Below are positions 1-40,661 of a stretch of 40,661 nucleotides of DNA, one piece after another; positions within the stretch are counted from its first letter, which is position 1, and every line of letters begins with the position of its first letter. The stretch is from an uncultured Pelagibacteraceae bacterium. GTDB lineage: Bacteria; Pseudomonadota; Alphaproteobacteria; Pelagibacterales; AG-422-B15. Made by a program: the position numbers and the translations under genes. Where the stretch lies: assembly GCA_902565955.1 (NCBI GenBank), contig CACFGR010000003.1, positions 1 through 40,661 on the forward strand, in the 5' to 3' direction. The notes beneath the pieces are model-generated. The model searched no databases. It had not been told where the DNA came from and saw only the letters and a list, made by a program, of their open reading frames with translations.

Positions 1-600
1 TTTCCATACCCATTTGCATTGCTGCCATTGGGTCATTCATCATCATGTTTGGATCCATACCCATGGATGCACCCATATCATACATCGCCATAGGATCCAT
101 TGGTCCTGGCATCATACCGCCCATCATTGGATCCATCATTCCCATTGGCGCGCCTCCTGCCATTGGGTCCATCATTGGCATTCCTGGCATTCCCATAGGT
201 CCCATATCCATTGGTCCCATGCCCATCATTGGTCCCATATCCATTGGCATTCCTGGCATTCCCATTGGGCCCATGCCCTCCATACCAGGAAGCATAGACA
301 TATCCATATCCATCATTCCACCAAAGTCTGCAGGGCCAATCATTTCTGCTGTCATCATCGGCCCCATAAACATTTCACCTGCTTGCATTTGAGCTTGCAT
401 CATTCCTTGCATATCAGCCATCGAAGCCTGCATATCCACTTGTAATTGAGCAATCATATCTGCTCCCATTACATCTCCCATATCAGCCATGAAAGCGGCA
501 CCTTGATTACCCATCATTTGTGTCATACCGGCAGCCATCATGCCTGCCATCTCAGGATTTGCAGCAGCCATTTGACCCATAAACTCTCCAGCAAGGTCAG
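1..600 (-). repeat. Met/Gly/Pro-rich low-complexity C-terminal region of the giant protein
   Basis: Reverse translation: ...MGPMGMPGMPMDMGPMMGMGPMDMGPMGMPGMPMMDPMAGGAPMGMMDPMMGGMMPGPMDPMAMYDMGASMGMDPNMMMNDPMAAMQMGME. DNA repeats: ATTGGCATTCCTGGCATTCC at ~174 and ~243 (69 bp apart), GGTCCCATATCCATTGG at ~198 and ~231 (33 bp apart). Confidence 0.9.
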
Positions 601-3600
601 CCATTCCACCTTGTGTAGCTAACTGTGCCATACCACTTGCTATGTTTGCTGCAAGCTCTGGGTTATTTGCAACTAGGTCGCCCGCAAATTCTGCGGCAGC
701 GCCTGGATCAAACTGAGCCATTCCAGCGGCAACTTGACCAGCTATCGCAGGATTGGCTTCGGCCATCGATCCTGCAATTGCACCTACGGCATCAGGCGCT
801 AGTTCAGCAACACCTGCGGCAACTAAAGTTGCGGCAGCAGGATTTGCACTTGCCATTGCACCTGCAACATCTCCAGCAAGAGCTGGGTCGATAGCAGCAA
901 GGTTACCTGCGATTTCTCCTGCAGCTGCAGGGTTAGCCTGCGCCATTCCACCCGCAAAAGCTCCAGCTGCATCGGGATTAGCAGCAGCTACATCTTGCAT
1001 AATTCCAACAGCAGCCTCTCCATCAGGAATAGCTGCTAAAACTCCACCTGCAACAGCACCAGCGGCGGCAGGATTTGATGTCATTGCTGCGTCAATTACT
1101 CCAGCAGCAACATCAGGATTATCAGCAACCATTGCGCCGACAACTGTGCCAGCAGCAACAGGTGCCATTTCAGCCACACCACCAGCAATATCGTTAACTA
1201 AATTTGGATCTGCTCCAACCATCTCCATTGCAACACCTGCTGCAACTTGTGGATTACCAGCAGCGGCTCCGCCAGCGATATCTCCTGCCATATCAGGATT
1301 CGCTTCCATCATGCCTACTGCAATTTCACCTGCTTGTTGTGGAGCACCCGCGGCCATACCGCCAGCAATCTCACCTACAAAATTTTCGGCCATATCAGGA
1401 TTGGCCATAGCAGCATCCATCATGATACCCGCCATGTCACCAGCAATATCAGGATCACCGACTGCCATACCTTGAGCAATTGCTCCAACTGCATTTCCTG
1501 CAAAATTTTCAACTAACGCATCAAGTTGTTCTGGGTTAAGATCTGGATTCGCCGTAGCAGCGTTTTCTGCAAACTCTGCGGCAAAATCAGGTGCCATTGC
1601 AACTTCCATCATTGCACCTGCAACGTCTCCTGCAACTTCAGGGGCTGCGTTTGCCATACCTGCAGCAGCCGCAGAGGCAGCAGCAGGATTAGCTTCCATC
1701 ATCGCACCAGCGGCTTCAGCAGCAAGAGCTGGATCAGCTTCTGCTATAGCGCCAGCTACAGCACCGGCAGCGCCTGGAACATTTTCAGCAACAGCGGCAG
1801 CCATATCAGCAGCACCATCTGGATTTGCTTCAACCATCGCACCGGCTACGTCACCAGCGGCACCAGGAGCCATTTGTGCAACACCTCCTGCAATATCTCC
1901 CATTAATTCTGGATTGGCATTAACCATATCTGTAGCAACTTGAGCAGCAATATTAGCATCACCTCTTGCAACTCCGCCAGCGATTGCACCAGCTGCATCA
2001 GGCGCAGCTTCCATCATTGCAGTCGCAGCATCAGCAGCCAATTCAGGAGCAGCATCTGCTAAACTTTGCGCTGCTAAACCTGCAGTATCAGGGTTTGCAG
2101 CAACCATTGCGCTTGCGGCGTCTGCAGCAATCTCAGGAGCGGCTTCTGCCATTGCTCCCATTGCAGCTCCTGCAGCAATTGGATTTGCTTCAGCCATTGC
2201 AGCAGCCATATCTGTTGCAGCTTCTGGATTTGCTTCAACCATTGCACCAGCAACATCACCAGCTGCACTAGGTGCAAACTCAGCAACACCGCCAGCAATA
2301 TCAGCTGCGGCATCTGGATTTGCAGCAGCCATAGCAGTTGCTATATCAGCAGCTTGTCCAGGGTCTCCAGCGGCCATGCCGCCAGCAATATCTCCTGCTA
2401 ATTCTGGATTAGCTGCAACCATCGCACCAGCAACATCAGCAGCTTGATCAGGTGCAGCGGCAGCAATTCCTTGAGCAATCCCTTGAGCGGCCTCAGGAGC
2501 AGCATCCATCATAGCGCCAGCAATTTCTCCAGCAATTTCTGGATTTGCTCCAGCCATTCCTTCAGCAATATCTCCAGCAACATCTGGATTAGCGGCAGCC
2601 ATAGCACCAGCAGCATCTGCAGCAAGATCAGGCAATGTATCTGCTATCGCGCCAGCAGTACCTTCAGCAGCCATTGGATTTGCTTCAGCCATAGCACCAG
2701 CAACGGCTAATGCAGCATCAGGGTTCAATTCAGCAACAGAACTCATCATATTATCAGCAGCACCGGGTGCAGTTTCTGCAAGAACGGCAGCCATTGTAGC
2801 TGTGGCTTCAGGGTTTGCTTCAATTAACGTGTTCGCAACATTTTCCATAGCGACAGGTGCGGCCATTGCAACTCCAGTAGCAATGTCACCCGCAATATCA
2901 GGATTAGCTGCAACCATCGCACCTGCAATATCAGCAGCAGCTTCAGGGTTAGCCATTGCCATTCCACCTGCGATATCAGCGGCAGCTTCAGGCGCAGCAG
3001 CGGCCATAGCATTTGCTGCATCAGCAGCAAGCTCTGGTGCGGCTTCCATCATTCCTTCTGCAGCCATTTGCGCAGCAGCAGGGTTGGCCTCAGCCATAGC
3101 AGCAGCAGCCTCAACGGCTAGTTCAGGATTACTCTCAGCAATAGCAGCAGCCATATCTCCAGCCATTTCAGGAGCAGCTTGAGCTACAGCGCCAGCCATA
3201 GCGGCAGCGGCTTCAGGTGCAGCTTCCATCATAGCTCCTGCGACATCAGCAACAGCGTCAGGATTTGCATTTGCCATTCCGCCTACAATTGCAGCAGCGG
3301 CATCTGGGTTTGCTTCAACTAGTGCGGTAGCAGCATCTGCAGCAGCTTCAGGTGCTTGAGCAGCAACGCCAGCAGCGATTGCTCCAGCGGCATCTGGATT
3401 AGCTTGGATCAATGCGGCAGCAGCTTCAGCAGCAGCTTCGGGTGCTTGAGCTGAAACAACATTTGCGATTGCTCCAGCTGCATTAGGATTAATCGCAGCC
3501 ATGTCTCCAGCAATATCAGCTGCCAAGTCTGGATCTGCGGCAGCAACAGTCGCGGCAATATTTGCTACAGCTCCTGCCATAGCTTCTGGGTTGACAGCGG

Positions 3601-6600
3601 CCATGTCAGCTGCAATATCTCCAGCAAGTTCTGGTGCGGCCTGAGCAACAGAAGTTGCGATTAGGGCAGCAGCGGCAGGATTGGCTTCAGCAAGTGAACC
3701 AGCCACATTCGCAGCAGCTTCAGGCGCAGCTTCCGCAACACCCGCAGCAATCATCCCAGCAGCTTGAGGTACAGCTTCTGCTAGCGCAGCAGCGGTATCT
3801 GCAGCAGCGCCAGGATCAACTTCTATTATTGCGGCAGTAATATCTTGAGCGGCTGCAGGATTAGCAGCAGTCATTGCAGTTGCAGCAGCAACTGCAGCTT
3901 CAGGGTTTGCATCTACAACGGCAGCCATTGCATCGCCAGCAGCAGCTGGTGCAATTTGTGCAACCCCTGTAGCAATATCATTTAGAGCTTCTGGATTGGC
4001 ATCGGCCATTGCTCCTATAACATCGCCAACAGCGTCAGGTGCGCTTCTTGCCATTCCACCTGCGATTGCTGAGGCAGCATCAGGTGCAGCTTCTGCCATT
4101 GCAACAGCAACATCAGCAGCCATTTCAGGATTACCACTTGCAATACCCGCAGCAACTGCGGATGCAGCTTCTGGTGCAGCTTCTGCCATTGCTGCAGCAG
4201 CCTGAGTTGCAATGTCAGTACTTCCGCCATCAAAGAAACCTGCATCGGCCACAACAGCAGCCATGCCTTGTGCTGCAGAAGCAGCAGCAGCAGGACTAGC
4301 TTCAGCCATTGCTGTAGCAGCAGCTACAGCTTGTTCAGGTGCAGACTCCATCAATGCACCAGCAATGTCTCCAGCAGCAGCTGGATTTGCTTCTGCCATT
4401 GCAGCTGCAAGTTCACCTGCAGCTTCAGGGTCATTCGAAATAAGTTCAGATGCAACAGATGCTGCAGCTTCTGGCGCAAATTGGGCGACTGCGGCAGCCA
4501 TGTCAGCAGCAGCGTCAGGGTTAGCATTAGCCATTGCAGCTGTTACTTCAGCAGCAAATTCTGGAATAGCAGCAGCTGTGCTTGCAGCGATTTGTGCAGC
4601 AGCTTCTGGGTTTGCCTCTGCTAATGCGAGAGCAGCGTCAGCGGCAACCTCTGGATTACCCGATGCAACTCCAGCAGCTATTACCCCCGATAATTCTGGT
4701 GCAGCTTCGGCAACAGCTCCGGCCACATCCGCAATAAGTTCAGGTGCAGCTTCGGCAAGTCCCGCCATCGCCTCACCAGCTGCAGCAGGGTTTGCTTCTG
4801 CCATTGCAGTTGCTATTTCAGCGGCAGCGCCTGGATCAGCGGCAGCCATTGCTCCCAACACTTCTCCAGCAGTTTCAGGTGCAACTTGTGCAACTTGTGC
4901 CGCCATGTCTGCATTAAAGTCTGCCATATCTTCCGGTGATACCCCAGGTATCTCAGCCATTTGTTCCATCATCTGACCTGCAATTTCACCTGCAGCTTCA
5001 GGATCAGCAGCCGCAACAGCGGTTGCAATGTTTGCTGTCATTTCAGCCATTTGTTCTGCAGGATCAAAATCTGCAGGGGCGCCAGGAATCTCTGCCATTT
5101 GCTCCATCATCGCTCCGGCAAGTTCTGCAGCCTGCTCCGGCGCAGCGGCTGTTGCTTGCGTAGCAATTGCAGTTGTCATATCAGCCATTTGTCCGGCCAT
5201 ATCAAATTCTTCAGGTACATTAGGAATGTCAGCCATAACTTCCATCATGGCTCCTGCTAAGTCTGCAGCTCCTTCTGGATCTGCCTGAACAGCAGCTGAC
5301 GCCATATTAGCAGTCATTCCAGCGCCAGTTTCAGCAAGCGCTTCAGGTTCAATTCCAGGTATCTCTGCCATTTGCTCCATCATCGTTCCAGCTAATTCAG
5401 CTGCGCCTTCAGGATCAGCGATAGTTGCTGCAGATGCAACGTTAGCTGTCATTACGGCAGCAGCTTCGGCAAGTGCGCCTTCGCTTGCATTACCGTCAAC
5501 GGCCGTCATAGCTTCTACCATTGCTCCAGCAACTTCTGCAGCAGCCTCAGGTACTGCACTTGCAACTTGGGTTGCAATTGCTGTTTGCATAGCTAATGCT
5601 TCATCTTGAGAAAAGTTTTCATTACCAGCAGCAACAGCTGCCATTTCACCTGCAATTTCCGTAGCGGCTTCCGGATTAACCTGAGCAACAGTTGCAGCAA
5701 TATTTGCAGCAGCACTTGGTGCAGCTTCAGCCATAGCAACGGCAGTTTCAGTAGCAAGTTCAGGTAATGCTTCACTTACAGCGCCAACAGCAGCGCCTGC
5801 AGTTGCAGGATTTGCGTCAGCCATTGTTGCGGCTGCTTCAACTGCTTGTTCTGGTGCAACTTCTGCAATTGCTCCCATAACTCCCTCAGCAGTTCCAGGA
5901 GCTGACTCAGCGATTTGTTCAGCAATATCTGCAATTGCTTCAGGATTTGCTTCCATCATTGCGCCAGCAATATCACCAGCTAATACTTGTGCAACTTCAG
6001 CTGCAGCGCCTTGCGCTTCAGCAATTGTTTCTTGAGCAGCAGCTTGTACTTCAGTTATTGCGGCTTGAGCTTGAGCTACTAAGTTTGGATCGTCAGATGT
6101 TAAATCTGCTTGTAAATCTGCCCTTGCCTCAGCTACTTGAGCTTGTGCTTCAGCCTGAGCAGCAGCAACTTCTTGCGCGGCATTTGCTTGTGCAGCAACA
6201 GCAACACCTGTTGCAATATCAGCGGCAGCTTCCGGATCAGCAGCGGCCATTTCTGTTGCTACTTCTGCAGCAACTTCAGGATTACCTTGTGCAACTCCGC
6301 CAGCAATTGCAGCGGCAGCCTCTGGAGCAGCTTCTTGCATGGCCATAGCAGCATCACCCGCTTGGTCAGGTGCAAGTTCAGCCATCACTTCAGCAGCTGC
6401 TCCCGCAGCAGCTGGTGCAACTTCAGCCATAGCGGCAGTTGCTTCAATTGCTTGCTCTGGAGCAGCTTCAATAATTGCTTCTGTAGCAAGTGCAGCAGCG
6501 GCTGGATTCGCCTCAGCTATATCCGCGCATAATTCCACAGCTCCATCAGGATTTGATGCCATCATTTCTTGAACCATTTCCGCAGCTGCTTCTGGATTAG

Positions 6601-7510
6601 ATGCAGCGGTACCAGCAATAATTTCAGCGGCAGCGTCAGGGTTCATTTCAATCATCTCTGCAATTATTTCTTGTGTTGCGGCTTGCGATGCTTCAAGCGC
6701 GGCCTCTTGACCTGCTTGGTTATTGTCTAAAAGTGTATCTTGTAAATCAGTTTGAATGTCAACAATGCCTTCTTGACCGACTTCAGAAAATTGTGTTTGT
6801 GCTTCTGCTTGCGCTTCTGCATTAGCTTGAGCAGTTTCTTGATTAACTTCAGCTATAGCGGCTTGCGCAACTCCGGACGCAACACCTGCGGCAACAGCGG
6901 CAGCCGCTTCTGGCGCAGCTTGAGCCATTGCAGTTGCGACTTGTGAAGCAGATTCAGGGTCAACAGCAGCTACTGCACTGGCTGCTCCGCTTGCAGCTGC
7001 TGGGTTTGCAGCAGCCATTGATGCAGCAGCATCAACAGCATGTTCAGGTGCTGCTTGCGCAACGGCACTCGCAACTGCTCCTGCAGCAGCTGGAGCAACC
7101 TCAGCTATGGCGGCAGCCATGTCTGCGGCACCTTCAGGATTTATTTGTGTAAGAGATGCGGCAACAGCACCAGCGGCAGCTGGAACATTTTGCACTACAT
7201 CCGAGGCAACTTCCTCGGCAATGTCTGGCGCTGCACTTGCCATAGCGGCTGCAGTTGCATTTGCAGTAGCAGGAGCGGCAGCGGCAATAGCACCTGCGAT
7301 TTCAGCAGCTTGTTCAGGTATAGCTTGTGCTGTAACTGTAGCTATTTGTTGTGCAGCTGCAGGATTTGCTTGCACTACGGCAGCAAGCATCTCATCTGAA
7401 TTATCATTATTTGCTGCGTAATTTTGTATTAGTGCCTGTTGTTCCTCTTGTGACCCTGCTGCGGCGACCTGTTGAAAAAATTCTTGAGCTTCTGCTGGAC
7501 TTACTGGCAT
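1..7510 (-). CDS. Giant alanine-rich 15-residue-repeat protein (C-terminus truncated by window edge; >=2503 codons)
   Basis: Hand reverse translation from ATG at 7510-7508 (MPVSPAEAQEFFQQVAAAGSQEEQQALIQNYAANNDNSDEMLAAVVQANPAAAQQIA...). Frame phase checked at about 6716, 5903, 4952, 4247, 2300, 701 and 2-4: all in the same phase, no stop seen. AAAGGG Shine-Dalgarno-like sequence upstream of the ATG; tolC-like gene 31 bp upstream on the same strand. Repeats such as PELAGDIAGGMAAGD / PGQAADIATAMAAAN / PDAAADIAG are exactly 15 residues apart. Confidence 0.93.
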   Translation of the reverse strand, partial: MPVSPAEAQEFFQQVAAAGSQEEQQALIQNYAANNDNSDEMLAAVVQANPAAAQQIATVTAQAIPEQAAEIAGAIAAAAPATANATAAAMASAAPDIAEEVASDVVQNVPAAAGAVAASLTQINPEGAADMAAAIAEVAPAAAGAVASAVAQAAPEHAVDAAASMAAANPAAASGAASAVAAVDPESASQVATAMAQAAPEAAAAVAAGVASGVAQAAIAEVNQETAQANAEAQAEAQTQFSEVGQEGIVDIQTDLQDTLLDNNQAGQEAALEASQAATQEIIAEMIEMNPDAAAEIIAGTAASNPEAAAEMVQEMMASNPDGAVELCADIAEANPAAAALATEAIIEAAPEQAIEATAAMAEVAPAAAGAAAEVMAELAPDQAGDAAMAMQEAAPEAAAAIAGGVAQGNPEVAAEVATEMAAADPEAAADIATGVAVAAQANAAQEVAAAQAEAQAQVAEARADLQADLTSDDPNLVAQAQAAITEVQAAAQETIAEAQGAAAEVAQVLAGDIAGAMMEANPEAIADIAEQIAESAPGTAEGVMGAIAEVAPEQAVEAAATMADANPATAGAAVGAVSEALPELATETAVAMAEAAPSAAANIAATVAQVNPEAATEIAGEMAAVAAGNENFSQDEALAMQTAIATQVASAVPEAAAEVAGAMVEAMTAVDGNASEGALAEAAAVMTANVASAATIADPEGAAELAGTMMEQMAEIPGIEPEALAETGAGMTANMASAAVQADPEGAADLAGAMMEVMADIPNVPEEFDMAGQMADMTTAIATQATAAAPEQAAELAGAMMEQMAEIPGAPADFDPAEQMAEMTANIATAVAAADPEAAGEIAGQMMEQMAEIPGVSPEDMADFNADMAAQVAQVAPETAGEVLGAMAAADPGAAAEIATAMAEANPAAAGEAMAGLAEAAPELIADVAGAVAEAAPELSGVIAAGVASGNPEVAADAALALAEANPEAAAQIAASTAAAIPEFAAEVTAAMANANPDAAADMAAAVAQFAPEAAASVASELISNDPEAAGELAAAMAEANPAAAGDIAGALMESAPEQAVAAATAMAEASPAAAASAAQGMAAVVADAGFFDGGSTDIATQAAAAMAEAAPEAASAVAAGIASGNPEMAADVAVAMAEAAPDAASAIAGGMARSAPDAVGDVIGAMADANPEALNDIATGVAQIAPAAAGDAMAAVVDANPEAAVAAATAMTAANPAAAQDITAAIIEVDPGAAADTAAALAEAVPQAAGMIAAGVAEAAPEAAANVAGSLAEANPAAAALIATSVAQAAPELAGDIAADMAAVNPEAMAGAVANIAATVAAADPDLAADIAGDMAAINPNAAGAIANVVSAQAPEAAAEAAAALIQANPDAAGAIAAGVAAQAPEAAADAATALVEANPDAAAAIVGGMANANPDAVADVAGAMMEAAPEAAAAMAGAVAQAAPEMAGDMAAAIAESNPELAVEAAAAMAEANPAAAQMAAEGMMEAAPELAADAANAMAAAAPEAAADIAGGMAMANPEAAADIAGAMVAANPDIAGDIATGVAMAAPVAMENVANTLIEANPEATATMAAVLAETAPGAADNMMSSVAELNPDAALAVAGAMAEANPMAAEGTAGAIADTLPDLAADAAGAMAAANPDVAGDIAEGMAGANPEIAGEIAGAMMDAAPEAAQGIAQGIAAAAPDQAADVAGAMVAANPELAGDIAGGMAAGDPGQAADIATAMAAANPDAAADIAGGVAEFAPSAAGDVAGAMVEANPEAATDMAAAMAEANPIAAGAAMGAMAEAAPEIAADAASAMVAANPDTAGLAAQSLADAAPELAADAATAMMEAAPDAAGAIAGGVARGDANIAAQVATDMVNANPELMGDIAGGVAQMAPGAAGDVAGAMVEANPDGAADMAAAVAENVPGAAGAVAGAIAEADPALAAEAAGAMMEANPAAASAAAAGMANAAPEVAGDVAGAMMEVAMAPDFAAEFAENAATANPDLNPEQLDALVENFAGNAVGAIAQGMAVGDPDIAGDMAGIMMDAAMANPDMAENFVGEIAGGMAAGAPQQAGEIAVGMMEANPDMAGDIAGGAAAGNPQVAAGVAMEMVGADPNLVNDIAGGVAEMAPVAAGTVVGAMVADNPDVAAGVIDAAMTSNPAAAGAVAGGVLAAIPDGEAAVGIMQDVAAANPDAAGAFAGGMAQANPAAAGEIAGNLAAIDPALAGDVAGAMASANPAAATLVAAGVAELAPDAVGAIAGSMAEANPAIAGQVAAGMAQFDPGAAAEFAGDLVANNPELAANIASGMAQLATQGGMADLAGEFMGQMAAANPEMAGMMAAGMTQMMGNQGAAFMADMGDVMGADMIAQLQVDMQASMADMQGMMQAQMQAGEMFMGPMMTAEMIGPADFGGMMDMDMSMLPGMEGMGPMGMPGMPMDMGPMMGMGPMDMGPMGMPGMPMMDPMAGGAPMGMMDPMMGGMMPGPMDPMAMYDMGASMGMDPNMMMNDPMAAMQMGME
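600..7390 (-). repeat. Degenerate 45-bp (15-aa) coding repeat array, often paired as 90 bp (30 aa)
   Basis: Pro-to-Pro spacing of 15 residues in hand-translated stretches; recurrent A-N/A-P-[ED]-A-A-x-[DE]-[IVMA]-A-G-A-M-[AVM]-E pattern. Confidence 0.9.
4943..5400 (-). repeat. ~46-aa super-repeat block (MMEQMAEIPG...)
   Basis: ATCTC[AT]GCCATTTG[TC]TCCATCAT-like segments begin near 4950, 5088, 5226 and 5361 (spacing 138, 138, 135 nt). Confidence 0.8.
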
Positions 7511-7541
7511 TAAATATTCCCTTTCCCTTATTTATAATAAA

Positions 7542-8891
7542 TCAAGATGACGTATTGAATGTTCCTTCCCTAGAATTATCTTCAACCATTTCAGGCTGGA
7601 GTAGATCTATTACATCTAAAACTTCATAAACTGATGTTAATAAAGACATGCTATCGTCAGAAAGATCCTTGAGAGAGCTTTCAAGAGCATCTTCTGCTGC
7701 TAGGACTGCAGCAGCATCTGTTTGATCGGCGGCTCTTTCTTTCTGTGCTATCGTAAGTAACTCTTTTGCTATTGTTGCTTCATTCTCACTGTAGGAGAGC
7801 ATTGTCCTTGCATTGGCATATTCAATCCAAGCGTCTTTTGCAGCCTTGATCGTATCACGCTCTTTGAGTGCTAAGTCATTTATTGCTCTTTCTAGTGCTG
7901 AACGATCATTTAAATATCCTGGCATCTCCATGTATAAACCAGATATTGGAAATTCAACTGTTACTTTCATTTGTTCTTCGTAATGATTACCAGTTGTATG
8001 TGATGCATCGTCTTTATATGAAAGCTTTGCTTCTGCGTCTACAGTGGGTCCAAAATTAGCTAAAGCAGAACTGAGATCGTTCTTTGCAATGTCAACATCC
8101 ATTTTAGCAATTCGTAAGTCTCTATTATTTGCAAGCGCCATAACAACTGTAGCTTCCATAGATTTAGGCATCATACTGATGACTGATGGCGCTAGCCTTG
8201 GTTTGCGTAATTGATTAACATTAACATCGTCTACTTTAAATAGTTTCTCATAGGTAAACTTTGCTGATTTAAAACTTTTTTCGTCACTTATTAGTGTTTT
8301 TTGTGCGTTAGCAAGTTGCCTTTTGGCTTTAAGAACGTCTGAAGCTAATCCAGAGCCAACCTGAACTCTTATTTCTTCTTGTCCAGAAGTTTGACGAGTG
8401 TTTGCTTCTGCTGATATGGAAGCTTCCAACTTCTCATTAGCTTTAATTAATCCAAGGTAAGCATCTGCAGCCTCTATCAACAAATCATTCCTAGCAGTAG
8501 TTAATTCAAGTTCTGATTTTTTTAACTCTAGTCTTTTATTTGATATTTCAGACATTGTTGCGCCAGAGTCCATTATTTTTTGTTTCCAAGTCAAGTCATG
8601 AGTGTCGAAATTTAATTGTGAGTTAGAACTTGCTGTTGCAGCGTCATACTTATCATTTCTTCCTGATTCATACTTCCATGAAAGATCAGGAGCATAAGCA
8701 AGAATTGAATCTGTTATATCCCTTCCAGCTTCTTCAACTTCTTTTTTTGCATTGATTACATCTTCATGGCTACTTAAAACAACATCAACCATTTCAGATA
8801 AAGTTTCTGATTTAGAAGGAAGAATTAATAACATGAATGCAATAAATGAATACATCATGTAACAAATAAATTGCTTGAATTTTATCATCAT
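7542..8891 (-). CDS. tolC: TolC-family outer membrane efflux/secretion protein
   Basis: Signal-like N-terminus (MIKFKQFICYMMYSFIAFMLLILPSKSETLSEMV) and TolC coiled-coil repeat character (TARNDLLIEAADAYLGLIKANEKLEAS..., VGSGLASDVLKAKRQLANAQKTL). The ORF extends to 8933; the start near 8891/8888 is more plausible. Confidence 0.85.
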   Translation of the reverse strand: MMIKFKQFICYMMYSFIAFMLLILPSKSETLSEMVDVVLSSHEDVINAKKEVEEAGRDITDSILAYAPDLSWKYESGRNDKYDAATASSNSQLNFDTHDLTWKQKIMDSGATMSEISNKRLELKKSELELTTARNDLLIEAADAYLGLIKANEKLEASISAEANTRQTSGQEEIRVQVGSGLASDVLKAKRQLANAQKTLISDEKSFKSAKFTYEKLFKVDDVNVNQLRKPRLAPSVISMMPKSMEATVVMALANNRDLRIAKMDVDIAKNDLSSALANFGPTVDAEAKLSYKDDASHTTGNHYEEQMKVTVEFPISGLYMEMPGYLNDRSALERAINDLALKERDTIKAAKDAWIEYANARTMLSYSENEATIAKELLTIAQKERAADQTDAAAVLAAEDALESSLKDLSDDSMSLLTSVYEVLDVIDLLQPEMVEDNSREGTFNTSS

Positions 8892-9027
8892 AATAACCTC
8901 ATCAAATAAATTGGACTCAACGAAGATTATCAATCAATTATGGGAGATTTACAATGCTTTTATCTCTAAAAATAAGTAGAAATTGGTGATAAAATATATG
9001 GATATTACTGGTTTTTTTATTAAACGA

Positions 9028-10743
9028 CTAAATATCAGCGTATACGTGAGTTTCTTTTTTGGCTCCTGGATGAGTTACCGCGCCCGAAGCCGCAGAGCCA
9101 ACAGTTTGGCTATATTTCCATAATGTACCCGAATTGAAGTCTGTTTTGCGATCTTTCCATCGCTCTTTTCTTTTAGCCAAATCGCTTTCATTAACATTTA
9201 GGGTTATCTCTCCCTTATCTGCATCGAGAAGAATTTCATCACCATCCTCAATCAATGCGATTGGACCACAGACTGCCGCTTCTGGCGATACATGGCCCAC
9301 GCAAAAACCCCTAGTAGCGCCACTAAACCTACCATCCGTAATTAAAGCAACTTTATCTCCCATCCCTTGTCCATAAATTGCAGCTGTCGTAGATAACATT
9401 TCCCTCATCCCTGGACCTCCTTTGGGACCTTCATATCGTATAACAAAAACATCGCCTTCTTTATAATTATTGTTTTTTACACATTCAAATGCGTCTTCTT
9501 CACAATCAAAGCAGATTGCATTACCTTTAAATTTTAGTTTTTCCATCCCAGCAACTTTTACAATTGCCCCCTCTGGAGCAAGATTCCCCTTTAATCCAAC
9601 AACTCCTCCTGTGGGACTCAAAGGTTTGTTGTATGGTCGTATTACCTTTTGATTAATATTAAATTTTACACTCTCTAAATTTTCAGCAATAGTTTTTCCC
9701 GTCACAGTTAAACAATCGCCATGAATATAACCACCTTCATATAAAGTTTTAATAATTATTGGCACACCTCCAGCCTCATAAACATCTTTAGCTACATATT
9801 GACCGCCCGGTTTCAGATCAGCTAGATACGGAGTACGTTTAAAAATGTCAACAACGTCATCCAGATGAAATTTTATTCCACACTCGTGAGCTATCGCTGG
9901 TAAATGTAGTGCTGCATTTGTAGAGCCACCGGTAGCAGCAACAATAGTTGCGGCATTTTCAAGAGATTTTTTGGTAACTATATCTCTGGGTCTTATATTA
10001 TTTTTAATTAAATACATGACTTGGTTTCCAGACTCGTATGCGTATTTATCTCTTTCTTCATAAGGAGCGGGCGCACCAGAAGAGTATGGAAGCGCTAAAC
10101 CAATTGCTTCTGAAACACACGCCATGGTATTAGCTGTAAATTGACCACCACAAGCACCAGCGCTCGGACAGGCAACGCATTCAAGTTCATGCAGTTCTTC
10201 TTCAGTAGCGTTTCCAGATGAAAATTTGCCAACTGCCTCGAAAACATCAACTACTGTTACATCTTTGCCTTTATACTTTCCAGGTAATATGCTGCCCCCG
10301 TACATAAAAACACTTGGTACATTTAATCTACACATCGCCATCATTAAGCCTGGAAGCGATTTATCACAGCCAGCTAATCCAACAATTGCATCATAACAAT
10401 GACCTCTTACAGTCAGCTCAGTTGAGTCTGCTATTACTTCACGTGACACCAATGATGACTTCATGCCTTGATGACCCATGGCAATGCCATCTGTTACAGT
10501 AATTGTGCAAAATTCGCGCGGCGTTCCCTCTGCCTCAGTAACTCCTTTTTTTACAGATTGTGCTTGGCGCATCAGAGCTATGTTGCATGGTGCAGCCTCA
10601 TTCCATGTAGAAACTACCCCTACAAATGGCTTATTTATGTCATTTTCATCCATTCCCATAGCATAATAATATGATCGATGAGGAGCTCTTTCTGGTCCAA
10701 CTGACACGTGACGACTTGGCAATTTGTTTTTATTAAACTTCAT
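9028..10743 (-). CDS. ilvD: Dihydroxy-acid dehydratase
   Basis: IlvD motifs: [74 protein letters not shown]. Confidence 0.97.
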
Positions 10744-10746
10744 TGT

Positions 10747-13386
10747 TTACTCAAAATTTTGAATAGTTTTTGTTATTTTATCTTTAGACAATTGGTACTC
10801 TTTTTCTCTTTCTTTTTGTTCTAAGATTATTTCTTCAGGCGCATTATTTAAAAAATTTTTGTCGTTCAACTTGCTGTGTATTTTAGTCAATTCTAGTTCA
10901 GTTTTTTTCAGATTTTTTTGTAGTCTTCTTTTTTCTTCTTCAAAATCAATAATACCCTTAAGTGATAAATATATCAAACCATCATTAAATATGACCTGAA
11001 CCATGCCCTCATCTTTAGAAAATTCTTCTTTTTCAAATGAGTCAGATCTTGTAAGTGAAATAATTATTTCTTTGTTTTTTTCAATTATTTCCTCTAAATC
11101 AGAACTAACATTTGAATAGCTTATTTTAATTTTGGACTTAGCGGGCACATTTAGCTCAGCCCTTGTAGACCTAATTGATGATATCAAATTTATAAATAAA
11201 GTTACTTTCTCACTATTATTAGGTTCAAAATCTAATTTCTGCGGCCACTGAGATCGGCTAATTCTCTGAGACCCTTTCTCTAAGATATTTGTTGCTTTAT
11301 CCCAAACATGTTCTGTAAAAAAGGGCATAATTGGGTGAAGCATGACTAAAATTTTTGAAAGCACGAATGAGGTAATTTGTTTGGTCTCATTAATTATTAT
11401 TTTATCATTTGAAGAATATATAATTTTTGTAATTTCGAGGTACCAATCACAAAATATACTCCACGTGAACTTATAAAGAGCATTTGCCGCTTCATTAAAC
11501 TTATAGTCTTTAATTGATTGTTCTGTTTTTTTTCTGCAAATTTCAAGTTCATTTAAAATCCACAAATTAAATATATTTTGGGTGTTTTTGATTTCAAAAT
11601 CTTCGTAAAGACATTCATTCATTTCACATAACTTTACTGCATTCCAAACCTTAGTAATAAAATTTCTATAGCCTTCAACTCTCTGCTTTGAAAGTTTTAT
11701 GTCTCTACCTTGAGCAGCCATTGAACAAAGAGTCATTCTTAAAGAGTCTGCGCCAAACTCATCCATCAATATTAAAGGGTCTATTACATTTCCTTTTGAC
11801 TTAGACATTTTCTGTCCTTTTTCATCTCTCACTAAAGCATGAACATACACTTCACTGAATGGGACTTTATTTGTAAAATATAAACCCATCATCATCATGC
11901 GAGCGACCCAAAAAAATATAATATCGAAACCGGTTACTAGAGTTGATGTGGGATAAAATTTTTCAAACTCTGGCGTTTCATCAGGCCATCCTAGAGTAGA
12001 AAAAGGCCATAAAGCTGAAGAAAACCATGTATCAAGAACATCTTCATCTTGAACAAGTTTTACATCTTTTTTGTACTTTTCCCTGGCTATCTTGTGAGCA
12101 TCATCTGAATTTTCAGCGACAAAAATTTCTCCATCTGGCCCATACCAAGCCGGTATTTGATGACCCCATATCAATTGTCTTGAAATGCACCAAGGTTGAA
12201 TATTTTCCATCCAATCAAAATATGTTTTCTCCCAATTTTGAGGAACAAATATTGTTTCTTTTGTTTTTACCTTATCGATTGCATTTAAAGACAATTTTTT
12301 TGCATTTACAAACCATTGATCTGTAAGCCATGGCTCCACCACTTCACCCGATCTATCTCCATATGGTACAGTATGAATATTTTCTTCAACTTTATTTAGG
12401 GCTCCAATAGTTTCTAATTCATTAACAATTTTCTCCCTTGCTTTAAAGCGATCAAGATTTTGATATTCGGTTGGGCAGTTTTCATTAAGCTCAGCATTCT
12501 CATTAAAAATATTTATTACTTCAAGATTATGTCTTTTTCCTATGTCATAATCATTAAAATCATGAGCTGGAGTTATTTTAACAGCACCAGAGCCTTGATC
12601 CACTTTTACATACTCATCAGCAATAATAATAATTTTTTTATTAATGATGGGAATATATGCATACTTACCTACAAAATCTTTGAACCTTTCGTCTTCAGGA
12701 TGAACAGCAATTGCCGTATCTCCAAGCATTGTTTCGGGTCGAGTTGTTGCAATTGTAATTATCTTATCTTCATTTTCTAATTTGTAGTCTATATACCAGA
12801 GCGAACCTTTTACTTCTTTTTGGATCACTTCTAAATCTGAAATAGTGGTTTTTAATTTTGGGTCCCAGTTACTTAATCTTTTATCTTTATAAATAAGTTT
12901 ATCATTATATAATTTGACGAATACAAATCTTACTGCTTTTGACAAACCTTCGTCCAGAGTAAACCTTTCTCTAGACCAATCACATGAACAACCTAATCTT
13001 TTTAATTGATTAATAATTTCATTACCAGATTGATTTTTCCATTCCCATACATGTTCTATAAACTGTTCACGAGATAAATCTTTTTTATTTATGTCTCTTT
13101 TTTTTAGTTCTCTTTCAACAACCATTTCTGTCGCGATACCAGCATGGTCTGTACCAGGCTGCCACAAAACACTTTTGCCCTGCATTCTATAAAACCTAAC
13201 CAAGATATCCTGGAGAGTATTATTTAGAGCATGGCCCATATGAAGTGTTCCTGTAACATTTGGAGGAGGGATCACTATGCAGTAAGCGTCACTTGAAGAC
13301 TCTAAAGGTTTAAAATCTCGACCATTTTCCCATGTTTTATAAATTTTATCTTCAACAAGACTTGGTTGATAATATTTTTCCAACAT
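10747..13386 (-). CDS. valS: Valyl-tRNA synthetase
   Basis: Class I aaRS HMGH (TGTLHMGHALNNTLQD) and KMSKSKGNVIDP motifs, ValS length and C-terminal coiled coil. Confidence 0.97.
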   Translation of the reverse strand: MLEKYYQPSLVEDKIYKTWENGRDFKPLESSSDAYCIVIPPPNVTGTLHMGHALNNTLQDILVRFYRMQGKSVLWQPGTDHAGIATEMVVERELKKRDINKKDLSREQFIEHVWEWKNQSGNEIINQLKRLGCSCDWSRERFTLDEGLSKAVRFVFVKLYNDKLIYKDKRLSNWDPKLKTTISDLEVIQKEVKGSLWYIDYKLENEDKIITIATTRPETMLGDTAIAVHPEDERFKDFVGKYAYIPIINKKIIIIADEYVKVDQGSGAVKITPAHDFNDYDIGKRHNLEVINIFNENAELNENCPTEYQNLDRFKAREKIVNELETIGALNKVEENIHTVPYGDRSGEVVEPWLTDQWFVNAKKLSLNAIDKVKTKETIFVPQNWEKTYFDWMENIQPWCISRQLIWGHQIPAWYGPDGEIFVAENSDDAHKIAREKYKKDVKLVQDEDVLDTWFSSALWPFSTLGWPDETPEFEKFYPTSTLVTGFDIIFFWVARMMMMGLYFTNKVPFSEVYVHALVRDEKGQKMSKSKGNVIDPLILMDEFGADSLRMTLCSMAAQGRDIKLSKQRVEGYRNFITKVWNAVKLCEMNECLYEDFEIKNTQNIFNLWILNELEICRKKTEQSIKDYKFNEAANALYKFTWSIFCDWYLEITKIIYSSNDKIIINETKQITSFVLSKILVMLHPIMPFFTEHVWDKATNILEKGSQRISRSQWPQKLDFEPNNSEKVTLFINLISSIRSTRAELNVPAKSKIKISYSNVSSDLEEIIEKNKEIIISLTRSDSFEKEEFSKDEGMVQVIFNDGLIYLSLKGIIDFEEEKRRLQKNLKKTELELTKIHSKLNDKNFLNNAPEEIILEQKEREKEYQLSKDKITKTIQNFE

Positions 13387-13793
13387 TAGTTTTTTTTGTT
13401 TTCTGTGCTAATGATGATTTTTGATGAATTTAATCTCTCTTGTATAATTTTTGTTAGCTCTTCATTAATGATTTGATCTAACTTTGACTGCGGCAATGAA
13501 GCTACTGCATCACGTACCGCCTTTTTTATTTGCTCCTCATTTACTGTATCTGCAATACTAATATCTAATTTAGATCTTTCCTCTTCAAAATTTTTTATTT
13601 TCTTATCATTAATTGGATCAGATAATTCAAGTATATCTATCTTCTCATCTTCTTTTTTTACCTCTTCATCAATTGGATTTGTGAGCTCAATTACATCTTT
13701 AGGCAGTCCTTCATCCTGACGTACAGATTTTTCGGACATCATATTTTTGATAGCGTCTAGTATCTCTTCTGTATTTGAACTATTTTTATTCAT
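13386..13793 (-). CDS. DUF2497 / PopZ-like protein
   Basis: Short acidic protein upstream of valS with N-terminal TEEILDAIKNMMSE, two D[VI][IL]EL[TS][ND]PI motifs and a C-terminal helical segment; position next to valS is typical of alphaproteobacterial DUF2497 genes. Confidence 0.65.
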   Translation of the reverse strand: MNKNSSNTEEILDAIKNMMSEKSVRQDEGLPKDVIELTNPIDEEVKKEDEKIDILELSDPINDKKIKNFEEERSKLDISIADTVNEEQIKKAVRDAVASLPQSKLDQIINEELTKIIQERLNSSKIIISTENKKN

Positions 13794-13819
13794 TTTAATA
13801 CTTTTATAGCGATAAGTAG

Positions 13820-14470
13820 TTAGAAACTAAAGCTATTTTTTTTAATGAACATGCTTAAAACCGGTATTGAGCAGTTAAATAACTTTTGTTCACTAATTGA
13901 ACGCCCATTCTTTTTGAATAATTTGGCTGAACAGATTTCTCCTTCTTGAACAATAGCAAAAAGCCTTCCTTCTTCATCTAATTGATCAATTATATTTAGT
14001 GGAACTTCTTGTATAGCACCTTCAATTATAATTGCATTAAAAGGTGATTGTTCGTTATATCCTTTCACAATTTCATTCTTAATGAAGACAACATTATTTA
14101 TATTGTTTTTTTTTATTGCATTTTCAGAATTATTAAGAAGCTGCTCATTTTCTTCAACAACGATCACTGTTTCCGCTTGATTAGATAAAATTGCACTTAG
14201 ATAACCGGTAGTTGCTCCTAATATCAAAACGTTCTCGTTAGCTTTCAAGTTTATGCTTAGAGCTATTTGGGCGATAAGGCTTGGCTTCAAAATTGTCCTT
14301 TTATCCTTTAATATGATATTTTTTTCAACATATGACATTTCTTTCATAGCCTCGGGCATAAAGTCATTTCTATCAAGGGAATAAAAAACGGAAAGCAGTT
14401 CCTCACTCATGCCATTTATTGGCTTTATTTGTCCTTCAATCATATTTTTATTGAGTATTTCTTCTGCCAT
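13820..14470 (-). CDS. Protein-L-isoaspartate O-methyltransferase-like protein
   Basis: MIEGQIKPINGMSEELLSVFYSLDRNDFMPEAMKEMSY and SAM-binding ENVLILGATTGYLSAILSNQAETVIVVE resemble the Pcm family. Confidence 0.8.
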   Translation of the reverse strand: MAEEILNKNMIEGQIKPINGMSEELLSVFYSLDRNDFMPEAMKEMSYVEKNIILKDKRTILKPSLIAQIALSINLKANENVLILGATTGYLSAILSNQAETVIVVEENEQLLNNSENAIKKNNINNVVFIKNEIVKGYNEQSPFNAIIIEGAIQEVPLNIIDQLDEEGRLFAIVQEGEICSAKLFKKNGRSISEQKLFNCSIPVLSMFIKKNSFSF

Positions 14471-14564
14471 AATCTTATTGATACGTTTATATAGTATATG
14501 ATTACTTACTTTTCAAAAGTATTCACTTTTTGTGATTATTAATGATATATAAAACTTGCATTTA

Positions 14565-14638
14565 GGCCACGTGGCGGAATGGTTACGCAGAGGACTGCAA
14601 ATCCTTGTATACCGGTTCGATTCCGGTCGTGGCCTCCA
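14565..14638 (+). tRNA. tRNA-Cys (GCA)
   Basis: Cloverleaf GGCCACG...CTGCAAA...CGTGGCC-T-CCA with encoded CCA; T-loop GGTTCGATTCC. Confidence 0.95.
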
Positions 14639-14645
14639 TTCATTA

Positions 14646-15671
14646 TTAAATTAGATGCTTTTTAAGCGATTGAATAATTCTATCTGCTTGATCATCACGT
14701 ATCCATGAATGAAAACTTTTTATCATTGTAGGTGAAAAATTTGGTAACAATTGATTGAGTTTACTTTTCATTGACCTTATCGATGCACCTTTTTCATGCG
14801 AAGCAAGATAAGCGATGTAAGATTGTGGATATTCTGGTTGCAATCTTATTAATTTTTCTGAATATTTTTGTGCATCCTTCATTTTTTCGTCGATAAAGTT
14901 GAATCTCCAAAGCTCAAAATATGTTCTCCATTGCCCATAAATATCCTCGTATAATTCAAGTGCTCTGTCCATCTCTTGATATGCTCTCTTTTTCTCATCG
15001 ATCTGAAATAAAGATGAGCCAAATAATCGACGTCCATGTGCAAACTTCTTATTTAACTTGATTGAGTTATAAGAGTGGTTCAAGGCAAGGTCAAAATTAC
15101 CACCATAATAATATGATAACCCAAAAGCAAATTGACAAAGAAAATTATTTTCATTTAATGAAACTGAACTTCTTGCAAGATTTAAAAGTGTTTTTCTAAC
15201 TTTGTTTGGATCTCTTACATTAAACATCCAGAGTTTATCGGCGTAGGACATGGCAATTTTTGAAATAGTAATTGCCAAGTCTTCTTTTGGTATCGAGCTA
15301 CTAAGTTTGTCGTATGAATTTTTTGATAATAAAAATCTAATTGTTCTTTTATCTTTTTGGTTTTTTGATTTTCTTATTACTCCATTTTCCTCAAGATATT
15401 TTAACCTTCTCCAAAGAGTTCTCTCTGGAGACTGAGTAAAATATTGAATGTCATAGAATGAAAGACCTTTATAAAAATTCACATAAAGTCTAAATACAAT
15501 CTCTAAATCCAATAAACTTGTAAGCGCTAGTGATTTAAGTACTTTAAATAACCCCCCGTATAAAAAGCTAAATACAGCCTCATCAAGTAAATTTACATTT
15601 TTAGATACTTGATCACTTCTTCCAAATCCAAATTCATAAATATTGTCTTTTTGTACTGTCATTGAGAACAT
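14646..15671 (-). CDS. Winged-helix-like N-terminus plus TPR-like C-terminal protein, putative regulator
   Basis: FYDIQYFTQSPERTLWRRLKYLEENGVIRKSKNQKDKRTIRFLLS resembles a wHTH; later helical repeats (FGLSYYYGGNFDLALNHSYNSIKLNKKFAHGRRLFGSSLFQ) resemble TPRs. Confidence 0.55.
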   Translation of the reverse strand: MFSMTVQKDNIYEFGFGRSDQVSKNVNLLDEAVFSFLYGGLFKVLKSLALTSLLDLEIVFRLYVNFYKGLSFYDIQYFTQSPERTLWRRLKYLEENGVIRKSKNQKDKRTIRFLLSKNSYDKLSSSIPKEDLAITISKIAMSYADKLWMFNVRDPNKVRKTLLNLARSSVSLNENNFLCQFAFGLSYYYGGNFDLALNHSYNSIKLNKKFAHGRRLFGSSLFQIDEKKRAYQEMDRALELYEDIYGQWRTYFELWRFNFIDEKMKDAQKYSEKLIRLQPEYPQSYIAYLASHEKGASIRSMKSKLNQLLPNFSPTMIKSFHSWIRDDQADRIIQSLKKHLI

Positions 15672-15737
15672 TTATATCTTTCTTATCAAAGTAAAACTAG
15701 ATATAAACTTTATCTTTTGTTATAAGAAATTACATAA

Positions 15738-15813
15738 TCCCCGGTAGCTCAGTTGGTAGAGCAAGCGGCTGTTAACCGCTTTGTCACTGGTTCGAGTCCA
15801 GTCCGGGGAGCCA
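15738..15813 (+). tRNA. tRNA-Asn (GTT)
   Basis: TCCCCGGTAGCTCAGTTGGTAGAGCAAGCGGCTGTTAACCGCTTTGTCACTGGTTCGAGTCCAGTCCGGGGAGCCA. Confidence 0.96.
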
Positions 15814-15815
15814 AA

Positions 15816-16553
15816 TTATAAAATTTGGCTTAAGAATGTTTTAGTTCGCTCACTTTCAGGGTTATCAAAAAAGTCTTTTGGATTTTTTGCTTCTACGATT
15901 TGTCCCTCATCCATGAAAATAATGCTATCAGCAACCTCTTTGGCGAATCCCATTTCGTGTGTAACAACAATCATTGTCATGCCGCCTTGAGCGAGGCCAA
16001 CCATCACATCTAATACTTCTTTAATCATCTCAGGATCAAGAGCTGAAGTGGGTTCATCAAAAAGCATAATTCTAGGCTCCATACAAAGTGCTCTCGCTAT
16101 TGCTGCTCTCTGCTGTTGGCCTCCAGACAACTGAGCTGGATACTTGTGTGCCTGATCATCTATTTGAACTCGTTTTAAATATTCCATAGCCTTTTCTTTA
16201 GCTTCAGCTTTTGGTAGCTTTCGAACCCATATAGGTGCAAGCGAACAATTATCTAATATGGATAAATGTGGAAATAGATTAAATTGTTGGAATACCATTC
16301 CAACTTCTCCACGAATTCTCTCAATACTTCTGCTGTCATTAGTCAGCTCTGTGCCTTCAACTATAATATTGCCTCGTTGATGTTCCTCTAATCTATTGAT
16401 GCATCTGATAAGTGTTGATTTTCCAGATCCGGATGGACCACAAATAACAATCTTTTCCCCTTTGTTAATTTCAAGATTAATATCATTCAGCACGTGTAGT
16501 TCACCAAACCATTTGTGAACATTTTTCATTTCTATCATTAATTCAGAACTCAT
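15816..16553 (-). CDS. aapP: General L-amino acid ABC transporter ATP-binding protein
   Basis: Walker [10 protein letters not shown], signature [15 protein letters not shown], Walker [15 protein letters not shown]; adjacent to aapQM-like permeases. Confidence 0.93.
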
Positions 16554-16555
16554 AC

Positions 16556-17638
16556 TTATCTTCCTGTATCTAATTTCTTTTCCAGTCGTTGACTATACCA
16601 ACTCATAGCATAACAAAAAACCCAAAATACTGCAGCAGCAAAAACATATCCCTCATGAGAAAAGCCTAACCAATCAGGATTTGTTCCAACAAATTGAATA
16701 ATACCAAGAAAATCAAACAAACCTATAACTAAAACCAGGGTTGTATCCTTAAATATTGCTATAAAGCTTCCTATGATTGCTGGTATAACCATTTTAAGTG
16801 ACTGAGGTAAAATTACTAATGCCATCATTCTCCAGTAGGTTAACCCAACTGCTTGTGATGCTTCGTACTGACCCTTTGGCATTGCCTGCAAACCGCCTCT
16901 CACAACTTCAGCTAAATATGCAGCTGAAAAAAACATAACTCCAATCAATGCTCGAATTAATTTATCAAAGTTGACCCCCTCGGGCATGAAAAGTGGAAAC
17001 ATATTTGAGGCCATAAATAAAACTGTTATAAGCGGAACACCTCTCCAAATTTCAATAAAGATTGTACATAAAATTGAAACTACCGGCAGCTTAGACCTTC
17101 TGCCAAGAGCTAGCATTACTCCAATTGGTAGAGATAATACAATTCCGACTCCAGCAATAACTAGTGTTAAAAATAAACCACCCCACAAACGTGTTTCAAC
17201 TGCTTCAAGGCCAAGACCACCTGACAACATAATCACACAAATGATTGGGAAAATTATAAGCAGAAAAGCACCTACCCAGCCTTTGTGCTTAAGATTAGGA
17301 ATGAGTAGATATACTCCTGATATTAATAGAATAAGATAGACAAAATTTATTCTCCATAATTCTTCAGTTGGGTATAGTCCATAAAATATAAGCTTGATAT
17401 TTTGTTGAATAAATATCCAGCATGCTCCTTCGTTTGTACAGTCATCTCGGGTCGAGCCAACAAAATTTGCATCTAAAAATATCCAGTTCACTAGTGGAGG
17501 GATTAGATTGTAAAGCAGGTATAAGCCAAAAATTGTAAGTAAAGAATTATACCAATTAGAAAAAAGGTTTTTTCTAAGCCATCCCATTGCTCCTAACTCG
17601 ATAACTGGAGGTCCCATCTCTTTGTTGGCAGCACTCAT
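16556..17638 (-). CDS. aapM: General L-amino acid ABC transporter permease
   Basis: HisM/GlnP-type permease motif [45 protein letters not shown]; operon context. Confidence 0.92.
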
Positions 17639-18817
17639 TTATCTTTCACCATCAACTTTCATAAATCTGTTAAATAAATTCATAATTAAAGATGTGAAAA
17701 GGCTTAAAAATAGATATACACCCATCACCATTCCAATAATTTCAATTGCTTGACCAGTTTGCATTAATGCCGTTCCAGCAAATACCAAAACGAGATCAGG
17801 ATATGCAATAGCAGCTGCCAAGGAAGAGTTTTTAGTTAAGTTTAAATATTGATTAGTTAATGGCGGTACAATAACTCGCAAAGCCTGAGGAATTATAATT
17901 AGACGAAGTATTAGATTTTGTTTTAGACCAACAGATTTTGCAGCTTCTGTTTGACCTTTCGACACCGCCATGATGCCGCCTCGGACCACCTCTGCAATAA
18001 ATGAAGCTGTGTACATGGCTAACGCAAAAGTTAGAGCAACTAATTCAGGTATTAACTTTACGCCACCTTTAAAATTAAAACCTTTTAACTCCGGGTATTC
18101 AAAAGAAACTGGAAAACCAGTTGCAGCTAAACTAATAAAGAATGTGCCTAAGATTAATGCAGTTGATACATAGAAGGCAGGGAATCTCTCTCCAGTTCTA
18201 TTTTGTCTACGTTTTGCCCAAATGAATATTCCAATTGAAATTATTATTGTTAGCCAAAGTAAGTAAAATATTATTGAAGATCCCTCACCGAATACAGTGT
18301 CAGGTATAAACAAACCTCTGTTATTTAGAAAAAATGAATCGTAAAGCTCTAAACTTTGCTTAGGTTTTGGAAGTGCCCTTAAAACAGCAAAGTACCAAAA
18401 AAATATTTGAAGAAGTAATGGGATATTTCTAAGAATCTCAACATAAGCCTCTGCGATCTTTGCAATCAGCCAATTAGATGATAACCGCATGATACCTACT
18501 GTAAATCCGATTATTGTTGCAAAAAGAATTCCTATTCCTGCAACCAGCAGGGTATTCAATAAACCAACAATAAATGAGTCAAAATAAGTAGATGTTGGAG
18601 AGTACTCTATAAGAGTCATGCCTATATCAAATTGAGACTCAACCCCAAGAAAATGAAAACCGCTTGCTAAGCCCCGTTCCAACATATTGCGAGCTGTGTT
18701 AGTAACAATGTAGTAAATACCAAGAGCTACTAACCCTAATGTGATAAGCTGATAGAAGACTCCTTGAACACTTCTATTAAATAGAAAGCTTCCTAATTTT
18801 GATCTATCCGTCTCCAT
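17639..18817 (-). CDS. aapQ: General L-amino acid ABC transporter permease
   Basis: EVVRGGIMAVSKGQTEAAKSVGLKQNLILRLIIIPQALRVIVPPLTNQYLNLTKNSSLA; operon context. Confidence 0.92.
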   Translation of the reverse strand: METDRSKLGSFLFNRSVQGVFYQLITLGLVALGIYYIVTNTARNMLERGLASGFHFLGVESQFDIGMTLIEYSPTSTYFDSFIVGLLNTLLVAGIGILFATIIGFTVGIMRLSSNWLIAKIAEAYVEILRNIPLLLQIFFWYFAVLRALPKPKQSLELYDSFFLNNRGLFIPDTVFGEGSSIIFYLLWLTIIISIGIFIWAKRRQNRTGERFPAFYVSTALILGTFFISLAATGFPVSFEYPELKGFNFKGGVKLIPELVALTFALAMYTASFIAEVVRGGIMAVSKGQTEAAKSVGLKQNLILRLIIIPQALRVIVPPLTNQYLNLTKNSSLAAAIAYPDLVLVFAGTALMQTGQAIEIIGMVMGVYLFLSLFTSLIMNLFNRFMKVDGER

Positions 18818-18858
18818 AACCGCTAAAAACTATATATTGATTTGAATTATTTACACAT

Positions 18859-18888
18859 AAAAAAGGGGGCCTAGTGGCCCCCCTTTAA
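18859..18888 (-). terminator. GC-rich hairpin with T-run between aapJ and aapQ
   Basis: Minus strand: AAAGGGGGGCCACTAGGCCCCCTTTTTT, placed after aapJ and before aapQMP. Confidence 0.85.
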
Positions 18889-18918
18889 AGTGATCTTTGC
18901 TAGAAATTACTTCAACTT

Positions 18919-19944
18919 TTATCTAGCTGGAGGAGCGTAAAGAACTCCACCGTTTTTGTAAGAAGCATTTGGTGATCCTGCTCTTGCAAGGCCTACAGGA
19001 GTATTTTCACCGACGTGTTTTTCATAAACATCACCGTAGTTTCCTACCATTGTTACAATGTCATAAGACCAGCTATCACCAAGGTTTAAACCTGCGCCAG
19101 TTCCACCCTCTTTACCACATAGTCTTGCAACTACTGGGTTTGAAGTTAATGCACAAGTAGTCTTAGCATTTGACTGAGTAAGACCAAATTCTTCAGCTTC
19201 AATCATCGCATTAAGTGACCATCTTACTACGTCTGCCCAGTCACCATCGCCTTCTCTAACAACAGGACCAAGAGGTTCTTTTGAAATAGTTTCAGGAAGA
19301 ACTACGTGAGCATCAGGATCTGCAAGCTTTGTTCGTTGAGCAGCTAGTCCTGATTTGTCAGTTGTATATGTATCACAACGACCTTCATCGTATGCGTTTA
19401 CAACTTCGTCAGCCTTTTCAAACACAACTGGTTCATATGCCATTCCATTGGCTCTGAAAAAGTCGGCCATGTTTAATTCAGTTGTCGTACCTAAATTAGT
19501 ACAAACACTTGCACCATCTAGTTCCATTGCACTAGAAATGCCAGAGTCTTTTCTAACCATAAAACCTTGTCCATCATAAAAATTGACACCAGCAAACTCT
19601 AAACCGATTTGAGCGTCACGTGATAATGTCCAAGTTGTGTTTCTTGATAAAACATCAATTTCACCAGCCTGAAGTGCGGTAAATCTTTCTTTAGCAGTAA
19701 GAGGTACGTACTTCACTTTATCTGGATCTCCAAATATGGCAGCAGAGACAGCACGACATACGTCTACATCAATACCGCTCCAGTTTCCATTTTCATCTGG
19801 GTTTGAAAAACCAGGAACTCCCTGACTTACTCCACAGTTGAAAAATCCTTGTGATTTAACAGTGTCAAGCGTTCCAGCAAATGCTGTTGGAACCATCAAT
19901 ACTGAACAAACTAAACCAAGGAATGAGATTCTTATATTATACAT
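18919..19944 (-). CDS. aapJ: General L-amino acid ABC transporter substrate-binding protein
   Basis: Signal peptide, GTLDTVKSQGFFNCGVSQGVPGFSNPDENGNWSGIDVDVCRAVSAAIFGD; first gene of the aap cluster. Confidence 0.95.
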   Translation of the reverse strand: MYNIRISFLGLVCSVLMVPTAFAGTLDTVKSQGFFNCGVSQGVPGFSNPDENGNWSGIDVDVCRAVSAAIFGDPDKVKYVPLTAKERFTALQAGEIDVLSRNTTWTLSRDAQIGLEFAGVNFYDGQGFMVRKDSGISSAMELDGASVCTNLGTTTELNMADFFRANGMAYEPVVFEKADEVVNAYDEGRCDTYTTDKSGLAAQRTKLADPDAHVVLPETISKEPLGPVVREGDGDWADVVRWSLNAMIEAEEFGLTQSNAKTTCALTSNPVVARLCGKEGGTGAGLNLGDSWSYDIVTMVGNYGDVYEKHVGENTPVGLARAGSPNASYKNGGVLYAPPAR

Positions 19945-20073
19945 AAGTGATTAATCCTTTTTTTTATTTAATTAATTAATTTTGAAGGAGAAATTTAATC
20001 ATAGTTTTGTATGGATGAGAAATAAAAAAATACTCAAAAAAACAATTGTAGATCTACATTTAGTATCTAAAAT

Positions 20074-20730
20074 TTATTTTAGTACAATATTTTGAGCAAT
20101 AGTTATTCTTATATCAATCTCTTCTAAGTTTGGATCTATTAAAGACTGAATACGCTCTACGTCTTCTGTTGAAAGTTGGTCTATTAAATCATCAATACCC
20201 TCACGTCCAGCACCACATAGAGACGATTGATTGCATTGCAAATACCACCTCACCGCTTCAAAAATATTCTTTTTTGTGCCGTCGCCAAATTCATACATAT
20301 TGGCAACATTATATTGTGCTTCAGGAACACCATTTTCTGCAGCAAATAAATAATATTTAAATGCCTTTTTTAAATTTGGGAAAACATTCGAGGTATAAAT
20401 GTAAAATTGCTCGTCATACATTTCCCCAAGTGCATAGGCTGCTCTTGGATCATTATAATTTTCAAATAAATCAATGTAGATCTCATATGCTTTCCTTTTG
20501 TTATTAATACAAAAATTCTTTATATCGCATAATTTTAAGAATTGTGCATCGTAATAAAGCATACCTAGTAAATATTTTGCATCAAGGTTTTCATTTTCAC
20601 TAAGTTGTATCAACATATTAATAGCTAATGTTTTATCGCCACTCCTAAATAAATCATAAAAAGTATGTTCCTTTGATGAAACATTTTGAGTGAGAAATAT
20701 AAGAAATATTAGGTGTATTAAAATTTTCAT
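20074..20730 (-). CDS. Sel1/TPR-like repeat protein with N-terminal signal
   Basis: Sel1-like segments: ARAAYALGEMYDEQ..., GVPEAQYNVANMYEFGDGTKKNIFEAVRWYLQC. Confidence 0.75.
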   Translation of the reverse strand: MKILIHLIFLIFLTQNVSSKEHTFYDLFRSGDKTLAINMLIQLSENENLDAKYLLGMLYYDAQFLKLCDIKNFCINNKRKAYEIYIDLFENYNDPRAAYALGEMYDEQFYIYTSNVFPNLKKAFKYYLFAAENGVPEAQYNVANMYEFGDGTKKNIFEAVRWYLQCNQSSLCGAGREGIDDLIDQLSTEDVERIQSLIDPNLEEIDIRITIAQNIVLK

Positions 20731-20744
20731 TGCTTTAAATCTAA

Positions 20745-20821
20745 TGGCGCGCCCGAGAGGATTCGAACCTCTGACCCACAGCTTAGAAGGCTGTTGCTCT
20801 ATCCAGCTGAGCTACGGGCGC
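20745..20821 (-). tRNA. tRNA-Arg (TCT)
   Basis: Reverse complement GCGCCCGTAGCTCAGCTGGATAGAGCAACAGCCTTCTAAGCTGTGGGTCAGAGGTTCGAATCCTCTCGGGCGCGCCA. Confidence 0.96.
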
Positions 20822-21100
20822 TTATTTGAAATTATCTGCATATGACTTAGTTATAACTTTCCTCTCAGAGGTTTCAAGAATTTCATAATCTAAATTATTT
20901 TTTTTTGCATAATTGATTGCGTCTTCTTTAGATGAAAACTTTAACTCAATCTGAGTAATAGTATTACTGCCTCCATTCCATCCCATCATGGTATCTTTAA
21001 GTTGATTTTTTTTATCTAAAAATTTTAAAACCCACTTATTATATTTTGCTCTTCCAGACTGCATTGCAGTTTTTGTTGGTTTAAATATTTTTACCTTCAT
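20822..21100 (-). CDS. NDUFS4-like (ETC complex I subunit conserved region) protein
   Basis: MKVKIFKPTKTAMQSGRAKYNKWVLKFLDKK...MMGWNGGSNTITQIELKFSSKEDAINYAKKNNLDYEI matches the family pattern (IY.P.KTAMQSG, MGW..S.DT..Q..L.F.SKE.AI.YA). Confidence 0.85.
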   Translation of the reverse strand: MKVKIFKPTKTAMQSGRAKYNKWVLKFLDKKNQLKDTMMGWNGGSNTITQIELKFSSKEDAINYAKKNNLDYEILETSERKVITKSYADNFK

Positions 21101-21105
21101 ATTCT

Positions 21106-21975
21106 TTATTCTGTACCATCAAGATTCATTAGTCCTTTATACAGGTCAGGTCTTCTGTCTCTAAAAACTCCCCACACATTTCTAAGTGTTTCTGCATCGG
21201 CTAAATTAATCTTGCCAATGAGTACTTCTTCTTTATCTCTACTACCTTCTGCGATCTTGTCGCCAACATGATTGGTTACAAAGGAACGTCCATAGAAATA
21301 GTTTTCAATATCAATCCCTTTTTCAGTTCCAATCCTATTTGAAGCTATAACAGGTATTTGATTTGACGCTGAATGACCAATCATTGCTCTTTGCCACATA
21401 TCAGAACTGTCAAATCCATCATCCTCTGGCTCTCCGCCAATTGCTGTAGGATAGAGTAAAAGTTCAGCACCGCTTAGAACCATTGACCTTGCAGCCTCTG
21501 GAAACCATTGGTCCCAACATATACCAACACCAATCTTAGCGTATTTTGTATTCCATACTTTGAAGCCTGTGTCTCCAGGATTAAAATAAAACTTTTCTTG
21601 ATATCCTGGTCCATCAGGAATGTGTGACTTTCTGTATTTTCCTAATATGCTTCCATCTGCATCTACAATTGCAACTGAATTATAATGAGCCCTATTTGCT
21701 TTTTCAAAAAAACTCACTGGCAAAACAACTTTTAGCTCTTTAGCTAATCTAGAAAATTTCTTTATTGTTGGATGGTTATCAAAAGGCTTTGATAATTCAA
21801 ACATTTCTTCTTTTTGATCCATACAAAAATATTGAGACTCAAATAATTCTTGAATTAAAATTATTTGAGCACCTTTGGAAGCAGCCTGTCTGACAAGCTT
21901 CTCAGCATTACTCACATTCTTATCAGTATCATTTGAGCAAGCCATTTGCGTTGCTGCCACGGTTACTTCTTTCAC
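21106..21975 (-). CDS. aguB: N-carbamoylputrescine amidase (nitrilase family)
   Basis: Nitrilase catalytic motifs IILIQELFESQYFC, YRKSHIPDGPGYQEKFYFNPGDTGFKVW, GVGICWDQWFPEAAR; next to agmatine deiminase. Confidence 0.93.
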   Translation of the reverse strand: MKEVTVAATQMACSNDTDKNVSNAEKLVRQAASKGAQIILIQELFESQYFCMDQKEEMFELSKPFDNHPTIKKFSRLAKELKVVLPVSFFEKANRAHYNSVAIVDADGSILGKYRKSHIPDGPGYQEKFYFNPGDTGFKVWNTKYAKIGVGICWDQWFPEAARSMVLSGAELLLYPTAIGGEPEDDGFDSSDMWQRAMIGHSASNQIPVIASNRIGTEKGIDIENYFYGRSFVTNHVGDKIAEGSRDKEEVLIGKINLADAETLRNVWGVFRDRRPDLYKGLMNLDGTE

Positions 21976-23009
21976 GATTTACTCCTTGGTTGTTGTTGCG
22001 TGATGCAGTGTACACCACCTCCTCCCAAAAGTATATGAGACCCATCAAGAGTAACTACTTTTCGATCAGGAAATGAACTTTTAACTATTTCTAAAGCATT
22101 TTGATCTGCCTTTTCATCACCGAAAATTGGAAGAATTACAGCTGAATTTGCAATATAGAAGTTAATATATGAGCATGGCTCATCATCATTTGGAATTATT
22201 CTTTTATAAGACATCTCTAATTCAATTACATCTAGGTCATTTCCATTTGCATCTTTTGAAGTTTTTAAAATTTCCAAATTTTCATTTAGTAGGTCATAAT
22301 ATGGATCTTGTTTGTCTTGACATGTCATAGCCATAACCCTTCCGGGAGAGATAAAACATGCAACATTATCCACATGACCATTTGTGCCTTCGTCAGTTCC
22401 ATGTTTTAGCCAAATAATATTTTTAACACCGAAAAAATTCTTAAGGTTTTCTTCAATATCTAGTTTTGAAAGATTAGGATTTCTATTTTTATGCAGTAGG
22501 CATTGTTCTGTTGTCAATAATGTTCCATTACCATCAACATCAATGGAACCACCTTCTAGCACCATATTATTTTTAAAATATTGAGCTCCAGATTTTTCAA
22601 TCATCATTTTGGCTACTTTATCGTCAAGCTCATAATTTTCTTTGTAACCCCAACAATTAAAATCTGAATCCACTCCTGCTAATCCATGATTATGATCTAA
22701 AAGAAATATAGCGCCTGAATCCCTTGACCATGCGTCATTGATAGGAAACTCGATAATATCTATTTTTTCACTTAGTAGACTTTTTGCACTTGCAGAGTCC
22801 TTTGGATTAACAATCATTTTAGTTTTTTCAAATTGTGAAATAGCATTTGCAACTTTTGCCCATGCATCTCTTCCCTTTTGATAATCAAAATGTGACCAAG
22901 ATGATGTTACATCAGTTGGAAATGTTTCTGTTGGCCATTGCATCCAGCAGCACTCGTGCGGAAACCATTCAGCTGGCATTCTGTAAGAATTTTCGATTGG
23001 CACGCTCAT
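21972..23009 (-). CDS. aguA: Agmatine deiminase
   Basis: RMPAEWFPHECCWMQWP and LLGGGGVHCITQQQP motifs. The listed ORF start at 23036 lies inside tRNA-Pro; an internal Met (MSVPIENSYRMP, about 23009) is preferred. Confidence 0.93.
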   Translation of the reverse strand: MSVPIENSYRMPAEWFPHECCWMQWPTETFPTDVTSSWSHFDYQKGRDAWAKVANAISQFEKTKMIVNPKDSASAKSLLSEKIDIIEFPINDAWSRDSGAIFLLDHNHGLAGVDSDFNCWGYKENYELDDKVAKMMIEKSGAQYFKNNMVLEGGSIDVDGNGTLLTTEQCLLHKNRNPNLSKLDIEENLKNFFGVKNIIWLKHGTDEGTNGHVDNVACFISPGRVMAMTCQDKQDPYYDLLNENLEILKTSKDANGNDLDVIELEMSYKRIIPNDDEPCSYINFYIANSAVILPIFGDEKADQNALEIVKSSFPDRKVVTLDGSHILLGGGGVHCITQQQPRSKS

Positions 23010-23021
23010 TAAAAACCTCAT

Positions 23022-23098
<77 letters not shown>

Positions 23099-23139
23099 AA
23101 ACGAGTGAGAATGTATCTAAAAACAGATAAATCTTCAAT

Positions 23140-24084
23140 CTATTTAAGAAAATCTAATAGTATATTATTTACTTCGTCAGGCTTCTCCTGTTGTACCCAA
23201 TGACCTGCATTTTTAATTATATGATTTGAGATAAGGTTTTCATGCAGGGCTGGATTTATCAAACTCCATTTAGCCACAGGATCGTGCTCGCCCACAATAA
23301 AACATGAAGGAGGTGATATTTTTTTCTCATGTGTATCTTTTGTAATCTCCCAATTTTTGTCAATGTTTCGATACCAGTTAATTGGTCCGCGCATTCCTCC
23401 ATTTGTAAATTCTTTAAGATAAAAATCAAAATCCTCTTCAGACATAAACTCAGGAATTTTACTATGTTCACCAAGTGAGTCTAAGAACGTCATCTCATCT
23501 TTGTACGGTTTAGGTTCAAAAGTTTGTGACTCTTCTCCATCACTTGTTAGAGAACTATATACTGCAATTAAAGATTTTCTCATGTCTTGCTCTAATTCTT
23601 TCTCGACACGTCCTTCTTCTTGAAAATAAATCATATAAAAAAATACATCTTTGAACATGAATTTCATTGTTTCAATTGGTGGCATTTTTGAAACTAAATG
23701 TGGTACGCTCATTCCACAAACTTTATTAACTCGGTCAGGATGATACAATGATGTATTCCAGGCAACTGGGGCTCCCCAGTCGTGTCCAATTAATGAAAAA
23801 TTATCTTCTTTCATCTCATCTGCTATAGCAATAATATCTGAAGTGAGCTTCATAATATTGTAAGCATCGATTTCAGTTGGCTTTGAAGTTTTTCCATAAC
23901 CTCTCATATCTGGTACTGCTACTTTGAAACCGTTTTTAACTAAAGAAGTAATCTGATGTCTCCAAGAATACCATGACTCTGGCCACCCATGCGCCATTAT
24001 TACTAATGGACCCTCTCCATCAATAAATGTATTGATTTCGATATCCTTATTTTTAATAATTTTAAAATTTTTCTTATTAAACAT
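23140..24084 (-). CDS. Alpha/beta hydrolase, epoxide hydrolase-like
   Basis: HGWPESWYSWRHQI, nucleophile region LIGHDWGAPVAW, GHWVQQEKPDEVN. Confidence 0.85.
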   Translation of the reverse strand: MFNKKNFKIIKNKDIEINTFIDGEGPLVIMAHGWPESWYSWRHQITSLVKNGFKVAVPDMRGYGKTSKPTEIDAYNIMKLTSDIIAIADEMKEDNFSLIGHDWGAPVAWNTSLYHPDRVNKVCGMSVPHLVSKMPPIETMKFMFKDVFFYMIYFQEEGRVEKELEQDMRKSLIAVYSSLTSDGEESQTFEPKPYKDEMTFLDSLGEHSKIPEFMSEEDFDFYLKEFTNGGMRGPINWYRNIDKNWEITKDTHEKKISPPSCFIVGEHDPVAKWSLINPALHENLISNHIIKNAGHWVQQEKPDEVNNILLDFLK

Positions 24085-24086
24085 TG

Positions 24087-24521
24087 CTAAGATGGATCCT
24101 TTTTTCCGTGATTTCTTAAAATTTTAAAAATCCCGTCTGATGTAAAAATAATCTTATCATCTATGAATAAGTTGCACTTCATAAATAAAATTGATTTTGT
24201 TTCTCTCGTAATTTCTGCAAAACCATATACCCAGGATCCTTTTGGAGCAGGGCCTACATAATTAGCATTTAATTTAGCAGTTAAGCATGGAAATGAGTCC
24301 TTTTTCCAAGCAGTATAACCCATGATTCCATCTGCAAATGCAATTAGTGTGCCCCCGTGTGCTATACCGGCTTTATTGCAATTAATTTCCTCAACCGTAA
24401 ATCCTTTATAAAAAATTCCATCGAGTTCTAAATTATAGAGAAAACCATTATTTTTTGAGAACGGCCCAGGATCAGTATCCTTAATATAGTTTTTTATATT
24501 TTTTAATATGTCAGTTTGCAT
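24087..24521 (-). CDS. PaaI-like hotdog thioesterase
   Basis: CNKAGIAHGGTLIAFADGIMGYTAW and LNANYVGPAPKGSWVYGFAEITRETKSILF. Confidence 0.8.
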   Translation of the reverse strand: MQTDILKNIKNYIKDTDPGPFSKNNGFLYNLELDGIFYKGFTVEEINCNKAGIAHGGTLIAFADGIMGYTAWKKDSFPCLTAKLNANYVGPAPKGSWVYGFAEITRETKSILFMKCNLFIDDKIIFTSDGIFKILRNHGKKDPS

Positions 24522-24574
24522 TGCAAAAATATATTTGATTAATGATGAATGATAAATATATAATTGACCGAAGA

Positions 24575-24652
24575 TTATGGGGAGCTATTGCTGAGAGGTT
24601 CCAAATAATGGAACGACCCAAAACCTGATCTAGATAATGCTAGCGGAGGAAA
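24575..24652 (+). promoter_or_regulatory. TPP riboswitch
   Basis: Conserved THI box: GGGGAGC..TTGCTGAGAGG...CGACCCAAAACCTGATCTAGATAATGCTAGCGGAGGAAAT just before a thiB-like start at 24654. Confidence 0.95.
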
Positions 24653-24653
24653 T

Positions 24654-25550
24654 ATGCAAAAAATATCAATTATTTTATTTTTTTTTATTTTTTTAAACAG
24701 CTCTTTTGCCCAGGACAAATTGGTTGTTGGAACCTACGACTCTTTCTCAGCTGATTGGGGGCCAGGGCCTATTATAGAAGAAAAGTTTGAAGAAATTTGC
24801 AATTGCGATCTTCAATTCATCTCAACCAGTCAAGCAGGCACTTTAAATAGTGAAATTTTTCTGAGAGGAAAGGATGTGATTCTTGGAGTAGAAATGCACG
24901 AATTTAATTTTTCAATTGAAGATTGGCATGAGTATGATCATGGTTTTTTTTCGTTTATTTATGACAGTAGTAAGATAACTAACCCACCCAAAACTTTTGA
25001 GGAGTTGGTAAATCGTGAAGATCTTAAAATCGTTGTGCAAGATCCTCGTACAAGTCCAGTTGGCATTGGTTTGTTAAGGTGGATGAAATCAATATTTAAA
25101 GATGACTTCTCTATTAAGTTAAAACAATTAGATCAGAATATAATAACATACACACCAGGATGGTCTGAGGCTTATGGAATTTTTCTTGAGGGAAATGCAG
25201 ACCTTGTTTTGAGTTATAGCACTTCACCATTTTATCACCAAGAATATGAAAATGAATACAAATACAAGTCACTTAATTTCACTGAGGGTCACTTAGCGAC
25301 GAGGGAGATTGTTTATGTTCGAGAGAAGTCAATGAATCAAAAACTTGCAAAAAAATTTATAGATTTCATTATTGAGGATGAAATTCAAAAAATAATATCT
25401 TCAATGAACATTATGTATCCATCAGTTGATAAAACTGAACTAATTCCAGAAAAAATGAAAAATTTAATAAAACCAAAAGAAATTGATTATAAAGTATTTC
25501 TAGAGTCTGAACCATTAATTGAAACTTGGCTTGAAACTATTGCAGGTTAA
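24654..25550 (+). CDS. thiB: Thiamine ABC transporter substrate-binding protein
   Basis: LVVGTYDSFSADWGPGPIIEEKFEEICNCDLQFI and VVQDPRTSPVGIGLLRWM; TPP riboswitch upstream. Confidence 0.92.
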   Translation: MQKISIILFFFIFLNSSFAQDKLVVGTYDSFSADWGPGPIIEEKFEEICNCDLQFISTSQAGTLNSEIFLRGKDVILGVEMHEFNFSIEDWHEYDHGFFSFIYDSSKITNPPKTFEELVNREDLKIVVQDPRTSPVGIGLLRWMKSIFKDDFSIKLKQLDQNIITYTPGWSEAYGIFLEGNADLVLSYSTSPFYHQEYENEYKYKSLNFTEGHLATREIVYVREKSMNQKLAKKFIDFIIEDEIQKIISSMNIMYPSVDKTELIPEKMKNLIKPKEIDYKVFLESEPLIETWLETIAG

Positions 25551-27063
25551 TATAAAAGACCTAATTCCAATAGGAGTTTTTTTTCTCGTTTTAGCGACGG
25601 TTGTGTTACCTATATTCGGTTTAGTTTATTATTACAATTTTAGTTTCACACTTAATTTCTCAAATTACTATTTTACAATTATTTTTTTTACAATCTTTCA
25701 ATCATTTGCCTCTGCCTTTTTTTCTATAGTAATAGGTTCCGTATTTGCACTTTTATTAATAAGGCACAGACATCATAAAAGCATAAAACTTATCGTAAAT
25801 TTTTTGTCAATTTTATTTGTATTACCAACAATACTATCAGTATTTGGAATCCTAACATTTTACGGACAGTATTTTTCTATTTATGGAATAATTGGCATAT
25901 TACTTGGTCATACAATTTTAAATACTCCATTAATAACAAGAATTATATTTCAAAGTCTAAATGATATCAGTTCAAATGAATATATGCTTGCAAAACAAAT
26001 GTCTTTGGACAAGTTAGGAATTTTCTTTGCTATTGAATGGCCTATTATAAAAAAAAATATACCCAGTCTCTTTGTTATTGTTTTTTTTATATGCTTTGTA
26101 AGCTTTACCCCAGTTTTAATTCTGGGTGGAAGCCCAAAATATTCAACTTTAGAAGTGGCGATTTATTATTCTGTAATTTTTAATAATGATTTTAATGCAG
26201 CCCTAAATTTATTGCTTATACAATTATCAATATGTCTTTTCATATACGCCGCTTTCTTTAAAAATTTTAAAAGTTCAAATTTTATAATTGATGAACAACG
26301 AAATTTTTATGAAGATAAAAAAAGGGGATTTTTTATCCATATAGAAATTATATTCATAATACTGATTTCTATTTTCATTTTTTCTCCGATATGCTTCATA
26401 ATCTTAAATGGGTTCAATAAAGAACTTATAAATATATTTGCATCATCATATTTGTGGCATGCAATAAATAACACATTTGTGATTTGTTTTTTTTCAGGGG
26501 CTATTTCAGTTTTTGTAGCTCTCAACTACCTTAATTTGATCTATCGCAAAAAATATTTTACAGAAATATTGATTTATTCACTTATTATATTTTCGCCAGT
26601 TGTCATGGCTGTTGGATATTATATATTATTGTTTAAAATCAGCTTATTTGATATACCGAATATTCTTATAGTTATCGTTCTAAACGCAATCTTTTCGCTA
26701 CCGTTTACATATAACTTTCTAGCTCCATCTTACTTTAAAATTACACATGAGAATGAAGACATCTCAAAAAGTATCAATATATACGGATTAAAGAGATTTC
26801 TAATTATTGATTTTCCTAGACTAAAAGTACCAATAATTACCGCTTTCTCAGTATCTTCAATACTATCTGCTAGTGATCTCGTTATCATTTCCTTTTTTGG
26901 TACGAATAGCTTGTCAACTCTAACTCAAACAATATATAGACTTATGGGAAGTTACAGGATGGATGAAGCATATTCGGTTTCTCTAATATTGCTAGTGTTT
27001 TGCATCTGTTACTTTGGAGCTTCATACGTATTTATGAAAGGTAAGTTATGGAACACTCATTAG
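25519..27063 (+). CDS. thiP: Thiamine ABC transporter permease
   Basis: ~500-aa two-domain permease with multiple TM segments directly downstream of thiB; ORF starts at TTG 25519, true start uncertain. Confidence 0.85.
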   Translation: MKLGLKLLQVNIKDLIPIGVFFLVLATVVLPIFGLVYYYNFSFTLNFSNYYFTIIFFTIFQSFASAFFSIVIGSVFALLLIRHRHHKSIKLIVNFLSILFVLPTILSVFGILTFYGQYFSIYGIIGILLGHTILNTPLITRIIFQSLNDISSNEYMLAKQMSLDKLGIFFAIEWPIIKKNIPSLFVIVFFICFVSFTPVLILGGSPKYSTLEVAIYYSVIFNNDFNAALNLLLIQLSICLFIYAAFFKNFKSSNFIIDEQRNFYEDKKRGFFIHIEIIFIILISIFIFSPICFIILNGFNKELINIFASSYLWHAINNTFVICFFSGAISVFVALNYLNLIYRKKYFTEILIYSLIIFSPVVMAVGYYILLFKISLFDIPNILIVIVLNAIFSLPFTYNFLAPSYFKITHENEDISKSINIYGLKRFLIIDFPRLKVPIITAFSVSSILSASDLVIISFFGTNSLSTLTQTIYRLMGSYRMDEAYSVSLILLVFCICYFGASYVFMKGKLWNTH

Positions 27064-28340
27064 ATTTAACCTATCACTGGGCTGGTTTCTCAGCTTTAGT
27101 TATCTTTGTCATCGCTTATGCATTCGTGATGGCAGAAGAATTCACTCATTTGAGAAAATCAAAACCGGTTGTACTTGCGGCTGGCTTAATATGGGGAATG
27201 ATTGCAATTGCATATTCCAACACTCCTCATTACGAAATGGTTGAACATGAAATTAGACACAGTTTTCTTGAATATACAGAACTTGCTTTTTTTCTCTTAG
27301 TTGCAATGACTTACATTAACGCTCTTGAAGAACGCAATGTGTTTAATTCTCTCAAGTCATGGTTGATTAAAAATCAATTTAGTTACAGACAATTATTCTG
27401 GATTACAGGTGTATTAGCATTTTTTTTGTCTCCATTAGCTGATAATCTAACAACTGCTTTAGTGTTATGTGCGGTTGTAGTAGCTGTAGGGTCATCAAGT
27501 CCTAAATTTGTCGGATTAGCCTGTGTCAATATTGTTGTCGCTGCAAATGCAGGTGGAGCATTTAGTCCCTTTGGCGATATTACAACTTTGATGGTATGGC
27601 AAGCTGGTCAGTTAGACTTTTTACAATTTTTTGCTTTGGTTATTCCATCAGTTGTAAATTATATTATTCCTGCAAGCATAATGCACTTTTTTGTTTCAGA
27701 CCATAAGCCCGATGTTGCAGAGACAAGCGTTACAATCAAATATGGGGGAAAGACAATTATTCTACTTGGCCTTTTAACTATTGTGACTGCCGTAAGTTTT
27801 CATAATTTTTTACATCTTCCTCCAGTGTTTGGAATGATGACTGGTCTAGCATACTTACAGCTCTACAGTTTTTATATTAAAATTAGTGTCAAAGAAATAG
27901 AGGAGCAGAAATATGATTTCTTCGAGAATGTTGCTCGTGTTGAGTGGGATACATTATTATTTTTCTTTGGTGTGATTCTATCTGTTGGAGGCCTGGGCTT
28001 CATAGGCTATCTAGAATACGTATCAGAATTTATGTATACAGACTTAGGTGCAACTACTGCCAACGTTTTAGTAGGCATACTCTCAGCTATTGTAGATAAT
28101 ATTCCAGTGATGTTTGCAGTGTTAACAATGGAACCTGCAATGCCAGACTCACAATGGCTGCTTGTTACTTTAACTGCTGGTGTGGGCGGCAGTATGTTGT
28201 CTATTGGATCTGCAGCAGGCGTAGCTTTAATGGGTCAGTCAAGAGGCATGTATACTTTCTTTGGTCATTTAAAATGGACACCGATTATAGCAATTGGATA
28301 CTTTGCAAGTGTCTATGTGCATATATTGATAAATTTTTAA
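27048..28340 (+). CDS. nhaD: NhaD-family Na+/H+ antiporter
   Basis: FFLSPLADNLTTALVLCAVVVAVGSSSPKFVGLACVNIVVAANAGGAFSPFGDITTLMVWQ; SAIVDNIPVMFAVLTM. Confidence 0.92.
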   Translation: MEHSLDLTYHWAGFSALVIFVIAYAFVMAEEFTHLRKSKPVVLAAGLIWGMIAIAYSNTPHYEMVEHEIRHSFLEYTELAFFLLVAMTYINALEERNVFNSLKSWLIKNQFSYRQLFWITGVLAFFLSPLADNLTTALVLCAVVVAVGSSSPKFVGLACVNIVVAANAGGAFSPFGDITTLMVWQAGQLDFLQFFALVIPSVVNYIIPASIMHFFVSDHKPDVAETSVTIKYGGKTIILLGLLTIVTAVSFHNFLHLPPVFGMMTGLAYLQLYSFYIKISVKEIEEQKYDFFENVARVEWDTLLFFFGVILSVGGLGFIGYLEYVSEFMYTDLGATTANVLVGILSAIVDNIPVMFAVLTMEPAMPDSQWLLVTLTAGVGGSMLSIGSAAGVALMGQSRGMYTFFGHLKWTPIIAIGYFASVYVHILINF

Positions 28341-28346
28341 TTCAGA

Positions 28347-28892
28347 ATGAGAGTATTTTTAACTTTTTGCCTTATATTTCTCTTAAACACAGGAGCCTCA
28401 ATGTCAGAAAATGCATATAGTTATTCTTTTAAAGATATTAATGAAGAAGATATAATTAATCTTTCTGACTACAAAGGTAAAACGCTTGTTGTTGTAAATA
28501 CTGCAAGTTTATGCGGTTTTACTTATCAATACGATGGGCTACAAAAACTTTATGATGACTATAAAGATCAAGGGCTGGTTGTATTAGGTGTCCCATCTAA
28601 TGATTTTGGAAATCAAGAGTCTGGTACAAATAGTGAAGTAAAAGAATTTTGTGAAAGCACATTTAGTATAACGTTTCCACTTACAGAAAAAAATGTTGTC
28701 AAAGGCAAAGATGCTCATCCATTTTTCAAATGGTCTAAAAAAAAATTAGGTTTTATCGGTGGAGTTCCTCGATGGAATTTTCATAAAATTATAATTGGCA
28801 AAGATGGCAATGCAATTGCAGGCTATACTGCATTAACTCGTCCATCATCTAAAAAATTTATAAGTGAAATAGAAAAAGCTCTTCAGCTTTAA
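28347..28892 (+). CDS. Glutathione peroxidase family protein
   Basis: VVVNTASLCGFTYQYDGLQKLYDDYKDQGLVVLGVPSNDFGNQESGTNSEVKEFC; RWNFHKIIIGKDG. Confidence 0.93.
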   Translation: MRVFLTFCLIFLLNTGASMSENAYSYSFKDINEEDIINLSDYKGKTLVVVNTASLCGFTYQYDGLQKLYDDYKDQGLVVLGVPSNDFGNQESGTNSEVKEFCESTFSITFPLTEKNVVKGKDAHPFFKWSKKKLGFIGGVPRWNFHKIIIGKDGNAIAGYTALTRPSSKKFISEIEKALQL

Positions 28893-28907
28893 TTCTTTTA
28901 ATAGCTT

Positions 28908-30386
28908 ATGGGTGATCTTTTTATTATTCTAGGAAATCAGCTTTTTGATCCAAAGCATCTAAGTAAATATAAAAATAGTAAGATATTCATGTGTGAGGAT
29001 CTTGGTCTGTGTTCATATGAAAAACATCATAAGCTAAAAATTTTACAGTTTCTTTCCTCCATGAGAAGTTACAGAGATTTATTAATAAAAAAAGGTTTTT
29101 CAGTTGACTATTATGACTGTCAAAACAATTTTGAAAAAAAGTATGAAGATAAATTAGAAAAATCTATAAAAAAAAATAAAATAAATAAAGTAAGTCACTT
29201 TGAAATCGAAGATACGCCATTCGAAAAACGTATTAAAAAATTTATTATAAAACAAAATCTTGAGTATCATGTCATACAAACACCTATGTTTCTTAATACA
29301 CGTGATGATTTTCAAAAATATCTGTCAAAACAAAAAAAGCCTTTCATGGCAACTTATTATAAAGAAAGTAGATTAAAATTTGACTTACTAATTAAAAACG
29401 AAAAACCTGTCGGCGGCAAATGGAGCTTTGATAAAGATAATAGAAAAAAACTTCCACAAGACCTAAAACTTCCAAAACAACCAAAAACAAGTGAAACCCA
29501 ACATACAAAACAATTAAAAAACTTTATAGAAGAAAAATTTAAAAAACACCCTGGCAGTACAAAAAACTTTTGGCTACCAACAACACATAAAGATGCTTCA
29601 GAATGGCTGGACGATTTCATTAAAAATAAACTGAATTTATTTGGAGACTACGAAGACGCAGTGAGTCAAAGAGATAACATCCTGTTTCATAGCGCATTGA
29701 GCCCGCTTATTAATACAGGATTGATTACACCCCAAGAAATAATTAATAGATTAAAAAAATATAAAGGAAAGATAAGTATAAATTCACTTGAGGGATACAT
29801 TAGACAAGTTGTTGGATGGCGAGAATTTATGAGAGGTATTTATCATAACTACTCGCCTAAAATGGAATCATCTAATTTTTTTAATCATAAAAGAAAATTC
29901 AAAAATGATTGGTATACTGGTGAAACAGGCATACCCCCTTTAGATCATTCAATTAAAAATGCTCTTAATTTTGGTTGGACGCATCATATTGAACGGCTAA
30001 TGATACTGTCTAGTTTAATGAACTTGTGCGAAATACACCCAAAATATGTATATAAATGGTTTATGGAAATGTTTACTGACTCTTCTGAATGGGTGATGGT
30101 GCCAAATGTCTACGGTATGGGATTATTTAGTGATGGAGGCATCTTTGCAACCAAACCATATATTTGTGGTTCAAGCTATTATTTGAAAATGATGGATTTC
30201 AAAAAAGGTGAGTGGTGTGAGACAGTCGATGGCTTATATTGGAGATTTATAAATAAAAATAGAAAGTTCTTTAGTAGCAACCCAAGGCTAAATATGATGG
30301 TAAATGTATTTGATAAAATGAAAGAGGATCGAAAGAAAAGAATTCTTAAGAAGGCAGAAATTTTTATCAGAGAACATACAAACTAA
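28908..30386 (+). CDS. Deoxyribodipyrimidine photolyase-related protein (FeS-BCP-type cryptochrome/photolyase)
   Basis: C-terminal GWTHHIERLMILSSLMNLCEIHPKYVYKWFMEMFTDSSEWVMVPNVYGMGLFSDGGIFATKPYICGSSYYLKMM is characteristic of the family. Confidence 0.92.
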   Translation: MGDLFIILGNQLFDPKHLSKYKNSKIFMCEDLGLCSYEKHHKLKILQFLSSMRSYRDLLIKKGFSVDYYDCQNNFEKKYEDKLEKSIKKNKINKVSHFEIEDTPFEKRIKKFIIKQNLEYHVIQTPMFLNTRDDFQKYLSKQKKPFMATYYKESRLKFDLLIKNEKPVGGKWSFDKDNRKKLPQDLKLPKQPKTSETQHTKQLKNFIEEKFKKHPGSTKNFWLPTTHKDASEWLDDFIKNKLNLFGDYEDAVSQRDNILFHSALSPLINTGLITPQEIINRLKKYKGKISINSLEGYIRQVVGWREFMRGIYHNYSPKMESSNFFNHKRKFKNDWYTGETGIPPLDHSIKNALNFGWTHHIERLMILSSLMNLCEIHPKYVYKWFMEMFTDSSEWVMVPNVYGMGLFSDGGIFATKPYICGSSYYLKMMDFKKGEWCETVDGLYWRFINKNRKFFSSNPRLNMMVNVFDKMKEDRKKRILKKAEIFIREHTN

Positions 30387-30396
30387 GAAAATTTAT

Positions 30397-30579
30397 TTAC
30401 TCAATTGCATTATCCATATTCATAAGTATAGGTCTTCCATCATGAGCTGTGCTTAGGGGAATAACTTTTCCATCATACTGCGCACACAAGGTTGGAGCAC
30501 TTCTTTTCTGATTACCAAGATTGACCTCAAGATCAACTATAATTAGCTTTACATCTTCCAATGTTTTTAAAATTTTCAT
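30397..30579 (-). CDS. Small 60-aa protein of unknown function
   Basis: Strong SD on minus strand: TTAGGAGGTAAATATG; follows the DUF4149-like ORF by 9 bp. Confidence 0.7.
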   Translation of the reverse strand: MKILKTLEDVKLIIVDLEVNLGNQKRSAPTLCAQYDGKVIPLSTAHDGRPILMNMDNAIE

Positions 30580-30588
30580 ATTTACCTC

Positions 30589-31002
30589 CTAATAAAAATA
30601 TACAAATACAATAAAGATAGATCCAAGAAGCTGTGAGATAAATAAAACTACAGAGAAAAAATGAAGCATTTTGAATTTTTTTTCAGCATCAACGATACCA
30701 CCTTTAAATTTATCTCTATAAATATTGATTCTAGGAGTTAGATAAATGAGATTGATTAAAAAGAAAGCAGAGGAAACCAAAGATATAATTAGAAAATCAA
30801 TCATATTAATTACAAAAAAAACAGCACACGAAAGAATAGTAATGATTAATCCATAAATGAACATTCTGGGAAAAATAACTCGTAATAACTTACCTGCCTC
30901 ATCTTCATTTAAAATTGAAAATATAGATGGTGTTACAACAGACATGAAAAAGATCATAAATCCAATAATTAATGAATGTAGAAAAATTCCAAATTCTAAC
31001 AT
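30589..31002 (-). CDS. DUF4149-like small membrane protein
   Basis: MLEFGIFLHSLIIGFMIFFMSVVTPSIFSILNEDEAGKLLRVIFPRMFIYGLIIT...; four predicted TM segments. ORF start 31080 overlaps AOX; start 31002 preferred. Confidence 0.65.
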   Translation of the reverse strand: MLEFGIFLHSLIIGFMIFFMSVVTPSIFSILNEDEAGKLLRVIFPRMFIYGLIITILSCAVFFVINMIDFLIISLVSSAFFLINLIYLTPRINIYRDKFKGGIVDAEKKFKMLHFFSVVLFISQLLGSIFIVFVYFY

Positions 31003-31009
31003 TGTAAAT

Positions 31010-31678
31010 TTATTTAGTATTATCTTTTGAGAGAATTTCCTTTGAGTCTGTATAAGTCTCTTTGTAGTCTTTTTGATCAATAAGAGTTACAAATTCATGG
31101 TTAACATCACGGTGACCCATCTCATCGTTTCTAACAGCAATGATAACATCTCTTAATTTTGCAAACTGTGATAAACCCCAATAGTCGATTGCTATCTGAG
31201 GCGCTTTTGCGTTTTCAATGTTTCCATTTTCAATTTCATCTAAATATTCGGTATAACTTATAATTGCTTGCTCCTCAAAATAACCCACAATTCTATGGCA
31301 GGTGCGAGGTGATACTAAATACATTACAAAATAAAGATTAAAAAATATTCCCTGTACTATTATTACAAGAAATCTCTCAAAAACTGATGGCTTTGCAATG
31401 TTAATAAAAGTCATTAAATGCATTCTTTCGTTCTCAGCTTCATCTAGAAGTGTTTTGATCCAGCCTCTATCTTGCTCCATATTTCTTAGGCTTTTTAAAT
31501 GATTAAGCATGCCGGCAACCATTCCAGGAACAGCTGCTACCGTCTCTAATATAACTGCTCTGTGCCCGTAACGTTTTTTAAAAAAAAGATCAGCGAAAAA
31601 ACGAAGGGCTTTTGTGAATAAGAGAGCTATACGGTCACTGTTATTCACCGGTTTATAGTGCTTAAACATTTTAGACAT
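31010..31678 (-). CDS. aox: Alternative oxidase (cyanide-insensitive ubiquinol oxidase)
   Basis: AOX di-iron motifs: [52 protein letters not shown]. Confidence 0.95.
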
Positions 31679-31765
31679 ATTATTTAGATAATATTTATTA
31701 TCAGAAATTAAATACTTTTTAACGGATGATTTACTGACATTTTGTCACATATAGCGCTGTAAAGA

Positions 31766-31841
31766 TGGCGGTCCCTACGGGATTCGAACCCGTGATCTTC
31801 TGGATGAAAACCAGATATCCTAACCGCTAGACGAAGGGACC
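31766..31841 (-). tRNA. tRNA-Glu (TTC)
   Basis: Reverse complement GGTCCCTTCGTCTAGCGGTTAGGATATCTGGTTTTCATCCAGAAGATCACGGGTTCGAATCCCGTAGGGACCGCCA. Confidence 0.96.
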
Positions 31842-31888
31842 TAATATATTATTTATATATCTAATAATCGGTCTAAATCAATAATTGA

Positions 31889-33670
31889 TTAACTATTTTG
31901 TGATGCGGAAATATCAATAATATGTAATTGAGGTATTTTTTTACCCCCCCACTCATTGATCTTTATTTTGCCAAATAAACAAACTGATAAACCTTTATTT
32001 TTTATTAATTCTTCTCCAAGCTGCGTTTTTGTGCTTCTGAAAGCCATCGCTTCAATAAATTTTCCTCCATCAGATTTAATAAGACATTTAAAATGCTCCT
32101 CACCTATTTGATCGACGGTCGCAAGTATTACATTTTTAAAAATAAAAGATGGTTCGGGATTTTCCGATCCAAAAGGACCAATTTTTTCTATTTCCTTATG
32201 AACATCTAAATTAATTGCTGATGTACTTAAAATGTCATCGGCAAATAAAATTTTGTTATTTTCAGTATTAATAACTTTATTAGTCAATTGCCTCTCGAAA
32301 AATTTTTCCAAGTCCTCTATCTTTTCAGTTTCTATTGTTAATCCGGCTGCCATAGAGTGTCCTCCACCTTTCTTAAGTAAATTACTTTGAACAGCAGAAA
32401 TAACTAACTGTCCAAGATCAATGCCTTTTATTGAGCGTCCGGAGCCTTTAGCTTCACCATTATTTATCGAGAAAACAATGCTAGGCTTATTAAACTTATC
32501 TTTAAGTCGACTCGCAATAATACCAATTACCCCCTCATGCCATCCTTCACCAGATACAATCAGTAGTTTATTTTTTAGTTTTTTATCATTAACTTGGGCG
32601 ATGGCTTGATCTAAAACATAACTTTCTAGTGTGCGTCTCTCAGAATTAAATTTATCTAAATCGTTTGAGATGCTATCGATTTTACTTTTTTCACTTTCAG
32701 TTAATAAATTAGTGCCAAAGTTTGAAAAACCTAATCTTCCACCTGCGTTAATTCTTGGACCTATCTTGAAACCAAGATCATGAACAGATACTTTTGATTT
32801 TATATTTGATTTTTCAATCAATGAATTTAAACCTGGATTTAATCTTTTTTGTATTACGTCGATTCCCTTTGAAACTAGAATTCGATTTAATCCTTTTAGT
32901 GGAACAGCATCGCAAACAGTTCCTAAAGCGACAAGATCTAATAAAGCAATAAGGTTTGGCTCTTTTACGTTATTTTTTTTAAACCAATCTTCACGTCTTA
33001 ATTTCCGGTTAAGCCCAATAATAAACATGTAAGTTACACCTACTGCTGAAAGATAGTTTAAACCTGAATTATCATCCATTCTGTTTGGATTTATAATTGC
33101 AGTTGCTTGTGGTAGTTTTATTTCTGGAATGTGATGATCTAGGACAATAATATCCATGCCTTGCTCTCTCGCATATTCAATCTCAGAAAAGGCCATTGTT
33201 CCACAATCCACGGTAAAAATAATTTTCACATCTCTTTTTTTAAAATTTGAAAAGGTTTGTATGCTAGGACCATATCCCTCACTAAATCTATCAGGTATAT
33301 GAAATAATAGATTCATTGAAATTTGTTTGAAATAATTAATTAGAGTTGAAGTTGATGTGGAACCATCAACATCATAGTCACCAAATACTGCAATTCGTTC
33401 TTTACTAATTATTGCCTGATAAAGTCTCTCGCAGGCTTTTTCCATATCTGTTAAAACGTATGGATCAGGCAAACTGTCTTTTAATGAGGGCCTTATATAC
33501 GAAATAACATCGTCTAAATTTACTTTTCTGATACTAAGTAATTTCGCAACTAGCGGACTTACTTCGTAACTTTGTGAAATATATTCCGTATCTTTTTCGC
33601 TATATTCTTTTAACGACCATTTTTTATTTGTTAGAGAAAAAAAATCTTCGTCGAAAGAGTCTTTTCTCAT
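31889..33670 (-). CDS. recJ: Single-stranded-DNA-specific exonuclease RecJ
   Basis: DHH motifs: VFGDYDVDGSTSTSTL, VLDHHIPE, GGGHSMAAGLT. Confidence 0.95.
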   Translation of the reverse strand: MRKDSFDEDFFSLTNKKWSLKEYSEKDTEYISQSYEVSPLVAKLLSIRKVNLDDVISYIRPSLKDSLPDPYVLTDMEKACERLYQAIISKERIAVFGDYDVDGSTSTSTLINYFKQISMNLLFHIPDRFSEGYGPSIQTFSNFKKRDVKIIFTVDCGTMAFSEIEYAREQGMDIIVLDHHIPEIKLPQATAIINPNRMDDNSGLNYLSAVGVTYMFIIGLNRKLRREDWFKKNNVKEPNLIALLDLVALGTVCDAVPLKGLNRILVSKGIDVIQKRLNPGLNSLIEKSNIKSKVSVHDLGFKIGPRINAGGRLGFSNFGTNLLTESEKSKIDSISNDLDKFNSERRTLESYVLDQAIAQVNDKKLKNKLLIVSGEGWHEGVIGIIASRLKDKFNKPSIVFSINNGEAKGSGRSIKGIDLGQLVISAVQSNLLKKGGGHSMAAGLTIETEKIEDLEKFFERQLTNKVINTENNKILFADDILSTSAINLDVHKEIEKIGPFGSENPEPSFIFKNVILATVDQIGEEHFKCLIKSDGGKFIEAMAFRSTKTQLGEELIKNKGLSVCLFGKIKINEWGGKKIPQLHIIDISASQNS

Positions 33671-33673
33671 AGT

Positions 33674-34624
33674 TCAATCTTTTTTGTGATAAGTCTCGAT
33701 ATACTGAGATGATGCTTCGCCAGTTCTAAGAACTAATGAATGGGTTATGTAGTGACTGCTGTCAGATCTTACTCCTCTAACCATAGTACCTTCAGTTACA
33801 CCTGTAGCAGAAAAAATAATATCGCCGTGTGCGAGTTCATTAAGATTATATTTTTTTTCTAGATCTTTAATACCAATCTTTTCAGCTCTGTTTTTTTCAT
33901 CGTCATTATTAATTACAAGTCTAGTTTGCATTTGACCACCAATGCATTGCAGTGCTGCAGCAGCTAAAACTCCCTCAGGAGCTCCACCGATGCCAAGGTA
34001 AATATCAACTGGATTATGTTCTTGCGTTGTCATAATTACTCCCGCAACATCGCCGTCAGGAATAAGAACAATTTTTGAGCCGATTGTTCTTAAAGCCTCT
34101 ATTATATCATCGTGTCTGGGTCTTTCTAATACACAGGCGGTAACCTCACTAATTTTAAGCTTTTTAGCTTCCGCGATACTTTTTATGTTGTCTTCGACAG
34201 CTGCATCAAGATCTATTACATCTTTTGGAAGGCTTCCACCAACTGCAATCTTATTCATGTAAGTGTCTGGCGCATAGAGCAACCCTCCTTTTTGAGCTGC
34301 AGCTACTACAGATAATGAATTTGGCATGCCCTTGGCTGTTATAGTAGTTCCTTCTAACGGATCTAACGCAATATCAACTTCGTGATTTTTGCCGGTTCCC
34401 ACTTCCTCGCCAATATACAGCATTGGCGCTTCATCTCTCTCACCTTCACCAATAACAATTCTGCCATCAAAATCAATTGCGTTTAATGCTGTTCTCATTG
34501 CGTCTACAGCAACTTGATCTGCTGCTTTTTCATCACCTAGTCCTATTAATTTGGACGATGCAATTGCAGCCTTTTCCGTTGCAGCTACAATTCCTGATGC
34601 ATATTGAGTTGATATTACGGTCAT
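33674..34624 (-). CDS. glpX: Class II fructose-1,6-bisphosphatase
   Basis: GEGERDEAPMLYIGEEVGTG, VDIALDPLEGTTITAKGMPNSLSV, GIGGAPEGVLAAAALQCIGGQMQ. Confidence 0.96.
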   Translation of the reverse strand: MTVISTQYASGIVAATEKAAIASSKLIGLGDEKAADQVAVDAMRTALNAIDFDGRIVIGEGERDEAPMLYIGEEVGTGKNHEVDIALDPLEGTTITAKGMPNSLSVVAAAQKGGLLYAPDTYMNKIAVGGSLPKDVIDLDAAVEDNIKSIAEAKKLKISEVTACVLERPRHDDIIEALRTIGSKIVLIPDGDVAGVIMTTQEHNPVDIYLGIGGAPEGVLAAAALQCIGGQMQTRLVINNDDEKNRAEKIGIKDLEKKYNLNELAHGDIIFSATGVTEGTMVRGVRSDSSHYITHSLVLRTGEASSQYIETYHKKD

Positions 34625-35919
34625 AACGAATCTTCAATTCTGATAAATTTAACAGATGAGCTTACTTCTGGTAATCTTTTTATCTGTTTAATAGATGATA
34701 AAAGCGATGATTCTCTAACTGTGTGCGTTATCAAAATAATTTCAGCAAAACTTGACCTTTTCGATGGCTTTTGAATTATGCTTTCAATCGAAATTTTTCT
34801 TTTTGATAGAGCTCTTGAAATTTTTGCCATTACCCCAGCTTTATCTTTGGCTGTAATTCTCAAATAATATGGGAATGACAAATCATCAATTTTATGAATT
34901 TTTAACTTCTTTTTCTTTTTTATTGATACGCCCAATGGATAATTATATGTACCTCTAATAATGTCCATAAGGTCTGACATAACAGAGGCCCCCGTTGGTC
35001 CAGCACCAGCACCAGGGCCTTCAAAAATATTTTTTCCAATTACTGAATCATTTACGACAACAGCATTAATCTCGTTACTCACTTTTGCAATATCTGATTT
35101 AAGTTTGACAAAACACGGATGAACTCTTTGTTCGATCTTTCTTAACTTTTTAGAAGCAACTGACAATAACTTTATTGAGTATCCTAATTCTTTTGCAAAA
35201 ACAAAATCATATTTATCAATCTTTGTAATACCCTCTATAAAAGTATCTTTAAAGTTTACAGGAATATCAAAAGCAATACTTGATAACAATGTAATCTTAT
35301 GAGCCGCATCAATGCCTTGAATATCAAATGTTGGATCTAACTCAGCAAAACCTTTTTTTTGAGCATCATTTAATACATCTTTAAAATCTCCTGTATTATT
35401 TTCCATTTTTGTTAAAATGTAATTACAAGTACCATTCAAAATACCATAAATTTTGTTTATTTTATTAAGACGCAAATTTTCTCTAACAGCTTTTACAATT
35501 GGTATACCACCAGCAATAGCTGCTTCATAATTGAGACAAACATTATTTTGCTCAGCAATTTTAGATAACTCATTTCCATGTACTGCAAGCAAAGCTTTAT
35601 TAGCAGTAATTACATGCTTATTATTTTGGAGTGCTTTTTTAATAACTTTATATGCTATTCCCTTTGAGCCACCAATAAGCTCAATTAAAATATCTACATT
35701 GTCATTTGTTGCTAATGACATTGTATCAGTTGTTAACGGAAGAGACTTAACTGATAAGCTTCTTTTTTTTCTTAAGTTCTTAACCGCAATTTTAATTACA
35801 TTGATATTTGCAGTTTTTTGAGAGGGTGTTTTAAAATTTTTTAATTGTTTGAGAAATCCTGATCCAACTGTTCCTAGTCCTGCGATTCCGACACCATAAG
35901 TCTTATTCATTGATTTCAA
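34621..35919 (-). CDS. hom: Homoserine dehydrogenase
   Basis: GIAGLGTVGSGFLKQL, NYEAAIAGGIPIVKAVRE, GILNGTCNYILTKME, C-terminal ACT domain. Start may be MNKTYG at 35910. Confidence 0.96.
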   Translation of the reverse strand: MKSMNKTYGVGIAGLGTVGSGFLKQLKNFKTPSQKTANINVIKIAVKNLRKKRSLSVKSLPLTTDTMSLATNDNVDILIELIGGSKGIAYKVIKKALQNNKHVITANKALLAVHGNELSKIAEQNNVCLNYEAAIAGGIPIVKAVRENLRLNKINKIYGILNGTCNYILTKMENNTGDFKDVLNDAQKKGFAELDPTFDIQGIDAAHKITLLSSIAFDIPVNFKDTFIEGITKIDKYDFVFAKELGYSIKLLSVASKKLRKIEQRVHPCFVKLKSDIAKVSNEINAVVVNDSVIGKNIFEGPGAGAGPTGASVMSDLMDIIRGTYNYPLGVSIKKKKKLKIHKIDDLSFPYYLRITAKDKAGVMAKISRALSKRKISIESIIQKPSKRSSFAEIILITHTVRESSLLSSIKQIKRLPEVSSSVKFIRIEDSL

Positions 35920-36100
35920 CCTTTTCTGGTACGCTCTCTAGATCTGGTTTCTGAGCATTGTCATGATCATCTTGTATTAATTCGTCAGCATTTGGATTGA
36001 TAAAAAATTCATAAAAAGAAAAATTTTGTACCGATGAGCAAGCATTGAAAGCAAATAAAAATAAAATTAAATTAAAAATAACTATTATTTTTTTTCTCAT
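35903..36100 (-). CDS. Small putative lipoprotein (65 aa)
   Basis: MRKKIIVIFNLILFLFAFNACSSVQNF: signal with lipobox-like FNAC; overlaps argC stop and hom start. Confidence 0.65.
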   Translation of the reverse strand: MRKKIIVIFNLILFLFAFNACSSVQNFSFYEFFINPNADELIQDDHDNAQKPDLESVPEKVEINE

Positions 36101-37107
36101 ACTATTCCTAACCCCTCATCATAATCATTCATAAGATTAAAGTTTTGAAATGCCTGTCCAGCTGCACCTTTTAACAAATTGTCTAAAACACTAACGATAC
36201 ATAATTTATTCTCTTTATATCCCTTTTTTAATCCTATAACTAAGTTATTTGTGCCGACTACATCTCTAGAGGAAGGAATTTCATTCATTGGTAGCAACTG
36301 TATAAAATTCTCTTCATTAAATCTTTTTTGTAATATATCATATATATCATTTTGTGATGCCCCATTTGTATCAATATAAATGCTACTCAAAATACCTCTT
36401 TCAACAGGCAATATATTAGCCGCAAAGAAAACTTCAGTATGAATATTTTTGATTTTAGTTAGTTCTTGGTTTATTTCAGCTATGTGTTTGTGATCACCGA
36501 TACCGTAGGTTCTTATATTTTCTCTAACTTCTTCAATTAACTCCTCTTTACCTTTTGTTTTACCTGCACCTGAGTATCCAGATTTTGAGTCAATTACGAT
36601 GTCGTCAGTTTTAATTGCATTTTGTTCTATAAGCTCAATTAGCGGAATTAAGATGCTCGTTGCATAACAACCAGGGTTTGCAACATGCTTACAATTTTTT
36701 ATCTTATCTCTATTAAACTCTGTTAGTCCGTATTGGAATTCGTTGTTTATTTCAAAGTTGCCGTGTTGAAAGCCATACCAGTTCTCATATTCTTTTTTAT
36801 CATCAAGTCTAAAATCAACTGACAGGTCAATTATACTGATATTAGATTTCAATAGATCACTTCTTTTGTGAAGACTTTCATTTGGCAAGCAATTAAATAT
36901 ATAATCAATTCTGCTTAAATTTATATCTTCATACTTTTTATACTCAAGCGAGTGTTTTATGCCAATTGAGTCTTGGATTTGAACTTTCTCACCTGCTGAC
37001 TTATTTGCAGATAAAGCCTCAATCCTAACATGGGGATGGTTGAGGCAAATTTTTATTATTTCATGTCCTACAAATCCACTGGCACCTAATATAGCTACAT
37101 TTTTCAT
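36097..37107 (-). CDS. argC: N-acetyl-gamma-glutamyl-phosphate reductase
   Basis: VAILGASGFVGHEIIKI, HVANPGCYATSILIPL, SGYSGAGK. Confidence 0.95.
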   Translation of the reverse strand: MKNVAILGASGFVGHEIIKICLNHPHVRIEALSANKSAGEKVQIQDSIGIKHSLEYKKYEDINLSRIDYIFNCLPNESLHKRSDLLKSNISIIDLSVDFRLDDKKEYENWYGFQHGNFEINNEFQYGLTEFNRDKIKNCKHVANPGCYATSILIPLIELIEQNAIKTDDIVIDSKSGYSGAGKTKGKEELIEEVRENIRTYGIGDHKHIAEINQELTKIKNIHTEVFFAANILPVERGILSSIYIDTNGASQNDIYDILQKRFNEENFIQLLPMNEIPSSRDVVGTNNLVIGLKKGYKENKLCIVSVLDNLLKGAAGQAFQNFNLMNDYDEGLGIV

Positions 37108-37147
37108 AATAATATATTAATTTTATAAAAAGAAAGTTTGAAAAATA

Positions 37148-37591
37148 TTATCTTTTTGAGAATTGGAAACGTCTTCGCGCTTTACGTCTACCATATTTTT
37201 TTCTTTCAACAATTCGAGAGTCTCTCGTAAGTAAACCTTCAGTTTTAAGAATTGGCCTTAAGTTTGGATCTAGCAAAGTAAGTGCTTTTGAAATTCCATG
37301 CCTTACAGCACCAGCTTGACCGGACATTCCCCCGCCACTAACTGTTACTGTTGTATCAACATTCATTTTTTTGTTTGTCAGTTCAAGTGGTTGGTTAACT
37401 AGCATATTTAAAACAGGTCTTAAAAAGTATTTATCAACATCCTTGCCGTTGATAACCATTTTACCAGATCCATCTTTTATCCAGACTCTTGCAACAGCAT
37501 TCTTTCTTTTACCTGTCGCATATGACCTTCCCAGATTATCCAATATAGGTTTAGCTAAATTCTCTTCTGTATTATTCATAGTATCATTCAT
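37148..37591 (-). CDS. rpsI: 30S ribosomal protein S9
   Basis: [28 protein letters not shown]-terminal [24 protein letters not shown]. Confidence 0.98.
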
Positions 37592-38056
37592 TTAGACTAC
37601 TTCCTGTATATTATATATTTTGGGATTTTGAGCTTCATGAGGATGTTTGTTACCTACATATACCTTCATATTAGATAGCTGCTTTCTTCCAAGAGGTCCC
37701 TTTGGTATCATTCTTTTAACGGCCATTCTAACAAGTCTATCAGGAAATTTTCCTTCTAAAATTTTTCTGGCATTGATACTTTTAATGCCACCAGGATATC
37801 CAGTGTGCCTATAATAAGTTTTGTCATCTAGCTTCTTACCTGTAAGCCTCACTTTTTCAGCATTAATAATAACTACATTATCACCGCAATCAACATGTGG
37901 GGTGTATGTTGGCTTATGCTTACCTCTTAAGATATTTGATACATTTGTCGCTAGTCTGCCCAATACAATATCTTTTGCATCGATCAGCAGCCAGTCTTTC
38001 TTTATGTCTTCTTTTCTTAGAGACTTAGTTTGCTTTAGTATCTTTGATGATGTCAT
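37592..38056 (-). CDS. rplM: 50S ribosomal protein L13
   Basis: [48 protein letters not shown]; start likely MTSSKIL at 38056 rather than 38080. Confidence 0.97.
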
Positions 38057-38196
38057 GCTATAGTTTATTAGAGAATACAATAAAATATGTCAACAATATA
38101 TATTTATATAGTAATTTCATATATTTAAATAGAGGTATTATTATACTATAATAATTATTACCCTTTACATAAGTCTTAGAGTGTTATTCAATATAT

Positions 38197-38246
38197 TGTC
38201 GAGTTTAATGCAGCTTGCGGACTTAAACAGCTAAGCCACCGGCCGC
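38197..38246 (+). promoter_or_regulatory. Candidate SAM-II/SAM-V-like riboswitch
   Basis: TTGTCGAGTTTAATGCAGCTTGCGGACTTAAACAGCTAAGCC resembles the SAM-II order P1-GAUUU-like-CUUGC-P1'-UUAAA-GCUAA; directly upstream of metY. Confidence 0.6.
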
Positions 38247-38273
38247 ACATAAATATTATGATGCGGTTTTTTT
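38243..38273 (+). terminator. Intrinsic terminator in metY leader
   Basis: CCGCACATAAATATTATGATGCGG followed by TTTTTTT. The upstream TGCGG in the aptamer could pair with CCGCA as antiterminator. Confidence 0.85.
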
Positions 38274-38315
38274 GTTCGCTGTGAAACTCATATAAAAATA
38301 ATTAGAGGTAAAAAA

Positions 38316-39629
38316 ATGGCAAAAAACAAATTCAATCCAGCAGACTCTGTAAATCCTGAAACAATTGCATTGCATGGAGGTGATTACAGAAGCGATCCAT
38401 CTACTACATCGGTTGCGGTACCGATTTATCAGACTACATCATATCAATTTCATAATACTGAACACGCGGCTAATTTATTTGGAGCTAAAGATTTTGGAAA
38501 TATTTATACAAGAATAATGAATCCAACTGTAGATGTTCTGGAAAAAAGAGTTGCGGCAATGGAAGGTGGTGTGGGAGCCTTATGCGTTAGCTCTGGTCAG
38601 TCAGCCTCTATGTTGAGTATACAAAATTTAGTAAAGGCAGGAGATAATATCGTAAGTTCTACAGATTTATATGGTGGAACATGGAATTTATTTGCAAACA
38701 CAATGAAAGATTTAGGAATAGAAGTCAGATTTGCAGACCCAACAGACCCTGAAAGTTTTAGAAAAATGACAGATGATAATACTCGTGCTTATTATGCTGA
38801 AACTTTACCTAATCCTAAACTAAAAGTCTTTCCAATAAGGGAAGTGGCAGATATTGGAGATGAATATAATATTCCTCTTATTGTGGATAATACTGCAGCG
38901 CCTGTAATTTGTAAGCCAATTGAACATGGCGCAACTATTGTTGTGCATTCACTTACAAAATTCATAGGTGGCCATGGTACAACGATTGGAGGAATCATTG
39001 TTGATAGCGGTAAATTTGATTGGGCAAAAGATCCTAAAAGACAACCTATGTTAAATAATCCTGATCCAAGTTATCATGGTATGATATGGACTGAATTCGC
39101 TAAGGCTGTTGGTCCTATAGCTTATATTGTAAGAGCTAGATTTGTTGGTCTAAGAGACTTAGGTCCCGCTCTTCCACCTCAAAGTGCATTTCAAATAATT
39201 CAAGGTTTAGAAACTGTGTCATTAAGAATGGAAAAACATTGTTCTAATGCTGCAAAAGTTGCAGAATATCTTTCAAGTCACAACAAGGTTTCGCGAGTTA
39301 TATATGCCGGTCTTGATGAGGGAGAAGCAGGTGAAAGAGCTAACAAATATCTCAAAGGAGGTCACGGTGCACTATGCGGCATTGAACTCAAAGGAGGTAA
39401 GGCAAGTGGTGAAAAGTTTATTAATAACTTAAATATGTTTTATCATGTTGCCAACATTGGTGATGCAAGAAGTTTGGCTATACACCCTGCTTCCACTACT
39501 CACTCTCAATTATCTGATGAGGATATGGAGTCAGCCGGAGTTAATCCAAGTTATGTGAGATTGTCAATAGGCATAGAACATATTGATGACATTATCGAAG
39601 ATCTCAAAAATGCTCTTGATGCAGCATAG
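38316..39629 (+). CDS. metY: O-acetylhomoserine sulfhydrylase (aminocarboxypropyltransferase)
   Basis: Cys/Met metabolism PLP fold: ETIALHGGDYRSDPSTTSVAVPIYQTTSYQF, TRIMNPTVDVLEKRVAAMEGG, VHSLTKFIGGHGTTIGG. Confidence 0.94.
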   Translation: MAKNKFNPADSVNPETIALHGGDYRSDPSTTSVAVPIYQTTSYQFHNTEHAANLFGAKDFGNIYTRIMNPTVDVLEKRVAAMEGGVGALCVSSGQSASMLSIQNLVKAGDNIVSSTDLYGGTWNLFANTMKDLGIEVRFADPTDPESFRKMTDDNTRAYYAETLPNPKLKVFPIREVADIGDEYNIPLIVDNTAAPVICKPIEHGATIVVHSLTKFIGGHGTTIGGIIVDSGKFDWAKDPKRQPMLNNPDPSYHGMIWTEFAKAVGPIAYIVRARFVGLRDLGPALPPQSAFQIIQGLETVSLRMEKHCSNAAKVAEYLSSHNKVSRVIYAGLDEGEAGERANKYLKGGHGALCGIELKGGKASGEKFINNLNMFYHVANIGDARSLAIHPASTTHSQLSDEDMESAGVNPSYVRLSIGIEHIDDIIEDLKNALDAA

Positions 39630-39636
39630 ATTTTAG

Positions 39637-40661
39637 TTAAAAGTCTCTTCGGAGATAATTGCTTCGGTGAGACTTTTTGCTTAACATCCACATCGATATT
39701 GATACAAGAAATAAAACAATGGCATTCCCTTGGTGGGCAAGAGCTAAATACCACGGGATGTTCTGAAAAGTCATTAGCACCCCAAGCAAAATTTGTAATA
39801 TAAATGTAAAATTAAATGTCAATAATAAATAATTTTTTTTAATGTCATTATTTTTTTTAAAAAAATCATAATTGACGTAAATAATTAAAAGTAAGATAAA
39901 TATAGCAAAAGTACGGTGAATAAATATTATATATTCTCCTCTCTCGAAAAAATTAATAATGCCTCTCAAACTATTATTTTCAATTAGAGGAAAAATATTG
40001 CCATTATACATAGGCCAAGTATTAAACAATAATCCTGAATGAGTACCAGAAACAAAGGCACCATAAGCAATTTGAAGAAAAATAAATAATAATAATATTA
40101 AGAATAAGTACTCATTGTAAGTTTTATAAAAATTTGTCTTCTTATAAATATATTTCATATTAACCTCTAAAAATGTTTGGAACGTAATACCTAAAATAAT
40201 AAAAGCCATTGTTAAATGCATCGCCAAACGATATTGACTTACATCAACTCTTCCAATAAGACCACTTTGAACCATATACCAGCCAATCACAGCCTGAAAA
40301 CCAAGTAAAAAACCAATTAAAAATATTCTTAGAAAATAATAACTTTGGATTTTTTTCTTTATTAATAAATATATTAATGGAGCTAAATATAATAACCCAA
40401 TTAATCGTGCAAAGAATCTATGAAACCACTCCCAAAAATATATAGTTTTAAATTCATTCAGCGTCATAGCACTATTGATAAGCATAAACTCATCAATTTT
40501 TTTATATTTATTGAACTCTACTTGCCATTGAGCTTCACTAAAAGGGTAAATTACTCCTGAAATTGGAAGCCATTCTGTTATTGATAGACCTGAGTCAGAT
40601 ATTCTAGTATATCCTCCAATAAGTATTATTGCACAAATAGATAATGTTAGAGATAATAGCC
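39637..40661 (-). CDS. ctaA: Heme A synthase CtaA/COX15 (N-terminus beyond window edge)
   Basis: The ORF track begins at an internal Met (40485); the frame stays open to 40661 and reads ...GGYTRISDSGLSITEWLPISGVIYPFSEAQWQVEFNKYKKIDEFMLINSAMTLNEFKTIYFWEWFHRFFARLIG, typical of COX15. Confidence 0.93.
   Translation of the reverse strand, partial: LLSLTLSICAIILIGGYTRISDSGLSITEWLPISGVIYPFSEAQWQVEFNKYKKIDEFMLINSAMTLNEFKTIYFWEWFHRFFARLIGLLYLAPLIYLLIKKKIQSYYFLRIFLIGFLLGFQAVIGWYMVQSGLIGRVDVSQYRLAMHLTMAFIILGITFQTFLEVNMKYIYKKTNFYKTYNEYLFLILLLFIFLQIAYGAFVSGTHSGLLFNTWPMYNGNIFPLIENNSLRGIINFFERGEYIIFIHRTFAIFILLLIIYVNYDFFKKNNDIKKNYLLLTFNFTFILQILLGVLMTFQNIPWYLALAHQGNAIVLFLVSISMWMLSKKSHRSNYLRRDF
39639..39677 (+). 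terminator. Hairpin terminator downstream of metY, inside the ctaA 3' coding end
   Basis: AAAAGTCTCTTCGGAGATAATTGCTTCGGTGAGACTTTTT; outer stem AAAAGTCTC/GAGACTTTT with inner CGGAG/CTTCG pairing. Confidence 0.75.

What the first reader, a model, noticed from the sequence alone, without database searches (positions are those of the whole stretch)
1..7510. Unlisted giant (>2,500 aa) Ala-rich repeat protein occupies the whole left arm
The ORF track shows only fragmentary, mostly plus-strand ORFs here, but the minus strand holds one open frame from ATG 7510 to base 1. It has an SD-like sequence, consistent phase at every checkpoint and a meaningful repeat. Composition is extreme: Ala dominates, with Glu/Asp, Met, Gly, Pro and Asn; by eye only a few Arg, no Lys and one Cys. 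In a compact genome a gene this long implies strong selection. The repeat copies are diverged at DNA level, arguing against recent assembly or replication slippage. I do not recognise it as a named family.
Basis: partly seen in the sequence, partly recalled or inferred. Interest (0 to 1): 0.92.

Follow-up and report, generated by a model that had tools for sequence, protein, structure and literature searches.

The report
Giant secreted alanine-rich SAR11 surface protein
A SAR11-type ocean bacterium with a tiny genome carries a roughly 3,000-residue protein built from over a hundred 15-residue helical repeats, apparently pushed out of the cell by its own type I secretion machinery; its repeats break short-read assemblies and its near-lack of lysine and arginine hides it from standard trypsin-based proteomics.

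Summary
The minus-strand frame 7510..2 is open for 2,503 codons with no stop and runs off the contig. It has A 890, K 0, R 3, C 1 and 109 in-phase copies of a 15-residue repeat ([NAD]PEAAADIAGAMAEA). Orthologs in single-cell genomes labelled Pelagibacteraceae give dN/dS 0.04-0.07, so it is a real gene under strong constraint. Three uninterrupted orthologs (2,958-3,176 aa) show what the contig edge cut off: a Met-Asp-Pro-Gly spacer and an RTX/serralysin-type C-terminal domain. The gene lies in an operon, TolC - giant - type I ABC exporter - HlyD, inserted next to ilvD; two relatives lack this island. TolC is in the window (7542-8933); the end of HlyD is on another contig of the same genome; the exporter gene was not recovered. 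AlphaFold2 models the repeats as an alpha-solenoid with one helix per 15 residues (pLDDT 87), without a significant match among solved structures. Best explanation: a type-I-secreted, acidic, fibre-like surface or extracellular protein. Export is well supported but indirect; attachment and purpose are inferred. It is a new variant of a known kind (giant T1SS/RTX surface proteins), hard to see by short-read assembly and by trypsin proteomics.

The parts
2..7510 (-). Giant ORF, 2,503 codons, open at the 3' end (contig edge); expected full length about 3,000 aa from orthologs
7518..7529 (-). Shine-Dalgarno-like aagggaaaggga upstream of ATG 7510
   Evidence: sequence
7367..7510 (-). Non-repeat N-terminus, residues 1-48; no signal peptide recognised by eye
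   Evidence: inference
6872..7366 (-). 15-residue repeat tract, 11 copies (residues 49-213)
6194..6643 (-). 15-residue repeat tract, 10 copies (residues 290-439)
5633..5947 (-). 15-residue repeat tract, 7 copies (residues 522-626)
4253..4882 (-). 15-residue repeat tract, 14 copies (residues 877-1086)
3548..4177 (-). 15-residue repeat tract, 14 copies (residues 1112-1321)
1961..3535 (-). Longest tract, 35 uninterrupted copies (residues 1326-1850); same copy number in the ten orthologs that cover it
   Evidence: AF2 model of residues 1386-1565 pLDDT 87
1601..1915 (-). 15-residue repeat tract, 7 copies (residues 1866-1970)
986..1345 (-). 15-residue repeat tract, 8 copies (residues 2056-2175)
620..979 (-). 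15-residue repeat tract, 8 copies (residues 2178-2297)
2..322 (-). Start of the Met/Asp/Pro/Gly-rich spacer (residue 2397 onward), cut by the contig end
7542..8933 (-). TolC-family outer membrane channel (PF02321), first gene of the type I secretion operon, 31 bp before the giant ORF
9028..10743 (-). ilvD, conserved upstream flank of the island (valS lies at 10747-13386)

Best explanation
The ORF is the first ~80% of an approximately 3,000-residue substrate of a dedicated type I secretion system (TolC - giant - ABC permease/ATPase - HlyD). The C-terminal RTX-type domain engages the ABC exporter, and the chain is threaded unfolded through exporter, HlyD and TolC without a signal peptide. Outside, the 15-residue repeats fold into a very long, strongly acidic alpha-solenoid rod, one short helix per repeat capped by the [N/A/D]-P-[E/D] turn. 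A flexible Met- or Gly/Pro-rich spacer joins the rod to the C-terminal domain. The rod most likely serves as a surface or extracellular fibre (adhesion, shielding against phage or grazers, or cell-cell contact). Shown: open frame, repeat, purifying selection, C-terminal homology in orthologs, operon in relatives, modelled helical solenoid. Inferred: that the window's own copy ends the same way, that export happens, that the protein stays at the surface, and its purpose.
For: ORF and repeat. Selection: dN/dS 0.041-0.067 over 2,264-2,330 codons against eight orthologs. Full orthologs and operon order TolC - giant - ABC - HlyD in L021, with giant - ABC - HlyD also in L027 and L025 and TolC just upstream of the gene in the same genomes G011 and G013. 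Exporter parts: HlyD matches TIGR01843 at 322 bits, cut-off 209; ABC matches type I exporter models LssB/PrtD/HlyB (E 1e-95 to 7e-60, below their cut-offs); TolC matches TIGR01844 (1e-31, below cut-off). C-terminus: RTX repeats PF00353 pass the cut-off in L025 and in gene ends L100, L110, L113 next to the same ABC-HlyD. The 17 terminal domains align, and their profile hits secreted protease C and alginate epimerase modules, E 2e-5 to 1e-4. AF2 of the L021 domain has pLDDT 89.5 and its best PDB neighbours are CyaA RTX block V (prob 0.99, TM 0.49, E 0.02). Repeats: AF2 pLDDT 87, pTM 0.79, twelve helices in twelve repeats. Same genome: HlyD C-terminal part (84% identical to L021) on contig C49, followed by the same downstream genes as L021. 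Solenoid 90-95% identical between orthologs while the C-terminal domain is 39-46% and the ABC 49-70%: the secretion end varies together with its exporter.
Against: The window's own copy is cut before the C-terminal domain, and the ABC gene was not found in its 62%-complete assembly. L021 itself has no significant Pfam/NCBIfam RTX hit; its assignment rests on alignment with RTX-bearing syntenic genes and on a weak fold match. The AF2 alignment used register-shifted copies of one repeat family, which may inflate confidence. No secretion or localisation data exist here, and no anchor domain was found.
Confidence: 0.78

Rival explanations
1. A LapA-type adhesin: type-I-secreted giant protein held in TolC by an N-terminal retention module and released by the periplasmic protease LapG.
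For: Same export route, size and repeat-rich build.
Against: No LapG (PF06035) in any of 53 family genomes, although the control genome Caulobacter was found. The N-terminus goes into helical repeats at residue 49 and no retention module was recognised.
Confidence: 0.08
2. An intracellular or periplasmic scaffold or storage protein, with the T1SS neighbours coincidental.
For: No Sec signal peptide is evident and the exporter was not recovered in the window genome.
Against: Close TolC spacing, conserved order TolC-giant-ABC-HlyD, and a C-terminal domain of known T1SS-substrate type.
Confidence: 0.06
3. A secreted RTX toxin-like effector whose repeats are only a carrier.
For: RTX-type C-terminus and T1SS.
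Against: No catalytic or toxin domain found in Pfam or NCBIfam; almost the whole length is repeat.
Confidence: 0.05
4. A low-complexity ORF without function, open by codon bias.
For: Extreme composition also opens spurious frames on other strands.
Against: dN/dS 0.04-0.07, conserved tract lengths in orthologs, GC3 like neighbours, SD-like site.
Confidence: 0.01

Closest known systems
Giant RTX/T1SS surface proteins and adhesins (e.g. LapA, MpAFP; from general knowledge)
   Same: Size, long repeat region, C-terminal RTX-type secretion domain, TolC/ABC/HlyD export
   Different: Repeats here are 15-residue single helices, not beta-rich (Ig/cadherin-like) domains; no LapG in the family; RTX nonapeptides reduced or lost in the orthologs closest to the window
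Serralysin / alginate epimerase C-terminal RTX modules
   Same: Terminal domain profile matches them, so a secretion domain of the same type
   Different: No enzyme domain; attached to a helical solenoid
Synechococcus SwmB and other giant marine exoproteins (PMC4949707)
   Same: Giant (>2,000 aa) exported proteins of marine bacteria, strain-variable, discussed as protective or interaction proteins
   Different: No sequence relation tested; SwmB is 10,791 aa from a cyanobacterium
Alpha-solenoids (ARM, HEAT, TPR, Sel1)
   Same: Stacked short helices; best fold neighbours are of this kind
   Different: No match at E <= 0.001 in PDB or BFVD; 15-residue unit with one helix of 11-14 residues, far shorter than the 34-42-residue units of those families
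FecR-domain proteins with a 15-mer Ala-rich tract in other Alphaproteobacteria (L124, L125)
   Same: Same 15-residue phase and pattern (e.g. APESAAAIASSVTTA)
   Different: 630-707-residue frames, about a dozen copies, FecR domain, no RTX end

Membership tests
Type I secretion substrate with RTX-type C-terminus | C-terminal uncleaved secretion domain of RTX/serralysin type | tested here: met
   Met in orthologs L021, L025, L027, L033 and in gene ends beside the same exporter; the window copy is cut before it
Type I secretion substrate with RTX-type C-terminus | Gene next to ABC exporter, HlyD adaptor and TolC channel | tested here: met
   Complete order in L021, and ABC-HlyD downstream in L027, L025; in the window genome TolC adjacent and HlyD part on C49, ABC not recovered
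Type I secretion substrate with RTX-type C-terminus | Export shown experimentally | not testable with these tools
   needs proteomics or localisation
RTX protein (PF00353) | GGxGxDxUx nonapeptide repeats | tested here: inconclusive
   Clear in L025, L100, L110, L113, weak in L099, absent in the L021 terminal domain; unknown in the window copy
LapA-type retained adhesin | LapG protease encoded | tested here: not met
   0 of 53 genomes, control positive
LapA-type retained adhesin | N-terminal retention module | tested here: inconclusive
   No Pfam/NCBIfam match; repeats start at residue 49
XPC-binding (PF09280) | At least one significant domain match | tested here: not met
   Whole-protein score passes but 0 stretches are significant on their own
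Alpha-solenoid repeat protein | Tandem helical repeats stacking in one continuous fold | tested here: met
   AF2 model only, pLDDT 87, pTM 0.79; no experimental structure

The most novel reading that the evidence does not exclude
A previously undescribed class of extracellular fibre: an alpha-solenoid of over 100 single-helix 15-residue units, secreted by type I, widespread in one SAR11 genus, and missed so far because its repeats break short-read assemblies and it yields no usable tryptic peptides (none of 7-30 residues in the window copy and in L021).
Probability: 0.4. Interest if true: 0.75.

Novelty: new variant of a known kind. Interest (0 to 1): 0.62.

Why it matters
SAR11 cells are textbook cases of genome streamlining, yet this lineage spends about 9 kb plus an exporter on one surface-type protein. 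The solenoid is 90-95% identical between species while its exporter and secretion end diverge, so the rod itself is what selection keeps. Because the gene breaks contigs in most genomes that carry the operon, and in silico trypsin digestion gives no peptide of 7-30 residues, routine genomics and metaproteomics would both miss it; a change of protease or long reads would test this directly. Its low nitrogen and carbon content (1.09 N and 3.97 C per residue against 1.31 and 5.13 for other genes of the window) also bears on how oligotrophs afford giant proteins.

Tried and rejected
Pfam XPC-binding and ApoLp-III hits on the repeat: rejected as compositional. Phages, plasmids, viral contigs, PHROGs: no relatives. 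PDB by sequence profile of the repeat: nothing below E 0.2. PDB and BFVD by fold of the repeat: nothing at E <= 0.001. A first alignment of overlapping repeat segments slipped out of register (390 columns) and was replaced by A2. LapA/LapG system: not supported. Literature searches for a SAR11 giant/T1SS/RTX protein found no description in the held library; subscription papers are not covered. Antifreeze function was considered because of the alanine-rich helices and set aside: the unit is not the 11-residue type I AFP repeat (general knowledge), and nothing else points to ice.

Full report
Observation. The minus strand of 7510..1 translates into 2,503 residues without a stop and runs off the contig; the window is contig C3 of an 867-kb, 62%-complete genome. 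Composition is A 890, M 202, E 196, D 147, K 0, R 3, C 1, net charge -340. The 15-residue periodicity is far above chance (0.314 at lag 15 against 0.165 +/- 0.007 in shuffles) and 109 copies are in phase, with consensus [N/A/D]-P-[E/D]-A-A-[A/G]-[D/E]-[I/V]-A-[G/A]-A-[M/V]-A-E-A. An SD-like site precedes the ATG.

Is it a gene? Against eight orthologs with 90-96% amino-acid identity, dS is 0.50-0.91 and dN 0.021-0.058, giving dN/dS 0.041-0.067 (Nei-Gojobori); the more distant L032 gives 0.11 with dS near saturation. GC3 is 0.245, like ValS, IlvD and TolC. The repeat tracts keep their copy number: the 35-copy tract is present in the window and in the ten orthologs that cover it. Repeat copies within the gene are only 54% identical in DNA on average. 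The frame is therefore an old, constrained protein-coding gene.

What the contig edge cut off. Three single-cell genomes labelled Pelagibacteraceae carry it whole: L021 (3,058 aa), L027 (2,958 aa), L025 (3,176 aa). After the solenoid comes a spacer of about 400-490 residues rich in Met, Asp, Pro and Gly, then a terminal domain. L025 has RTX nonapeptides (PF00353, 63.6 bits against a cut-off of 23), as do gene ends L100, L110 and L113 in other genomes. The last ~110-130 residues of 17 such proteins align; their profile matches secreted protease C and alginate epimerase RTX modules, and the AF2 model of the L021 domain (pLDDT 89.5) is closest to CyaA RTX block V (suggestive, E 0.02).

The operon. 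Order is ilvD - TolC - giant - ABC - HlyD in the complete loci. HlyD passes TIGR01843; ABC and TolC match type I models without reaching their curated cut-offs. In the window, TolC ends 31 bp before the giant ORF. In the same genome the C-terminal part of HlyD lies on contig C49, followed by an inverse-autotransporter barrel (PF11924), a ~300-aa exported-looking protein and two small enzymes, as in L021. The ABC gene is missing from this assembly. HlyD was found in 32 of 53 family genomes, usually within a few kb of a contig end, with, in those read, the broken 3' end of a low-complexity-spacer-plus-terminal-domain gene upstream; only three genomes carry the giant gene unbroken. Two genomes of the same genus, G005 and G006, have ilvD with no such operon beside it, so it is an island, present or absent.

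Distribution. The giant gene itself was seen at high similarity in 15 of 53 family genomes, all in one genus (own genome counted; G030 has only a weak paralog hit), and in no other genus among 397 genomes of the order. Genomes whose ilvD region is not assembled cannot be scored, so this is a lower bound. G074 of another genus has TolC, partial ABC, HlyD and the barrel, with the giant gene unassembled. Degenerate relatives with RTX ends lie elsewhere in G022 (1,675 aa) and G030 (749 aa). A profile of the repeat found, in 385 genomes of the class, outside the order only FecR-domain-type proteins of one genus.

Structure. Twelve repeats (residues 1386-1565), modelled with repeat segments and orthologs as alignment, give pLDDT 87 and pTM 0.79 with twelve helices of 11-14 residues. 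Nothing in the PDB or in viral models matches at E <= 0.001; the nearest are ARM/HEAT- and TPR-like solenoids with TM about 0.3-0.5. The alignment consisted of shifted copies of one repeat, which may raise confidence.

Mechanism. Established knowledge: type I substrates carry an uncleaved C-terminal signal, cross both membranes in one step, and are typically acidic and poor in cysteine. The giant protein fits each point that can be read from sequence. Inference: after export the repeats fold into a long acidic rod and the spacer lets the terminal domain sit apart. The rod is the conserved part (90-95% identity) while spacer (68-80%), terminal domain (39-46%) and ABC (49-70%) vary, which suggests that the secretion end and its exporter change together while the rod's role is kept. 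Adhesion, shielding from phage or grazers, and cell contact cannot be told apart here. No anchor was identified; the barrel without passenger encoded downstream in some genomes is a candidate partner, untested. LapG was absent from all 53 genomes, so LapA-style retention is unlikely.

Why it has been hard to see. The gene breaks assemblies (above). In silico trypsin digestion gives 4 peptides for the window copy and 5 for L021, none of 7-30 residues; Glu-C, Asp-N and chymotrypsin would cover 0.53-0.75 of the window copy. Searches of the held literature found no description; giant exported proteins are known from marine Synechococcus (PMC4949707).

Verdict. Real, strongly constrained, a new variant of giant type-I-secreted surface-type proteins. 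Confidence in export is high but indirect; function beyond that is a hypothesis.

Noticed in passing
L096:2347-3279 and 1439-2344 (same genome, contig C49); also L021, L027, L161: An inverse-autotransporter beta-barrel (PF11924) of about 310 aa with no passenger domain, followed by a ~300-aa exported-looking protein without Pfam match, directly after HlyD in a subset of genomes.
   Followed up: partly
L162:2968-6277, L163:2991-6302 (G006, G005): Genomes without the island have, next to ilvD, a PAPS-reductase-domain protein (490 aa) and a CysN-CysC-like fusion. A paper in the library states that Ca. P. ubique lacks assimilatory sulfate reduction (PMC5069961, abstract), so this deserves a look.
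   Followed up: partly
L105:5464-10491 (G022), L106:3273-5522 (G030): Shorter, degenerate relatives with 15-mer-like repeats and RTX ends, at other genome positions without adjacent exporter genes.
   Followed up: partly
L124, L125 (G582, G752): FecR-domain proteins with about a dozen copies of a very similar 15-residue Ala-rich repeat in a distant alphaproteobacterial genus.
   Followed up: partly
L032 (NZZP01000009.1): A contig labelled Gammaproteobacteria MAG NAT245 has the same gene order and a giant gene 79% identical to the window's; the label looks wrong or the bin is contaminated.
   Followed up: no

What the first reader, a model, noticed from the sequence alone, without database searches (positions are those of the whole stretch)
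1..600. Met/Gly/Pro-rich tail (MGPMGMPGMPMDMGPMMGMG...)
The Ala repeat grades into a region where about a third or more of residues are Met in MxM, GMP and MGPM motifs, with short near-perfect DNA repeats (69-bp and 33-bp offsets). Met-rich low-complexity segments can bind Cu(I), scavenge oxidants or mediate self-association; here one would sit at the distal end of a giant rod. The region continues to the window edge, so its full extent is unknown.
Basis: partly seen in the sequence, partly recalled or inferred. Interest (0 to 1): 0.7.

Follow-up and report, generated by a model that had tools for sequence, protein, structure and literature searches.

The report
Methionine-rich tail of giant secreted protein
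A planktonic ocean bacterium carries a giant gene for a probably exported protein whose tail is about 40% methionine; relatives show that this costly tail is real, lies just before the export signal, and is kept by selection, most likely as a flexible sticky segment.

Summary
Window 2-379 (-) encodes 126 residues, 48 of them Met (38%), at the open end of a 2503-aa ORF; the window edge is the contig edge. Three same-genus genomes assemble through it. There the Met-rich region is 414-521 aa (34-42% Met, 140-216 Met), and the protein ends in RTX repeats or a C-terminus resembling type I secretion (T1SS) targets. Gene order is tolC - giant - ABC exporter - HlyD, so the protein is very probably a T1SS substrate. 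The long part is an Ala-rich 15-residue repeat predicted as an alpha-solenoid (AlphaFold2 pLDDT 80); the Met tail is predicted disordered. The giant has almost no Lys/Arg/His/Cys. The Met content is old and held at protein level: fourfold sites differ at 45-62% while Met fraction stays 34-42%. Specific copper binding is not supported (MxM below shuffle, no His/Cys), nor is recycled oxidant scavenging (MsrP absent in 43/43 genomes). In one relative over half of an anchor block's Met is replaced, mainly by Ile/Phe/Leu, and Tyr repeats follow. I favour a disordered 'sticker-and-spacer' adhesive/self-association segment, possibly tuned by oxidation. The tail occurs in one genus only, and no sulfite reductase was found there.

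The parts
2..7510 (-). Giant ORF (2503 aa in the window, open at the contig edge; 2958-3176 aa in complete relatives), putative T1SS substrate
2..379 (-). Met/Gly/Pro/Asp-rich segment, residues 2378-2503, 48 Met of 126; continues past the contig end (414-521 aa in relatives)
   Evidence: AlphaFold2 predicts mostly coil with low pLDDT
380..622 (-). Junction, residues 2297-2377: predicted helical, 19 Met of 81, 90-100% identical across the genus
623..7510 (-). Ala-rich repeat region, residues 1-2296: 104 exact 15-residue units of type (N/A)PEAAADIAGAMAEA; predicted one helix per unit (alpha-solenoid)
173..274 (.). Direct repeats inside the tail: 173-205 / 242-274 (69-bp offset, 94%) and a 17-bp exact run at 198 with 33-bp offset
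7542..8933 (-). TolC-type outer-membrane channel (PF02321) directly upstream of the giant, same strand
   Evidence: same neighbour in relatives

Best explanation
The tail belongs to a giant, acidic, nearly Lys/Arg-free protein that is exported by its own type I secretion system. A long alpha-solenoid of 15-residue helical repeats is followed by a disordered Met/Gly/Pro/Asp segment of about 400-520 residues, then an RTX or other C-terminal T1SS-type domain. The Met side chains act as flexible hydrophobic stickers between Gly/Pro/Asp spacers. They let the exported filament stick to itself or to surfaces, and this stickiness could be weakened by oxidation of Met. Shown: sequence, architecture in relatives, conservation, gene order. 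Predicted: helical repeat, disordered tail. Inferred: export through T1SS, surface location, stickiness, redox tuning.
For: Complete relatives: tolC - giant - ABC - HlyD, with RTX (PF00353) or a '..DTFVF..GDKIKI..' C-terminus. The tail is 34-42% Met in all four relatives assembled from the junction to the C-terminus, while fourfold sites differ at 45-62%; anchor blocks keep 96-100% of Met with 58-67% fourfold divergence, though these blocks were picked by motif. 15 copies of GMDPMM use 7 DNA spellings. AlphaFold2: solenoid (pLDDT 80) and coil tail (pLDDT about 38-54). In G037 over half the Met of an anchor block is replaced, mainly by Ile/Phe/Leu (34/68 identical, score 173 vs shuffle 7+-11), followed by GPDYGPAYGG repeats. 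Met-to-Tyr changes in yeast Pbp1 keep condensates but make them resistant to peroxide (PMC8394241). No sulfite reductase in 43 genomes, so Met is probably costly here.
Against: No experiment. No ligand, partner or surface anchor identified. Conservation shows that Met matters, not why. The G037 comparison joins two contigs of one genome across an unsequenced gap. Met columns outside the anchors are no better conserved than other columns.
Confidence: 0.5

Rival explanations
1. Passive spacer: the tail only needs to be disordered, low in nitrogen and free of Lys/Arg so that the T1SS C-terminus is presented and threads through the channel; Met is one acceptable hydrophobic filler.
For: The whole protein has 0.09 side-chain N per residue against 0.32 in other window proteins, and 3-14 Lys+Arg in 2503-3176 aa. 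The equivalent place in relatives with 46-48%-identical ABC proteins is often Tyr/Phe/Pro/Gly-rich instead. Length and repeats vary freely.
Against: Met is probably costly for cells without sulfite reductase, yet 34-42% Met is kept over deep synonymous divergence, and anchor blocks are conserved. A passive spacer would be expected to use cheaper residues.
Confidence: 0.22
2. Sacrificial oxidant sink: the exposed Met residues soak up H2O2 or hypohalites near the cell, with or without repair by Msr enzymes.
For: 140-216 Met per tail. Bacterial precedents: MrpX/MsrP (named in papers found) and Met residues in exoproteins of Bacillus cereus (PMC5526929, title and abstract only).
Against: No MsrP-type reductase (PF00174) in 43/43 genomes although the family is found in 9 of 14 control genomes. 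MsrA is in 43/43, but the copies read start close to the catalytic GAGCFWG motif without a signal peptide. MsrB was not tested. A non-repaired sink is an expensive way to remove oxidant without sulfate reduction. G037's anchor block has lost over half its Met.
Confidence: 0.13
3. Soft-metal sponge: the tail binds Cu(I), Ag(I) or similar through thioether clusters, sequestering or acquiring copper.
For: Met thioethers bind Cu(I)/Ag(I); SilE is a disordered Met/His sponge (PMC5008109). Many MxM and MxxM pairs occur here.
Against: MxM pairs are fewer than in shuffled tails (71 vs 89+-6; 36 vs 47+-4; 66 vs 78+-5; 60 vs 73+-5) and MxxM is not enriched. No His or Cys in any complete tail, unlike SilE, where both His and Met bind. 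No copper gene in the operon.
Confidence: 0.12
4. Assembly artefact, frameshifted reading or recent DNA slippage of an ATG-rich repeat without protein function.
For: Short direct repeats; contigs of most relatives break here.
Against: Intact ORFs through the tail in G027, G038 and G014 ending in a secretion-type domain; many DNA spellings per peptide motif; fourfold divergence 45-62%.
Confidence: 0.03

Closest known systems
Giant RTX adhesins exported by type I secretion (e.g. MpAFP; LapA-like)
   Same: Huge repetitive, acidic protein; C-terminal RTX or T1SS-type domain; operon with TolC, ABC and HlyD-type genes
   Different: Repeats are predicted 15-residue single helices, not Ca2+-bound beta-sandwich (Ig-like) domains; no N-terminal retention module or ligand-binding domain recognised; a Met-rich disordered block precedes the C-terminus
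Met-rich low-complexity domain of yeast Pbp1 (ataxin-2)
   Same: Disordered, Met-enriched; natural exchange of Met for other hydrophobic or aromatic residues here parallels the engineered Met-to-Tyr change that keeps self-association (PMC8394241)
   Different: Cytoplasmic eukaryotic RNA-binding protein, no homology; far fewer Met; here bacterial and probably extracellular
Methionine-rich bacterial scavenger MrpX with MsrP/MsrQ
   Same: Met-rich, outside the cytoplasm
   Different: MsrP-type enzyme absent from all 43 genomes of the genus; not a small periplasmic peptide; sequences were not compared
SilE/PcoE metal sponges
   Same: Disordered, Met-containing, extracytoplasmic
   Different: SilE binds through His and Met motifs; this tail has no His, no Cys and no enriched Met spacing

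Membership tests
Type I secretion substrate (RTX class) | Adjacent TolC, ABC transporter and HlyD-type adaptor genes | tested here: met
   TolC in the window (PF02321); ABC (PF00005, PF00664) and HlyD (PF13437) directly after the giant in G027, and the same order in G038, G014 and (from the tail on) G022. ABC and HlyD of this type are not seen in the window's own incomplete genome
Type I secretion substrate (RTX class) | RTX nonapeptide repeats / C-terminal secretion signal | tested here: inconclusive
   RTX over cut-off in G014 and G015 C-termini; no RTX hit in G027, G038 or G022, which end in an unmodelled '..DTFVF..GDKIKI..' domain; the window's own C-terminus is beyond the contig
Giant RTX adhesin (LapA/MpAFP type) | Ca2+-dependent beta-sandwich extender repeats | tested here: not met
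   Repeats are predicted all-helical, 14-residue helices every 15 residues; no such Pfam hit
Giant RTX adhesin (LapA/MpAFP type) | Known ligand-binding domain | tested here: not met
   None in Pfam or NCBIfam scans; adhesion itself is not testable here
Met-based scavenger repaired by Msr (MrpX/MsrP) | Extracytoplasmic methionine sulfoxide reductase in the same genome | tested here: not met
   PF00174: 0 of 43; MsrA copies read lack a signal peptide; MsrB not tested
Met/His metal sponge (SilE/PcoE) | Conserved His/Met metal motifs | tested here: not met
   0 His and 0 Cys in all four tails; MxM not above shuffle

The most novel reading that the evidence does not exclude
A genus of planktonic marine bacteria that appears unable to reduce sulfate has evolved an extracellular methionine-based sticky, oxidation-tunable polymer carried by a giant alpha-solenoid filament: a natural bacterial counterpart of redox-responsive Met-rich condensates, with Met interchangeable with aliphatic and aromatic residues between species.
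Probability: 0.25. Interest if true: 0.82.

Novelty: new variant of a known kind. Interest (0 to 1): 0.58.

Why it matters
If right, some planktonic ocean bacteria spend scarce reduced sulfur (302-377 S atoms per molecule) on one exported, nitrogen-poor, almost Lys/Arg-free giant. That would be a strong case of selection for methionine itself in an extracellular low-complexity region. The natural series of Met-rich and Met-depleted tails makes the role of Met as sticker or redox switch directly testable.

Tried and rejected
Completing the gene in its own genome: not possible, nothing beyond the contig end. Pfam XPC-binding hit on the repeat: rejected, no single stretch passes the threshold; it is a sum over many weak helical repeats. 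PAPS-reductase hits: the full-length one read (G042) is followed by a CysN-like GTPase and looks like CysD, not CysH; the weak hits were not examined. PDB sequence search with the repeat: none; Foldseek: none at E<=0.001, weak alpha-solenoids only. NCBIfam on complete giants: only RTX-region or non-significant hits. Literature searches found no report of this protein. Slippage-only origin: rejected on DNA spelling diversity.

Full report
What is there. The window is an entire contig, G000:C3:1-40661, of an incomplete genome (867 kb, 62% complete). On the minus strand an ORF of 2503 aa runs from 7510 off the contig edge at 2. Residues 1-2296 are an Ala-rich repeat, residues 2297-2377 a Met-bearing junction, and residues 2378-2503 the Met/Gly/Pro/Asp-rich segment with 48 Met in 126. 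Other proteins of the window have 2.7% Met, and none has more than 13 in 133 residues against 50 here. The repeats at 69-bp and 33-bp offsets are real.

What lies beyond the edge. The own genome has no further piece. Same-genus genomes do: G027 (3058 aa), G038 (2958 aa) and G014 (3176 aa) are complete, and G022 gives the last 1037 aa. In all four the Met-rich region is 414-521 aa, 34-42% Met (216, 140, 191 and 181 Met). It is followed by a short aromatic stretch ('WNG..Y' in several), often Gly runs, and a C-terminus that is RTX in some genomes (PF00353) and a different '..DTFVF..GDKIKI..' domain in others. The gene order tolC - giant - ABC - HlyD points to type I secretion. In most other relatives contigs break inside this region, so the window's open end is expected.

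Is Met kept by selection? Aligned tails keep 67-80% amino-acid identity among the four longest, while fourfold third positions differ at 52-57%. In three anchor blocks found by motif (a biased choice) Met is 96-100% conserved while fourfold sites differ at 58-67%. In the unbiased comparison Met columns (61-77% conserved) are no better kept than other columns (68-83%), so repeats turn over while composition is held. GMDPMM occurs 15 times in G027 with 7 DNA spellings. This is neither one slippage event nor an assembly error.

Structure. AlphaFold2 on 300 residues of the repeat gives one 14-residue helix per 15-residue unit (mean pLDDT 79.5, pTM 0.68). Foldseek finds no match at E<=0.001, only weak alpha-solenoids such as importins. 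On residues 2200-2503 the repeats and junction are helical at lower confidence (mostly pLDDT 52-73), and residues from about 2377 on are mostly coil with low pLDDT.

Composition. The giant has 3-14 Lys+Arg in 2503-3176 aa, 1-3 His, one Cys, pI about 4 and about 0.09 side-chain N per residue, against 0.32 for 20 other window proteins. It carries 302-377 sulfur atoms per molecule in the three complete copies. Sulfite reductase (PF01077) is absent from 43/43 genomes while found in 11 of 14 controls, so sulfate assimilation by the usual route seems missing, as reported for SAR11 (PMC5069961). Reduced-sulfur dependence of this genus is an inference.

Function. (a) Copper: MxM pairs are below shuffle and MxxM is not enriched; there is no His or Cys. 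(b) Recycled scavenging: no MsrP-type enzyme in 43/43; MsrA is present everywhere, but the copies read show no signal peptide. (c) Stickiness: in G037, on the contig that carries the downstream ABC gene, an anchor block is recognisably homologous (34/68 identical, score 173 against shuffle mean 7, s.d. 11) but has 13 Met instead of 31, replaced mainly by Ile, Phe and Leu, and is followed by GPDYGPAYGG repeats. Other operons of the genus with more divergent ABC proteins have GDYGVPGMP, GPGFEGGPGF or GGPNPPGGPN at the same place. Met therefore behaves like one of several hydrophobic or aromatic stickers between Gly/Pro/Asp spacers. In Pbp1, Met-to-Tyr keeps droplets and makes them peroxide-resistant (PMC8394241). 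The sticker model is the best fit but rests on inference.

Distribution and organism. Tail matches occur in 19 of 247 genomes of the order, all in the window's genus (1 of 10 genera); two of these (G004, G009) are weak matches to repeats of paralogues. The repeat's N-terminal region is matched in 15 of 43 genomes of the genus and in none of the 10 genomes of three sister genera. Named records of the relatives' contigs are genomes labelled Pelagibacteraceae with single-cell style isolate names. From memory these probably belong to the AG-337-I02/HIMB59 (AEGEAN-169) group (compare PMC8692485); this was not tested.

Limits. The window's own C-terminus is unseen. G037's two pieces come from one genome but different contigs. 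No expression or export data were available. MsrB and copper genes were not surveyed. 'Distal end' assumes an anchor at the N-terminus, which was not found. Predictions of disorder come from low AlphaFold2 confidence on a shallow alignment and are not proof.

Noticed in passing
window 2-7510: The giant has 0 Lys, 3 Arg, 1 His and 1 Cys in 2503 residues; trypsin-based proteomics would miss it.
   Followed up: partly
L042 13590-14663; L043 13409-14368: An inverse-autotransporter beta-domain protein (PF11924 in G027, E 2e-31) follows HlyD in G027, and a similar ORF does in G038, but not in G014 or G022; it could be a surface partner.
   Followed up: partly
L051 4464-9491; L050 4273-6522: Other RTX proteins (1675 and 749 aa) in G004 and G009 share NP-type helical repeats but lack the Met tail; likely paralogues.
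   Followed up: partly
L069 1-300 (G004:C11): A Met/Gly/Phe-rich tail reads across two frames (GMPMDMGYGMPGG.. then GEGPGFEGG..); a sequence error or a real frameshift.
   Followed up: no
L149 186-1658 (G042:C6): A CysD-like ORF (490 aa) followed by a CysN-like GTPase ORF in G042, although no sulfite reductase is found in the genus; perhaps for sulfation.
   Followed up: no
tails in L042, L044, L045: Codon choice shifts in the tail: GAC is about half of Asp codons in the tail but about a fifth in the repeat region, and GGC also rises.
   Followed up: no
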